This document shows positions 1 through 64,000 of a stretch of 64,000 bases of DNA, piece by piece (position 1 is the first letter of the stretch; every line of letters begins with the position of its first letter). The stretch is from Kiritimatiellales bacterium (GTDB taxonomy: Bacteria; Verrucomicrobiota; Kiritimatiellia; Kiritimatiellales; Pontiellaceae). The stretch spans positions 62,001-126,000 of the forward strand of contig QKAU01000067.1 of NCBI GenBank assembly GCA_003246265.1. Direction: 5' to 3'. Below the pieces are notes generated by a model. It searched no databases and was not told the origin of the DNA. It saw only the letters and a program-made list of their open reading frames with translations. The translations under genes were made by a program, and so were the position numbers.

Positions 1-816
1 TGCTGCGGGCGCTTCGCCAACCGGATCGCCAACGGGCGCTTCACGCTCGACGGCACCGGCTACATGCTGGCCGCCAACAACGGGCCGAACGCCCTCCATG
101 GCGGGATCGTCGGGTTCGACAAGAAGCTCTGGGAGGCGGAGATCGTCGGCGACCACGCCGTCCGGATGTCGCTCACCAGCCCCGACGGCGAGGAGGGGTA
201 TCCCGGCACGCTCAAGGTGGAGATCGAGTACCGCCTGGACGAGCAGGGCGAGCTGCGCATCGATTATGCGGCCACCACCGACCGGAAGACGGTGCTCAAC
301 CTGACCAACCACAGCTACTTCAACCTCGCCGGCGGGGGCAAGGTCTACGACCACGTCCTGCGCATCAACGCCGACCGTTATGCCGTGAAGGACGAGACCA
401 GCATCCCGACCGGCGAGCTGCGGCCCGTGGCCGGCACCGTGATGGATTTCACCGTGCCGACGCCCATCGGCCGCAACATCGCGGCGGTCGCCGACGACCT
501 CGGCTACGACCACAACTACTGCCTCAACCAGTTTGCCCCCGGCGAGCTGGTGCTGGCGGCGGTCGCGAAGGAGCCGGCCAGCGGCCGGACCCTCGAGTGC
601 TGGACCACCGAGCCCGGCGTGCAACTCTACACCGCCAACTGGGTCGAAAACCTCCCCGGAAAGGGCGGTGCGGTCTACAACAAGCACGAGGGGTTCTGCC
701 TCGAGACCCAGCACTGGCCCGACAGCCCCAACCGGCCGGAGTTCCCCTCCACCGAGCTCGCCCCCGGCGAAACCTACACCCAGACCTGCATCTACCGGTT
801 CGGCGTCGAGGCGTAG
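1..816 (+). CDS. galM: aldose 1-epimerase (mutarotase), 5' truncated by window edge
   Basis: Interconverts alpha and beta anomers of aldoses such as glucose and galactose in the cytoplasm. The reading frame is already open at the first base and encodes the family signature [12 protein letters not shown], then [10 protein letters not shown], so the true start lies before the window and roughly the first 60-80 residues are missing. [10 protein letters not shown], the family's catalytic-His region, follows at about residues 100-109 of the visible part. The C-terminal part is complete: a DHNY motif, then [10 protein letters not shown] close to the end and a TAG stop. A secreted alpha/beta hydrolase starts 6 bp downstream, so the two are probably co-transcribed in a carbohydrate-processing unit. 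The first in-frame ATG (base 64) is internal, because conserved sequence continues upstream of it. Confidence 0.93.
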
Positions 817-822
817 CCACCC

Positions 823-1620
823 ATGAAACCGCCTCTCCTGCCGCTGCTGCTGGCCGCCTTCGCCGTCCATGCCGGGGAGCTGAAGCTCTGGGATGGCAAC
901 ATGCCCGGCGAGCCTGCCGGCCAGCCCGAGTCGTTCGATGCAGGCAAGGAGCCCAGCAACATCCACATCACCAACGTGGGCGAACCGACCCTGACGCCCT
1001 ACCTGCTCGAACGGCGGGACCGGCCGGTTCCGCTCGTGATCGTCTGCCCCGGCGGCGGCTACCGGATCCTCTCGTTCAACAAGGAGGGAACCGAGGTGGC
1101 GCAGTGGCTCAACCGGATCGGCGTCTCGGCCTTGGTGCTCAAGTACCGCGTGCCGGACAACCGCGAAGGGGCACTGCTGGATGCCCGCCGCGCGGTGCGC
1201 CTGGCGCGGGAGAAGGCCGAGGAATGGAACATCGATCCCCACCGCGTCGGCATGCTCGGCTTCTCCGCGGGCGGCCACCTGGCGGCGGCGTGCAGCCACT
1301 CCCCGGACCGCCCCGACTTCGCGGTACTGGTCTACCCGGCCTACCTCTCGAAGGGCGACGGCATCGACCTGGTCGACGAGATTCGGCCGGATGCGCAGAC
1401 CCCGCCCGCCTTCATCATCCAGGCGCAGGACGACACCCGCTTCTACCGCAGCAGCCTGGCCTATGCCGCCGCGCTCGACCGGGCGGGCGTTCCCGTGGAA
1501 CTGCACCTCTTTGCGAAGGGGGGCCACGGATTCGGACTGCGCGAAACCGGCCACCCGGCATCCGGCTGGCCCGCGCTGTGCGAACAGTGGATGGTCGACC
1601 GGGGCATCCTCCCGCGGTAG
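823..1620 (+). CDS. secreted alpha/beta hydrolase (acetyl-esterase/xylan-esterase-like)
   Basis: 265 aa. The first 17 residues form a short cleavable signal peptide ending in AVHA, so the enzyme is probably exported. The oxyanion region VCPGGGYRIL and the nucleophile elbow GFSAGG (Ser of GxSxG) are clear. Near the C-terminus FIIQAQDD supplies the acid and GGHGFGLR the catalytic His, giving a Ser-Asp-His triad. This is the BD-FAE/acetyl esterase-like group often found next to polysaccharide-degradation genes. It starts 6 bp after the mutarotase stop. The exact ester substrate (acetylated hemicellulose oligomers are plausible) cannot be read from the sequence. Confidence 0.85.
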   Translation: MKPPLLPLLLAAFAVHAGELKLWDGNMPGEPAGQPESFDAGKEPSNIHITNVGEPTLTPYLLERRDRPVPLVIVCPGGGYRILSFNKEGTEVAQWLNRIGVSALVLKYRVPDNREGALLDARRAVRLAREKAEEWNIDPHRVGMLGFSAGGHLAAACSHSPDRPDFAVLVYPAYLSKGDGIDLVDEIRPDAQTPPAFIIQAQDDTRFYRSSLAYAAALDRAGVPVELHLFAKGGHGFGLRETGHPASGWPALCEQWMVDRGILPR

Positions 1621-1637
1621 GGGCGGCGCGACTCCGC

Positions 1638-2996
1638 CTACTCCGCGGCCAGCATGTCGTAGCCGTCCGGTTCCAGATAGGTGGCCTCGACGAATTCGCC
1701 GCGCCGCCGCACCTTGCGGGTGGAGAGTTCCACGACGCCGTCGACCTCCGGCGCAAAGCGCATCGAGCGTGCAATCCAATGCCTGCCCTTCCGGTCGAGC
1801 GGCTGTTCCAGCAGGAATTCGGTGCGGGTGCCGACGAGGGCCGCCGCCTTGCCGGCGACGATCCGCTGCTGCGCGAGCATGAGCCGCGACCGCCGCTCCT
1901 CCGCGACCGCCGGATCGGGGCGTTCGGGCAGCCGGGCCCCATGGGTTCCCTCCTCCGGCGAATAGGCGAAGGCGCCGAGGTGGTCGTAGGCCGCCGCCTC
2001 GACGTGGGCAAGCAGGTGGGCGAAGTGCTCCTCGGTCTCGCCGGGGAAGCCGGTGATGCAGGTGGTGCGCAAGGCGACATCCGGCATGAAACGGCGGATG
2101 CGCTCCGCCAGGGCATCCACGTGTCCGGCGGTCGAGGGGCGGTTCATGGCGCGCAGGATATCGGGATGGCTGTGCTGGATCGGGACGTCGATGTAGTTGC
2201 AGACCCGGTCAAGCGAGGCCATGGTTTCGAGCAGCGGATCGGTGATGAGCGAGGGATAGACGTAGAGGACGCGGATCCAGAACTTGCCGCCAATGCCGTC
2301 GAGGGCCCGGAGCAGCGCCGCCAGGTCGCTGCCGTTCTTGAGGTCGCGCCCGTAGGCCGTGGAGTCCTGCGAAACCACCGTGAGTTCACCGAACCCCTGG
2401 GCGAGGATGGCTTCGGCTTCGGCGACGATGGAGCCGATCGGGCGGGAACGGTAGTCGCCGCGGATCGAGGGGATGGCGCAGAAGGCGCAACGGTGGCTGC
2501 ACCCTTCGGCGATCTTCAGGTAGGCGTAGGCCCCCTTCGTGAAGACCAGCCCCGGCACCCGCGGTTCGTAGAGCCGCTCGGGGAATTCGGAGACGTCGAG
2601 GATCCCCCGGTCGCCGGCCACCAGCCGGTTGACGATGCCGGCGATGTCGTTGAGTTCGTCGAGCCCCACGAACGCGTCGACGTCGGGAAACTCCTGCTGG
2701 ATCGTGTCGCGGTAGCGCTGGGGGAGGCATCCGGCCACGGCCACGGCCCGGCAGCGGCCGGCCGCCTTCAGCTCCAGGGCGCGCAGGATCTCGTCGCGCG
2801 ATTCGTCGCGCGCGTCGCCGATGAACGAGCAGGTGTTGACGATCACGACGTCGGCCCCGTCGGGCGACGGCGCCAGGCCGATCTTTTCGGCCACGAGGTT
2901 GCCCGCCATCAGCTGCGAGTCGACCAGGTTCTTGGCGCACCCGAGGCTGACAAAGCCGACGGTGATGCGGGGGGGGAGTGGGGCTTCTTTTTCCAT
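1638..2996 (-). CDS. rimO: ribosomal protein S12 methylthiotransferase RimO
   Basis: 452 aa, usual length. Radical-SAM enzyme that adds a methylthio group to the conserved Asp of ribosomal protein S12. The N-terminal methylthiotransferase domain carries cluster Cys in SLGCAKN, VNTCSFIGD and AGCLPQRY. The radical-SAM motif is EGCSHRCAFCAIPSIRG (CxxxCxxC). A C-terminal TRAM-like segment follows around GTRTEFLLEQP. I place the start at the ATG giving MEKEAPLPPRITVG; an in-frame upstream ATG would add 13 residues with no family counterpart. There is no strong Shine-Dalgarno at either. The gene converges with the hydrolase, 17 bp away. Confidence 0.93.
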   Translation of the reverse strand: MEKEAPLPPRITVGFVSLGCAKNLVDSQLMAGNLVAEKIGLAPSPDGADVVIVNTCSFIGDARDESRDEILRALELKAAGRCRAVAVAGCLPQRYRDTIQQEFPDVDAFVGLDELNDIAGIVNRLVAGDRGILDVSEFPERLYEPRVPGLVFTKGAYAYLKIAEGCSHRCAFCAIPSIRGDYRSRPIGSIVAEAEAILAQGFGELTVVSQDSTAYGRDLKNGSDLAALLRALDGIGGKFWIRVLYVYPSLITDPLLETMASLDRVCNYIDVPIQHSHPDILRAMNRPSTAGHVDALAERIRRFMPDVALRTTCITGFPGETEEHFAHLLAHVEAAAYDHLGAFAYSPEEGTHGARLPERPDPAVAEERRSRLMLAQQRIVAGKAAALVGTRTEFLLEQPLDRKGRHWIARSMRFAPEVDGVVELSTRKVRRRGEFVEATYLEPDGYDMLAAE

Positions 2997-3072
2997 AGGG
3001 CGGCAGACTAGAGCACAAAGGCGGGGTTCCGGCAATGCACATTATGGACCATTAGCCGGGTCGGACCGGGGG

Positions 3073-3675
3073 CTACTTGAAGATGGCGTCGAACCCCATG
3101 GCCGAATCCTTCGCGAAAGCAGGCACCACCCTGCGATTCAGCCGCTTCAGCACCGGATAGAGCAGCGAGAGGACGTTGAGGATCACGATGCGGTCGACGA
3201 GGCGGTAGCCGTGCTCGCCGCGGAACATCACCTTGAGCATAAGCCGCAGGTGGGTGCGGCGCAGGCGGAAGCGCGAGAAGTCGAGCATCAGCGCGTAGCG
3301 CGGCTCCGGATATTTGGCCTCGTAGGCGGCCTTGAGCGCTTCGAGGCGCTGGATGATGCGTTCGTCGAAGTCGCCGAAGTAGTAGTGGCGGACGGCGGCG
3401 ATGATTTCGAAGGTGTCGTACTGGAAATCGAAGTCATTGCAGGGCAGCCCGACCTGGACCGCGAGGTCGCGCATCCAGCGGATCTTTTCCAGGGCACGAT
3501 CGCCCTGGACGATCGCCCGCTGCCCGTCGGCGACATAGCGGCGCATGAATTTCCGCAGGAAATGGTTGGCGATGATGAAGCGCCAGTAGACGGTGACGAG
3601 CGGCGGGACGCGCAGGCGGCGGAAGTAGATGCGGCGCGTGGCGAAGTCCTCGATGTAGAGCAGTTCCTTGGCCAC
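3073..3675 (-). CDS. unknown protein, probable 5' frameshift
   Basis: 200 aa if begun at the GTG. I do not recognise the family. The sequence is rich in Arg, Tyr and Phe and looks helical, with RRIYFRRLRVPPLVTVYWRF near the N-terminus and a C-terminal hydrophobic stretch VILNVLSLLYPVLK. The GTG has no convincing ribosome-binding site. A strong one (AAGGAGAAGGATTC then ATG at base 3736) lies 61 bases upstream, but in another frame. Reading back in the frame of this gene, plausible coding sequence (WELLRLSDEVAKELL) continues upstream of the GTG to within a few codons of that ATG before reaching a stop. A one-base change near bases 3720-3735 would join the two into a protein of about 220 aa. It is either a recent frameshift or a sequence error; a functional GTG start is less likely. 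Confidence 0.6.
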   Translation of the reverse strand: MAKELLYIEDFATRRIYFRRLRVPPLVTVYWRFIIANHFLRKFMRRYVADGQRAIVQGDRALEKIRWMRDLAVQVGLPCNDFDFQYDTFEIIAAVRHYYFGDFDERIIQRLEALKAAYEAKYPEPRYALMLDFSRFRLRRTHLRLMLKVMFRGEHGYRLVDRIVILNVLSLLYPVLKRLNRRVVPAFAKDSAMGFDAIFK

Positions 3676-3736
3676 CTCGTCGGAGAGCCGGAGGAGCTCC
3701 CAGCAGCGCCGCCGCCATGGTAACTTGCTTCTTCAT

Positions 3737-4036
3737 GAATCCTTCTCCTTGTGTGGTTTGGTTTCGAACATGCGTGCGGTTGCCCGCATCGTTGTTTTCC
3801 ATCTCCCTGCCGAAAGGGTGGAACCGGCGGCCTTTTCCTTTTCGCCGTCCGGTTTCCAGTCAAACCGCCGAACCGTCAAAGTGGTTGCCGGGTTCGGTTC
3901 AATGATTCCGATCCAGCGGATTGGTCCCTTTCGACGCGGCTTATTTGGCTGCAACCGTATTAGGAGGGAATTAGGAGGAACCGCAGATGCCATTGCCGTT
4001 GCGTTAATGTTGCGCAAGGCGAATGTGAGCGGACGG
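3737..4036. other. non-coding stretch between unknown gene and mauE-like gene
   Basis: About 300 bases with no convincing gene. It holds the strong ribosome-binding site of the frameshifted unknown gene, an imperfect inverted repeat at 3820-3857 (arms built on GGAACCGG and CCGGTTTCC with an A/T-richer loop), and three copies of a TTAGGAGG-like word near 3960-4040 (GTATTAGGAGG, AATTAGGAGG, GGTTAGGAGG). No clear sigma-70 promoter or terminator with a T tract is seen on either strand. Confidence 0.4.
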
Positions 4037-4480
4037 TTAGGAGGAGTCCCTGCTTCTTGCCTCGGCGAACAGGGCGCAGGCCGCGAGCACGACCAGGGCC
4101 CCGTTGCGCAGGAGCTGCAGCATGCCCAGGGGGGCCTCCGCGGAGGAGGAGCCAAAGCAGCCGCAACCGAAAGCGGAACCGCGCAGAAGGTTGATGGCGA
4201 TGCCACCGGTGAAAAGCAGCAGCATTGCGAGCACAATCCAGAGCGCGGCGACGCGATAGCGAGGAACGAGCAACAGCATGAGGGCGCTGACCACCTCCAG
4301 CCACGACAGCCAGAGCGCCACCATGTTGACCAGCGGGCCGGGCAGCAGGTGGAAGCGGTAGACGGCCAGCGCGAAGTCGGCCGGGAAGAGGATCTTGCGG
4401 AATCCGGAGAGGAGTACGCCCGCCAGCACGCAGCAGGCGATCCCGCGGGCCAGGCGGAAGATCTTGGGTCCAGGCATCAT
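4037..4480 (-). CDS. MauE/DoxX-like integral membrane redox protein
   Basis: 147 aa with four predicted transmembrane helices. The motif GCGCFGSS (CxCFG) between helices 3 and 4 is the hallmark of the MauE family, whose founding member supports disulfide and cofactor maturation of methylamine dehydrogenase; many relatives act in thiol-disulfide exchange across the membrane. It overlaps the upstream rhodanese gene by 4 bp (ATGA), so translation is coupled and the pair probably forms one sulfur/thiol redox unit. No methylamine dehydrogenase genes are nearby, so a mau role is unlikely. Confidence 0.78.
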   Translation of the reverse strand: MMPGPKIFRLARGIACCVLAGVLLSGFRKILFPADFALAVYRFHLLPGPLVNMVALWLSWLEVVSALMLLLVPRYRVAALWIVLAMLLLFTGGIAINLLRGSAFGCGCFGSSSAEAPLGMLQLLRNGALVVLAACALFAEARSRDSS

Positions 4481-4950
4481 GGCGCGGCCTCCACCGGGCC
4501 GCCCCGCCGTTGCCAGTCATCGAATCCGTCGACGTAGAGCAGCAGGTTCGTCGCCCCCATCGCCTGCAATTCGGTGGCCAGCATCAGCGCGTCGTCGCAC
4601 TCGCGGTTGGAACAGTAGGCCACCAGGGTCTGGCCGGAATCGATCAGTTCGGCCACCGTTCCATAGTGGGCCTCGAGAGCGTGGAACGGTATTGAGACAG
4701 CCCCGCGGACTTGGCCGGCGGCGTACTCTTCGGCAGGACGGGCGTCGATGAAAACCGCATCGCGCCCGAGTCGGGTGCGCACCGCGGAAAAAGGAACGAC
4801 CCGGATCCCCGCCGTGCGCGCCCTGGCTTCCACCTGCCGCGACCAGTCCTGCACCCAGGGGATCCTGCGCGGATGCACCGTGTTCGCCACCCCCGCGGCA
4901 ACGGCGCTGGCAAGCAACAGGGTTCCTATCCGTTTGGCCGTGGTTGTCAT
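4477..4950 (-). CDS. membrane-anchored rhodanese-like sulfurtransferase
   Basis: 157 aa. An N-terminal hydrophobic segment (about residues 8-24) acts as a signal or anchor, followed by one rhodanese domain. FIDARPAEEYAAGQV is the usual N-terminal rhodanese signature and AYCSNRECDDA holds the active-site Cys loop. It is therefore probably an extracytoplasmic single-domain rhodanese handling sulfane sulfur or disulfides. It is translationally coupled to the MauE-like gene by ATGA overlap. Its own upstream region is the 58-bp gap after gyrA. Confidence 0.82.
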   Translation of the reverse strand: MTTTAKRIGTLLLASAVAAGVANTVHPRRIPWVQDWSRQVEARARTAGIRVVPFSAVRTRLGRDAVFIDARPAEEYAAGQVRGAVSIPFHALEAHYGTVAELIDSGQTLVAYCSNRECDDALMLATELQAMGATNLLLYVDGFDDWQRRGGPVEAAP

Positions 4951-5008
4951 TCCCTATCTGGAGAGGCATCGGCCCCGATGCCCGTTCGGCGAGGCCGCCA
5001 ACCCTCCA

Positions 5009-7534
<2,526 letters not shown>

Positions 7535-7546
7535 GGTGCGCTTTCT

Positions 7547-10011
<2,465 letters not shown>

Positions 10012-10046
10012 CGCGGTCCGGGGGCAATGGAAGAAGGGGGGAATTT

Positions 10047-10073
10047 CCCCGCCGCCTTCCGGCGAAACCGGGG
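10047..10073. terminator. hairpin between carbonic-anhydrase-like gene and gyrB
   Basis: CCCCG and CGGGG enclose an inner CGCC/GGCG stem. The hairpin lies immediately downstream of the minus-strand gamma-carbonic-anhydrase-like gene and upstream of gyrB. It is flanked by TTTT on one side and AAATT on the other, so it could act as a weak bidirectional terminator. Confidence 0.4.
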
Positions 10074-10076
10074 TTT

Positions 10077-10601
10077 TCACAACATCGGTTGGAGCGCCCC
10101 GCCGCGGTAGCGGGCCAGTAGTTCCACGTAGCGATCGGCAAAGCGGCGGATCTTCGCGAAATCCTCCCGGGAGAGGGCGCGGATCACCTTGGCGGGGGAG
10201 CCGACGGCCAGCGAACCGGGCGGGATGGAGCGCCCCTGCGGCACGAGCGATCCGGCGCCGACAATGCAGTTCTCGCCGATCTCGCAACCGTCGAGCAGGA
10301 CCGCCCCCATGCCGATGAGGCAGTTGTTCCCCACCTTGCACCCGTGCAGGATCGCGTTGTGCCCGACGGTCACGTCCTCGCCGAGCAGCACGGGATAGCT
10401 CCGGCTGGTATGGGCCACCGAGTTGTCCTGGATGTTGCTGCGCGCCCCCACCACGATCGGTTCGATGTCGCCGCGCAGTACCGCGCCGAACCAGATGCTG
10501 GCCTGTTCGCCCAGCGTCACGTCGCCGATCACGGCGGCGGTTTCGGCGATGTAGTACGCTTCCGGCAGCACCGGAGCGCGCCCCTCGAATGCTTGGATCA
10601 T
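10077..10601 (-). CDS. gamma-carbonic-anhydrase-like hexapeptide protein
   Basis: 174 aa left-handed beta-helix protein of the YrdA/PaaY/gamma-CA family. Hexapeptide repeats run from IGDVTLGEQASIWFG to about residue 130, followed by a C-terminal helix. The zinc-ligand histidines are kept: one in NSVAHTS and two in GHNAILHGC. It is probably a trimeric metalloprotein with carbonic anhydrase or related activity in the cytoplasm. I use the ATG of MIQAFEGRAPVLPEA; the open frame extends 52 codons further but overlaps the upstream gene and has no family character. Confidence 0.88.
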   Translation of the reverse strand: MIQAFEGRAPVLPEAYYIAETAAVIGDVTLGEQASIWFGAVLRGDIEPIVVGARSNIQDNSVAHTSRSYPVLLGEDVTVGHNAILHGCKVGNNCLIGMGAVLLDGCEIGENCIVGAGSLVPQGRSIPPGSLAVGSPAKVIRALSREDFAKIRRFADRYVELLARYRGGALQPML

Positions 10602-10650
10602 GGATGGAAGATAGCGGACGGCGGGCGGGTTGGGAAGCCGTCTCTCGCCT

Positions 10651-11106
10651 TCAGACCGCCCCGATCTCGAGCATGGTCTTGCTGAGTTCGAGCTGTTCGT
10701 GCTCCTCCATGACGAGGAGGTTCTCGAAGACCTCCCGCACCTTCTGGCTGGTCGCATGGCCCGCCATTTCCCGGTAGAACTTGATCAGGCAGGCGTCGAA
10801 GTGCATGGCGGCGGCCACAACATCGCCCACATCCATATCGGGCGCGATCTTGAACTCCGTGATCTCGGAGAGCTTCGTGGCATCGGAACCGTACTGGAAA
10901 TAGGCATCCAGCACGTTCTTTGAAACCCCCCTCTGGAACTCCGCCAGGCATTCGTCGAGGTACCGCTCGTGCCGGCTCATGTAGCTGAGCAGCGCGCGGG
11001 CATGCTCCTTCGCGGCCGACTCCTCGAGCTCTTCGTAGAATTCGCCGAGCCTGCGGTGGAAACGGCGCGCCTGGTCGAGTACTTCCTTGGTCTGGTTGAA
11101 CGGCAT
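10651..11106 (-). CDS. ferritin-like/rubrerythrin-type four-helix protein
   Basis: 151 aa, mostly long amphipathic helices. Acidic/His helices such as YEELEESAAKEHARALLSY and MEEHEQLELSK fit a ferritin-like four-helix bundle, but I cannot place a complete diiron ligand set, so it may be a ferritin-like domain without full iron chemistry. The chosen ATG (MPFNQTKEVLD) has AAGGAG 8 bases upstream; an in-frame TTG two codons earlier is less likely. Nearby ferredoxin and Hsp33 genes suggest a redox or oxidative-stress neighbourhood. Confidence 0.7.
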   Translation of the reverse strand: MPFNQTKEVLDQARRFHRRLGEFYEELEESAAKEHARALLSYMSRHERYLDECLAEFQRGVSKNVLDAYFQYGSDATKLSEITEFKIAPDMDVGDVVAAAMHFDACLIKFYREMAGHATSQKVREVFENLLVMEEHEQLELSKTMLEIGAV

Positions 11107-11186
11107 GGCCAACTCCTTTCGTCCCAGCGGAATGCTATTCCCGTGGATGGAAGTGTCAACCGAAGACCCGTTCCAATAAGGCGCGC

Positions 11187-11768
11187 CTATTTAGACCCGA
11201 GCGCGTGGACCATGTCCGCGGTATCGGCAAACTCAACCCCGCGGATCTGCATGTGGACGATGGCCCTGCGGCCGTCCTCGGGCGCCGCATTCACCGCACG
11301 GATGGCATCGGTGGCCACCAGGGTCTGGTAGCCGAGGCGGTGGGCGTCGAGCGCCGTGTTCCTTACGCCGTAGTCGGTGGCCAGTCCCGCGACCACGACT
11401 GCCCCGACGCCCTGCGCCCTGAGCAGGCCATCCAGCTCCGTGCCATCGAACGCGGAATAGGCCTCGTGGCCGGGCCCCGCCGCCTTGGAGATGATTACGG
11501 CCCCGTCCGGCACGGCCAGGCCGGGATGGAACTCCGCCCCGGCGCTGCCGGCCACGCAATGCGGGGGCCAGGGACCTCCCTGCTTCCGGAAGGACCCATG
11601 GTTGGCGGAAAGCCAGGTGCGCGTGAGATAGACCGGCCAGCCGCGGTCGTGGAAGAAGGCCGACAGCCGGTTGCATGGCTCCACCACCTTGTCGCCCTCC
11701 TCCACGCCCAGCGCGCCTCCGGAACAGAAGTCGCGCTGCACGTCCACAATGAGCAAGGCGGTTTTCAC
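11187..11768 (-). CDS. isochorismatase/nicotinamidase-fold protein lacking the catalytic residues
   Basis: 193 aa. The fold is that of nicotinamidase PncA: VDVQRDF at the N-terminus and GLATDYGVRNTALDA near the C-terminus. In active PncA the latter reads ATDYCV with Cys as nucleophile; here it is Gly (codon GGC). The metal-binding DWH triplet is replaced by TWL, so two of the zinc-ligand positions are also lost, whereas the N-terminal Asp and the Lys of IISKA remain. It is therefore probably not a nicotinamidase; it may be a binding protein or have a new activity. The start is a GTG with AAGGAGG 7 bases upstream. A ferredoxin gene lies just upstream. Confidence 0.85.
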   Translation of the reverse strand: MKTALLIVDVQRDFCSGGALGVEEGDKVVEPCNRLSAFFHDRGWPVYLTRTWLSANHGSFRKQGGPWPPHCVAGSAGAEFHPGLAVPDGAVIISKAAGPGHEAYSAFDGTELDGLLRAQGVGAVVVAGLATDYGVRNTALDAHRLGYQTLVATDAIRAVNAAPEDGRRAIVHMQIRGVEFADTADMVHALGSK

Positions 11769-11788
11769 GCAGCCCTCCTTTGCGCATC

Positions 11789-11977
11789 CTACTTCGTGAC
11801 CAGGATGGCTTCGACCGGGCAGCAGTCGGCCGCTTCGCGGCACCCGTCCTCCGCCTCCTCGGGGACCGTCCCGTGCCGGGCCTTCGCCACTTCGCCATCC
11901 ATCTTGAACACTTCCGGACAGAGGTCCAGGCAGAGGCCGCATCCGGTGCAGATCGTGGGATCGACTTTCGCTTTCAT
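11789..11977 (-). CDS. small [4Fe-4S] ferredoxin
   Basis: 62 aa. CTGCGLCLDLCP supplies three Cys of the cluster and DCCPVEAI the fourth, the pattern of single-cluster ferredoxins of anaerobes, with an acidic surface typical of the group. The ATG has an excellent ribosome-binding site (AGGAGGTGGC). It precedes the nicotinamidase-like gene by 20 bp and is probably co-transcribed with it. It is a candidate electron carrier for the [FeFe] hydrogenase system at the right end of the window, but no direct link is visible. Confidence 0.9.
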   Translation of the reverse strand: MKAKVDPTICTGCGLCLDLCPEVFKMDGEVAKARHGTVPEEAEDGCREAADCCPVEAILVTK

Positions 11978-12087
11978 GCCACCTCCTGTGGATGGGCGGG
12001 ACGATGGATCCGCCCCGCCGGGCATGCTGGGAGTCTATCCCCGCACCGGGGCAAGGCAACCGAAAAAACCGGATCTTGCCCCCGCGG

Positions 12088-12564
12088 CTATCGCGGCGGG
12101 CCTGACCCGCCCCGTGCAAGATCGCGCATGAGATCGCCCAAGTGGGGATAGGTGCGCAGGAGCTCCTCCCGGGTCGGCATTTCAAAGCCCGCATAGTCGA
12201 AACCCGGCACGACCGTGCACCCGGCAAGGGCGCACCCCTCGGCCACCGTGGCTCCGAACACGACCCCGGCGGGCACTGTATGCTGGAAGGGCCCGTCGGA
12301 CGAAAGCGTGGTGCGGGTGTAGCGCCCTTGGGCGTCGATCTCATGGATGGTTAGCGGCGAGCCGCGGTAGAAATGCCATTGCTCGTCGGCATCAAGCCGG
12401 TGGAGGGCGGAAAAGGACGGACTCTCCAACAGGTAGAGGATGGAGGTCGCAGCCGGTCTGCCGCCATCCAGCCGTAGCGCCGACGCGTAGACCCGCCGGA
12501 ACCAGCCGCCTTCAGGATGCGGCTGCAATCCCAACGCTTCGATCCACTGGGAGGCGGTCCTCAA
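12088..12564 (-). CDS. DUF985 cupin-fold protein
   Basis: 158 aa. LQPHPEGGWFRRVY at the N-terminus, SILYLLESPSFSALHRLDAD, and HTVPAGVVFGATV are typical of the DUF985 (Cupin_5) RmlC-like family, whose function is not settled. It is a cytoplasmic single-domain protein. Its first 4 bases overlap the stop of the upstream CoA-binding gene (ATGA), so the two are translationally coupled. Confidence 0.85.
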   Translation of the reverse strand: MRTASQWIEALGLQPHPEGGWFRRVYASALRLDGGRPAATSILYLLESPSFSALHRLDADEQWHFYRGSPLTIHEIDAQGRYTRTTLSSDGPFQHTVPAGVVFGATVAEGCALAGCTVVPGFDYAGFEMPTREELLRTYPHLGDLMRDLARGGSGPPR

Positions 12565-12938
12565 AACTGCCCCGTGTTGAGCAGGACAAGCGTGCAGGCC
12601 TGTTCCGTGGCGATGCCGGCCGCGTCCAGTGCCTTGATGAGCACCGGGTTTTCGGTGCCGGGGTTGAAGATCACCCGTCGCGGCCCAAGTGCGACCAACT
12701 GTTCGGCCAGCGGCGAAGAGAGCTCGGGCGATACGTAGACCGTCACGGTGTCGACTGCGCCCTCGATGTCGTCGAGGGCATGCCGCACCGCAATCCCTTC
12801 GATGCTGTCCATCGCGGGATGCACGGGGATGACGGCGTGGCCGTGCTCCAGCAGGAGCCTCACCGCCTTGTTGGAATAGCGCTCGGGCTTCGGGCTGGCC
12901 CCGAGCACGACCACGGTCTCCTTCGCCGACTGCTTCAT
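12561..12938 (-). CDS. CoA-binding domain protein (YccU-like)
   Basis: 125 aa. A Rossmann-like CoA_binding domain: VVVLGASPKPERYSNKAV is the nucleotide loop and RRVIFNPGTENPVL the conserved NPG segment. Such stand-alone proteins bind CoA or NAD-like ligands; their physiological role is unclear. The ATG chosen gives the full domain; there is no strong ribosome-binding site. It is coupled to the DUF985 gene by a 4-bp overlap. Confidence 0.85.
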   Translation of the reverse strand: MKQSAKETVVVLGASPKPERYSNKAVRLLLEHGHAVIPVHPAMDSIEGIAVRHALDDIEGAVDTVTVYVSPELSSPLAEQLVALGPRRVIFNPGTENPVLIKALDAAGIATEQACTLVLLNTGQF

Positions 12939-12969
12939 GGTTGCATGATTGGACGAATCGCCTGCCGAG

Positions 12970-13662
12970 TCAATGCATCCGTACCGCTTCGGACAGATGG
13001 ATTCCCCCGGTCGAAACCGCCGCCCGCCACGCATGGACCTCCACCCCCGCGGAAACGGCGTGATCCAGCGCGGCGGCATAGGCCGGATCGATTTCGCGCG
13101 CCACGCGGAATACGGTGCCGTCGGGGCGCAGGATAACATACAGCATGGCGGCGCGGTGGCCCGCCTTGACCACATCGGCCAGATCATGCAGATGCTTGCG
13201 GCCACGTTCGGTCACGGCGTCCGGAAACGCATGGCACCCGTCGCCAGCCAAGAGGGTGACGCTCTTAACCTCCACAAAGCATTGCTCCGACCCCCGTTTC
13301 AGGAGCAGATCAAAGCGGCTGTCGCCAAACCGCTGTTCGCGCAGCACATCGTCGTATCCGGCGAGCGCCGGGACGACGCCTGCCGAAACCGCCTCGAACG
13401 CCACCTCGTTTGCGCGGCCGGTATTGACGCAGATCCAGGAGACCCCGTTATGCACCAGTTCCCAGGTGTAGCGATGCTTCCGTTGCGGGTTCCGGCTGTC
13501 GGAAAGCGCAACGCGCCAGCCCGGCTCGGCGCAGGAGGTCATCCGTCCGGTATTAGGGCAGTGCGCCGTCGCGACCGTTCCGTCCTCCAGCCCGATATCG
13601 GCGAGGAAGCGCTTGTAGCGCCGGAGCAGGGTTCCGAACTTCAGGGGCGGATCAAATTTCAC
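12970..13662 (-). CDS. sfsA: sugar fermentation stimulation protein SfsA
   Basis: 230 aa. Family landmarks are LRRYKRFLADI, AHCPNTGRMTSC, NTGRANEVAFEAV and CFVEVKSVTLL. SfsA has a nuclease-like fold and nucleic-acid binding; its cellular role is uncertain. I choose the GTG giving VKFDPPLKFG, which lines up with the usual start (E. coli MEFSPPL) and overlaps the hslO stop by one base. An ATG 21 bases upstream, inside hslO, would add MERKTGI. Confidence 0.88.
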   Translation of the reverse strand: MKFDPPLKFGTLLRRYKRFLADIGLEDGTVATAHCPNTGRMTSCAEPGWRVALSDSRNPQRKHRYTWELVHNGVSWICVNTGRANEVAFEAVSAGVVPALAGYDDVLREQRFGDSRFDLLLKRGSEQCFVEVKSVTLLAGDGCHAFPDAVTERGRKHLHDLADVVKAGHRAAMLYVILRPDGTVFRVAREIDPAYAAALDHAVSAGVEVHAWRAAVSTGGIHLSEAVRMH

Positions 13663-14549
13663 TATACCGGTTTTCCGTTCCATGCGGCAATGCACTCGTC
13701 GATCGTCACGGTGTAGCGATGGTTGCAGAAGTGGCAATCGATGCGCACATCCTCCTTCTTCCGGACCAGCTCCATCCGCTCCGGGATCGGCAGGCTGCGC
13801 ACGACGGCCGCCATCTTTTCCCTGCTGCATGTGCAGTGGAAGCGCGGCGCCGCGCAGGCCTCCATGTGCAATCCCGCATAGTCCGCGTCGCCGCCGGCCA
13901 ACGAGTCCGCCAGTTCCTCGAAAGGGCATTCCCCCGCCCGGCCCAGCAGGTCGCGGAACGCGGCCGACTCCATGTTGTGGCGGATGCGGTCGAACCGCAC
14001 CAGGTCCGCCCCGGGCAGCGCCTGGACCATCCAGCCCCGGCAGAAGCGCACCGGCTGTTCCGGATCGGGATTGAAGCCGATCATGGCCGCCATGCCGGTT
14101 TCGACCTGGTCGGAAAGGCAGAAATGGTAGGCGAAGTCGCCCACCGGGTCGTGGAGGGAAACCGGCGTGATGCCCGAACTGGCGATGGCGCCCCCTTTCG
14201 TCACCACCACCTGCAGGTCGCCGACTTCGCCGTAGAGCGCGTCGTGTGCATCGCCCGATCCGCCCAGTTGGCGCGGCGAAACAAAGCCGCGGACCGCGCC
14301 GTCGCGCCCGGCATCGACCACGATGGTTTTGAGTGCGCCATGATATTTCCAATAGACATTGAGCCGGTGCCCTTCCGGAAGCACGGCGGCGGCCAGCAAG
14401 GCGCCGGTCATGGCACGCCCGAGGATATGTGCCGCCACGGGGTCGCAATCGTGCCGCAGCACCGCCTCGTTCACCGCGGAAGTGGCCACCGTGTAGGTGA
14501 AGGCGATGTCCAGCCCCTTGAAATGTCCCTTGTACAGCAAGTCGTCCAT
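13662..14549 (-). CDS. hslO: Hsp33 redox-regulated holdase chaperone
   Basis: 295 aa. Hsp33 is activated by oxidation: four Cys release zinc and form disulfides, turning the protein into a holdase. The zinc-binding C-terminus is intact: CTC in FHCTCSREK, and CHFC about 30 residues later (CxC-x27-30-CxxC). The N-terminal domain carries the family stretches GRAMTGALLAA and YWKYHGALKTIVVDAG. It heads a minus-strand run including sfsA, and is divergent from a glycerophosphodiesterase across 123 bp. Confidence 0.94.
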   Translation of the reverse strand: MDDLLYKGHFKGLDIAFTYTVATSAVNEAVLRHDCDPVAAHILGRAMTGALLAAAVLPEGHRLNVYWKYHGALKTIVVDAGRDGAVRGFVSPRQLGGSGDAHDALYGEVGDLQVVVTKGGAIASSGITPVSLHDPVGDFAYHFCLSDQVETGMAAMIGFNPDPEQPVRFCRGWMVQALPGADLVRFDRIRHNMESAAFRDLLGRAGECPFEELADSLAGGDADYAGLHMEACAAPRFHCTCSREKMAAVVRSLPIPERMELVRKKEDVRIDCHFCNHRYTVTIDECIAAWNGKPV

Positions 14550-14672
14550 GGATCGTTCTTCCTCGTTAATCTGGCGAGCCTATCCTCTATTTCGCCCCCT
14601 TGCCTAGCACGCATTCCGCCCGATCTCCCACTACCCGCTTCCCCTGCCAGCGGAATCTGGTAGCGTGGCGGC

Positions 14673-15419
14673 ATGGCAAAGCCGTTCTTGCTGTGCATCG
14701 GCCACCGCGGCGCGATGGGCCACGAGCCGGAAAACACCTTGCGTTCGCTCCGCAAGGCCCTGGCGCTGGGTGCAAAGTGCGTGGAAATCGACGTCTACCA
14801 CGTGGACGGCCGCCTGGTCGTCATCCATGACGACCGGCTTGAACGGACCACGAACGGGGCCGGGTTTGTCATGGATCAATCCTTCGCCTACCTGCGGTCG
14901 CTCGATGCCGGACTGGGCGAGCGCATTCCCACGTTGGAGGAGGTCTGCGGATTGGTCGATGGGAAAGCGGGCTTGAACATCGAGCTCAAGGGCCCCGGCA
15001 CGTCGCTGCCTACCGCCCTCGTCGTCGCCCGGCTCGCCCAGGCCGGATTCGACAGGGACGCCTTCCTGGTCTCCTCCTTCAACCATCGGGAGCTGGAACT
15101 TATGCGACAGGCAGATCCCGGCATCCGGTTGGGCGTCTTGGCCGGCACGCATCTGGAGCAAGGACTTGGGCTGGCCGAACGCCTTGGGGCCTTTTCGGTC
15201 CATCTCCCGATGGAAGCGGTCAACCGGGCCGGGGTCGGGCAGGCGCACGACAACGGATTGATGGTCTATGCGTATACCGTCAACCGGGCCTCCGACCTGG
15301 CGCGAATGCATGCGTACGGCGTGGATGGCGTCTTCACCAACTATCCCGAACGCGTACTGGAGCGGTACGGCCAAGGCGATGGTTCCGCCTGGTGGCCCGG
15401 TCGGGACGACAGAACCTAG
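14673..15419 (+). CDS. glycerophosphodiester phosphodiesterase
   Basis: 248 aa TIM-barrel GDPD. Catalytic elements are CIGHRGAMGHEPENTL (His, Arg, Glu), EIDVYHVDG and VVIHDDRLERTTNG (metal Glu/Asp and second His). No signal peptide is seen, so it acts in the cytoplasm on glycerophosphodiesters from lipid turnover, releasing glycerol 3-phosphate. The short pre-ATG region is GC-rich without a clear ribosome-binding site. Its 3' end overlaps the convergent pseudouridine synthase gene by 4 bp. Confidence 0.9.
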   Translation: MAKPFLLCIGHRGAMGHEPENTLRSLRKALALGAKCVEIDVYHVDGRLVVIHDDRLERTTNGAGFVMDQSFAYLRSLDAGLGERIPTLEEVCGLVDGKAGLNIELKGPGTSLPTALVVARLAQAGFDRDAFLVSSFNHRELELMRQADPGIRLGVLAGTHLEQGLGLAERLGAFSVHLPMEAVNRAGVGQAHDNGLMVYAYTVNRASDLARMHAYGVDGVFTNYPERVLERYGQGDGSAWWPGRDDRT

Positions 15420-16048
15420 AACGGCGCCGGGCTGAGCATTTCCACCCGCTCCCCCGTAACGGGGTGTGGGAATGCAAGATGCTCGGCGTGAAGCATAAGC
15501 CGGGCGGCGGGCGTGCCATAGATGGGATCGCCAACGATGGGGTGGCCGATCGACTGCATGTGCAGGCGCAGCTGATGCGAGCGGCCGGTTTGGGGCAACA
15601 GCGCCACGCGGGTCGTTGCCTCACCGCGCTCCAGCACCTGCCATTCGGTCACGGCCCGCTTCCCGCGGATGCAATCCACCACATGCTTCGGCGGCAGGCT
15701 TTGCGCCATGTCCTTGCGCATTGGGAAATCGACCATTCCGGCATCCTTTTTCACGATGCCCTCGACGACCGCCACATAGCGCTTGGAAACCTCGCGCCGC
15801 TCAAACTGCATGGAAAGATCGCGCTGGGTCTCCGGCGAACGGGCGAAGAGGACGAGCCCCGACGTATCCATGTCGAGCCGATGGACCACCAGCGCATCGG
15901 AAAACAGCTCCAGCACCCGCAGATAAAGGCAATCCTGCTTGTCCGCCCCTCGCCCCGGCACCGTCAGCAGGCCCGACGGCTTGTCCATCGCCAACACCGT
16001 CTTATCGGCAAAGACGACCTTCATCGACATGGGATCCAGCGAGGCCAT
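15416..16048 (-). CDS. RluA-family RNA pseudouridine synthase
   Basis: 210 aa, no S4 domain, similar in size to RluA. The catalytic Asp lies in VVHRLDMDTSGLVLFA, with LPQTGRSHQLRLHM and GHPIVGDPIYG as the other family motifs. It isomerises uridines in rRNA and/or tRNA; the exact site cannot be assigned. Its ATG directly follows the TAG of the polysaccharide deacetylase gene, so the two are coupled. ATGs at codons 7 and 9 are alternative starts. Confidence 0.88.
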   Translation of the reverse strand: MASLDPMSMKVVFADKTVLAMDKPSGLLTVPGRGADKQDCLYLRVLELFSDALVVHRLDMDTSGLVLFARSPETQRDLSMQFERREVSKRYVAVVEGIVKKDAGMVDFPMRKDMAQSLPPKHVVDCIRGKRAVTEWQVLERGEATTRVALLPQTGRSHQLRLHMQSIGHPIVGDPIYGTPAARLMLHAEHLAFPHPVTGERVEMLSPAPF

Positions 16049-16708
16049 CTATTGCTCGAACCCTATTGGGACGAATCCATAACCCATTGCCTTCAACCGA
16101 TCGATGATCATGGGGACGGCCGCAAGCGTGGCCGATCGATCCCCTCCGCCATCGTGCAGGGCGACGATGGATCCGGGCCGTACTTTCTTGACCACCCGTT
16201 TGGCGATGGTTTCGGCATCGCCCGCTTTCCAGTCGCCAACCACGACGTCGGCACCGACCACGGCATAGCCCCGGGCTTCCACCAGCTTCTCTTGATGAAA
16301 GAGCAATATGCCGCCCGGCGGACGGAATAAGGACAGCTTGGTCACGCCAATCTGCCGAAAGGCAGATTCCATCTGGGCCAACTCACCCTCGACAAATCCC
16401 TTTCCTTTCAACAGCAGCGGTTCCCATCCATAAGCGTGCCCGCCCACATCATGGCCGGCGGAAAGAATACTTCTGGCCGTATTGGGATATTGTTCGACCT
16501 GGCTTCCAACAAGGAAGAAGGTGGCCGAGACCTGCTTGTTGGATAAAATGCCGAGTAGCTCTTCCGTATACGGAGGGTTCGGTCCATCGTCGAAGGTCAG
16601 GGCCACCACCCGATTCCTGGTTCGCATCCGGTTGACTCCGGCCATGGAATCCATCGGCAGAATCATTGCGACGCCCAGCAGCAACGCATATGGCACGTTG
16701 CGGCCCAT
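16049..16708 (-). CDS. polysaccharide-deacetylase-fold protein with an altered metal site
   Basis: 219 aa with an N-terminal hydrophobic signal/anchor (about residues 6-23), so extracytoplasmic. The NodB domain shows motif 1 TFDDGP, motif 3 FRPPGG, motif 4 DVVVGDWK and motif 5 IVALHDGGG. Motif 2, normally HxxxH, reads HAYGW: the first His is present but the second metal-binding His is Trp. Metal binding and deacetylase activity may be altered or lost. It lies between the pseudouridine synthase and an unknown membrane-anchored protein, spaced 0 and 2 bp, so all three are likely co-transcribed. Confidence 0.8.
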   Translation of the reverse strand: MGRNVPYALLLGVAMILPMDSMAGVNRMRTRNRVVALTFDDGPNPPYTEELLGILSNKQVSATFFLVGSQVEQYPNTARSILSAGHDVGGHAYGWEPLLLKGKGFVEGELAQMESAFRQIGVTKLSLFRPPGGILLFHQEKLVEARGYAVVGADVVVGDWKAGDAETIAKRVVKKVRPGSIVALHDGGGDRSATLAAVPMIIDRLKAMGYGFVPIGFEQ

Positions 16709-16710
16709 GG

Positions 16711-17373
16711 CTACAGGTCCAGCACGGTTTCGGGATAGACGCGGCCATCGGCACCGATCTTGAAGACATAGATGAGGCCGGGGCGCAGGCGCTTGTAGAC
16801 GGCGTTACCATAAATCGCCTTGATCCCCTGGTCGCGCAAGGCCTCGGGATCGTTGGCCAGGTTCCAGATCGCTTCCCAGAACAGCTGCTGTTCCGGCAGC
16901 TTCAGGTCGCGCAGCAGTCCGGCATACCGCTCGGGACGGGTGCCGGGGGTCTCGATGTCGCAGCCGTCGGAAGGGCTCTGGTGCTCCCCGTAGATCCGCC
17001 GCCAAAGATAAAGCGAACGTGCCTTTCCGTCCATGACCGCCTGGTCAGAGAAAATGACGACCAGCGCATCGAAATGGACGACATCGCCTTCGATCTCGTA
17101 CTCGCGTTCGAGCACCTTCTTGAGCAGGTCGTCGCGCGCCGTCTCGACAAAGCGGATCCTGGTGTAGAGCCTGCCGTCCCGCATCTCCTGCCCGACTACC
17201 TTGGCGAACCCGATCTGGTCCTCGTGCGTGAGCGAGGCGATCGCCTGCTTCAGTTTTTCGTTGCTGGCAAGCAGGTCGTGCACCGTCTTGGTGCCGTAGA
17301 AAAGCGACCCGCCGAAGAAGGCCAGCACGGCCAGCAGCAGGACGGTGGTGACAAAGCGGAAGAGCCGTTTCAT
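16711..17373 (-). CDS. unknown membrane-anchored protein
   Basis: 220 aa. One N-terminal transmembrane helix (about residues 6-24, FVTTVLLLAVLAFFGG), then a soluble, probably extracytoplasmic region of mixed helix and strand ending PETVLDL. I do not recognise the family. The chosen ATG (MKRLFRF) precedes the helix; an in-frame ATG 22 codons upstream would put it in a coding-unlike stretch. It is first in a three-gene unit with the deacetylase-like protein and pseudouridine synthase. A perfect palindrome lies about 55 bp upstream of its start. Confidence 0.65.
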   Translation of the reverse strand: MKRLFRFVTTVLLLAVLAFFGGSLFYGTKTVHDLLASNEKLKQAIASLTHEDQIGFAKVVGQEMRDGRLYTRIRFVETARDDLLKKVLEREYEIEGDVVHFDALVVIFSDQAVMDGKARSLYLWRRIYGEHQSPSDGCDIETPGTRPERYAGLLRDLKLPEQQLFWEAIWNLANDPEALRDQGIKAIYGNAVYKRLRPGLIYVFKIGADGRVYPETVLDL

Positions 17374-17428
17374 GGCCCCGCAGTCTCCTGCATAGGAGGA
17401 AGGGAGGCAAGCCCATTGCCGGGCGAAC

Positions 17429-17462
17429 CCCATTCTCACACTTCATGAAGTGTGAGAATGGG
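17429..17462. repeat. 34-bp perfect palindrome without a loop
   Basis: Each half is CCATTCTCACACTTCAT followed at once by its exact reverse complement ATGAAGTGTGAGAATGG. There is no T tract on either side, so it is not a typical rho-independent terminator. It sits between the 3' end of the DmeF-type gene and the upstream region of the next minus-strand gene. It could be a protein-binding site, a cruciform-forming element or a dispersed palindromic repeat. No second copy was seen in the window. Confidence 0.85.
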
Positions 17463-17497
17463 AGGGGCGCCTTGCACGGAGGGAAGATGCCCGGGGC

Positions 17498-18421
17498 TCA
17501 GCCTGGAATGCGGTTGACTTCCACGCTGATGTGGATGAGGTGGGGTATTCCCGACAACAGGGCCTTGGCCTCCTCGGGTGCACGTTCGACCGTCGAATCC
17601 ACGGAAAGGATGAGCGCAAAATGGCCGGGTGCGACCGCCCAGACATGCTGGTCGGTCACCGTGATGGCCGGATCGGACTCGACGGCGGAGCGGATCTCTT
17701 CCCGGAGACGATCGGTTACACTCCCGTCGAGCAGGATGGCGCTGGTCTCCTTGAGCAGGCCGATGGCCCATTTCGCGATGACGAGCGATCCGACCACCCC
17801 CATGAGCGGGTCCAGCACGGACCAGCCATAGAGACGGCCCAGGGTGAGCGCAACGATGGCGGTGATGGAGGTCAGCGCATCGGCCAGGACATGGAAGTAG
17901 GCAGCCTTGAGGTTGTGGTCTTCGCGGTGGTGCCCATGCCCGTGGCCATGTCCATGGTCATGCCCATGATGACGTCCTCCTCCAAGCAGGAAGGCGGAGA
18001 CGAGATTGACGAGGAGCCCGATGACGGCGACACCAATGGCCTCGTTGAACCGGATGGGCATCGGAACAAAGAGGCGGTGGAGCGATTCGGCGGCCATGAA
18101 GAAGGCCACGACCCCGAGGGCGACGGCGCTGGCAAAGCCCCCGAGCGTGCCAACCTTGCCGGTTCCGAAGCTGAAGCGGGGATTCCGGGCATGCTTCCGG
18201 GCGTAGCGGTAGGCAAAGATGGTGATGCCGAAGGCGGCGGCGTGGGTTCCCATGTGCCAGCCGTCGGCCGTGAGGGCCATGGAGTTGAACAGGAGGCCGG
18301 CGGCGATTTCGACCACCATCGTCACGAGGGTGAGGGCGAGCACCATGCATACCCTCCGCTCGCCTTGCCGGTAGGCATGGTGGAAGTCGTGGCTGTGCAG
18401 TTCGCAGCGCTCCATCGTCAT
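17498..18421 (-). CDS. dmeF: DmeF-type cation diffusion facilitator (Co/Ni/Zn efflux)
   Basis: 307 aa, six predicted membrane helices. The CDF metal sites are ALTADGWHMGTHAAA in helix 2 and HVLADALTS in helix 5. A His-rich loop (HHGHDHGHGHGHGHH) lies between helices 4 and 5, and an N-terminal LHSHDFHHAY is like that of DmeF exporters for Co(II)/Ni(II). The SFGTGKVGTLGGF segment also matches. It exports divalent metal from the cytoplasm using the proton gradient. Its ATG overlaps the stop of the metallophosphoesterase gene (ATGA), so they are translationally coupled. The cation is not fixed by sequence. Confidence 0.88.
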   Translation of the reverse strand: MTMERCELHSHDFHHAYRQGERRVCMVLALTLVTMVVEIAAGLLFNSMALTADGWHMGTHAAAFGITIFAYRYARKHARNPRFSFGTGKVGTLGGFASAVALGVVAFFMAAESLHRLFVPMPIRFNEAIGVAVIGLLVNLVSAFLLGGGRHHGHDHGHGHGHGHHREDHNLKAAYFHVLADALTSITAIVALTLGRLYGWSVLDPLMGVVGSLVIAKWAIGLLKETSAILLDGSVTDRLREEIRSAVESDPAITVTDQHVWAVAPGHFALILSVDSTVERAPEEAKALLSGIPHLIHISVEVNRIPG

Positions 18422-19158
18422 GCCGGCTCCAGGGCTCCGAAGGTGCGGGCGAGGCGGACGCCCCTGGGATCGAGGATGGCCGCGGCGGGTCCGGCGCCAT
18501 CCTTGTGGGCGGCCAGCGTGTAGAAGGCGGTTCCCTCTATGCGGCGCAGGTCCTCCCCATGCTGGTGCCCCTGGAAAACCGCCCGGACCTTGCCGGAGAG
18601 CGAGAGGATCTCTAGCACGGCGGGCACGTTGCGGACCGCATGGGTTCCTGGCACATCGATGCGCTGGTGCGAGAGGACCACGACCGGAAGCAGCGAAGAG
18701 GCGAGCTGCGCCCGCAGCCAATCCAGTTCGCTGTCGGGCACGAAGGCCTCCTGCCACCTGAAGTTCCCCCGGCCATACGCGGTTCCGTCCGGCGAGAAGT
18801 TGCCATCGAGGCAGACAATGCGATAGCCGCCCAGCTCGAAACGGAACCGGGGCGAACCGCCGGGACTACCCAAGGCGGCGGCGAACTGCTCCTTGGAGAG
18901 GTGGTCCAGGTCGTGGTTGCCGGGCATGTAGTAGACCGGCCCCCTGAATCCCTCGCACAGGGCGGCCACCTCGCGCAAAAGGCGGCGGGCGCTCGATTCG
19001 CCGGAAGCGTCGACCAGGTCCCCCATGACCACGAGGGCGGCTGCGCCGCCCTGGTTGAGACTGGCCACCGCTTCATAGAGGCGGTTCATGGCCGGGGCCC
19101 CGCCATCGTAGTGGATGTCGTTGACCAGCCCTATCTTGATGCTGCAATCCGGTGGCAT
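18418..19158 (-). CDS. calcineurin-like metallophosphoesterase
   Basis: 246 aa. Metal-binding motifs are IGLVNDIHYDGG (D, H), VVMGDLVDASG (GD), MPGNHDLDHL (GNHD), VLSHQRID and FQGHQHGED (GHxH). It hydrolyses a phosphomonoester or diester in the cytoplasm; the substrate is unknown. The start ATG (MPPDCSIK) is chosen because upstream codons look non-coding. It is coupled to the downstream metal exporter, an unusual partnership. Confidence 0.87.
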   Translation of the reverse strand: MPPDCSIKIGLVNDIHYDGGAPAMNRLYEAVASLNQGGAAALVVMGDLVDASGESSARRLLREVAALCEGFRGPVYYMPGNHDLDHLSKEQFAAALGSPGGSPRFRFELGGYRIVCLDGNFSPDGTAYGRGNFRWQEAFVPDSELDWLRAQLASSLLPVVVLSHQRIDVPGTHAVRNVPAVLEILSLSGKVRAVFQGHQHGEDLRRIEGTAFYTLAAHKDGAGPAAAILDPRGVRLARTFGALEPA

Positions 19159-19212
19159 GGATTGGACTCTATGCGGACGGGTGGCGGCGCGCAACGCCAA
19201 AGGCGCCCCCTC

Positions 19213-19956
19213 CTACCGCAGGTGCTGCCGCCGGTATTCCCTGGGCGTCATGCCTATGATCCGGCGGAAGTTGCGCGAAAAGTGGGCGTGGTCGTAGAAC
19301 CCGCAGTCGAGGGCGATGGCCGCAATGGTGTCGTTGGTCGCGGAAAGCCGGAGGCAGGCCGCGCGCACGCGCACGTTCATGACGTGCCGAAGCGGGGCGA
19401 TCTGGAAGACCTTGCGGAAGCGGCGCTCGAACTGGCTGACCGACAGGTGCACCAGGGCGGAGAGTTCGGCCACTTCGATGGCGCGGGCGTAGTGGTCGCG
19501 CACGAATTCGAGCACCGGACGCATCTCGGCATAGGGCCGCAGAGCCAGCCCGGCACGGACGATGTCGCGCGCGGTGCCCGCGAGTCCGATGATTTCGCCC
19601 GTCGAGGAGTAGAGCGGAACCTTGGTGGTGATGAACCAGTTGATCGAGTTGCCCGGATCGGGGGCCAGTTCGACGCGGTCGACGATGCTCCGGCCCGTCT
19701 CCATCACGTGTCGGTCATCCTTCACGTAGCTCTCGGCGCGCCCCGGCGGGAAGAAATCGAAATCGTTCTTCCCGATGATGTCGGCCTCGCCCGCCGCCCC
19801 GCACTGGCGAACGAAGAGGTCGTTGGCCATCACGAAACGCCCCTCGAGATCCTTGGCGAAGAAGTAGATGTCGGGCAGGTGGTTGAACAGCAGCTGCATC
19901 TGTTCCGGGCTGTGCATCCGGGCGAGAAACTGTTCCTTCAAGGGCGGGTCCTGCAT
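19213..19956 (-). CDS. PAS-AraC transcriptional regulator
   Basis: 247 aa. A PAS domain (about residues 20-130; LPDIYFFAKDLEGRFVMAND at its start) is followed by an AraC-type double helix-turn-helix (about 150-247; SVSQFERRFRKVF and ALDCGFYDHAHFSRNFRRI). Ligand or redox sensing through the PAS domain would set DNA binding. The ATG has GGAGG 9 bases upstream. It is divergent from the sugar transporter and oxidoreductase operon, so it probably controls that operon; the gap holds a promoter and 21-bp-spaced direct repeats. Confidence 0.9.
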   Translation of the reverse strand: MQDPPLKEQFLARMHSPEQMQLLFNHLPDIYFFAKDLEGRFVMANDLFVRQCGAAGEADIIGKNDFDFFPPGRAESYVKDDRHVMETGRSIVDRVELAPDPGNSINWFITTKVPLYSSTGEIIGLAGTARDIVRAGLALRPYAEMRPVLEFVRDHYARAIEVAELSALVHLSVSQFERRFRKVFQIAPLRHVMNVRVRAACLRLSATNDTIAAIALDCGFYDHAHFSRNFRRIIGMTPREYRRQHLR

Positions 19957-19980
19957 GGCACTCCTCCATATGAGGCCGAT

Positions 19981-20011
19981 AATATACAAGTTTCGGCCCA
20001 GCATTTACAAG
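19981..20011 (-). promoter_or_regulatory. promoter of PAS-AraC gene with overlapping TACAAG direct repeats
   Basis: On the minus strand a -35 TTGTAA (20010-20005) and a -10 TATATT (19986-19981) are separated by 18 bp, with the start codon about 25 bp further. On the plus strand TACAAG occurs at 19985 and 20006, exactly 21 bp apart, covering both promoter boxes. Two same-face direct repeats are a common layout for AraC-family operators, so autoregulation and control of the divergent operon are plausible. Confidence 0.5.
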
Positions 20012-20126
20012 ACCCGCTCTGCCATTTCCCCTACATTGTGCGACACTTGCGGAGTGTGGCAGGGCGGTGCGCCGACAGGATAGGGGCATGGCATCCTGCC
20101 GTTTCGCGCAGAGGAAGGAGCAACCC

Positions 20127-21386
20127 ATGACCGCAGACGACCCGAATCGGAACGCCCACCGCGCCTGGCTCTTCGTTGCCAGCTGCATCTCGCTGCTGAC
20201 CACCTCCATGGTTTTCGCCATCCGGGGCGACATCCAAGCGGCCCTAGGCGCCGACTTCCATCTGGGCGCGGAACAGATGGGCTATATCTGGGGACCCGCC
20301 TTCTGGGGATTCACCCTGGCCATCTTCGCCTGCGGCCTGCTGGTCGACTGGCTCGGCATGAAACTCATGCACGCCGTTTCGGCGGTCGGCTACCTCCTCG
20401 GTGTAGGCCTCGTGCTGGCCGCCCCGAAGCCCGACTTGGCGGACGGCGTCCTCGTCGAATCCATCTTCGCCCACAAGGGGACCACCATGCTCTATGTCGG
20501 CTTCCTGGCGATGGGGCTTTCGCAGGGGGTCGTGGAGGGCGTTATCAACCCGCTGGCCGCCACGCTCTATCCGGACAAGAAGGGGAAGATGCTCAACGTG
20601 CTGCACGCCTGGTGGCCGGGCGGCATGATCATCGGCGGCCTGCTGGCCTTCGCAATGACCCGGACCGGCGCCTGCTGGCAGCTCAAGCTCTCCACCATCG
20701 CGGTGCCGGCAATCATCTACCTCGCCATGTGCCTGTTGCGTAAATATCCGCAGACCGAGCGCGTGGCGGCCAAGGTCTCCTTCGGCGACATGGTGGCCGG
20801 CACGCTGAAGCCGCTCTACCTGCTGCTCTTCTGCTGCATGTGGCTTACCGCCGCCGTCGAGCTCGGTCCCGACCAGTGGTTCCCGACGCTTATGAAGGAC
20901 CTGACCGGCATGGAGGGCATCCTTTTCCTCTGCTACACCGCCGGCCTGATGTTCGTGCTCCGCTTCTTCTTCGGCGGCGTGGTCCACCGCTTCTCGCCGG
21001 TCCTGGTGCTGATCGCCTGTTCGGCCCTGACCGGCGCCGGCCTCTTCTGGCTGGGCGCGCTCAAGACCGGAACCTCCGCCGCCGTGGCCTTCATGGCCGC
21101 CACCGTGTTCGGCGTGGGCAAGACCTACTTCTGGCCCACCATGCTCGGGATCGTCTCCGAACGCTTCCCGAAGGGCGGAGCACTCGCCATGAACCTGATG
21201 GGCGGGGCCGGCATGCTCTCGATCGCCGTCGTCCTGCCGATCATGGGCAACCGGCTCGACAAGCTCGGCGCCGGTGCGGCGCTCAAATCGGTTTCCGGCC
21301 TGACCATCATCCTGGTCGTCGTCTTTACGCTGGTCCACATCGGCTACCAGCGCAAGGGCGGCTACAAGGCCGAAGCCATCCAGTAG
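20127..21386 (+). CDS. MFS sugar transporter (FHS/FucP-like)
   Basis: 419 aa, about 12 membrane helices. The loop [19 protein letters not shown] is a motif-A-like region and [15 protein letters not shown] is reminiscent of the fucose/hexose:H+ symporter group. It probably imports a monosaccharide or an oxidised sugar product for the downstream enzymes. The ATG ([12 protein letters not shown]) follows AAGGAG with good spacing; an earlier in-frame ATG lacks one. It is first in an operon with two Gfo/Idh/MocA oxidoreductases, a sugar isomerase-like protein and ThuA, and diverges from the PAS-AraC gene. Confidence 0.85.
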
Positions 21387-21421
21387 GCAGAAGCAAGAAT
21401 CCCGAACAAGGAACCCCCGAT

Positions 21422-22807
21422 ATGAAGAGAAGATCCCTGTTGAAAAAAGCCGGCGGCGTCGCGGCCGCCACTTTCGTGCCCGCCCGGTTTTCCATCGGCA
21501 AGCCCGGGCTGTCGGCCAATAGCAAGCTGAACATCGCCATGATCGGCGCGGGCAACATCGCGGCCATGGCCTACGGCGAATGCACGAACGAAAACATCGT
21601 CGCCTTGGCGGACGTCGACTCGAACATGTTCCTCCAGCATGCCGAAAAGTTCCCCGATCTGGCCAAGGCGAAGCAATTCAGGGACTTCCGGGTGATGCTC
21701 GACAAGATGGGCAAGCAGATCGACGCGGTCTGCATCAACACCCCCGACCATACGCACTTCGTGGCAACCATCGAAGCCATGCGCCGCGGCAAGCATGTCT
21801 GCACCCAGAAACCGCTGACCCACAACATCTGGGAGGCGCGCATGCTGAAGCAGGCCAAGGCCAAGTACCGCGTAATCACCAACATGGCCGTCCAGGGGCA
21901 TACCTTCGACGGCATCCGCCAGATGCGCGAGTGGTACGAGGCCGATGTCTTCGGCCAGGTCAAGGAGGTCCACGCCTGGAAGTCCGGGCCAAACTGGGCT
22001 CCATACGAAGGGGAAAACAAATACTTCCACAAGCCCGCCACGCTTCCGCCCCAGGCCGATCCCGTTCCGTCCAGCCTCGACTGGGACCTTTGGCTGGGGC
22101 CGCGCATCACCGATCTGCCGTTCAGCAAGCTCTACCATCCCAAGAGCTGGCGCGGGTTCTATCCCTTCGGCAACGGCCTCTTCGGCGACTGGATGCCGCA
22201 TATCGCCGATGCCGCCGTCTCGATCCTCGACCTCTACGAGCCGACGGTGGTCGAGCTTGAGGAGGTGACGGGCGGCAACGAGCTGCTGGTTCCCGACGGC
22301 GCCCGCGTTCGCTGGGAGTTCGGCCGGCGCGGCGACAAGGCCCCCTGCACCTTCTACTGGCACTATGCGATGCAGGGCCTGAAAATCGATCCGCCGGAGG
22401 ATTGGACCTGGAGCCCCGAGCTGCCCGAGAACGGGACGCTCTTCTACGGGGAGAAGCAAATCGGCTACACCGACGAGCGCTCCAACCATCCGCGGCTGGC
22501 CAACAAGGAGGCGATGCGGGTTTTCAAGGAGGGCGGCTTCCCTCCCGAAAAATACCCCCGGATCAAGGGTGGCCCGTTCGGCGAATGGATCCGGGCCATC
22601 AAGGGCGAAGGCCCCGAACCGGGCGCCAATTTCGACTTTGCTTCGCCCTTCACCGAGATGATGCTGCTCGGCGTACTGGCCGCGCGCGTGGGCGGACGGA
22701 TCGAATGGGATCCGAAGGCGATGAAGATCACGAACCGCCCCGAGCTGAACGCCTTCATCAAGGAGCCCGTGCGCAAGGGGTGGGACTATGGGAAATACCT
22801 GGCATAG
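21422..22807 (+). CDS. Tat-exported Gfo/Idh/MocA oxidoreductase
   Basis: 461 aa. The N-terminus [17 protein letters not shown] is a twin-arginine signal, so the enzyme is folded with its NAD(P) and exported. The Rossmann loop is [10 protein letters not shown], the substrate/cofactor Lys is in CTQKPLTHN, and [10 protein letters not shown] carries the catalytic Asp/His region. Exported members usually hold a non-exchanging cofactor and either oxidise or epimerise sugars, including C3 oxidation of glycosides. It starts 35 bp after the transporter. Confidence 0.9.
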
Positions 22808-22882
22808 CAACCGATGGAAGGACGGCGGCTCGGCCATGTACAGGAACATTCGGATCCAGGAACGCTAGAGAGGAGCAGCAAC

Positions 22883-24043
22883 ATGAAACGCAAACTTCGC
22901 ATGGGTATGGTTGGCGGCGGGCCGGGGGCCTTTATCGGAGAGGTGCATCGCAAGGCGGCGCGCATGGATGGACAGATCGAGGTCGTGGCCGGAGCGTTCG
23001 ACATCGATCCCGAAAAGTCGCGGCAGATGGGCCGGGAACTCGCATTGGATCCAAAGCGCGTCTATGGCGACTACCGGGCCATGATCGAAAGCGAACTGGC
23101 GCTGCCAGCGGACGAGCGCATCGACTTTGTCTCCGTCTGCACACCGAACCACACCCACTTCCCCATCGCCAAGGCGTTCCTTGAGGCCGGCTTCCACGTC
23201 ATGTGCGAAAAGCCCATGACCCTGACCGTTGAACAGGCCGAAGAGCTGAAGGTCGTTGTGCAGGAATCGAAGAAGGTGTTCGGCCTGATGCACAACTACA
23301 CCGCCTATCCGATGGTCAAGCTGGCGCGGGACATGGTGCGGCAGGGCGACCTTGGCGCGATCCGCAAGGTGATCGTGCAGTATCCGCAGGGCTGGCTGGC
23401 CCGCGCCGCCGAAAAGGAGGGTTCGCAGCAGGCCGCATGGCGCACCGATCCGAAGAAGTCCGGCGCCGCCGGCTGCATGGGCGACATCGGCACCCACGCC
23501 GCCAACCTCGCCGAGTACATTGCCGGCCTGACCATCAGGGAGATCGCCGCCGACCTGACCACCTTCGTCAAGGGGCGCCGCCTCGACGACGACGGCAACT
23601 GCCTGTTGCGTTTCAGCAAGGGCGCGAAGGGTCTGCTGCACGCCAGCCAGGTTTCGATCGGGCAGGAAAACAACATCGCCATCTGGGTGCATGGCGAGGA
23701 TGGCAGCATCGAATGGCACCAGGAGCATCCCAACTGGCTCCATGTCGACACGCTCAACGCGCCAACCCGGATCTGGAAGCGCGGCAACGGCTATGTCGGC
23801 GAAAAGTCGGCGGCCGCCGGTCGCGCCACGCGCCTGCCCTTCGGCCATCCGGAGGCGTTCCTCGAAGCCTTCGCCAACAACTACGTCAATTTTGCCGACA
23901 CCATCCGCGCCCGGAACGCCGGGAAGAAGCCCACGGAACTCGAAAGCGACTTCCCGGGCGTGAAGGAGGGCGTGGCCGGCATGAAATTCATCGCCGCCGT
24001 CGTCGAAAGCAGCAAGAACAACGCGGCATGGACCAAGCTGTAA
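22883..24043 (+). CDS. cytoplasmic Gfo/Idh/MocA oxidoreductase
   Basis: 386 aa with no signal peptide. NAD(P) loop MGMVGGGPGAFIGEVH, conserved Lys in CEKPMTLTVEQ, and the DIGTHAANL motif with the catalytic His. It is probably a soluble sugar dehydrogenase or ketosugar reductase working on material brought in by the transporter. The ATG (MKRKLRM) has AGAGGAG upstream; the longer open frame is non-coding-like. With the preceding Tat-exported paralogue it forms an outside/inside pair. Confidence 0.9.
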   Translation: MKRKLRMGMVGGGPGAFIGEVHRKAARMDGQIEVVAGAFDIDPEKSRQMGRELALDPKRVYGDYRAMIESELALPADERIDFVSVCTPNHTHFPIAKAFLEAGFHVMCEKPMTLTVEQAEELKVVVQESKKVFGLMHNYTAYPMVKLARDMVRQGDLGAIRKVIVQYPQGWLARAAEKEGSQQAAWRTDPKKSGAAGCMGDIGTHAANLAEYIAGLTIREIAADLTTFVKGRRLDDDGNCLLRFSKGAKGLLHASQVSIGQENNIAIWVHGEDGSIEWHQEHPNWLHVDTLNAPTRIWKRGNGYVGEKSAAAGRATRLPFGHPEAFLEAFANNYVNFADTIRARNAGKKPTELESDFPGVKEGVAGMKFIAAVVESSKNNAAWTKL

Positions 24044-24085
24044 GGACAGGCCTTGAGCCTGCCCCTTGATGAAAGGAGCATTAAA

Positions 24086-25078
24086 ATGAGCAGACCCGTA
24101 ACCCTCTTCACCGGACAATGGGCGGACCTGCCGCTCGAACAACTCGCCCCCCTCGCGAAGGGGATGGGCTTCGACGGCCTGGAACTCGCCTGCTGGGGCG
24201 ACCACATGGAGGTCGACAAGGCGGCCACGTCGAAGAAGTACTGCAAGGAGAAGCTCGAGCTGCTGGCCGACCACGGCCTTCAGTGCTTCTCCATCAGCCA
24301 CCATCTCGCCGGCCAGCTCGTCTGCGACCCCAACAACGACGGCCGCTCGGACCTGTTCGCCCCGAAGGCGCTGGCGGGCGACCCCGAAGGCCAGCGCAAG
24401 TGGGCCGTCCGCACCATGAAAAACACGGCGAAGGCGGCGCGGAACATGGGCCTGAAGGTGGTCAACGGCTTCACCGGCAGCTCCATCTGGCACATGCTCT
24501 ACTCCTTCCCGCCCGCCAGCGAAAAGATGATCGAGGACGGATACATCCGTTTCGCGAAGCTGTGGAACCCGATCCTCGACGTCTTCGACCAGTGCGGCGT
24601 CAGGTTCGCCCTCGAGGTCCACCCCACCGAGATCGCCTTCGACACCGCAACCGCCCGCCGCGCCCTGGCCGCGATCGGACACCGCAAGGCCTTCGGCTTC
24701 AACTTCGACCCCTCGCACCTCTACTGGCAGGGCGTCGATCCCGTCCGCTTCCTCAAGGCGTTCCCCGACCGCATCTACCACGTCCACATGAAGGACGCGG
24801 CGGTCACGCTGGACGGCGAAAGCGGCATTCTGGCCTCGCACCTCAACTTCGGCACGCCCGGACGCGGATGGGACTTCCGCAGCGTCGGCCGCGGGGGCAT
24901 CGATTTCGAGGCGATCATCCGCACCCTCAACGCCCTGAACTATTCAGGCCCCCTCTCCATCGAGTGGGAGGACGCCATGATGGACCGCGTCCATGGCGCC
25001 ACCGAATCGTGCGCCTTCGTGAAGAAGCTCGACTTCGCCAAGTCGGATCGCGTATTCGACGAGGCGTTCGCCAACTGA
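24086..25078 (+). CDS. sugar phosphate isomerase/epimerase-like TIM-barrel protein
   Basis: 330 aa xylose-isomerase-like (AP endonuclease family 2) barrel with no signal peptide. Metal-ligand regions are [13 protein letters not shown] (Glu/His), [12 protein letters not shown] (Asp/His) and [10 protein letters not shown] (His), with a final Glu in LSIEWED. Such proteins isomerise, epimerise or, next to Gfo/Idh/MocA enzymes, may act as lyases on 3-keto sugars. The ATG has AAGGAG 8 bases upstream. It is part of the transporter-led operon. Confidence 0.88.
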
Positions 25079-25094
25079 TCCCCGGGAGGACGGA

Positions 25095-26060
25095 ATGCAC
25101 AAAACACTGCTGTGCGCGGCCGCCGCCGCGTTGTTTGCCTGCCCGGCCCACGCCAAGCTCAGGGCCCTGATTGTCGATGGACAGAACAACCACGACGTCT
25201 GGCCGAAGTCGACCATCATGTTCAAGCAGTACCTCGAGGAGACCGGCCTCTTCGAGGTCGACATCCTCCGCACCCGCTTCACCTGGAAGGCACAGCGCGA
25301 GAAGGCGTTCCTGCCGCTGGCCGTCGTTGGCGAAACCGAGGACCTGGCCGAGCCGAAGACGGATCCGGAATTCGCCCCGGAGTTCGCCAGATACGACGTG
25401 GTCATCTCCAACTTCGGATGGAAGGCGGCCGACTGGCCGGAGGCGACCCAGCGCGCGCTCGAGACGTACATGCTCAAGGGCGGCGGCTTCGTGTCGGTGC
25501 ATGCGGCCGACAACGCCTTTCCCGAATGGCGGGAATACAACCGGATGATCGGCCTCGGCGGCTGGGGCGGCCGGAGCGAAAAGAACGGCCCCTACGTCTA
25601 CTACACCAACGAAGGCGAGCTGGTCCGCGACCCCTCCCCCGGAGGGGCTGGCGCCCACGGCCCCCAGCACGTCTTCCCGGTCACGGTCCGCGTCCCGGAC
25701 CACCCGATCACCCGGGGAATGCCCACCTCCTGGCTGACCACGAAGGACGAGTGCTATGCCAAGCTGCGCGGCCCGGCCGAAAACATGGTCATCCTGGCCA
25801 CCGGCAAGGACCAGAACGAAAAGGCGCCGACCGACCGCCACGAGCCGATCCTCATGGTGCTCGAGTACGGCAAGGGGCGGATCTTCCACACCACCCTCGG
25901 CCACGACGACTATTCCTGCGAGAGCGTCGGCTTCATCGTCTCCTTCACCCGTGGCGTCGAATGGGCCGCCACCGGCAAGGTTACGCAACCGATTCCCGCC
26001 GATTTCCCCACGGCGGAACGTTCCACCAGCCGGTCCTTTGTCCTGAAGCCGCAGCCGTGA
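25095..26060 (+). CDS. secreted ThuA-domain protein
   Basis: 321 aa with an N-terminal signal peptide (about residues 1-19, AAAALFACPAHA). The ThuA glutamine-amidotransferase-like fold is shown by LIVDGQNNHDVWP, GGGFVSVHAADNAFPEW, HPITRGMP and GRIFHTTLGHDDY. ThuA proteins commonly accompany Gfo/Idh/MocA oxidoreductases in glycan and ketosugar clusters; their biochemical activity is still poorly defined. It starts 16 bp after the isomerase-like gene with GGGAGG upstream and ends the first block. A 171-bp gap follows. Confidence 0.88.
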   Translation: MHKTLLCAAAAALFACPAHAKLRALIVDGQNNHDVWPKSTIMFKQYLEETGLFEVDILRTRFTWKAQREKAFLPLAVVGETEDLAEPKTDPEFAPEFARYDVVISNFGWKAADWPEATQRALETYMLKGGGFVSVHAADNAFPEWREYNRMIGLGGWGGRSEKNGPYVYYTNEGELVRDPSPGGAGAHGPQHVFPVTVRVPDHPITRGMPTSWLTTKDECYAKLRGPAENMVILATGKDQNEKAPTDRHEPILMVLEYGKGRIFHTTLGHDDYSCESVGFIVSFTRGVEWAATGKVTQPIPADFPTAERSTSRSFVLKPQP

Positions 26061-26231
26061 CCCGGGTCGCGCGCCGGGCCGATGGGGCTTGAATCGCGGG
26101 GGCGATCAGGCTATCCCAGCCGGGTGCACCGCTCCTCGATCCGTCAAGGATTTGGGATTGAAGGGCAGGAGGATATGTACTAGAAGAGGGGTTTGTTAAT
26201 TAAGTCCACAAATTGTTTCTGGAGTCATGTT

Positions 26232-27566
26232 ATGGAGATGAACCGCAACCGATTCATGCAGGCCGCCGCCGCCGGCACCCTGCTGGCCGCGCTCAGGGCC
26301 CGCGCCGAGGAGAACGCCGTGCTTGCGGCCAGGAAGGATCCGGACCAGCTCAACATCGCGCTTATCGGCGCAGGGGCGCAGGGGCGCATCCTGACCGAAT
26401 CCTGCCTGCGCATCCCGGGCATCCGCTTCGTCGCCGTCTGCGACATCTGGAGCTACTCCCAGCGCTATGCCGAGCGCTACCTCAAGAAGTACGGCCATGA
26501 TGTCGCCGTCTACGAGAACTACCAGGAGATGCTGGCCAATGAAAAGGGGAAGCTCGACGCCGTCCTGGTCGCCTCCCCCGACTGGATGCACGCGGAGCAC
26601 GCCAACGCCTGCCTGGAGGCCGGGCTGCACGTCTACTGCGAGAAGGAGATGTCGAACTCCCTCGAGAAGGCGGCGAGCATGGTGCGCACCGCCCGCGCAA
26701 CGGGCAGGCTGCTCCAGATCGGCCACCAGCGCCGCTCCAACCCGCGCTACATCCACGCCATCGAGAAGCTCATCCACGAGGAGGCGCTGCTCGGCCGCGT
26801 CACCCACGCCACCGCGCAGTGGAACCGCGCCAAGACCGAGGACCTCGGCTGGCCGGACCAGTACGAGATCGATGCCGCCACCCTCGACAAGTACGGCTAC
26901 GACTCGATGACCCAGTTTCGCAACTGGCGCTGGTACAAGAAGTACGGCGGGGGCCCGATCGTCGACCTCGGCTCCCACCAGATCGACCTTTTCGAATGGG
27001 TGTGGGGCGTCAACCCCAGCTCGGTCATCGCCTCGGGCGGCATCGACTACTATCCGCACCACGAGTGGTACGACAACGTGCTGTGCATCTACGAATACGA
27101 AACCCCGGCCGGCATGGCGCGCGCCTTCTACGAGACGCTGACCACCACGGGCCACCGCGGTTTCTCCGAGGCGTTCCGCGGCGAAAACGGAACCATCGAG
27201 ATCGCCGAGGTGCCCCAGCGCGGCAACGCCGTCCTGCGCGAGGCCCACGCGCCCGACTGGATGCCCTATGTCGAGCGCGGCCTGCTCAAGGCCGTCTCCG
27301 CCCCCATCCAGCAATCCTCCACCAGGAACGTGGCGGTCGACGTGCGCGTGACCGCCGAGGCGGGCAAGTGGCCCCTGCCCATCGAGCTGGCCAAGCCGGC
27401 CCACCAGCCGCACCTGGAGAACTTCTTCAACGCCATCCGTTATGGAACCCCGCTCAACTGCCCCGGCGAATCCGGCTACGAAACCGCCGTTTCGGTCCTG
27501 GCCGTAAACCGGGCGGTCGCCACCAACCAGAAGATCGAATTCAACCCCTCGGATTTCCACGTATGA
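26232..27566 (+). CDS. Gfo/Idh/MocA oxidoreductase with Tat-like leader
   Basis: 444 aa. The leader MNRNRFMQAAAAGTLLAAL resembles a degenerate Tat signal (RNRF rather than RRxF), so export is likely but not certain. NAD(P) loop IALIGAGAQGRILTE; the usual EKP Lys motif reads CEKEMSNS; DLGSHQIDLFEWV carries the catalytic His. The start ATG has GGAG 9 bases upstream; an alternative ATG is two codons later. The last bases overlap the ATG of the multihaem cytochrome (ATGA), so oxidoreductase and cytochrome are translationally coupled, which suggests electron transfer between them. Confidence 0.88.
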   Translation: MEMNRNRFMQAAAAGTLLAALRARAEENAVLAARKDPDQLNIALIGAGAQGRILTESCLRIPGIRFVAVCDIWSYSQRYAERYLKKYGHDVAVYENYQEMLANEKGKLDAVLVASPDWMHAEHANACLEAGLHVYCEKEMSNSLEKAASMVRTARATGRLLQIGHQRRSNPRYIHAIEKLIHEEALLGRVTHATAQWNRAKTEDLGWPDQYEIDAATLDKYGYDSMTQFRNWRWYKKYGGGPIVDLGSHQIDLFEWVWGVNPSSVIASGGIDYYPHHEWYDNVLCIYEYETPAGMARAFYETLTTTGHRGFSEAFRGENGTIEIAEVPQRGNAVLREAHAPDWMPYVERGLLKAVSAPIQQSSTRNVAVDVRVTAEAGKWPLPIELAKPAHQPHLENFFNAIRYGTPLNCPGESGYETAVSVLAVNRAVATNQKIEFNPSDFHV

Positions 27567-30052
27567 AGATCCGGCGGCTACTCATTCCCTTTCTCGGCGC
27601 GGCGCTTCCGGCCTCGGCGGGCCACTTCGATGGCTCGCGCACCGCGCCGGTCCACCGGATTCCGCTCACGGCCGAAGACGGCCAGCGCATCGTCGCAACG
27701 GTTCCGAACACCATGCCCTTCTCGGCGCGGCAGACCTGCGGCGCCTGCCACGACTATGCCGCCATCGATGGCGGCACCCACTTCGGGGGGGCCGGGCAGG
27801 GGCGCCCGGGCGAGCCGTGGATCGCCGTGGATGAAAAGAGCGGCACCCAGGTCCCGGCCGCACGCCTCAACCTCTCGGAATGGGATTTCGTGAAGCGCTT
27901 CGGCAGCCACCTTCCGGGCGGGGGGCGGTTCGATCCCGCCGACAAGCTGGCCGATGAAGAGGCCCGCTGGGATATCTCCGGCGGCCTGGAGATCAATTGC
28001 CTCGCCTGCCACAACCTCTCGCCGCGGCAGGACCTGACCGAATGGGCCAAGCAGATCGGCCGTGAAAACTTCCGCTGGGCCGCCACGGCCGCGGCGGGCC
28101 TCGGCGAGGTGGGGGGCATGGCCGCGCGCATGGCATCGTGGTGGGATGTCTATACCGGCGCCAACCCCGACGACCACGCCTACGCCGTCCCTCCGTCGGT
28201 CGACTACGACCTGGCGCAGTTCGACTCGAAGCACCGCGCCTGGTTCGATCTCGGCATGCCCGCCGACAAGAACTGCCTCCAGTGCCATTCGGTCCATCCC
28301 GTCGGCCGGGAGCGCATGGAGATCCCCGGCGATGTGCATGCCGCGGCGGGCCTCTCCTGCACCGATTGCCACCGCAACGGGATCGACCACCGGATCCTGC
28401 GCGGCACAACCGAAGCGATGGATTGCGCGGCCTGCCACTCCGACGGCGGCCTGCTTGCCGGACAGGCCGGGGCGCCCGTCGCCCTCCACAAGGGGATTCC
28501 TCCCGTCCATTTCGAGGAGTTGACCTGCACCGCCTGCCATTCCGGCCCTGCACCGGCCGACGCCCCGCAAGCGATCCGCACCTCCCGCGCCAACCGGCTC
28601 GGCATCCACGGCCGCGCGCAATGGTTCACCGATTCGCCCTTCATCGTCGAGCCGGTCTTCGTGCGCAACGACGATGGGAAGATCGAACCCCGCCGCATGA
28701 TGTGGCCCGCCTATTGGGCCTATGCCGACGGCGCCCCGCTCGACGAAGACCTGGTCGCGGAAGCCGCCGCCGGCGTGCTGGACGCCCCCGAGCAGGTCGC
28801 CGCGATCCTCGCCCGGCTGGCCGCGGTCGAGAACGCGCCGGGCGAACCGCTCTACGCCACGGCCGGCCGCCTCTACCGGCGCAACGTGGACGGGGGGCTC
28901 GACCTGGCGGGCAGCATCGGGGAGAGCGAATCCTGGCTCTGGCTGACCGAATCCAACCTGGTTTCGATCACTCCCCCCTTCGATGCCGCGGCCGAACAGG
29001 TCGACTACGACGCCGAAGGCACCATCCTCGCCATCATGGATGCGCTGAAGCCGCTCGACACCATGGTCGTGACCCAAGGCACGGGGTTCGCGAAGGACGC
29101 CGACGGCTACCTTGCGGGAACCAACTCCATCCTATCGGCGGGCTGGTACCGCCGCGACGGCCAGCCCCTGGTCGACGGGATGGTCGCACGCGCCGTGGCC
29201 GACACGGTGGGCCAGCCCTTCGCCCTCAACGAGGAACAGCTGGCCCTCATGCTCGCGAAGCTCGGCCCCACAACCTGCTACATCGCCAACGGCCGCAAGT
29301 TCACGCTGTCGGAAGAGGGCGTGCTGGTCGACGAGAACCACCCCTCTGCCGAGCCGGTTTCGTGGGCGTTCGGGCACGATGTGCGCGGCGGCGCGCAGGC
29401 GCTCGGCGCCAAGGGCTGCCGGGAGTGCCACGCGTCGGACACCCCCTTCCTGTTCGGCACGGTGACGGCCACCGGCCCGCTCCTTACGGGCCGTTCAAGG
29501 GCGGTTGCCATGCATACGTTCGAAGGGGTGGACCGCGACTTCAACGAACTGTTCGGCCTGAGCTTTGCGGTGCGCAAGTGGTTCAAGGCGGCCCTCGCCA
29601 CCCTTGCCCTCCTGCTCGCCCTGCTGGCCCTGGCGTTCGGCCTTCCGGCCCTCCACCGCCTGGCGGTGGACCTCGCCGGGCGGGGCAGGACCGGCAACAG
29701 GCTGGTCGCCGCACTGGCGGCCGGCGTGGCCGTGCTGGCGGTTACCGGATTCGTCTTCGGCTGGCCGGTGCGGGGTGCGCTGGGCGGCTTCCCGCTCCTG
29801 CTGCATGTCGCGTTCGGCGGACTTTACGCGGTTGCCCTTCTTGCATGGGCACTGTTGCGCGCCCGCACGGGCGGGCTGTGGCTGTGGCTGCTGGTTGGAA
29901 GCGGCATCGTCCTGATCCTGAGCGTCCTGGTTGCGATGTTCCCGATCCTGGGAACGCAGGGCCAGCACGCCGCCATCGTGCTCCACCGCATGGCGGCCCT
30001 CGCGACGCTCGTGGCGGCGGCGGGCTGCATGGCGGCCAGAAAGGAACGGTAG
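27563..30052 (+). CDS. seven-CxxCH cytochrome c with a C-terminal membrane domain
   Basis: 829 aa. A signal peptide (about residues 1-19, ending PASA) is followed by seven CxxCH haem c sites at about residues 59, 146, 238, 266, 288, 322 and 619. Six lie in the first 330 residues; the seventh, CRECH, follows a 290-residue haem-free region. The C-terminal 155 residues form about five transmembrane helices; His in LLLHVAFGG and IVLHRMAAL could bind a b-type haem as in cytochrome b561-like modules. It therefore looks like a periplasmic electron acceptor wired into the membrane quinone pool. I do not know a named family with this layout. It overlaps the upstream sugar oxidoreductase gene by 4 bp. 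Confidence 0.85.
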   Translation: MKIRRLLIPFLGAALPASAGHFDGSRTAPVHRIPLTAEDGQRIVATVPNTMPFSARQTCGACHDYAAIDGGTHFGGAGQGRPGEPWIAVDEKSGTQVPAARLNLSEWDFVKRFGSHLPGGGRFDPADKLADEEARWDISGGLEINCLACHNLSPRQDLTEWAKQIGRENFRWAATAAAGLGEVGGMAARMASWWDVYTGANPDDHAYAVPPSVDYDLAQFDSKHRAWFDLGMPADKNCLQCHSVHPVGRERMEIPGDVHAAAGLSCTDCHRNGIDHRILRGTTEAMDCAACHSDGGLLAGQAGAPVALHKGIPPVHFEELTCTACHSGPAPADAPQAIRTSRANRLGIHGRAQWFTDSPFIVEPVFVRNDDGKIEPRRMMWPAYWAYADGAPLDEDLVAEAAAGVLDAPEQVAAILARLAAVENAPGEPLYATAGRLYRRNVDGGLDLAGSIGESESWLWLTESNLVSITPPFDAAAEQVDYDAEGTILAIMDALKPLDTMVVTQGTGFAKDADGYLAGTNSILSAGWYRRDGQPLVDGMVARAVADTVGQPFALNEEQLALMLAKLGPTTCYIANGRKFTLSEEGVLVDENHPSAEPVSWAFGHDVRGGAQALGAKGCRECHASDTPFLFGTVTATGPLLTGRSRAVAMHTFEGVDRDFNELFGLSFAVRKWFKAALATLALLLALLALAFGLPALHRLAVDLAGRGRTGNRLVAALAAGVAVLAVTGFVFGWPVRGALGGFPLLLHVAFGGLYAVALLAWALLRARTGGLWLWLLVGSGIVLILSVLVAMFPILGTQGQHAAIVLHRMAALATLVAAAGCMAARKER

Positions 30053-30054
30053 GC

Positions 30055-30864
30055 ATGAGAACAGCAATGATTGCGCTGGCGGGCGCGGCGCTGGCCGCTG
30101 GCGGGGTGTTAGCGGACGGATGGAAACTAGGCGTCCAAGCCTATTCGTTCCGCAAGTTCACCTTTTGCGAGACGCTCGACCAGCTTTCCTCCATGGGCGT
30201 GAAACTGGTCGAGGCCTATCCGGGCCAGCCCATCGGCGGGGGCATCGAAGGCACGACCCACTACTCGATGGACGCGGCGACGCGCGAAGCCCTCAAGACC
30301 AGAATGAAGGCGGCCGGCGTCGAGCTGGTTTCGTACGGCGTGGTTGGCGGAAAGAACGAGGCCGACTGGCGGCAGCTCTTCGAATTCGCGAAGGCAATGG
30401 GCGTCCGGATGATCAATTCCGAACCGGATCCCAAGGATTACGACCTGATCGACCGGCTGGTGGTGGAGTACGGCATTCCCGTCGGCATCCACAACCACGC
30501 GAAGCCGGCGAACCGCTACTGGGATCCGCAGACCGTGCTCGACGCCGCAGCGGCCCATCCCGGCCTCTTCGCCGCGCCGGACAACGGCCACTGGACGCGG
30601 TCGGGCATCCGGCCGGTCGACGGGTTCCGGCTGCTCGAAGGCCACCTGAAGTCGATCCACCTCAAGGACATGGCCTCCTTTGGCGAACTCGACAGCCACT
30701 GCGTCCCGTTCGGAACCGGCGTTTGCGACCTGCCGGCCGTGGTGGAGGAACTCAAGCGGCAGCACTACAACGGGCCGTTCATCATTGAATACGAGTCCGA
30801 TCCGGAAAACCCCGCGCCCGCCATCAGGCAGTGCGTGGAGTGGTTCAACGCCAACGCCCGCTAG
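30055..30864 (+). CDS. exported sugar isomerase/epimerase-like TIM-barrel protein
   Basis: 269 aa with a short signal peptide (about residues 1-20, ending VLA). The barrel has GVQAYSFRKFTF near its start, GIHNHAKP, APDNGHWTRSG, IHLKDMASFG and a final FIIEYES, the usual metal-ligand places of the xylose-isomerase-like family. Being exported, it should act on a periplasmic sugar rather than a sugar phosphate. It lies 2 bp after the cytochrome and directly abuts apbE, so it belongs to the same operon. Confidence 0.87.
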   Translation: MRTAMIALAGAALAAGGVLADGWKLGVQAYSFRKFTFCETLDQLSSMGVKLVEAYPGQPIGGGIEGTTHYSMDAATREALKTRMKAAGVELVSYGVVGGKNEADWRQLFEFAKAMGVRMINSEPDPKDYDLIDRLVVEYGIPVGIHNHAKPANRYWDPQTVLDAAAAHPGLFAAPDNGHWTRSGIRPVDGFRLLEGHLKSIHLKDMASFGELDSHCVPFGTGVCDLPAVVEELKRQHYNGPFIIEYESDPENPAPAIRQCVEWFNANAR

Positions 30865-31668
30865 ATGGACACCCCCGTCCAACACCGCTTCACGCACGAG
30901 TCGATGGCCACAACCTTCGAAGTGGTCGTGGCCGGCCGGGAGCGCGAGTATGCGCGGCAGGCGGCCGCAGCGCTGTTCCGCGAAATCGACCGCCTCGACG
31001 CGCTGCTCAACAAGTACGATGCCGGCAGCGACATCGGGCAGGTCAACCTCCTGAAGCCGGGAGAAACGGTGCGCGTGGCGGTTGAAACACTGGAGTGCCT
31101 GGAACAGGCGGTGTGGGCCCACGGGGCCACGGACGGCCTCTTCGACCCCACCGTCGGAACCGGCTTCCAGTGGCTGGCGATCGACCGGCCGGATTTTTCC
31201 GTCGGCTGGAAGGCCGGCGGCAAGGGGCAGCTGGACCTTGGTGGCATCGGCAAGGGCTTCGCCATCGACAAGGCCACCGAGCTGCTGGCCGATTGGGAGA
31301 TCGGCGAGGTCCTGATCAGCGGAGGGACCAGCACGGTGATGGCCCTCGGCCGCGAATGGCCGCTGGGCATCGGCGGGCCGTGGGGAGAGTCGGCCGGATT
31401 CTCCTCCATCCGACTCAGGGACAAGGCGTTGAGCGGATCTGGAACGGAGGTGAAGGGGGCGCACATCATCAATCCGAAAACCGGTCGCCCGGCATGCCGC
31501 CACCTGGCCGCGTGGGCAATCAATCCGTCAGCGACTGTCTCCGACGCGTTCTCGACGGCGTTCATGATGATGGAGCCGGAATGGATCCGGCGGTTGTGCG
31601 AAACCGTGCCGGGTTCCGCGGCGGTTGTGGTCGACCAGGAAGGCCACCTGCAGCGAATCGGCATTTAA
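30865..31668 (+). CDS. apbE: FAD:protein FMN transferase (ApbE)
   Basis: 267 aa. ApbE covalently attaches FMN from FAD to a Thr/Ser of target redox proteins. Family landmarks are ESMATTFEVVV, DLFDPTVGTGF-like GLFDPTVGTGF, LDLGGIGKGFAIDKA, LISGGTSTVMALG and HIINPKTGRP. The start codon touches the previous stop. No signal peptide or lipobox is visible, unlike many periplasmic ApbE proteins, so it may work in the cytoplasm or be exported by other means. No FMN-binding target with an obvious S/T-GAT motif was noticed in the window. Confidence 0.9.
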   Translation: MDTPVQHRFTHESMATTFEVVVAGREREYARQAAAALFREIDRLDALLNKYDAGSDIGQVNLLKPGETVRVAVETLECLEQAVWAHGATDGLFDPTVGTGFQWLAIDRPDFSVGWKAGGKGQLDLGGIGKGFAIDKATELLADWEIGEVLISGGTSTVMALGREWPLGIGGPWGESAGFSSIRLRDKALSGSGTEVKGAHIINPKTGRPACRHLAAWAINPSATVSDAFSTAFMMMEPEWIRRLCETVPGSAAVVVDQEGHLQRIGI

Positions 31669-31734
31669 GAAGGATTTTCGGACTGGATTCCGAAGAATGG
31701 CTGGATGATATTCGAACCCATAGGAGGACAAGCA

Positions 31735-32376
31735 ATGAACCGGATGATTGTTTTTACAGTGGCCGCCCTCGTGGCGGGGGGCGCCGTCGCCGAAGAGATG
31801 GCGAAGCTGGAGCTCCAGCTGCCTGCACCGCAGTTCGCGGGGACCCCGAAGACCATCAAGACCCCCAACCTCGAGCGCGAGGCCGTCGTGCCCGAAATCA
31901 TGGTGCCCGCCGGCACGGCCAACGTGGCGGCCGGCAAGCCGGTTACCTCGAGCGACGATTTCCCCGTCATCGGCGAGCTTGAATACCTGACCGACAGCGA
32001 CAAGGAGGGCTCAGACGGCTCCTATATCGAGCTGGGCCCGGAGTTGCAGTGGGTGCAGATCGATCTGGGCGAGGCGAAGACCCTCTACGCCATCGCCCTC
32101 TGGCACTACCATGCCCAGGCGCGTGCCTACCGCGACGTGATCATCCAGGTGTCGGACGATGCCGGCTTCGCCGGAAACGTCCAGACGCTGTTCAACAACG
32201 ACCACGACAACTCCTCCGGCCTGGGGGCCGGGAAGGACAAGGAGTACATCGAAACCTACATGGGGAAGCTGATCGACGCCAAGGGCGCCAAGGGCCGCTA
32301 TGTCCGGCTCTACTCCAACGGCAGCACCGGCTCCGACATGAACCACTACATCGAGGTCGAGGTGTTCGGCAAGTAG
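31735..32376 (+). CDS. secreted discoidin (F5/8 type C)-like protein
   Basis: 213 aa. A signal peptide (residues 1-19, ending GGAVAE) is followed by about 50 residues of low complexity and then one galactose-binding-like domain: NVAAGKPVTSSDD, WVQIDLGEAKTLYAIALWHY, RDVIIQVSDDAGF, RYVRLYSNGSTG. Such beta-sandwiches usually bind glycans. The ATG has TAGGAGG 7 bases upstream. A strong terminator follows, so this gene ends the transcription unit begun by the oxidoreductase/cytochrome block or is monocistronic. Confidence 0.82.
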   Translation: MNRMIVFTVAALVAGGAVAEEMAKLELQLPAPQFAGTPKTIKTPNLEREAVVPEIMVPAGTANVAAGKPVTSSDDFPVIGELEYLTDSDKEGSDGSYIELGPELQWVQIDLGEAKTLYAIALWHYHAQARAYRDVIIQVSDDAGFAGNVQTLFNNDHDNSSGLGAGKDKEYIETYMGKLIDAKGAKGRYVRLYSNGSTGSDMNHYIEVEVFGK

Positions 32377-32400
32377 CCGCCTTTCCCGCGGATGACGGCG

Positions 32401-32441
32401 AACCCCGGGGGCCGGTTTCCGGCGCCTGGGGTTTTCTTTTT
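32401..32441 (+). terminator. rho-independent terminator after discoidin gene
   Basis: An AACCCC/GGGGTT outer stem with an inner GCCGG/CCGGC-type stem is followed by TTTTCTTTT. It starts 25 bp after the stop codon. Confidence 0.85.
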
Positions 32442-32485
32442 GGAATGTGCTTCGGTTTCCGCGCCGAGGGCTTAGGATTCGCCCC

Positions 32486-34042
32486 ATGAAGTGGATGCCT
32501 GTCGCCATGCTGGCCCTGCTCGCGCTCGCCGCGTCGCTGCGCCTCCCGCGGCTGGCGGAACGGCCGATGCACCACGACGAGGCGAACCAGGCCTACCGTT
32601 TCGGCATCCTCCTCGAAAGGGGCACCTACCACTACGACGCCAACGACCACCACGGTCCGACCCTCTACTACCTGACCCTGCCCTCCGCCTGGCTGGCGGG
32701 CGCAAGGAACTTTGCGCAGACCAACGAAGCCACCTACCGCATCGTGCCGGTCTGCTTCGGCCTGCTGCTCATCCTCTGCACGCCGCTGCTGCGCAACGGC
32801 ACCGGCCGCCTTGCCGCCGCCGCCGCGGCCCTGTTCGCGGCCATCTCCCCGGCCATGGCCTACTACAGTCGCTTCTACATCCAGGAGACCCTGCTGCTCT
32901 TCTTCACCTTCCTGGCGATCGCGGCGGGCTGGCGGTCGGTCCGCACCGGTTCGCGCGGCTGGGCGCTGGCGGCCGGGCTGGCGGCGGGCCTCATGTTCGC
33001 CACCAAGGAGACCGCCGTGCTGGCCTATGCCGCGATGGCCGGCGCCGTGCTGGCCTGCATGGCGGCCGGGCGCGCCCGGCACCTTCCACTCCGGAACATG
33101 GCGCTGGCGGGAGGGGCGGCACTGGCCGTGGCCTACCTGCTCTTCTCCTCCTTCCTCACCCATCCCGGCGGGCCGCTGGATGCGATCCTTGCCTTCAAGG
33201 GATACCTCTCCCGCGGGTCCGGGCTTGGCACCGTCCACGTCCACCCGTGGTATTTCTACCTCGAGATGCTCGTCCGGTACCGCTTCGACGGCGGACCGGT
33301 CTGGAGCGAGGGGCTGGCCTTCGGCCTCGGCATCGCGGGCTGCGCCGCGATCGCCACCCGCAACCTGCCGCGCGGCTGCGACTCCGGGTTTGCGGGATTC
33401 CTGATGGCCTACACGCTTCTGCTCACGGCCATCTACTCCGCTATTCCCTACAAGACCCCTTGGTGTCTTCTCTCCTTCCTCCACGGATGGATCCTGCTGG
33501 CCGGCATCGGTGCCGCGGCCCTGCTCGAGGGATGCTGGAACGCTACGCCGAAACGAGGCCTCGCGCGGACGGCAACCACGGCGGCCCTGGTGCTCCTGCT
33601 CATGCCCGTGGCGGGGACCCTTCGCCTCGCCCAACGGACCGTTTCCACCTATGCGGCCGACTACCGCAACCCCTACGCCTACGCCCAGACCGTTCCGGAC
33701 TTCATGCGCCTCGTGCGGCGCGTCGGCGAACTGGCGGCTGCCGATGCCAAAGGGATCGAAATCCATATCCAGGTCATCGCTGCGCCCGACCAGACGTGGC
33801 CCCTGCCCTTCTACCTGCGCCGCTACCCCAACGTGGGCTACTGGGCCGAGGGCGAGGGCGTTCCAAAATGGCCCCGGCCCGGCCTAATCATTTCCGCCGC
33901 AGACCCTGCGGCCGATGAGGAGGGCTTCGTCACCGAATACTACGGCCTGCGCCCCGATACGCTCCTCGCCCTCCACATCCCGCGCCCGCTCTGGGAGGCC
34001 TTCCTCGCAACCCGCGCCCAGCCGACGCCCGATTGCCGTTGA
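32486..34042 (+). CDS. Agl23/TIGR03663-like membrane glycosyltransferase
   Basis: 518 aa with about 10-12 membrane helices. The first loop has RPMHHDEANQAYRFG, where the Asp-Glu pair is the catalytic signature of the GT-C dolichyl-phosphate-mannose protein mannosyltransferase superfamily; YLLSFLHGW-type and YKTPWCLLSF segments also match TIGR03663 proteins. It probably transfers a sugar from a polyprenyl-phosphate donor to an extracytoplasmic acceptor. It starts 45 bp after a terminator and is therefore a separate unit. The ATG giving MKWMPVAML is preferred over a GTG 13 codons upstream. Confidence 0.78.
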   Translation: MKWMPVAMLALLALAASLRLPRLAERPMHHDEANQAYRFGILLERGTYHYDANDHHGPTLYYLTLPSAWLAGARNFAQTNEATYRIVPVCFGLLLILCTPLLRNGTGRLAAAAAALFAAISPAMAYYSRFYIQETLLLFFTFLAIAAGWRSVRTGSRGWALAAGLAAGLMFATKETAVLAYAAMAGAVLACMAAGRARHLPLRNMALAGGAALAVAYLLFSSFLTHPGGPLDAILAFKGYLSRGSGLGTVHVHPWYFYLEMLVRYRFDGGPVWSEGLAFGLGIAGCAAIATRNLPRGCDSGFAGFLMAYTLLLTAIYSAIPYKTPWCLLSFLHGWILLAGIGAAALLEGCWNATPKRGLARTATTAALVLLLMPVAGTLRLAQRTVSTYAADYRNPYAYAQTVPDFMRLVRRVGELAAADAKGIEIHIQVIAAPDQTWPLPFYLRRYPNVGYWAEGEGVPKWPRPGLIISAADPAADEEGFVTEYYGLRPDTLLALHIPRPLWEAFLATRAQPTPDCR

Positions 34043-34112
34043 ACGCGGCCGATATTCCGATAAGGTTCGCGCCGTTCTCCATTCCCCGGGACCTTTACGG
34101 CAGGACGACTCC

Positions 34113-34826
34113 ATGGCATGGACAGGAAAACTCATCGGCGGGGTGCTCGGGTCGCTGCTCGGCCCGGTGGGTGCCGCCATCGGCGTCGGCATCGGGCACC
34201 AGTTCGACAAGGGTGCCGACCGCACCAGGGAGGCCGCCCAGAGCTTCCACGTGGCCTTCTTCGGCTGTCTGGCCAAGATGGCGCGTGCCGATGGCCGGAT
34301 CACCCAGGCGGAGATCGACGCGGTCGAGCAGATCATGGCCCGCCTCGGCTATGCCGGACCCATGCGCGACCAGGCCATCGCCATCTTCCGGCGAGCCAAG
34401 GACGACCCGCATACCGCGACCGACTACCTTCGCCAGCTGGCCGACGTCGTCCAGTTCAATCCGCAGATCGCCATGACCTTCATCGCCGCCCTGCATGCGG
34501 TGGCGCAGGCTGACGGCACCATCCATCCCAACGAACGGGAGATCCTTCTCCAGGCCGAGCGCGCCTTCCGCCTGCGGCCCGGCACCGTCGACGCCCTGCT
34601 GGGCACCCGGAAGAGCAGTGCCATCGACGACGCCTACCGGGTGCTCGGGGTTGCCCCCGACGCCTCCGAGGAAGAGATCAAGCGCGCCTACCGCCAGAAG
34701 TGCGTCGAATTCCATCCCGACAAGCTCGCCTCCAAGGGGCTGCCCGATGAATTCATGACCTACGCGCAGGAACAGCTGGCCAAGGTCAACGCCGCCTACG
34801 AAACGATCAAGAAGGCCCGCGCCTGA
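34113..34826 (+). CDS. DjlA-like TerB/J-domain co-chaperone
   Basis: 237 aa. An N-terminal Gly-rich hydrophobic segment ([20 protein letters not shown]) is a likely membrane insertion helix. A TerB-like helical domain (about 40-150; [17 protein letters not shown] and [13 protein letters not shown]) follows, then a C-terminal J domain (about 170-237) with the essential HPD in EFHPDKL. The architecture is that of DjlA, which recruits DnaK at the inner membrane. A zinc-ribbon membrane protein follows 10 bp later. Confidence 0.88.
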
Positions 34827-34836
34827 AGGAGGCCGC

Positions 34837-35163
34837 ATGAAGAGATGTCCGTTTTGCGCCGAGGAGATCCAGGACGAAGCGATCAAGTGCAGGCATTGCG
34901 GTGAATTCCTGGATGGGGCCTCCCGTCCAGGCGCAACGGCGGAGAAGATGCCCTTCTGCTTCCGGACCTACTTCATCGTCATAGCCCTCTGCTGCGTCGG
35001 GCCGTTCGCCCTGCCGCTGATCTGGTTCCGACCGCGGACCCGCCTGTCATCCAAGATCGTGTGGACCCTCGTTGTCATCGTCCTGAGCTGGGCCTGCTAC
35101 ATCGCCATGGAGAAATCCTGCGAAGTCCTGCAGGAGTACTACCGGATGATGCAGGAGCTGTAG
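34837..35163 (+). CDS. zinc-ribbon membrane protein of unknown function
   Basis: 108 aa. The first 25 residues form a zinc ribbon ([19 protein letters not shown], two CxxC pairs), followed by two predicted transmembrane helices ([21 protein letters not shown] and [18 protein letters not shown]). The ATG has AAGGAGG close upstream. It lies 10 bp after the DjlA-like gene, so the two may act together in membrane protein quality control. Function is not known. Confidence 0.75.
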
Positions 35164-35187
35164 CCGCCCCTGCCGCGCCAAGGAAAA

Positions 35188-35214
35188 GCGGGGCAGGCCG
35201 ATGGCCTGCCCCGC
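35188..35214. terminator. bidirectional terminator between zinc-ribbon gene and xylA
   Basis: A perfect 12-bp stem (GCGGGGCAGGCC / GGCCTGCCCCGC) with a 3-base loop. On the minus strand it is followed by TTTTCC, fitting termination of the xylose operon; on the plus strand it follows the zinc-ribbon gene, with a short T run about 15 bases on. Confidence 0.85.
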
Positions 35215-35236
35215 ACCACATCGGTTTTGAATCCGA

Positions 35237-36565
35237 TTAGATGTACTGGTTGATGATGGACTCGTAGAGCTCCTGCTTGCCGCTGGTCTGCACCGGCTCG
35301 CCGCCTTCGGCACCGATCTTTGCCAGCTCTTCGAGCGTCAGCTTGCCGGCCGCGAACTCGGCGCCCTTGCCGCTGTCGAAGGAAGCGTAGCGCGCGGCGC
35401 GCAGCTTGCGGTAGGGTGACTTCTCCAGGATCTTGTCGGCCACGACGAGGGCGCGGGCAAAGGTGTCCATGCCGGAGATGTGGGCGATGAAGATGTCTTC
35501 GAGGTCGGTGGAGTTGCGGCGGATCTTGGCGTCGAAGTTCGTGCCGCCGCCCTGCAGGCCGCCGGCTTCGAGGATGACGAGCATCGCTTCGACGGTCTCG
35601 CGGATGCTGACCGGGAATTCGTCGGTATCCCAGCCGTTCTGCACGTCGCCGCGGTTGGCGTCGATGCTGCCGAGCATGCCGTTGTCGGCGGCCACCTGCA
35701 GCTCATGCTGGAAGGTGTGCTGCGCAAGCGTGGCATGGTTGACTTCGACGTTGAGCTTGAAGTCCTTGTCGAGGCCCTGTGCGCGCAGGAAGCCGATCAC
35801 CGTATGCGCGTCGACGTCGTACTGGTGCTTGCTCGGCTCCATCGGCTTGGGCTCGACGAAGAAGTTGCCCTTGAAGCCCTGCGCGCGGGCATAGTCGCGT
35901 GCCATGCGCAGGAAGGCGCCGAAGTTGTCTAGCTCCTTCTTCATGTTGGTGTTGAGCAGGCTCATGTAGCCTTCGCGGCCGCCCCAGAAGACATAGTTTT
36001 CGCCGCCGAGCTTGATGGTGGCGTCGATCGCGTTCTTCAGCTGCGCACCGGCGTAGGCGACCGTGCCGAAGTCGGGATTGGTGCCGGCACCGTTCATGTA
36101 GCGCGGGTTGGAGAAGAGGTTGGCCGTGCCCCACAGCAACTTGACGCCGGAAGCGGCCTGCTTTTCCTTCGCGTAGTCGGTGATCATTTCCAGGCGCCGG
36201 GTCGACTCGGCGAAATTGCCGCCTTCTTCAACGAGGTCGAAGTCGTGGAAGCAGTAGAACGGTGCGCCGACCTTGGTGATGAATTCGAACGCGGCGTCCA
36301 TCTTGTTCTTCGCGCGCTCTTCGGCGGTGGCCCCTTCGAACCATGGGAAGAAGTGGGTCTGCCCGCCGAACGGGTCGCCGCCGGTGCCACAGAAGGTGTG
36401 CCAGTAGGCGATGGCGAAGCGCAGGTGCTCCTTCATTGTTTTTCCGCCTACCACGGCGTTTTCGTCGTACCATTTGAACGCCAGCGGATTTTCGCTCTCG
36501 CGCCCTTCGAATGCGATCTTCCCGATGCCGGGGAAGTATTCCTTGTTTCCGGTTACAATACCCAT
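35237..36565 (-). CDS. xylA: xylose isomerase
   Basis: 442 aa, class II length. Converts D-xylose to D-xylulose with two divalent metals. Landmarks are FCFHDFDL-type [13 protein letters not shown] (catalytic His), [27 protein letters not shown] (metal Glu and His) and GSIDANRGD (metal Asp). It is last in a xylB-transporter-xylA operon; the 54-bp gap before it contains an A/T-richer stretch and an AGAACAAG ribosome-binding region. A strong terminator lies about 20 bp after the stop. Confidence 0.96.
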
Positions 36566-36619
36566 CTTGTTCTCCGTTTAAGATTTCAGGTTCAGGTTTC
36601 AGGCTTTGGGCTTCCGCCC

Positions 36620-38017
36620 CTACCCCTTCATCTCTTCGAGCTCGATGCCCTTGGTTTCATGGACAAACTTGACGATGAAGAAGATCGAAATGGCCGAGCA
36701 CACGGCATAGAAGCCGTAGGCGCCGCCGAGGCCGATGCCGGCCAGCATGATCGGGAAGGTCATGGTGATGGCGAAGTTGGAGAACCATTGGGCCAGGCCG
36801 CTGACGGCCAGGCCGGATCCGCGGATCTGGTTCGGGAACATTTCGCCGAGCATCACCCACATGATCGGGCCCCAGGAGATGTTGAAGAAGAAGACGTAGA
36901 GGTTGGCGGATACCAGCGCGGTGACGCCGCTTTTGCCGACGAGCTGCAGCGTGCCGTTCTCTCCCATCGCGGAGGTCGCAAAGACGGCGGCCATGGCCCC
37001 CAGCGTTATCGCCATGCCGATGGAACCGACCAGCAGCAGCGGCTTGCGCCCGACGCGGTCGACCAGCGCGGTGGCCACGAAGCAGGCGGCGATGCTGACG
37101 GCTCCGCTGATGACGTTGATCAGCAGGGCATCGCTCTCCTGGAATCCGGCGGACTGCCACAACACGGCGCCATAATAGAAGACCACGTTGATGCCGACCA
37201 GCTGCTGGAAGGTCGCCAGGCCGATGCCCACCCATACGATCGGGCGGATGCCGCACTTGGAATCGACGATGTCCTTGAGCCGCGGGCGGTGGTGGTCCCC
37301 GGCCAGCGACTGCTCGATCTCGGCAAGCTTGGCGGGGGCGTCGTCGCCCATCAGCTTGCGCAGCACGACCAGCGCCTTTTCCTTTTTGCCGGAGGCCACG
37401 AGGAAGCGGGGGCTTTCAGGAATCAGCAGCAGCGCGAAGAAGAAGGTGACGGCCGGGAAGAGTTCGATCCAGAACATCCAGCGCCACGCCTCGAAGCCCC
37501 ACGCGAACAGGTCGGTGGACTTGCCGGCAAACTTGGCGATCGAATAGTTGCTGAGGAACGCGAAGAAGAGGCCGCTGATGATGGCGATCTGCTGCACGGA
37601 AGAGAGGGTGCCGCGGAATTTGGCCGGCGTCACTTCGCTGATGTAGGCCGGCGCCAGCACGGAGGCCGCACCGACCGCCAGGCCGCCCAGCACGCGGTAG
37701 AAGATGAATTCGCCCGACGCGTTGGCGATGCCCGATCCCCAGGCACTGATCGTGAAGAAGACGGATGCCACCACCAGGATCGTGCGCCGGCCGAGCTTGT
37801 CGGCGAGCGCCCCGGCGAAGAAGGCCCCGACCGCACAGCCGAGCAGCATCGACGCCACGTTGAATCCCGTAACGACGCTGTCGGAATTGAACGCGGTTTT
37901 CAGCCCGTCCACCGTTCCGTTGATGACGCCCGAGTCGAACCCGAACAGGAAACCGCCGATGGTGGCCACCAGCGTGATGAGAATGATGAATCCGGTCTTG
38001 TGCTTCACTTCGTGCAT
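36620..38017 (-). CDS. sugar-porter MFS transporter, probably D-xylose:H+ symporter
   Basis: 465 aa with 12 predicted helices. Sugar-porter signatures: GFLFGFDSGVINGT at helix 1, DKLGRRTILVV after helix 2, PESPRFLVASGKKEKAL after helix 6, QQLVGINVVFYYG in helix 7, and VDRVGRKPLLL in the second half. Its place between xylulokinase (12 bp) and xylose isomerase (54 bp) makes xylose the likely substrate, as for XylE. Confidence 0.92.
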   Translation of the reverse strand: MHEVKHKTGFIILITLVATIGGFLFGFDSGVINGTVDGLKTAFNSDSVVTGFNVASMLLGCAVGAFFAGALADKLGRRTILVVASVFFTISAWGSGIANASGEFIFYRVLGGLAVGAASVLAPAYISEVTPAKFRGTLSSVQQIAIISGLFFAFLSNYSIAKFAGKSTDLFAWGFEAWRWMFWIELFPAVTFFFALLLIPESPRFLVASGKKEKALVVLRKLMGDDAPAKLAEIEQSLAGDHHRPRLKDIVDSKCGIRPIVWVGIGLATFQQLVGINVVFYYGAVLWQSAGFQESDALLINVISGAVSIAACFVATALVDRVGRKPLLLVGSIGMAITLGAMAAVFATSAMGENGTLQLVGKSGVTALVSANLYVFFFNISWGPIMWVMLGEMFPNQIRGSGLAVSGLAQWFSNFAITMTFPIMLAGIGLGGAYGFYAVCSAISIFFIVKFVHETKGIELEEMKG

Positions 38018-38029
38018 ATGTCCGCCCCT

Positions 38030-39508
38030 CTAGTTGTTGATCGCCTTTTCCAGCACCTGCTTCCAGCGCGCGTAGGCTTCGGCATACGGTCCGGGCCCCG
38101 GTTCGACGGCTTTTTTCATTGCCAGCGTACCGAAGGCCTCGCCGAAGGAGCCGTAGCAACCCGCCCCGAGCCCCGCCCCCCGGGCCGCCCCCAGCGAACC
38201 ATCGGTCTCGTACAACTCGATGCGCGCGCCACTGGTACCCGACAAGGTATCGCAGAATAACCCGCTCATGAACATGTTGGCAAATCCGGCGCGGATGGTT
38301 TTCAGTTCCAGGCCGACCCCCTCCATGATCTCCATGCCGTAGATGAAGGAGAAGACGATCCCCTCCTGCACCGCGCGGCAGAGGTGCGCGCGCCCATGCC
38401 GGTTGAGGTCGAGCCCGGCGATCTGCGCGCCGATATTGCGGTTGCCGAGCACCCGTTCGGCCCCGTTGCCGAAGGGGAGCACGGCCAGCCCGTCGGAGCC
38501 GGCGGGCACGGTGGTGGCCAGCTGGTCCATTTCCTTGTAGGAGAGGTCGCCCAGCAGCCGTTTCGTCCATGCGTTCAGGATGCCGGTGCCGTTGATGCAG
38601 AGCAGCACGCCGAGCCGCGGATGGTCCGGGGCATGGGTGACGTGCGCGAACGTGTTGACGCGCGACTGGGGATCGAACTGCTTCCTGTCGGTGACGCCAT
38701 AGACTACGCCGGAGGTTCCGGCAGTGGCGGCAATCTCGCCGGGGTTGAGCACGTTGAGCGAAAGCGCGTTGTTGGGCTGGTCGCCGCCGCGGTAGGCGAC
38801 CGGCGTGCCGGTCTCGAGCCCGAAGTCGGCGGCCGCGGCCGGCGTCAAGGTCCCCTGGACCCCGAAAGTGGGCGCTATTGGGGCCAACAGGTTGGGGTCA
38901 AATCCCCAATGGTCGAGCAGGAACCGGGCAGGCGCTTCGTCGTGGAAATCCCAGAACATGCCTTCGGAAAGTCCGGAAGCCGTGGTGCAGGTTTCTCCCG
39001 TGAGCTTCATCGCCAGCCAGTCGCCCGGCAACATGACCTTGTCGATCCGGGCATAGATCTCCGGCTGGTTTTCCTTCACCCAGGCCAGCTTGGCGGCGGT
39101 GAAGTTGCCGGGCGAGTTGAGCAGGCGGCCTAGGCAGGCCTCCGCACCCAGCGCCTCGAATGCGGCCTGGCCATAGGGTACCGCCCGGCTGTCGCACCAG
39201 ATGATCGCCGGGCGCAGGACATTGCGCTCCTGGTCGACGCAGACCAGCCCATGCATCTGGTAGGCGATGCCGACGGCCTTTACGTCGCCGGCCCTGGCCC
39301 CGGCAACGCGCAGGGCGTCGCGGACGGCATCGCGGGCGCAGTCGTACCAGCACTGCGGATCCTGTTCGGCGAACCCCGGCCGGGGGGAGTCGATCCGCTG
39401 TTCGGTTTTCGGATGGTACGCGCTTCCGGCGCACCGCCCCGTTTCCACCTCCAGCAGCGACGCCTTCACCGAAGAGCTGCCCACATCGATTCCCAGCAAA
39501 TAGGCCAT
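38030..39508 (-). CDS. xylB: xylulokinase
   Basis: 492 aa FGGY-family kinase that phosphorylates D-xylulose to xylulose 5-phosphate. MAYLLGIDVGSSSVKASLL is the ATP phosphate-1 loop, YQMHGLVCVD the substrate region with the usual MHG, YRGGDQPNNALSL the sugar-binding Asp, and GTSGVVYGV the second ATP motif. The chosen ATG is preceded by weak Shine-Dalgarno sequence; the upstream extension to another ATG would run into the promoter region. First gene of the xylose operon. Confidence 0.95.
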   Translation of the reverse strand: MAYLLGIDVGSSSVKASLLEVETGRCAGSAYHPKTEQRIDSPRPGFAEQDPQCWYDCARDAVRDALRVAGARAGDVKAVGIAYQMHGLVCVDQERNVLRPAIIWCDSRAVPYGQAAFEALGAEACLGRLLNSPGNFTAAKLAWVKENQPEIYARIDKVMLPGDWLAMKLTGETCTTASGLSEGMFWDFHDEAPARFLLDHWGFDPNLLAPIAPTFGVQGTLTPAAAADFGLETGTPVAYRGGDQPNNALSLNVLNPGEIAATAGTSGVVYGVTDRKQFDPQSRVNTFAHVTHAPDHPRLGVLLCINGTGILNAWTKRLLGDLSYKEMDQLATTVPAGSDGLAVLPFGNGAERVLGNRNIGAQIAGLDLNRHGRAHLCRAVQEGIVFSFIYGMEIMEGVGLELKTIRAGFANMFMSGLFCDTLSGTSGARIELYETDGSLGAARGAGLGAGCYGSFGEAFGTLAMKKAVEPGPGPYAEAYARWKQVLEKAINN

Positions 39509-39567
39509 GACTACCATCCCCGCTAATGTTCTAGCCTGCACGGTCCCATATTCGTCGGACACCCTCC

Positions 39568-39604
39568 TTGAATATGTTCCCAAAAAATAGCATTATATTC
39601 CCAA
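39568..39604 (+). promoter_or_regulatory. promoter and candidate AraC-type operator between xylB and regulator
   Basis: Two direct repeats, AATATGTTCCCAA at 39571 and ATTATATTCCCAA at 39592, match at 11 of 13 positions and are exactly 21 bp apart, as expected for two AraC-family subunits on one DNA face. TTGAAT (39568) and CATTAT (39591), 17 bp apart, make a possible plus-strand promoter. That would put transcription start within a few bases of the regulator's ATG, which has no Shine-Dalgarno, so a leaderless message is possible. Confidence 0.5.
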
Positions 39605-39607
39605 CCC

Positions 39608-40504
39608 ATGAAATCGACCATTGCAGGCGGGATCCACTATTTCGGCCTTTCCGGCTTTCCGCTGGCGGTTAGGCGCGTTCGTACCGACGCGCGCCATACG
39701 CCCTCGCACCCGCACGATTTGACCGAAGTGGAGCACAGCCACGACTTCTGCGAGCTGGCCATCGTTACCCGCGGCAGCGCCATCCATTGCCTCGAGGGGC
39801 GGGAATTCCCGGTCACGGCCGGCGACGTCTTCCTGCTGCAGGGTCGGCAGCGGCACTATTTCCGCAACCGCCAGGACCTCGACCTGATCAACATCATGTA
39901 CGATCCCGAAAAGATCGCCCTGCCGGAGAACGAGCTGCGGCGCATGCCGGGCTATTGCGCCCTCTTCATGCTCGAACCCACCTATCGCCGACAGCACCGC
40001 TTTGCCAGCCGGCTGCACCTGCGGCGGCTGGCCCTGGCCCATGTCGAACGGCTGGCCGACGAGATGGAGCAGGAATGCGGGCGGGAGGAGCCGGGCCACG
40101 AGGTGGCCCTGCGCGCCAAGCTGCTCCAGCTCATGGTCTACCTCTCGCGCGCCTACACCAGCGCCGACACCACGGAAGCCCACGCCCTGCTGCGCGTCGG
40201 CCATGTGATCGGCGCCCTGGAGAAGGATTTCGCCAAGGACTGGCGGCTCGACGAGCTGCTGAAGATCGCCCACATGTCGCGCAGCAACCTAATGCGGATC
40301 TTCCGGAAGGCCACGGGCCAGACCCCCATCGAATACCTGGTGCGCCTGCGCATCCAGCGCGCCATGGAGCTGCTGCGGAACACCGACCAGACGATCACGG
40401 AAATCGCCCTGGCCACGGGATTCAACGACAGCAACTATTTCAGCCGCCAGTTCCGCCGCATCCTGGGAAGTTCCCCCCGCGAGTTCCGCCGCGCCCTCCC
40501 CTAG
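39608..40504 (+). CDS. AraC-family xylose-operon regulator
   Basis: 298 aa. An N-terminal cupin sensor domain (about 10-110; VEHSHDFCELAIVTRGSA and GDVFLLQGRQRHYF) is followed by an AraC double HTH (about 200-298; MSRSNLMRIFRKATGQTP and ATGFNDSNYFSRQFRRI). It diverges from the xylB-transporter-xylA operon, so it is probably the xylose-responsive activator. There is no Shine-Dalgarno ahead of the ATG. Confidence 0.88.
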   Translation: MKSTIAGGIHYFGLSGFPLAVRRVRTDARHTPSHPHDLTEVEHSHDFCELAIVTRGSAIHCLEGREFPVTAGDVFLLQGRQRHYFRNRQDLDLINIMYDPEKIALPENELRRMPGYCALFMLEPTYRRQHRFASRLHLRRLALAHVERLADEMEQECGREEPGHEVALRAKLLQLMVYLSRAYTSADTTEAHALLRVGHVIGALEKDFAKDWRLDELLKIAHMSRSNLMRIFRKATGQTPIEYLVRLRIQRAMELLRNTDQTITEIALATGFNDSNYFSRQFRRILGSSPREFRRALP

Positions 40505-40530
40505 TGCGCAAAAGGAATTAAAAAGAAAAT

Positions 40531-40559
40531 TTGACCCCCTGCCGCCGGACCTCTATGTA
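40531..40559 (+). promoter_or_regulatory. sigma-70-type promoter of PAS-domain gene
   Basis: TTGACC and TATGTA are separated by exactly 17 bp; the expected start of transcription is about 22 bases before the ATG of the PAS gene, and GGAGG lies between. The gene is therefore probably transcribed separately from the regulator upstream. Confidence 0.6.
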
Positions 40560-40587
40560 GACGCTCTTGAAAACAGGAGGGTCACTT

Positions 40588-41037
40588 ATGCAGAAGAAAA
40601 AAGAGTATGGCGAGGCGAGGAACACGATTGAGGCCATTTACGAGGCTGCGGTGTCCGGGAAATACGAGGGACGCGAAGCGTTCATGGCCGAACTCGATCG
40701 ATACCCGCATATTGCCGCCCAGGGCTACAACCAGTTCGGCAAGATCTTCTTCTGGAACCGGGCGTCCGCCCTGCTCTACGGCCACCGGGAGGAAGAGGCG
40801 GTGAACCGCGACCTCTTCGAACTGATCCTCCCGCCCGACATGCGCCCCTTTGCGCGCGACCTGGTCCAGACCGCCCGTCGCACGGGGCAAATGCCCGCAC
40901 CCGGCCCCTGCGACCTGCTCCGGCGCGACGGAAGCCTCGTCACCGTCTTCTCGGGCCACCTTGTCTTCCAGTGGAAAACCGCCTCGTCGCCCGAATTCTA
41001 CTGCATCGACATCGCGGTCGACGACGATGGCCGGTAA
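40588..41037 (+). CDS. stand-alone PAS-domain protein
   Basis: 149 aa. After a charged helical N-terminus (MQKKKEYGEARNTIEAIY) one PAS domain is seen: FGKIFFWNRASALLYGHREEEAV is its core, with LLRRDGSLVTVFSGHLVFQ as the C-terminal strands. No output domain is attached, so it may work with a partner kinase or regulator. The ATG has GGAGG 8 bases upstream. It converges with the nitroreductase gene, 6 bp apart. Confidence 0.75.
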   Translation: MQKKKEYGEARNTIEAIYEAAVSGKYEGREAFMAELDRYPHIAAQGYNQFGKIFFWNRASALLYGHREEEAVNRDLFELILPPDMRPFARDLVQTARRTGQMPAPGPCDLLRRDGSLVTVFSGHLVFQWKTASSPEFYCIDIAVDDDGR

Positions 41038-41043
41038 CGGGCC

Positions 41044-41586
41044 TCAGATCCACTTGGCGAGCTGGTCCAGTTCCATGCGGGGCCGTGTTCTACGCGAGCC
41101 CGGTGCGGGCCAACCGACCGTGATGACCGCTACGGGGTCCACCGACCCCGGCCAGCCGACCAGGCGCCGCACCACCTTGGGGCGGATCCATCCGATCCAG
41201 CAGGCTCCCAGTCCAAGCGCCTCCGCCTCCAGCACCAGATGCTCGCCCGCAATACCGAGATCAAGCAGCGGATAGTCCACGCCGGAGATCATCGGGGCGA
41301 TCCGGTGCGTGATGGCCGACTTTTCCATGCCGAGGACGATCATGGCCCCGGCATCCTGCGCCCAGCGCATCGGAATGCCCGCCAGGAACGCCTCGTCGAC
41401 CAGCCTTGCGCGGACGTGCTCCTCCTGCACGACTGCAAAACGCCACGGTTGCCTGTTGCAGGCCGAGGGCGCCCACCGCGCCGCCTCAAGCACCCGCTCC
41501 AGCAGATGCCGGGGCACGGGCTTCGGATCATACGTCCTGCAGCTTGTGCGCCGCCGCACCAGATCGAGGAATGCATCGTCCGCCAT
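41044..41586 (-). CDS. nitroreductase-family flavoprotein
   Basis: 180 aa FMN-dependent nitroreductase fold. RRRTSCRTYDPKPVP is the FMN phosphate-binding N-terminus, APSACNRQPWRFAVV the second conserved segment, and LGLGACWIGWIRP the third. It probably uses NAD(P)H to reduce nitro or quinone-like compounds; some relatives have other redox roles. The start is the ATG of MADDAFLDLV; the open frame continues far upstream opposite the pyrophosphatase gene, but that is antisense noise. It is divergent from the first pyrophosphatase gene across 144 bp. Confidence 0.87.
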   Translation of the reverse strand: MADDAFLDLVRRRTSCRTYDPKPVPRHLLERVLEAARWAPSACNRQPWRFAVVQEEHVRARLVDEAFLAGIPMRWAQDAGAMIVLGMEKSAITHRIAPMISGVDYPLLDLGIAGEHLVLEAEALGLGACWIGWIRPKVVRRLVGWPGSVDPVAVITVGWPAPGSRRTRPRMELDQLAKWI

Positions 41587-41730
41587 GGAGGGACCGTAGC
41601 AGGCCGCTGCGCACGGTGCGAGGGCAAAGGAGTCGCCCACTGCAAGATTTCCCTGAATTGTGTCGCATACCCGAGAATAATTATCCATATGTAGGTATAT
41701 TGATCGGAAGCAGGCGCAAGGAGAACTCGC

Positions 41731-44043
<2,313 letters not shown>

Positions 44044-44146
44044 ATTCCATGCGGTGCGGACCCGATCCCGCTTGTCGGCGGCGGCGGCATCTGCCACCAT
44101 GCGCCCACCATCCGAACCGGGGGTGTTCGGGGCTAGGAGGGACGAC

Positions 44147-44911
44147 ATGGAACCGACGAGACTCTATCTTTCGATGATTCCCGAGGCCCTGGTGGCCTCC
44201 ATGCTGCCGCCGGAAGCGTTCGGCCGCTACCTCGCGGTGGGTTCGCACAAGCGCTCGAGCAGCCCGGCGATCTATTTCGAGCTCGATCCCGGTTTCGCCA
44301 GCGACTTCTTCAAGATGGACATCGTCCGGGAGCGCTGCGTACCCCATGCCGACGGGTCGCCGAAGCACACCCTCTACCTCGGCATCTACCGGGTGCTGGA
44401 GCACGTGCCGCTGGAGGCGCTGGGCACGCTCTACCTCACCACGCGCGATGGACAGGTGCTCGCCCTCGGACAGAAGCCGCGGCCCGGCACGTTCGAAGCC
44501 GGCTACCACCTCTATGATGAAATCTGCCCCGTGCATCCCCTGATCGCCAGCAAGCTCGACCCCGCCGCCTTCGCCGAGTTCGTCACGAACCCCGCCTCGC
44601 CGCTCTGCGTGCCGAAGATCGTCTTTGCGGAACTGGATCCCGCCAAGCTCATCGGCACCGACCTGACCGCCGAGGCCCTGCCGGCGCTCCACAACCTGCC
44701 GCAGCGCATCAAGGAGTGCTTCCGGGAGCTCGATGCCGCCGGCAAGCCGACCAAGACCGTCGACCGGATCCGCTCGCTCACCTGCCGCTGGAACCACATC
44801 AGGAACGGCTATTTTGTCGGGGCCGGGAAGACCCTGCTCTACTACCCCTTCCCCGACGAGGCGACCCTGGACCGCCACCACCACAAATGGTGGCGCTCCG
44901 CATCGCTGTAG
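44147..44911 (+). CDS. unknown soluble protein between two pyrophosphatases
   Basis: 254 aa, no signal peptide or membrane helix. I do not recognise the family. It contains YLAVGSHKRSSSPAIYFEL and CRWNHIRNGYFVGAGKTLLY, and ends in the His-rich DRHHHKWW. The ATG (MEPTRLYLSM) has TAGGAGG 7 bases upstream, so it is well translated. It is flanked on both sides by hppA paralogues in the same direction (103 and 109 bp gaps), which suggests a function tied to PPi metabolism or to the pump. Confidence 0.72.
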   Translation: MEPTRLYLSMIPEALVASMLPPEAFGRYLAVGSHKRSSSPAIYFELDPGFASDFFKMDIVRERCVPHADGSPKHTLYLGIYRVLEHVPLEALGTLYLTTRDGQVLALGQKPRPGTFEAGYHLYDEICPVHPLIASKLDPAAFAEFVTNPASPLCVPKIVFAELDPAKLIGTDLTAEALPALHNLPQRIKECFRELDAAGKPTKTVDRIRSLTCRWNHIRNGYFVGAGKTLLYYPFPDEATLDRHHHKWWRSASL

Positions 44912-45020
44912 GGAGGGCGTACGGCGCAGGTACCGCAGCGGATCCAGACGGCCGCCGAACCCGGCGGCCAAACCATTGCAGAAACAAGGAACAGCTTCAG
45001 GCACACACAGGGGGAACTCG

Positions 45021-47372
<2,352 letters not shown>

Positions 47373-47391
47373 TCGAGGGAGCAGGAGCAGG

Positions 47392-47426
47392 AAAAGCCGC
47401 CCAGCATTCCGGGGCGGCTTTTTATT
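47392..47426 (+). terminator. rho-independent terminator after second pyrophosphatase
   Basis: AAAGCCGCCC and GGGCGGCTTT form a 10-bp stem with an 8-9-base loop, followed by TTATT. It starts 20 bp after the stop codon. Confidence 0.85.
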
Positions 47427-47450
47427 CCCCATGAATCCCAACCATCCCGC

Positions 47451-48662
47451 CTACTCCTTAAGTACCTGGATGCCGATCGGATCCCTTTTCATCAAAGTAA
47501 ATTCATACGTTCCAACCGGCAGGTGTTTTTCGAGGATCATGATACAGTCCTTGTTCGTATGGTCCTGATAGGTATTATAAATGCTGGCGTTTCCTGCGAA
47601 TTTCCACCCCTGGCGCATCAGCCACTCCGCCATCCACCTTTGAGTAAGGATGTAAACCCTGCCCGAACTTCTTACTTCGAACGCCAAGGGCTCCGTCATT
47701 TCAAAATAGCGTTGGCTCACTTTGAATCCCTGGTACTTTTGGGGAACCGACGCAAACGTTTTCAGCTCCCACTCGTCGAGTAGTATCTTCTCGCCGTCCC
47801 GGAACCTGACAAACGGCCTTTTGCACATGATCTGGGCATAACCATCCCCTTTGCCCCCATCCCCTGTACCGGCTTGTTCCGGCTCCGGGGGGGAGATGGA
47901 TGATGCCTTGATGTTGTCGATCCAAACCCACCCCTCCGGCGTAGCGCTTCCTTGGCAGAACCCGAAGCGGATCGAATTCCTGCTCCAAAGGCAGGATGCC
48001 ATCTTCGAATGATCCGGCTCGGTCTTGTAGACCTGCTTCAGGAGCACCTCGTCATCTTCGCACCGGCGGATCACCAATTCGGATTGGAAAGAGTTCCGCT
48101 GCTCCAGTTTTTTCGAGGTGAACGCCATGTGGAACCATGGCGATTCCGCCCGGCCGCCGGCTGGACGCGCCATGAACAGTTCCTCCCGGAGGTTGTTGTC
48201 CAGCTCCCAGTTCGGCGCCCCGCCGATCCAGCTCCATGTGCCGTCCGGCTGGATGCCCAGGGCTTCCACCCACCGCTCCATGTCGGCCAGCTCGTTGTTC
48301 CCGATCAGCAGGCCTAAGATCAGGTTGGTGCTGGAATTGCTGGCTGCGGCAAGCCCGATCCGGAAGTCGAGTTCCAGGGACCAGGTGTCGGCAGGCATCC
48401 AAACCAGTTCCGGCGGCGCCATTACGGTGCTGTGTTCCGTTTCGAATTCGATCCTCAGCGCCTTGTCCCCGGCTTTCCCGGTTTGACCGGCACCGTTCTC
48501 GATCGTGAAACCGGCGGGACTGCCTCGCAATAGTCGCCAATCCTGCTGGTTGCATACCTGGCCGTCGTTGTAGTCGTCGAAATTGCAGGTTGCCTCCATT
48601 CCCGCAACGCCTTGGGCAAGCCCGCAACCGACGCACAACATAATTGCTTCCCACGCCTTCAT
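47451..48662 (-). CDS. secreted protein of unknown function
   Basis: 403 aa. N-terminal signal peptide (about residues 1-20, ending GVAG). The region 25-230 begins ATCNFDDYNDGQVCNQQDWR and looks like a concanavalin-like/laminin-G-type beta sandwich common in exported PVC proteins. A Gly/Pro-rich linker (PPEPEQAGTGDGGKGDG) follows, and a C-terminal domain of about 130 residues with YAQIMCKRPFVRFRDGEKI and EKHLPVGTYEFTLMKR. I do not recognise the C-terminal domain. The ATG giving MKAWEAIML is preferred over one five codons upstream because GGGGGTGG is suitably spaced. Confidence 0.72.
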   Translation of the reverse strand: MKAWEAIMLCVGCGLAQGVAGMEATCNFDDYNDGQVCNQQDWRLLRGSPAGFTIENGAGQTGKAGDKALRIEFETEHSTVMAPPELVWMPADTWSLELDFRIGLAAASNSSTNLILGLLIGNNELADMERWVEALGIQPDGTWSWIGGAPNWELDNNLREELFMARPAGGRAESPWFHMAFTSKKLEQRNSFQSELVIRRCEDDEVLLKQVYKTEPDHSKMASCLWSRNSIRFGFCQGSATPEGWVWIDNIKASSISPPEPEQAGTGDGGKGDGYAQIMCKRPFVRFRDGEKILLDEWELKTFASVPQKYQGFKVSQRYFEMTEPLAFEVRSSGRVYILTQRWMAEWLMRQGWKFAGNASIYNTYQDHTNKDCIMILEKHLPVGTYEFTLMKRDPIGIQVLKE

Positions 48663-49093
48663 TTCAACCACCCCCATCCTCTATCGCGGTTTGATCTTCC
48701 CACCCGCAGCATCTGTGGCGAAAGGTTCCACTTCTTTCGTCGCGCCGCCTCCTTTTTGTTCGGTGCCTCGAGAGGCACTTCTATGCCTTGAATGTGCAAC
48801 GGTCAATGCAAATTTAAAGTCCGGCCAAGGGGTTGCCTGCATCCCTGCACGGCATGCCCACAGCCTTCTTGGCCACCCCTTGGCCGGACTTTAAATCCGC
48901 GTTGCCGAGCACCTGTTTTACGCGGCAGTCCAGGGCCGAATCCCTTTCGGGGGTCCGGGCGCGCGGATTTTCTTTAAAAGCCCGGTGGAAAATAGTTGGC
49001 CGAAGGGGTTGCCTTCGGGGGGAAATCGCATTAAAGACGGCGGCGTTTCAGGGGGATACCGGCCAAACCGGTAAAAATTTCAGGGAGGCCACC
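48663..49093. other. non-coding region with inverted repeats upstream of the GT2 gene
   Basis: About 430 bases without a convincing gene, between divergent transcription units. It holds a 16-bp palindrome (GTGCCTCGAGAGGCAC, 48763-48778), a long 26-bp-arm inverted repeat (listed separately), a second small hairpin CCGAAGG/CCTTCGG near 49000 built on the same AAGGGGTTGCC word as the large repeat, and ACCGG/CCGGT near 49060 just before the ribosome-binding site. No known riboswitch was recognised. Confidence 0.5.
48812..48896. repeat. 26-bp inverted repeat with 33-base spacer
   Basis: The left arm (48812-48837) begins ATTTAAAGTCCGGCCAAGG and ends GGTTGCC. The right arm (48871-48896) is its reverse complement with a single mismatch (GGTGGCC instead of GGTTGCC). 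Neither side has a T tract. The TTTAAA outer end and length fit a folded RNA leader element or a small non-autonomous repeat element. Confidence 0.8.
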
Positions 49094-50386
49094 ATGCATT
49101 TCCATGAAGTCACCAGCACCATTTTCGAATTCGCACTGGCGGGGGCCTTCGTCCTCTCGCTGGGCTATTTCATCCTGACGGCGTTCGCGCTGGCCATGGC
49201 CCGGTTGAGGGACAAGCCGGAGATCATCGTCGACGAAAAACGCTACCCGACCGTCACCGTACAGATCCCGACCTACAACGAACTGGCGGCCCTCAACTGC
49301 GCCGCGCGCTGCCTCGAGTTCGACTATCCCGCCGACAAGCTCCAGATCATGATCGGCGACGACAGCAGCAAGCCGGAGATCTCGGCCAAGATCGACCAGT
49401 TTGCGGCAGAAAACCCCCGCATCGAAATCAGCCGGCGGGGCGACAATGCCGGTTTCAAGCCGGGCAATCTCAACCATATGCTGCCCAAGGCGAAGGGCGA
49501 CTACCTGCTGATCCTCGACTCCGACTTCCTGCCGAAGCGCGATTTCCTCAAGCGACTGGTGGTCCCGGTGATCAAGGACCCGACGCTGGCCGGGGCGCAG
49601 GCGGCCTGGCGGATCATCAACGTGCACGACAACCACAGCACGCTGATGGGCACCGGCATCGTGAACATCATCCACTCCGTGATCCTCCCCTTCCTGAAGC
49701 TGACCACCAACAACTGCGTATTCTGCGGCTCGGGCGAGCTGGTGAAGAAGAGCTACCTGGTCGAGCACGGCGGCTGGACGGCGGGCGCGCTTACGGAGGA
49801 CGTCGACTACTCCCTGCGGATCATCACTTCCGGGAAGCGCATCGCCTATGTGGACGACCTGCGCGTCCGCTGCGAGGTGCCCTACACCCCGCGGGACCTC
49901 TTCCGCCAGCAGATGCGCTGGGCCTACGGCGTAATGCGCGCCTTCATGGCCCACGGCCGGAAGCTCTTCCTTTCGCGCACCATCCGCAAGCGGACCAAGT
50001 TCGCCGCCTTCCTCTTCGCCAGCGGCTACGTGATGATCACCCTGCTGCTGCTCACCATGGTGCTCGGCACGATCAACCTGGTGTCGGGCATGCTGGGTCT
50101 CGACCCCTCGGCCGGCCAATCCTCCACCTACACCGTGGGCCATTTCGTCTACGACACGGTGGTCAACCTGCTGCTGACCTGCGGAATGCTCGTCTCCTCG
50201 ATCGCGGCCGGGTTCATCAACGGCTTCGGCTTCCGCAGCCTGGGCCGGCTGGTCGTCTCCTCGCTGACCGTCGGCGTCATCTGCATGTTCTTCGTCGGCC
50301 GCGGCCTCGTCACGGCCTGGCTGGGCCTGCCAATGAAGTGGTTCATGCTCAAGAAGGCCGGTAACGAGCAGGCCGTCCAGGCCTGA
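49094..50386 (+). CDS. BcsA-like processive GT2 glycosyltransferase
   Basis: 430 aa. One N-terminal helix, a GT-A domain (about 50-300) and three to four C-terminal helices. Catalytic signatures: VQIPTYNELAAL, GDDSSKPE, LDSDFLPK (DxD), GALTEDVDY (TED base) and FRQQMRWAYG (QxxRW). This is the pattern of cellulose/hyaluronan-synthase-like processive glycosyltransferases that build and extrude a polysaccharide at the inner membrane. No BcsB, PilZ or export partner is adjacent, so the product is unknown. The ATG has AGGGAGG 6 bases upstream and a long structured leader. Confidence 0.87.
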   Translation: MHFHEVTSTIFEFALAGAFVLSLGYFILTAFALAMARLRDKPEIIVDEKRYPTVTVQIPTYNELAALNCAARCLEFDYPADKLQIMIGDDSSKPEISAKIDQFAAENPRIEISRRGDNAGFKPGNLNHMLPKAKGDYLLILDSDFLPKRDFLKRLVVPVIKDPTLAGAQAAWRIINVHDNHSTLMGTGIVNIIHSVILPFLKLTTNNCVFCGSGELVKKSYLVEHGGWTAGALTEDVDYSLRIITSGKRIAYVDDLRVRCEVPYTPRDLFRQQMRWAYGVMRAFMAHGRKLFLSRTIRKRTKFAAFLFASGYVMITLLLLTMVLGTINLVSGMLGLDPSAGQSSTYTVGHFVYDTVVNLLLTCGMLVSSIAAGFINGFGFRSLGRLVVSSLTVGVICMFFVGRGLVTAWLGLPMKWFMLKKAGNEQAVQA

Positions 50387-50469
50387 CCGCAACGCGCCCC
50401 CGCCTCCGGCCACCGGCCTGAACCCTTTGCGGCGCCCCCTGTCGAAGGGGTAGAAAACGGAGGTGTGTT

Positions 50470-50688
50470 ATGTTCCTGAAACATCTACCCAGCGGCGACC
50501 TCATCGAGGTGCTCGACCTGCCGGACGTGATCAACCCGGGCTCGCTGACCATCCGGGCCCGTTCCTACCTGGGCGACGTGGCCCACCGGCCGGAAAACTT
50601 CCTGAAAAGCGAGCTCGCCTTCCCTTCCGGCGAGGCCCTGCCCCAGTGCTGGGTCGACAGCCACTACAACGAACATCTGGCCGCCTAG
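50470..50688 (+). CDS. small protein of unknown function
   Basis: 72 aa, soluble, slightly acidic: MFLKHLPSGDLIEVLDLPDV at the start and CWVDSHYNEHLAA at the end. Not recognised. A strong ribosome-binding site (GGAGG, 7-8 bases before the ATG) and coding-like composition support it as real. It lies 83 bp after the GT2 gene in the same direction, so it may be an accessory protein of that enzyme. Confidence 0.65.
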   Translation: MFLKHLPSGDLIEVLDLPDVINPGSLTIRARSYLGDVAHRPENFLKSELAFPSGEALPQCWVDSHYNEHLAA

Positions 50689-50771
50689 GCGCCGCACCGG
50701 CATCCCCGCGCGGCCGCCGGGGGGAATGAGGGCTTTTCTTTTGCCCGCCCAGCGTGTATTGCCTCCTCTCC

Positions 50772-51533
50772 ATGAAGACGCCCTTCTCCTTCCTGGCGCG
50801 GTTTACCCAGCGAAAGACTCCCGGCCGCGACCACGGCGTGCTCGTTACCGGCGGGGCGGGAGGCATCGGCCGCGCCATCGCCGAGACCCTGGTGGCCGAA
50901 GGGCGGAAGGTGGCCGTGCTCGACATCGGCGAACCGGTCGATCCCCTGCCCGGGCCGGTACTATTCATCCGCGGCGACGTGTCCAGCGAAGCAGACGTCG
51001 ACGATGCCGTGCAGGCTGCGGTGGACGCGTTCGGCGGACTGGACGGACTGGTGAACAATGCGGGGATCGGGATCACGAAGCCGATGGAACAGTTGGCGCT
51101 CTCCGAATGGAACCGCGTGCTTGCCACGAACCTGACCGGCTCCTTCCTCTGTACACAGAAGGCGGCTAAACATCTGCGAACGTCGCGGGGCGCGGTGGTG
51201 AACATTGCCTCGACCCGCGCCCGGCAGTCGGAGAAGGATACCGAGGCCTACAGCGCCTCGAAGGGCGGGATCGTGGCCCTGACCCACGCCATGGCGGCGA
51301 GCCTCGGCCCCGAGATCCGCGTCAACTGCATCAGCCCGGGCTGGATCGAAACCCGCCCCGACGCCGCCCACTCCGCAGCCGACGAGGCGCAGCACCCGTG
51401 CGGGCGGGTAGGCATCCCGGCCGATGTCGCCGGGCTTGCGGCCTATCTGCTCTCCGACCGCGCCGGTTTCGTTACCGGCCAGGATTTCGTGGTCGACGGT
51501 GGCATGACCAAAAAGATGATCTACGAGAAATGA
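50772..51533 (+). CDS. short-chain dehydrogenase/reductase
   Basis: 253 aa classical SDR. LVTGGAGGIGRAI is the NAD(P) loop, LVNNAGIG the NNAG motif, Ser in VVNIASTRA and YSASK supply the catalytic Ser-Tyr-Lys, and SPGWIETRPD follows. FabG-like; the substrate is unknown. There is a 25-residue N-terminal extension before the fold. The ATG is chosen over a GTG six codons earlier; no strong ribosome-binding site. It is followed 7 bp later by a PhnP-like hydrolase. Confidence 0.88.
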   Translation: MKTPFSFLARFTQRKTPGRDHGVLVTGGAGGIGRAIAETLVAEGRKVAVLDIGEPVDPLPGPVLFIRGDVSSEADVDDAVQAAVDAFGGLDGLVNNAGIGITKPMEQLALSEWNRVLATNLTGSFLCTQKAAKHLRTSRGAVVNIASTRARQSEKDTEAYSASKGGIVALTHAMAASLGPEIRVNCISPGWIETRPDAAHSAADEAQHPCGRVGIPADVAGLAAYLLSDRAGFVTGQDFVVDGGMTKKMIYEK

Positions 51534-51540
51534 CCCCCGC

Positions 51541-52311
51541 ATGAGATTCACCTTCCTCGGCACAGGCACCTCGCACGGCATCCCGATGATCGGGTGCCGA
51601 TGCACGGTCTGCACTTCCGCCGATCCGAAGAACAAGCGGCGGCGGTGCAGCCTCTACGTCGTGGCGGAAGGACAGCATCTCGTCTTCGACACCCCGCCCG
51701 ACTTCCGCGACCAGGTCCTGAGCTTCGGGGTGGAGCGCGTCGACGCCGTCTTCCTCACCCACCCGCATGCCGACCATATCTTCGGTTTCGACGACGTCCG
51801 CCGGTTCAGCACCCTGCAGGACGCCCACATCCCGGTCCACGGGTCGCCCGAGACGATCCGGCTCATGCGCAAGAAGTTCGATTATGTCGACAAGCCCAGC
51901 TACGGCTTCGAAAGCGTTCCGCGCGTCCGCTTCACCGAACAGACCGGCCCGGTCGAAGTCGGGAACACCCGCATCATTCCCCTGCCCGTATGGCACGGGC
52001 AGGAGACGATCTACGGATTCCGGATCGATGGCGACGGCAAGCGCATCGCCTACATGCCCGACTGCAACGCCATCCCCGGCGAAACCCTGGCCCTGATGGA
52101 GGGGCTGGATGCCATGATCCTCGACGGCCTGCGGCCGGAGGCCCATCCGACCCATTTCAACATCGGGCAGTGCGTGGAGCAGCTTGCACGCATAGGCGCC
52201 AGGCGGTCCTTCATCACCCACCTCACCCACAGCTCGGATCACCACGCCCTCCAGGCGCGCCTCGGCGCAGCCGTTACGGTCCCGTGGGACGGCCTGAAGG
52301 TGGAACCATGA
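51541..52311 (+). CDS. PhnP-like metallo-beta-lactamase-fold hydrolase
   Basis: 256 aa. LGTGTSHGIPMIGCRCTVC at the N-terminus includes the Cys-rich zinc-site loop typical of the PhnP group; LTHPHADHIFGFDD is the catalytic HxHxDH motif, with later ligands in LPVWHGQE, MPDCNAIPG and HLTHSSDHHAL. Members hydrolyse cyclic nucleotide or phosphoribosyl phosphodiesters; the substrate here is unknown. Its last bases overlap the folP ATG (ATGA), linking it to the folate/c-di-AMP operon. Confidence 0.88.
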   Translation: MRFTFLGTGTSHGIPMIGCRCTVCTSADPKNKRRRCSLYVVAEGQHLVFDTPPDFRDQVLSFGVERVDAVFLTHPHADHIFGFDDVRRFSTLQDAHIPVHGSPETIRLMRKKFDYVDKPSYGFESVPRVRFTEQTGPVEVGNTRIIPLPVWHGQETIYGFRIDGDGKRIAYMPDCNAIPGETLALMEGLDAMILDGLRPEAHPTHFNIGQCVEQLARIGARRSFITHLTHSSDHHALQARLGAAVTVPWDGLKVEP

Positions 52312-53168
52312 CCCCGCCCCCGCCCATCGATTGGCAATGCCGCGGCCGGACCCTCAGGACAGGGAGCCGGACGCTCATCATGGGCATCCTCAACGTGACG
52401 CCCGACTCCTTTTCGGATGGCGGGACATACGCCGATGCGGACGCCGCCGCCGAGATGGCGTTGGAAATGGCGGAGCACGGCGCGGACATCATCGATGTCG
52501 GCGGCGAATCGACGCGCCCCGGCGCGGAGCCGGTTTCCGAAGCGGAGGAGCTCGGGCGCACCCTTCCAGTCATCGAGCGCATCCGGCGCCACTCCGACGT
52601 ACCCATATCCATCGACACCACGAAACCCCGGGTCGCCGCCCTCGCCATGGAGGCCGGGGCGGACATCATCAACGATGTTTCGGCGTTCGAATCCGATCCA
52701 GCCATGGCCGAGACGGCCGCCGAAACCGGGGCCGGCGTCGTCCTGATGCACATGCGGGGGACGCCGCGCACCATGCAGCGGAACCCGGAATACGACGCGG
52801 TTGTGGCGGAGGTGCTAGCCTACCTGGAAGGACGGCTTCGCTTTGCGGTGGCGCACGGCGTCGAAGCCACCCGCATCGCGATCGATCCGGGCATCGGGTT
52901 CGGCAAGCGCCTCGAGCACAACCTGGAGCTTCTGCGCAACCTGCCCGTTCTGGCATCGCTCGGCCGGCCGGTGCTGGTCGGCGCTTCGCGCAAGAGCTTC
53001 ATCGGCACGCTCACGGGGCGCGGCGGTCCGGCCGAGCGGCTGGCGGGCAGCCTGGGTGTTGCAGCCTGGTCGATCCTCGCCGGCGCCCACATTTTGCGGG
53101 TGCACGATGTAATCGACACTTGCGATGTTTGCCGGGTCGTGGATAGACTGCGCAACGGTGAAATGTGA
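52308..53168 (+). CDS. folP: dihydropteroate synthase
   Basis: 286 aa. Condenses 6-hydroxymethyl-dihydropterin pyrophosphate with p-aminobenzoate, the sulfonamide target. Family motifs: MGILNVTPDSFSDGG, DVGGESTRPGAEPVS, SIDTTKPRVA, DIINDVSAF, VLMHMRGTPRTMQ, DPGIGFGKRLEHN and VGASRKSFIG. It is translationally coupled on both sides: ATGA with the PhnP-like gene and TGATG with cdaA. Confidence 0.96.
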   Translation: MTPPPPIDWQCRGRTLRTGSRTLIMGILNVTPDSFSDGGTYADADAAAEMALEMAEHGADIIDVGGESTRPGAEPVSEAEELGRTLPVIERIRRHSDVPISIDTTKPRVAALAMEAGADIINDVSAFESDPAMAETAAETGAGVVLMHMRGTPRTMQRNPEYDAVVAEVLAYLEGRLRFAVAHGVEATRIAIDPGIGFGKRLEHNLELLRNLPVLASLGRPVLVGASRKSFIGTLTGRGGPAERLAGSLGVAAWSILAGAHILRVHDVIDTCDVCRVVDRLRNGEM

Positions 53169-54028
53169 TGCGCTGGAGCGAAGCCTTTGAACTGCCGGAC
53201 GTGCTGGGATGGATCGAAATCCTCATCCTGGCCGCCATGCTCTATGCGGTCTTCCTCCTGTTCAAGGGAACGCGCGGCTCCTCCATCCTTACCGGCCTGA
53301 TCATCCTCTTCGGCGTCCTCTTCGCCATTACCAGCCTGAGCCACCTCGACGTGCTCAACTGGCTGCTCTCGAAACTGACGCTCTACATTTCGCTGGCGGT
53401 GGTCGTCATCTTCCAGCCCGAAATCCGGCGCATGCTCGCCCGCCTCGGCCGACAGCCCTGGCGCAACAACGGGATGGCGGCCCAGCGCAGCCTCGTCGAC
53501 CCGATCCTCCGGGCGGTCAAGATCCTCTCCAAGCGCAAGATCGGCGCGTTGATCGCCATCGAACGCGAGATCGGGATGCGCGCCATCCAGGATACCGGGA
53601 CGCGGCTGAACAGCATGGTCAGCGCCGAACTACTGGCCACCATCTTCTTTCCGCATACCCCGCTGCATGACGGCGGCGTGATCATCTCCGGCGACCGCAT
53701 CTGCGCAGCAGGATGCCTCTTCCCGCTCTCGCAGCGCGAAGAGATCAGCCGCACACTTGGCACGCGGCACCGCGCGGCCATCGGGATTACCGAAGAGACG
53801 GACGCCATCGTGGTGGTGGTTTCGGAGGAGACCGGGGCGATTTCGCTGGCCTACAACGGCAAGCTGCGCCGCGGCCTGGAGCCCGAGCGGCTGCACCGCA
53901 TGCTGGCCTCGCTGCTGCGGCGCGAACGGACCGGGCTTTCCCGCTTCCGGGAGAAGATCGAGACCGGCGAGGCCGACCTGTCCGATACGGTCCTGATGAT
54001 GCACGACGAGGCGCAGAACGATGAATAG
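53168..54028 (+). CDS. cdaA: diadenylate cyclase CdaA
   Basis: 286 aa. Three N-terminal helices (about 15-95) and a DisA_N/DAC domain: LHDGGVIISGDRI (DGA-type motif) and GTRHRAAIGITEETDA (RHR motif), both needed to make c-di-AMP from two ATP. The ATG overlaps the folP stop. It is followed, with an 8-bp overlap, by a CdaR-like regulator, the classical partner of CdaA. Confidence 0.94.
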   Translation: MRWSEAFELPDVLGWIEILILAAMLYAVFLLFKGTRGSSILTGLIILFGVLFAITSLSHLDVLNWLLSKLTLYISLAVVVIFQPEIRRMLARLGRQPWRNNGMAAQRSLVDPILRAVKILSKRKIGALIAIEREIGMRAIQDTGTRLNSMVSAELLATIFFPHTPLHDGGVIISGDRICAAGCLFPLSQREEISRTLGTRHRAAIGITEETDAIVVVVSEETGAISLAYNGKLRRGLEPERLHRMLASLLRRERTGLSRFREKIETGEADLSDTVLMMHDEAQNDE

Positions 54029-54968
54029 GCTGCTCCTTTTTTGGTCCCGGATCCGGCAGGACAAGGCGCTCCTGCTGCTCTGCCTGCTGCTCGCTTTCTT
54101 CGCCTGGCAGGGTATCCGGCGCGACATCGGCTTCGAAGTGACCGTATCGAACATCGCGGTCGACGTGAACGTTCCCGCCGGATGGGCAGTGTGGGAGAAG
54201 TCGGCCGCGCGGGTGAACATCCTTTTCCGCGGTTCGCGCGAGCAGATCCGCTACCTCAACAACGAGCAGTTGCGGGTGGTCATCCCGGTCCCGGCGCCGG
54301 AGCGGGGCAAGGAGATGGTGGTGCGGCTCTCGGAAAAGCTGCTCAAGAATCCCTCGGGCGCCAAGGTGGTCCGCTTCAGCCCATCCGAAATCGTGGTCAA
54401 GCTGGATCAGGAGAGCGAACTGCTGCTTCCGGTCAAGGCCGCGACGGAAGGGGCGCTTCCGGCGGGCCTTGAGGTGGAGCGCGTCATCTGCTCACCGGCC
54501 TCCGTGCGCGTGTCCGGCGCGCGCCAGGTCCTGGAGGCGATGGAAAACATCCCGACCGAGCCGGTCGACCTCAAGAACCGACAGGCCACCTTCAAGGAAA
54601 GCGTGCCCATCGCCCCCCTCATGGCCGGCCGCATGCATGTCGAACCCGACTGGGTGTCGGTCGAGGTGGTCCTCCAGTCCCACAGCCAGTCGCGCATCTT
54701 CCAGGCAATCCCGGTCAGGGTGCTTGCGGCGCCGGGCGAGCGCCGGGGCATCGATGTCCAGCCCCTGACGGTTGACGTCACGGTCCACGGCCAGGAGCAG
54801 CGGATCGAGCAGTTGCTCGCATCGGACCTTTTCGCCTATGTCAACTGCACCGAGCTGGTTGAAAGCACCGGGTACGACCTGCCGGTGGTCGTGAACCTGC
54901 CTGCGGGCCTGCAACTCGTCAAAACCGAACCGTCGATTGTCCGCGTGTTCGTCGGCAACACCCGTTAG
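54021..54968 (+). CDS. cdaR: YbbR-domain CdaA regulator (CdaR)
   Basis: 315 aa. One N-terminal membrane helix (about 15-32, LLLLCLLLAFFAWQGI) and then extracytoplasmic YbbR-type repeats: VNVPAGWAVWEKSAARVNI, ERVICSPASVRVSGARQVL and LTVDVTVHGQEQRI. In Gram-positive bacteria CdaR binds CdaA and controls its activity. Overlap with cdaA supports the same role here. glmM, often the third gene, is absent from this spot. Confidence 0.88.
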   Translation: MNRLLLFWSRIRQDKALLLLCLLLAFFAWQGIRRDIGFEVTVSNIAVDVNVPAGWAVWEKSAARVNILFRGSREQIRYLNNEQLRVVIPVPAPERGKEMVVRLSEKLLKNPSGAKVVRFSPSEIVVKLDQESELLLPVKAATEGALPAGLEVERVICSPASVRVSGARQVLEAMENIPTEPVDLKNRQATFKESVPIAPLMAGRMHVEPDWVSVEVVLQSHSQSRIFQAIPVRVLAAPGERRGIDVQPLTVDVTVHGQEQRIEQLLASDLFAYVNCTELVESTGYDLPVVVNLPAGLQLVKTEPSIVRVFVGNTR

Positions 54969-54977
54969 GAGCCTCTT

Positions 54978-55679
54978 ATGAACGCCTTCCTGCCTCGCTG
55001 CACCGCCTTCTTCGCACTGGCCGTCCTCGCCGCTTCCGGGCAGGAGGAGACGCCTTCGCCCAGCTTGGAAACCCCGGAGGCGACGGGCTTGACGATCGCC
55101 ACGCGCACCCCCGAGGAACGGATCGCGTTCCTGCTCGAGGTGGCCCAGGTGTACTTCAATGAGAAGGACTACTCCTCGGCGATCGGCGCCTACGAGCGCA
55201 TCCTGGAGATCGATCCGGGGCACGAGGAGGCGCGCTACGTGGTGGCGCACGTCTACATCAACGCGAAGCAGTACCCCAAGGCCGAGACGGCGCTGAAGTC
55301 GCTGATCGAGGACGCCCCCGACGACTTCAAGCTGAAGAACAACCTGGCCTGGCTCTATGCCACGGCGGATGATCCTGCGTTCCGGAACGGCAGGAAGGCG
55401 ATCGAACTGGCCCAGGAAGCCATGGTGCTGGCCCCGAACGACCACCACGTGTGGAGCACCCTGGCCGAAGCCTACTATGTCAGCGGCGAATACGAGAAGG
55501 CCAGTCGGGCCGTCCTCCAGATGGCGGCCTTGGCCGCCCGCTACGGAACCGACATCACCGAGGAATCGGTCGGGGAATACAACGAGCAGATCCGCAAGTG
55601 CCAGCGGGCGCTGGAGGCCGACAAGGCCCTTCGTGGCGAATCCGATCCGGCGGCCTCAGTAGGCGAAAAGTCCGAGTAG
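54978..55679 (+). CDS. exported tetratricopeptide-repeat protein
   Basis: 233 aa with a signal peptide (about 1-20). Three or four TPR units follow: VAQVYFNEKDYSSAIGAYER, VAHVYINAKQYPKAETAL, LAWLYATADDPAFRNGRKA and LAEAYYVSGEYEKASRAV, then a charged C-terminal tail. It is a protein-protein interaction scaffold in the periplasm; no partner is evident. It lies 9 bp after cdaR and probably ends that operon. Its last 24 bp overlap the convergent membrane-protein gene. Confidence 0.82.
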   Translation: MNAFLPRCTAFFALAVLAASGQEETPSPSLETPEATGLTIATRTPEERIAFLLEVAQVYFNEKDYSSAIGAYERILEIDPGHEEARYVVAHVYINAKQYPKAETALKSLIEDAPDDFKLKNNLAWLYATADDPAFRNGRKAIELAQEAMVLAPNDHHVWSTLAEAYYVSGEYEKASRAVLQMAALAARYGTDITEESVGEYNEQIRKCQRALEADKALRGESDPAASVGEKSE

Positions 55680-56195
55680 CAGCAGGACGATGCCGAAGGC
55701 GGTCTTCCCCATTGCGGCAGCCTTGAAGAGGGCCGCGTTCTCCAGGAACGGGCGGTAGGACTTGCGGAACCACCACGGCGACAGCAGAAGCACCAGTCCG
55801 TACACGATCCACAGGTAGGCCAGGACGACCACGACCAGGCGCATCGGCGATGGATGCCAGCGCGCGGCCTGGAGGATCGGGACGGCGAGCAGGAGCAGGA
55901 ATCCGCCCAGCGCGCGCGGGGCAAGCAGCTCCTTCATGTAGACCAGGCTGGCCACGAAGACGGCGGGGGCGATGGCGTAGATGTACGGCTTGTAGGCATC
56001 GAGGAAGCCCATGTTCATCGCCAGCGCCTCCTTGGCACCGAGCCAGCAGCACAGGGCCGTCAATATCCAGGCCGGCACCACGCTGCGCGGGAAGAGTTCC
56101 GCAAAGCGCTGGATAAGGATCGGCCGAAGCAGGCCCACCATGCCGCCGATGGTCGACAGCACCCCCAACACAATGGCAATCAATTTCAGTTCCAT
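55656..56195 (-). CDS. unknown five-helix membrane protein
   Basis: 179 aa with about five membrane helices, starting MELKLIAIVLGVLSTIGGMVG and ending FGIVLLLLGLFAY. No family was recognised. It starts 9 bp after the malic enzyme stop and is likely co-transcribed with it; a transport or regulatory link to malate is only a guess. Its 3' end overlaps the TPR gene on the other strand by 24 bp. Confidence 0.7.
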   Translation of the reverse strand: MELKLIAIVLGVLSTIGGMVGLLRPILIQRFAELFPRSVVPAWILTALCCWLGAKEALAMNMGFLDAYKPYIYAIAPAVFVASLVYMKELLAPRALGGFLLLLAVPILQAARWHPSPMRLVVVVLAYLWIVYGLVLLLSPWWFRKSYRPFLENAALFKAAAMGKTAFGIVLLLLGLFAY

Positions 56196-56204
56196 GGCAG
56201 GCTC

Positions 56205-57644
56205 CTACAGGTCCAGGTTGCAAAGGGAGTTGTCGTCGACCGTGGCGCGCGCCAATCCGGTGTCGCGGGCGACGCGCTCGACCTCCTGCGCCACCACCTC
56301 GGCCACCTGGTCGTTGAAGACCGAGGGAATGATGTACTGTTCGCTCAGCTCGCTGTCGGGAACCAGGCGGGCAATCGCGCGCGCCGCAGCCAGCTTCATC
56401 GGCTCGCTGATGTCCGAGGCATTGCTTCTGAGCGCCCCCTTGAAGATTCCGGGAAAGCAGAGCACGTTGTTGATCTGGTTCGGATAGTCCGAGCGGCCGG
56501 TGGCCATGATGCGCGCGTAGGGGCGCGCATGTTCGGGCATGATTTCCGGAACCGGATTGGCCATGGCGAATACGATGGGATCCCTGGCCATGTTCCTGAC
56601 ATCGTCCTGCGAGACGACACCCGGCGCCGAGAGGCCGATGAAGAGATCGGCTCCCCGGATCCCCTCGCCCAGCGGCCTTTTCTCCATTTCCGGGTTGGTC
56701 CGTTCGGCAAAGGCCCGCAGATAGGCCGGATCGCCGGATCGCCCCCGGTAGATGGCCCCGTCGCGATCGTACCCGACGATGTTGCGCGCCCCCGCCTCCA
56801 TCAGGATGTTGGCGCACGCCGTTCCCGCGGCCCCCATGCCGCAGATGACGATCTTCAGCGCCTCGATGCGCTTGTCGACGATCCGGAGCGCATTGTAGAG
56901 CGCAGCCAACAGCACGACGGCGGTGCCATGCTGGTCGTCGTGGAACACTGGAATGTCGAGCTCTTGTTTCAGGCGCTGTTCAATCTCGAAGCAGCGCGGG
57001 GCCGAGATGTCCTCCAGGTTGATGCCGCCGAACGCCGGCGCTACCAGCTTCACGGCGCGGACAATCTCGTCGGGATCCTTCGTGTCGAGACAGAGCGGAA
57101 AGGCGTCTACCCCGCCGAAGTCCTTGAACAGCTGGCACTTCCCCTCCATGACCGGCATGGCCGCCTCCGGCCCGACATCGCCCAGGCCAAGCACGGCACT
57201 TCCATCGGAGACCACCGCCACGGTGTTGCGCTTGATGGTCAGGTTGCGCGCAAGCGCCTTGTTGTCCTTGATGGCCAGGGAGGCGCGGGCCACGCCCGGC
57301 GTGTAGGCGATGGCCAGCACTTCGCGCTTGGCCAGCGAAAGCTTGCATCCGGTTTCAAGCTTCCCGCCAAGATGGTATTTCAGGGTCAGATCCTCGGCCT
57401 TGAGCAGGTAGACGTTGTCGACCTGGGCGAGGGCGTCGACGATTTCGCGCTGGTGTTCCGTACTGCAGGCCTCGATGACCATCTCGCGGATCGACATGGT
57501 GTCGGTCCGCGAAACCATGTCGATGGTATCGATGATCCCCCCGGCGTTCCCGATGGCGGTGCTGATGCGCCCGATCATGCCCGGTTCGCGGGCGATCTGC
57601 ATCCGCACCAATATGCTGTAGCTCGGAGTCGGTTTGGTTCTCAT
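56205..57644 (-). CDS. ACT-domain malic enzyme (malate dehydrogenase, decarboxylating)
   Basis: 479 aa. An N-terminal ACT domain (about 10-85; SILVRMQIAREPGMIGRI) is fused to a bacterial malic enzyme. Catalytic and substrate motifs: AYTPGVARASLAI, GDVGPEAAMPVMEGK, PVFHDDQHGTAVV and the NAD(P) loop VICGMGAAGTACANIL. It makes pyruvate and CO2 from malate with NAD(P)+ reduction. The ACT domain suggests allosteric control by an amino acid or similar ligand. The ATG (MRTKPTPSYS) has a GGACAAGAG-like weak ribosome-binding site. Confidence 0.93.
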   Translation of the reverse strand: MRTKPTPSYSILVRMQIAREPGMIGRISTAIGNAGGIIDTIDMVSRTDTMSIREMVIEACSTEHQREIVDALAQVDNVYLLKAEDLTLKYHLGGKLETGCKLSLAKREVLAIAYTPGVARASLAIKDNKALARNLTIKRNTVAVVSDGSAVLGLGDVGPEAAMPVMEGKCQLFKDFGGVDAFPLCLDTKDPDEIVRAVKLVAPAFGGINLEDISAPRCFEIEQRLKQELDIPVFHDDQHGTAVVLLAALYNALRIVDKRIEALKIVICGMGAAGTACANILMEAGARNIVGYDRDGAIYRGRSGDPAYLRAFAERTNPEMEKRPLGEGIRGADLFIGLSAPGVVSQDDVRNMARDPIVFAMANPVPEIMPEHARPYARIMATGRSDYPNQINNVLCFPGIFKGALRSNASDISEPMKLAAARAIARLVPDSELSEQYIIPSVFNDQVAEVVAQEVERVARDTGLARATVDDNSLCNLDL

Positions 57645-57720
57645 CTCTTGTCCGCCATGCAAAACAGGGGCAGATAGTGCAGGGACGCAAGGGGCAGTTC
57701 AAGCCCTCAGTACCGCGGGA

Positions 57721-57746
57721 AAAGAAAAGCCCCGCGATGGCGGGGC
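57721..57746 (-). terminator. terminator of tRNA-Lys gene
   Basis: On the minus strand GCCCCGC, a 4-base loop and GCGGGGC form a 7-bp stem followed by TTTTCTTT. It lies 9 bp after the tRNA 3' end. Confidence 0.85.
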
Positions 57747-57754
57747 CTTGAAAA

Positions 57755-57830
<76 letters not shown>

Positions 57831-57843
57831 GTAAAGGAGGGGA

Positions 57844-57872
57844 AACATACGGATCGACCCCGCCCCGTGCAA
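57844..57872 (-). promoter_or_regulatory. sigma-70-type promoter of tRNA-Lys
   Basis: On the minus strand TTGCAC and TATGTT are separated by 17 bp; the tRNA 5' end is 13 bases beyond the -10 box, a short leader typical of tRNA genes. Confidence 0.75.
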
Positions 57873-57934
57873 CCTAAAATTGGCATTTTATTGGGGGAGC
57901 CCAATCTCCCAACATCCTGCACCGCGGCCGGTTG

Positions 57935-58180
57935 TCAATGCGCGAAAACCATCTGCTGCACATCGACCCCAGCGATGGCTGATACCGCTGCAATCATCTG
58001 GCAGGTTTCCGGCGTATCCGCCAGCTCGAGCAGGATCAACCCGTTCGAGGGGCAGACATCGTCATGGAGACCCAACCGGGTACGGATATGGGCCCCGTAC
58101 CGGGTGAAGATTTGCTGCACCTGCCCCGCGTGGGCCTCGCGGTCGACGATATGCACCCCGACGATGATATGCTTGTCCAT
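57935..58180 (-). CDS. TM1266-family iron-only hydrogenase system regulator
   Basis: 81 aa ferredoxin-fold/NikR-ACT-like small protein: IIVGVHIVDREAHAGQVQQI, GLHDDVCPSNGLILLEL and VSAIAGVDVQQMVF. The family occurs almost only with [FeFe] hydrogenase genes and is thought to regulate them or their maturation. It lies 10 bp after the hydrogenase catalytic subunit, as the last gene of the operon. The maturases HydE, HydF and HydG are not in the window. Confidence 0.88.
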   Translation of the reverse strand: MDKHIIVGVHIVDREAHAGQVQQIFTRYGAHIRTRLGLHDDVCPSNGLILLELADTPETCQMIAAVSAIAGVDVQQMVFAH

Positions 58181-58190
58181 GACGATCCCC

Positions 58191-59963
58191 CTAGATCCGC
58201 TCCTTCTCGAAATAGTGCGTGTGCAGAAGCTCGTGCGACTTGTGTCCGAGCGGTTTGCCGAGGAACTCGGCATACACCTGGGCCACCTGCGGGTTGTTAT
58301 GCGACTTGCGCAGTTTCTTCCCCTCGTCTTCGGCATAGATCGCGTTGATGCGCGCCTGGCGGACGGCATCGGTGGTGATGCGCGGCTGCCCCCCGCCCCC
58401 GATGCATCCACCAGGGCAGGTCATGACTTCGACGAAGTGGTATTCCGCTTCACCGGCACGAATCTTCTCCACCAGTGCGCGGGCATTGCCCAGCGTATGC
58501 GCGACAGCGACCTTGGCGGTCACGCCTTCCAGGAATCGCCATTCCGGCAACGTGCCCTCGATGGTAATCGCCGCTTCCTTGATGCCTTCGAGCCCCGCGA
58601 CCGGTGTCACATGCAGGTTGTCGAACGGAAGCTCGCGGCCGGTGACCAGCTCGTAGGCGGTCCGCAGCGCGGCTTCCATGACGCCACCCGTATTGGCGAA
58701 GATATCGGCAGCCCCAGACCCTAGGCCGAGCGGGGCATCCATGTCGGAATCCTCGAGGGAGACGAAATCGATTCCCGCTTCCGTAATCATTCGGCCGAGT
58801 TCGCGCGTCGTGAGCACCACGTCGACATCCCAGGTTCCGCTGGAGCGCATTTCAGGACGTACCGCTTCGTACTTCTTTGCCGTGCAGGGCATTACAGACA
58901 CCATGAACATGTCTTCGGGCGATTTTCCCAGCTTCTGGGCGTAGTAGGTCTTCACCAAAGCCCCCATCATTTGCTGGGGCGATTTGCAGGTCGACAGGTT
59001 GGCCAGCATGTCCGGATAGTAGAACTCCATGAACTGGATCCAGCCCGGCGAGCAGCTTGTGAACATGGGCAGGGCCACCGGTTCGCCATCGACCAGCGCC
59101 TTCTTGAGGCGGGTAAGCAATTCGGTCCCCTCCTCCATGATGGTAAGGTCGGCCGAGAAATTGGTGTCGAAGACCGCATCGAATCCCATGCGGCGCAGGG
59201 CCGTGGTCATTTTTCCGGTCACCAACGTGCCGGGCACCATGCCGAAGCATTCGCCCAAGGCGGCGCGGATGGCCGGCGCGGTCTGCACGACGACCGTCTT
59301 TTTCGGATCATCGAGTGCCGCCCAAACCTCGGCGGTCTGGTCGCGCTCGGAAATCGCCCCGACCGGGCAAACAGCGGAACACTGGCCGCACTGCACGCAG
59401 GTGACGGTGTCGAGCCCGCGGCCGAAGGCCGGCCCGATGGTCGTCTTGAATCCTCGGCTCTGCGGGAACAAGGCGGAAACGCTCTGCGTTTGCGTGCAGA
59501 CGGTTACGCATCGCCGGCACGAAACGCACTTGGCGCTGTCGCGAACGAGCGCCGGCGTGCTTTCGTCCTGGGCGCGGTAGGCTTTCGCCCCTTCGTAGCG
59601 CAGTTCGCGGATGCCGAGATCGCGGGCGATGTTCTGCAGCTCGCAGTCCTCGTTGCGGTCGCAGGTCTTGCAGTCGCCTTCGTGCTCGGAAAGGAGCAGT
59701 TCCACCACCACCCGGCGCGCTTCGCGGACGCGACGGTTGCTGGTGTGGATCTTCATCTCTTCCGACACCGGCATGACGCAGGAGGCGACGAGATCCTTGA
59801 TCCCCTCGATTTCAACCAGGCAGACGCGGCATGCGCCGATCGCCTGGATCTTCTCGAGATAGCACAGGGTCGGAATATTGACCCCCGCCCGCCTGCAGGC
59901 TTCGAGGACGGTGGTTCCCTCCTGGACGGCAAATGGTTTCCTGTCGATGGTGATATTGATCAT
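58191..59963 (-). CDS. hndD: [FeFe] hydrogenase catalytic subunit (HndD/HydA-like)
   Basis: 590 aa. N-terminal [2Fe-2S] domain (Cys in TLCYLEKIQAIGACRVC), His-Cys3 [4Fe-4S] site (HEGDCKTCDRNEDC), two ferredoxin-type [4Fe-4S] clusters (CVSCRRCVTVC and CVQCGQCSAVCP), then the H domain: FTSCSPGWI (C304), VMPCTAKKYE (C360) and MTCPGGCIGGGGQP (C516, C520), the four H-cluster ligands. The L1 motif has Ser where most enzymes have the proton-transfer Cys (TSCCP). This size and domain order match the catalytic subunit of multimeric NAD(P)-linked, often electron-bifurcating, hydrogenases. Its partner genes lie immediately upstream. Confidence 0.94.
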   Translation of the reverse strand: MINITIDRKPFAVQEGTTVLEACRRAGVNIPTLCYLEKIQAIGACRVCLVEIEGIKDLVASCVMPVSEEMKIHTSNRRVREARRVVVELLLSEHEGDCKTCDRNEDCELQNIARDLGIRELRYEGAKAYRAQDESTPALVRDSAKCVSCRRCVTVCTQTQSVSALFPQSRGFKTTIGPAFGRGLDTVTCVQCGQCSAVCPVGAISERDQTAEVWAALDDPKKTVVVQTAPAIRAALGECFGMVPGTLVTGKMTTALRRMGFDAVFDTNFSADLTIMEEGTELLTRLKKALVDGEPVALPMFTSCSPGWIQFMEFYYPDMLANLSTCKSPQQMMGALVKTYYAQKLGKSPEDMFMVSVMPCTAKKYEAVRPEMRSSGTWDVDVVLTTRELGRMITEAGIDFVSLEDSDMDAPLGLGSGAADIFANTGGVMEAALRTAYELVTGRELPFDNLHVTPVAGLEGIKEAAITIEGTLPEWRFLEGVTAKVAVAHTLGNARALVEKIRAGEAEYHFVEVMTCPGGCIGGGGQPRITTDAVRQARINAIYAEDEGKKLRKSHNNPQVAQVYAEFLGKPLGHKSHELLHTHYFEKERI

Positions 59964-59985
59964 GTTCAATCCTCGTATGCTTCCC

Positions 59986-62900
59986 TTACCAAGTATGGAT
60001 CTCTTCGCGGTAGTCGCAGCGCAGGCAACGTTTCGCCTGCCGGATGGCGGTGGCTTCGTCCCACGGCTGCTCAACCTCGTCGAAGTTGCAACGGCGGCGC
60101 TCCACCGGTATGAGCGGCTGCTTCTCCCGGGCATGCATGACCGGGTCGGCGTCGGGATCGAACTCGGTATCGTTCTTCTTCTCCTCGCGCCAGAAGGCGT
60201 TGTCCTTGCCCGTCAGGAAGCGGTCGATCCCCGCGGCCGCCTTTTCGCCGTCCGCCACGGCTTCGATCACCGAGGCCGGGCCGGTCGCCACATCGCCGCC
60301 GGCGAAAATCCAGTCGATGGAGGTCTGCTTGGTCAGGGCATCGGTTGCGAGGTAGCCGTTGCGCTGGACATTCAGTGCCAACCCGTTGCTCAGGCCGATG
60401 AGATCCACGCTCTGGCCGATGGCCGCAATGACCTGGTCGCAGGGAACGATGAAGTCCTTCTCCCCCCCGGCAACCGGACGACGCCGGCCCGAGCGGTCGA
60501 ATGCTCCAAGCGTCATGGGCCGGCAACGGATACCGACCACCCTCCCCTCCTCCAGCACGATCTCCTCGGGCGACGTAAGCAACTGGAGCTTGACCCCTTC
60601 CGATTCGGCCTCCTCGATCTCCTCCTCGTAGGCCGGCATCTGCTCGCGCGTGCGTCGATAAAGGATGGTAACGGATTCGGCTTCGAGACGCGCCGCCGTG
60701 CGTGCCGCATCGACCGCGGCATTGCCACCGCCAACGATGACAACGTGCCGCCCCACCGGCACCGAACCGCGGATATTGTATTCGCGCAGGAAGGTCATCG
60801 CCTCGGTAACCCCCTCGGCGCCTTCACCGGGCAGGCCGAGTTTCAGCCCGTCGGGTGCACCGACCGCGAGATACACGGCGTCGTAGCCTTCCGCCTTCAG
60901 GCTTTCGATCGTGAAGTCGCGACCCAGGGCCTTGTTGCACTGGATATCGACCCCCAGGCGTTCGATCATGCGGACCTCGCGGGCGAGGATTTCGCGCGGA
61001 AGGCGATAGGCCGGAATGGTTTGCACCATCATTCCACCCGGTCTAGGCGCGGCCTCGAGCACGACGGGCCTGTAGCCGAGGCGGGCGAGGAAGTAGGCGC
61101 AGGAGAGGCCGGAGGGCCCCGCACCGACAATGGCGATCCGCTTGGCGGCGTTCTTCCTGTTCTCCTTGCATTCCGGGACCTGGATGATCATCTCCTGCTC
61201 GACCATAAAGCGCTTTACCCCACGGATCGCGAGCGATTCGTCCAGCGTCGACCGCCGGCAATGCTCCTCGCAGGCATGGAAGCAGATGCGGGCGCAGGCG
61301 GCGGCGAAGGGATTGCGCTCCCGATGCAACTTCAGGGCTTCGGCATAGCGCTTTTCGCCTACGAGCGATACAAAGCCAGGCACATCAACGGATGCAGGGC
61401 ATGCGCTTTGGCAAGGTGCTCGCACCAATCCTGCGCAAACCCCCGCCCTGCACTTCTTCTGCCTAATGTGCTCCTCGTACTCTTCGCGGAAGTGGCGGAT
61501 CGTGGAAAGGACGGGATTGGCTGCGGTTTTCCCGAGTCCGCACAGCGCCGTCTCCTTGATCTGCTCGCCGAGCTTGACCAGCCTTTCGATATCGCCTTCC
61601 TCCCCCTTGCCGGCGCAGATCCGCTCTAGGATTTCGAGCAGGCGCTTCGTGCCGACGCGGCACGGCGTGCATTTTCCGCACGACTCCTCCTGTACGAATT
61701 CGAGGAAGAAGCGGGCGACATCGACCATGCAACTTTCCTCATCCATAACAATCAGGCCACCGGAGCCCATGATGGCACCCAGCTCGTTGAGCGATTCGTA
61801 GTCGAGGGGAACGTTAAGGTGCTCCTTGGGGATGCATCCACCAGAGGGCCCGCCCAGCTGGGCCGCCTTGAACGGTTTTCCATCCACGATACCGCCGCCG
61901 ATGTCGTAGATCAGTTCGCCCAGCGGAATTCCAATGGGAACCTCGACCAGACCGGTGTTGTTGACGGCACCAGCCAGCGCAAAGACCTTGGTTCCCTTGC
62001 TCTTTTCCGTACCCAGCTCGGCATACTTCTCGGCACCGTGTAGGATGATAACCGGTACACTGGCAAAGGTTTCCACATTGTTCAGCAGCGTTGGTTTACC
62101 CCAGAGCCCCTTGATGGCGGGGAATGGGGGCCTAGGGCGCGGCTCGCCGCGGTTTCCCTCGATCGACGTGAGTAGCGCGGTTTCTTCGCCGCAGACGAAG
62201 GCGCCGGATCCCATCCTGATTTCGAGATCGAAGTTGAATCCCGTTCCTAGGATGTCCGTTCCGAGCAGTCCATACTCCCGCGCCTGCTGAATGGCCTTCT
62301 GAAGCCGTTCAATGGCAATGGGATACTCGGCCCGGCAGTAGACATAGCCGCGATCCGCTCCTATCGCGTATCCGGCAATGGCCATGCCTTCGATCACGCT
62401 GTGAGGATCCCCCTCCAAGACGCTGCGATCCATGAAGGCCCCCGGATCCCCTTCGTCGGCATTGCATACCACGCACTTGGAGTCGGCAACCGCCTCCCGG
62501 GTGAATTTCCATTTGAGTCCGGTTGGAAATCCGCCCCCACCCCGTCCTCGCAAACCGGACCGCAGGATGCTCTCAACCACGGTGGCCGAATCCATGCTCG
62601 CAACCGCCTTTGCCAGCCCCTGATACCCCTTGGCGGCAATGTATTCGGTTATCTTGAGCGGATCGATGTTCCCGCAGTTGCGGAGAACCATCTTCTTCTG
62701 GCGCTTGAAATAGTCGATTTCCGCGACATCGGCAACGGGCTTTCCGCTTTCGGCATCCTTGTGCAGCAGATGCGTAACTATTTGTCCACGCAAGAGATGC
62801 TGCTCAACAATGCTCTTTGCATCGGCTGGCGTTATCCCCTGGTAGAAGACATTGTCAGGCATGATCTTGGCCACGGGACCCGCGGCACACGGCCCCATGC

Positions 62901-63141
62901 ACCCTGTTTCCACGACGGTAGCCTTGTGCCCGAGGTCATGGGCGGCCAGCGCGTCCCTAAAGGCCTTGCAGATCTCCAGCGCACCGGACGCAAGGCAACC
63001 CCCGCCAACGCATACCAGGATCTCCCTGGTCGTATCGTCGTGGGACTTAGACAGTGTCTGATCCGCACGCATGCCGAGTTTCACCGCTTCCTGGTTCTGC
63101 AATTTCGTAAGTTCTGCGGGGGATGCGATCTTTTTGGACAT
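59986..63141 (-). CDS. NuoF/HndC-like subunit fused to a GltD/NfnB-like NAD(P)H flavoprotein
   Basis: 1051 aa. Residues 40-120: thioredoxin-like [2Fe-2S] domain (C44, C49, C81, C85). About 150-555: NuoF module with FMN/NAD motifs GLRGRGGGGFPTGLKW (197-212) and GSGAFVCGEETALL, an SLBB segment, and the [4Fe-4S] site ESCGKCTPC plus C534. About 565-1051: a GltD/NfnB-type domain with Cys motifs APCQSACPASVDVPGF and CARICFHACEEHC, FAD loop IAIVGAGPSGLSCAYFLA and second dinucleotide loop VVIVGGGNAAVDAAR. HndC/HydB proteins normally end after NuoF plus a 2[4Fe-4S] ferredoxin; here that end is replaced by a complete NAD(P)H oxidoreductase domain. The complex may therefore connect NADH, NADPH, ferredoxin and H2. 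Confidence 0.93.
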   Translation of the reverse strand: MSKKIASPAELTKLQNQEAVKLGMRADQTLSKSHDDTTREILVCVGGGCLASGALEICKAFRDALAAHDLGHKATVVETGCMGPCAAGPVAKIMPDNVFYQGITPADAKSIVEQHLLRGQIVTHLLHKDAESGKPVADVAEIDYFKRQKKMVLRNCGNIDPLKITEYIAAKGYQGLAKAVASMDSATVVESILRSGLRGRGGGGFPTGLKWKFTREAVADSKCVVCNADEGDPGAFMDRSVLEGDPHSVIEGMAIAGYAIGADRGYVYCRAEYPIAIERLQKAIQQAREYGLLGTDILGTGFNFDLEIRMGSGAFVCGEETALLTSIEGNRGEPRPRPPFPAIKGLWGKPTLLNNVETFASVPVIILHGAEKYAELGTEKSKGTKVFALAGAVNNTGLVEVPIGIPLGELIYDIGGGIVDGKPFKAAQLGGPSGGCIPKEHLNVPLDYESLNELGAIMGSGGLIVMDEESCMVDVARFFLEFVQEESCGKCTPCRVGTKRLLEILERICAGKGEEGDIERLVKLGEQIKETALCGLGKTAANPVLSTIRHFREEYEEHIRQKKCRAGVCAGLVRAPCQSACPASVDVPGFVSLVGEKRYAEALKLHRERNPFAAACARICFHACEEHCRRSTLDESLAIRGVKRFMVEQEMIIQVPECKENRKNAAKRIAIVGAGPSGLSCAYFLARLGYRPVVLEAAPRPGGMMVQTIPAYRLPREILAREVRMIERLGVDIQCNKALGRDFTIESLKAEGYDAVYLAVGAPDGLKLGLPGEGAEGVTEAMTFLREYNIRGSVPVGRHVVIVGGGNAAVDAARTAARLEAESVTILYRRTREQMPAYEEEIEEAESEGVKLQLLTSPEEIVLEEGRVVGIRCRPMTLGAFDRSGRRRPVAGGEKDFIVPCDQVIAAIGQSVDLIGLSNGLALNVQRNGYLATDALTKQTSIDWIFAGGDVATGPASVIEAVADGEKAAAGIDRFLTGKDNAFWREEKKNDTEFDPDADPVMHAREKQPLIPVERRRCNFDEVEQPWDEATAIRQAKRCLRCDYREEIHTW

Positions 63142-63143
63142 GG

Positions 63144-63674
63144 CTACACCTTCTCCGCTGCAGTTTCATAATACGGGGCGAGCATCTGCTTGATGCGGGC
63201 GGGTTTGACGCGCTGGTGAACATCGTCATTGATCATGATTGCCGGCGCCAAACCGCAGGCTCCGAAGCATCTGGCTACTTCCAGCGAGAATCGCTTGTCC
63301 TCCGTGGTTTGACCCACATCGATTCCGAGTTCCTTCTTGATCGAGTCGAGAACTTGCTTGCCGCCGCGAACGTAACATGCCGTTCCGAGACATACCCTTA
63401 TGACATTTTCGCCCCGCGGCTGGGTCGAGAAGAATGAGTAGAAACCGACAACGCCAGCCACTTCGCTGTATGGCTTGTCCATTTTGGTCGCTATGTGGCG
63501 CAGCACCGCTTCCGGCAGATAGCCGTAGAGTCCCTGGGCGATCTGCAAAGCCGGTATCAACCCGCCATCCTTGTATTTGTATTCGTCTAAAATGGCATCC
63601 AGACGATCCAGCAGATGTATATCTTCGTTATTGCTTGTACACGTACATATTACACATTCATTATTGCTCGACAT
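63144..63674 (-). CDS. hndA: NuoE/HndA-like [2Fe-2S] subunit
   Basis: 176 aa. A helical N-terminal part (LLDRLDAILDEYKYKDGGLI) leads to a thioredoxin-like [2Fe-2S] domain with cluster Cys in CLGTACYVRG and ARCFGACGLAP. It is first in the hydrogenase operon and ends 2 bp before the NuoF-GltD fusion. The start is uncertain: the ATG used gives MSSNNECVICTCTSNNEDI and has GGGGTGG close upstream; another ATG is four codons earlier. The first 20 residues are unusually Cys-rich and A/T-rich in coding. Confidence 0.9.
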   Translation of the reverse strand: MSSNNECVICTCTSNNEDIHLLDRLDAILDEYKYKDGGLIPALQIAQGLYGYLPEAVLRHIATKMDKPYSEVAGVVGFYSFFSTQPRGENVIRVCLGTACYVRGGKQVLDSIKKELGIDVGQTTEDKRFSLEVARCFGACGLAPAIMINDDVHQRVKPARIKQMLAPYYETAAEKV

Positions 63675-64000
63675 TACCCACCCCATGGTTCGTGTTCGTA
63701 CGGCATAACTTGCAAAAAGTCGACGTTCCAACATAGCCCACAGGACAGATAGATCAATCAATATCGATATTTATGGATCTAAATTATACGAAATCCGCAT
63801 AAGCCGGGCGCATTAATGCATCATGTTGTTATTATGTCATTTATAATGACTGTTTTAGTCATGATTGCGGGCACCTTTTTCCTCAACCAACAACCTATTT
63901 TGTAGACCCAAGCCACCGTGCTATCGGTTATCCGATGTGGGCAAAGAGGAAGCGATGCTACACATACGCATAGCGGTTGGAACGTTGCCTTCAACTGTTT
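63675..64000 (-). promoter_or_regulatory. AT-rich upstream region of the hydrogenase operon
   Basis: About 325 bases without a recognised gene, clearly more A/T-rich than the rest of the window. On the minus strand a TATAAT -10 box (63788-63783) stands about 110 bases before the hndA ATG; no good -35 at 17 bp is seen. Palindromes: AATATCGATATT (63760-63771), GCATTAATGC (63810-63819), and GTCATTTATAATGAC (63836-63850) followed by another GTCAT half-site at 63858. These are candidate binding sites for a redox or metabolic regulator. Confidence 0.5.

Follow-up and report, generated by a model that had tools for sequence, protein, structure and literature searches.

A Gfo/Idh/MocA oxidoreductase (GIM) and a heptahaem c-type cytochrome (CYT) were found to be a conserved, co-inherited gene pair. 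In the analysed window, a 64,000-nucleotide stretch from a Kiritimatiellales genome of 3.0 Mb, the two genes lie next to each other. The first-pass annotation had read four genes at this place as one operon, in which an exported sugar oxidoreductase hands its electrons to a membrane cytochrome. The four genes, their overlaps and their near-touching junctions were all as described there, and Pfam agreed on each family. We propose, with about an even chance of being right, that GIM dehydrogenates a sugar, either a glycoside or a polyol, in the envelope and passes the electrons to CYT.

Gene order around the pair

All genes of the locus lie on the forward strand. GIM (26232..27566; 444 amino acids with a signal-like N-terminus) overlaps CYT (27563..30052; 829 amino acids with a C-terminal membrane bundle) by 4 bp (ATGA). 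After a gap of 2 bp, CYT is followed by a gene for a xylose-isomerase-like TIM barrel with a signal peptide (30055..30864; PF01261, 6.4e-21; PDB 3p6l, 1.3e-60), and then, with a gap of 0 bp, by ApbE of the FAD:protein FMN transferase family (30865..31668; PF02424; PDB TM1553, 1.3e-15). The Pfam E-values were 4.7e-19 for GFO_IDH_MocA, 6.4e-21 for AP_endonuc_2 and 6.7e-38 for ApbE, and CYT matched Cytochrom_c3_2 (4e-10) and Cytochrome_C7 (2.2e-8). Further downstream are DISC, an exported discoidin-like (F5/8C, galactose-binding-like) protein of 213 amino acids (31735..32376, with an alternative open start at 31705; PF22633, 1.4e-7), and a TIGR03663 (flippase activity-associated Agl23) membrane protein (32486..34042; 7.1e-48, above its cut-off). 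Upstream, Pfam recognised a second Gfo/Idh/MocA gene, GIMb (22883-24043), a TIM barrel, XIa (24086-25078), and ThuA (25095-26060). This block (22883..26060) is separated from GIM by 171 bp and is probably transcribed separately from the GIM operon. Promoter and terminator scans gave a signal no higher than in shuffles.

The DNA around CYT relatives was fetched, the genes were called by script, and 47 loci with a CYT gene were compared. The loci were picked by their CYT match, and the locus counts are minimum values; some loci end at contig ends. In 35/47 loci, GIM immediately preceded CYT on the same strand. Downstream of CYT, ApbE was present in 40/47 and DISC, with 49-76% identity among 26 relatives, in 28/47; the TIGR03663 membrane protein gene was present in 14/47. 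The isomerase-like gene occurred in 5/47 loci, all in the window genome's own family. In other loci its place was taken by a sulfatase-like protein, further Gfo/Idh/MocA proteins, a member of the 3-keto-disaccharide hydrolase family (lying between CYT and ApbE in 3/47 loci), or nothing. Therefore, the conserved system consists of GIM, CYT, ApbE and DISC, and the isomerase, which had been counted as a member of the set, was ruled out as part of it and is an exchangeable local addition. Beyond the genes first read as the operon, the conserved unit continues to DISC and often to the TIGR03663 protein. The isomerase-like protein itself falls into the PF01261 fold family of xylose-isomerase-like 3-keto-glycoside lyases, and may act as an isomerase of sugars or a lyase of keto-sugars. 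An extra gene lies between CYT and ApbE in two genomes of the genus (L030, 10609-11355; L031, 7325-8065), and the L031 insert matches PDDEXK_3 (GxxExxY-like).

The GIM-CYT pair was kept across families and phyla, so it is not unique to one genome, which had been named as an outcome that would speak against the proposal. It reaches beyond the class, with Acidobacteriota and Sumerlaeota loci included, and the same block is carried by named Kiritimatiellales MAGs. The Acidobacteriota locus (L004) has the full order of GIMb, TIM barrel, GIM, CYT, ApbE, DISC and TIGR03663, and GIMb-XIa adjoins the pair in L002, L004, L034, L038 and L051. The TIGR03663 protein of the window (32486-34042) recurs beside DISC, with and without CYT. 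In family f31, EtfB, EtfA and ETF:quinone oxidoreductase genes are often found upstream of GIM. Some f31 loci (L054-L056, L059, L060, L062 and L065) have CYT directly after ExbB and ExbD genes and away from GIM; several of these have ApbE and an acyl-CoA-ligase-like gene, and in some of them CYT is without much of the domain intervening between haems 6 and 7.

Co-occurrence and residues of the oxidoreductase

In a sample of 288 genomes of the class, CYT was found in 57, and the GIM family profile gave matches in 72 at E < 1e-120. When GIM was split off at the score gap between 612 and 599 bits, which was chosen after the scores were known, both genes were present in 55 genomes, CYT only in 2, GIM only in 1, and neither in 230. 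Without the split, the corresponding numbers were 55, 2, 17 and 214. One genome (G199) was scored as GIM-positive although its match is partial. Both genes were also kept in 13 f31 genomes (genera g53, g99 and g109) in which the GIM match lay on a different contig from CYT; the CYT loci read from this group had other genes, often ExbD, directly upstream of CYT. Moreover, the GIM and CYT trees were broadly congruent, and a genome with two paralogous operons (G125) retained a GIM-CYT pair in each. Chance neighbourhood in one genome was ruled out by the adjacency in 35/47 loci together with the class-wide co-occurrence.

GIM has the NAD-binding N-terminal domain and the alpha/beta C-terminal domain of the Gfo/Idh/MocA family, all above the Pfam cut-offs (PF01408, 69.7 bits vs 24; PF22725, 51.6 vs 27; PF02894, 44.4 vs 22.9). 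Its motifs are a GAGAQG nucleotide site, EKEMSN with K138 and DLGSHQID with H249. K138, H249 and the nucleotide-site glycines were invariant among GIM relatives, and D71 after beta-2 suggests NAD as the cofactor. The nearest solved structures were DgpA (1.4e-16), an enzyme of C-glycoside C3 oxidation, glucose-fructose oxidoreductase (GFOR, 7e-13) and glucuronide-3-dehydrogenase (7e-12), and a GH109 protein was also among the structural relatives. Against the model of the glycoside 3-dehydrogenase BT_2158 (NF058561), GIM scored 80.3 bits, below the cut-off of 750. The nearest structures and the catabolic-looking neighbours point to a glycoside as the substrate class. At the N-terminus, GIM of the window reads NRNRF, which holds only one arginine of the twin-arginine motif, and many relatives in other families have the full motif (NRRDFLK-type). 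The N-R-x-x-F form was seen in GIM of the window's genus (26232-26320 in the window); TatC is nonetheless present in the window's own genome. A neighbouring Gfo/Idh/MocA protein at 21422 begins with MKRRSLLKK.

Four positions of GIM tracked the presence of CYT. In GIM from CYT genomes, E122, E139 and V244 were each found in 39/40 sequences and S248 in 40/40, whereas P122, M or L139, S244 and A248 were found in 12/12 relatives from CYT-less genomes; the two groups may be clades, so that ancestry alone could explain part of this pattern. E139 directly follows the catalytic lysine. Since GFOR and GH109 enzymes recycle their bound nicotinamide internally, and both are among the structural relatives, GIM might be self-contained and redox-neutral with bound NAD, in the manner of GFOR or an NAD-dependent glycosidase, and CYT might serve another step of the pathway. 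However, such an enzyme needs no cytochrome partner, and E139, the neighbour of the catalytic lysine, is one of the positions that track CYT; we consider this explanation very unlikely.

The distribution of CYT bears on a further explanation, in which CYT and ApbE form a general membrane electron module leading from quinone to extracellular or periplasmic acceptors, with GIM as one client or linked through regulation only. In part of family f31, CYT occurs with ExbB/ExbD, ApbE and the acyl-CoA-ligase-like gene while GIM is not adjacent, and one locus (L090) has CYT without a nearby GIM. Furthermore, Pontiella strains are able to reduce AQDS and metals, by a mechanism that is not known (PMC7356697). 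A general module is nevertheless improbable, given that GIM is kept in nearly all CYT genomes even when the two are unlinked, and that its four positions track CYT presence.

Haems, membrane bundle and quinone markers

CYT has seven CXXCH motifs; its N-terminus is a signal-like helix, and about five hydrophobic helices form a bundle at its C-terminus. Its c-haem regions cover residues ~30-330 and 605-625, an extra non-haem domain covers 334-606, and the bundle covers 658-829. The histidines of the seven CXXCH motifs and exactly seven more (31, 73, 259, 276, 309, 316 and 605) were invariant (n = 47), the exceptions being gaps in single sequences. Since seven haems and seven spare histidine ligands leave no free site, we infer from this fit that the haems are bis-histidine-ligated and would serve electron transfer rather than haem catalysis. 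Among the histidines of the transmembrane (TM) region, H748 (40/41) and H808 (41/41) were conserved, and H698 and H802 were found in 2/47 and 24/47; H748 and H808 could hold one b-haem.

In the AlphaFold model of CYT (mean pLDDT 78.9), residues 709-829 lie in a bundle. This bundle matched FdnI with Z 11.8 and HyaC with Z 11.6, a likeness that is only suggestive because unrelated helical bundles reached Z 9-10. Foldseek gave no significant match for full-length CYT, no Pfam b-type domain was matched in 43 CYT members, and no solved relative was found by single-sequence search; a profile search of solved structures matched NrfA-type nitrite reductases, over a short stretch only. The domain at 334-606 was mostly predicted with confidence, and its fold had no convincing PDB match, which does not show a new fold. 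At the N-terminal edge of this domain, a block starting with RTSRAN ranks with the best-conserved parts of CYT. By its sequence and model, CYT looks like an electron conduit that ends in a b-type-like membrane bundle.

The CbcL/MtrH/MtoC proteins of Geobacter and others have an N-terminal c domain with 3-23 CXXCH motifs and a C-terminal HydC/FdnI-like b-type bundle of 4-6 TM helices with three conserved TM-region histidines, and a quinone link has been proposed for them (PMC6295460). CYT likewise has an N-terminal multihaem c domain, its seven motifs lying within that range, and a C-terminal membrane bundle. In contrast, it has two conserved TM histidines (H748 and H808) instead of three, as compared by family description. 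It also differs in its sugar-oxidoreductase partner and in the large additional domain that separates haem 6 from haem 7. Since the three-histidine feature is missing, CYT was not assigned to the CbcL family despite its CbcL-like architecture.

The window's own genome has a c-type cytochrome assembly gene and two MqnA/MqnD-type (futalosine menaquinone) genes besides TatC, as well as Rnf-like and Nqr-like gene sets, the FMN-binding subunits of which carry DAKTGAT and DGISGAT flavinylation motifs. Menaquinones are produced by Pontiella strains, whose genomes also code for several c-type cytochromes, and K. glycovorans is without both (PMC7356697). When MqnA/D and MenD were sought as menaquinone markers, a marker was found in 22/23 CYT genomes outside family f31 and in 2/34 within it. 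Across the class, 24/57 CYT genomes and 65/231 others had a marker (Fisher p 0.054; the genomes are related and not independent samples, so Fisher values are not readable as probabilities). Menaquinone genes were thus rejected as a class-wide correlate of CYT, the correlation being weak because family f31 is without the markers. Given the markers in the own genome and outside f31, the quinone step is plausible here, but it is unproven in f31. Most CYT genomes of f31 are without menaquinone markers, and several have ETF:quinone oxidoreductase beside GIM. The gene content suggests a scavenged quinone or another, unusual acceptor in that family. The cytochrome as the electron route, as first put forward, is partly supported, by the conserved pair, by the co-occurrence of the two genes even when unlinked, by the GIM residues that track CYT and by the conduit-like CYT; the EtfB, EtfA and ETF:quinone oxidoreductase genes beside GIM in f31 and the 3-keto-disaccharide hydrolase family genes in three relatives also speak for it. 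Against it stand the absence of MqnA/D and MenD markers from 33/57 CYT genomes, nearly all of one family, the loci in which CYT lies away from GIM, and the degenerate twin-arginine motif of the window's GIM.

The same wiring might also run in reverse, with menaquinol or another donor reducing CYT and GIM in the envelope reducing a keto-sugar, either to dispose of electrons in an anaerobe or to remodel envelope glycans. Gfo/Idh/MocA enzymes are known to catalyse both directions, the neighbourhood repeatedly includes a TIGR03663/PMT-like membrane protein, the ETF:quinone oxidoreductase neighbours could feed quinol, and the conservation data are neutral on direction. However, textbook potentials favour oxidation by menaquinone over the reduction of a ketone with menaquinol, and a catabolic role is suggested by the upstream genes of the window and by the inserts of the 3-keto-disaccharide hydrolase or isomerase type. 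We regard the reverse direction as unlikely.

The proposed route and its known counterparts

ApbE scored 131 bits against PF02424 (cut-off 25.6), and its KG-A-D, G-x-H and D-x-x-x-T motifs were conserved in 39 sequences. No signal peptide or lipobox was seen by eye in the 39 N-termini; cytosolic ApbEs exist (PMC12052999). A scan of the GIM, CYT and DISC sequences found the flavinylation motif D-x-x-[ST]-G-A-[ST] in none of them, by which flavinylation of these three through the known motif was ruled out. A second, stronger ApbE match lies elsewhere in the own genome. ApbE as a functional partner in the operon, as the first-pass annotation had it, thus has no visible target there. With neither a signal peptide on ApbE nor the flavinylation motif in any partner, these sequences do not account for the hydride-to-haem step, and it counts against electron transfer from GIM to CYT that the motif scan found no hydride-to-single-electron component among GIM, CYT and DISC. 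As in the ApbE-dependent extracytosolic electron-transfer systems (PMC8238504), apbE lies beside membrane redox genes here; unlike in those systems, it is without a signal peptide and its neighbours are without the motif.

If GIM is a dehydrogenase that passes electrons to CYT, it would be exported folded with NAD bound, in the way that periplasmic GFOR is exported folded with its bound cofactor, and would oxidise a sugar hydroxyl, possibly at C3. CYT would re-oxidise GIM, and the electrons would run from the c-haems to the b-haem between H748 and H808 and on to menaquinone. DISC may bind glycan or dock the enzyme, and ApbE may supply flavin for a two-electron to one-electron step at some target. 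We infer the direction, the substrate and the quinone step of this route. In its most specific form, the NAD of GIM stays permanently bound on the far side of the membrane, outside the cytoplasm, and a dedicated heptahaem c/monohaem b CYT re-oxidises the enzyme, with a flavin from cytosolic ApbE bridging hydride and haem, which would make a respiratory entry for glycoside oxidation that bypasses import and cytoplasmic NADH; we put this form forward tentatively and lean somewhat against it.

A sister cluster was seen in genomes without CYT (L092-L101, L106 and L107), with a GIM relative carrying EKMMSN or EKLMSN, DISC, and often ApbE and TIGR03663. In 8/12 of these loci, a membrane protein of 160-177 residues with 3-4 TM helices adjoins the GIM relative; two of the small proteins matched MauE weakly (6e-4 and 7.5e-3), short of the Pfam cut-off. 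The core is kept with the small membrane protein in place of the cytochrome, and therefore the membrane module appears to be exchanged. In these relatives, the small MauE/DoxX-like protein may be an alternative electron exit.

GIM shares its superfamily with the glycoside 3-dehydrogenases of the DgpA and BT_2158 type and has keto-sugar-processing families among its neighbours; unlike them, it has a cytochrome partner, none having been described for those enzymes in the open-access literature searched. The Gfo/Idh/MocA fold is also shared with GFOR of Zymomonas, but there the cofactor is recycled within the enzyme, without a cytochrome partner. The FAD glucoside 3-dehydrogenase of Agrobacterium and Halomonas oxidises glycosides at C3 in the periplasm and delivers the electrons to a cytochrome c subunit. 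The proposed route resembles it in joining periplasmic glycoside oxidation to a cytochrome c, but that enzyme is a GMC-type FAD protein, not a Gfo/Idh/MocA member, and its cytochrome is of another kind. In the open-access literature searched, the coverage of which is incomplete, no paper was found that pairs a Gfo/Idh/MocA enzyme with a multihaem cytochrome; this agrees with the earlier statement that no described system with exactly this set was known.

Verrucomicrobiota, Planctomycetota and Bacteroidota are rich in exported Gfo/Idh/MocA enzymes. A dedicated, co-inherited cytochrome offers a concrete and testable electron exit for them, and E122, E139, V244 and S248 provide a sequence marker for predicting cytochrome-linked members of the family. 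If the proposed route is true, glycan oxidation outside the cytoplasm would be an energy-yielding step in anaerobes. The GIM-CYT pair suggests that these anaerobes feed sugar electrons straight into the membrane electron chain.
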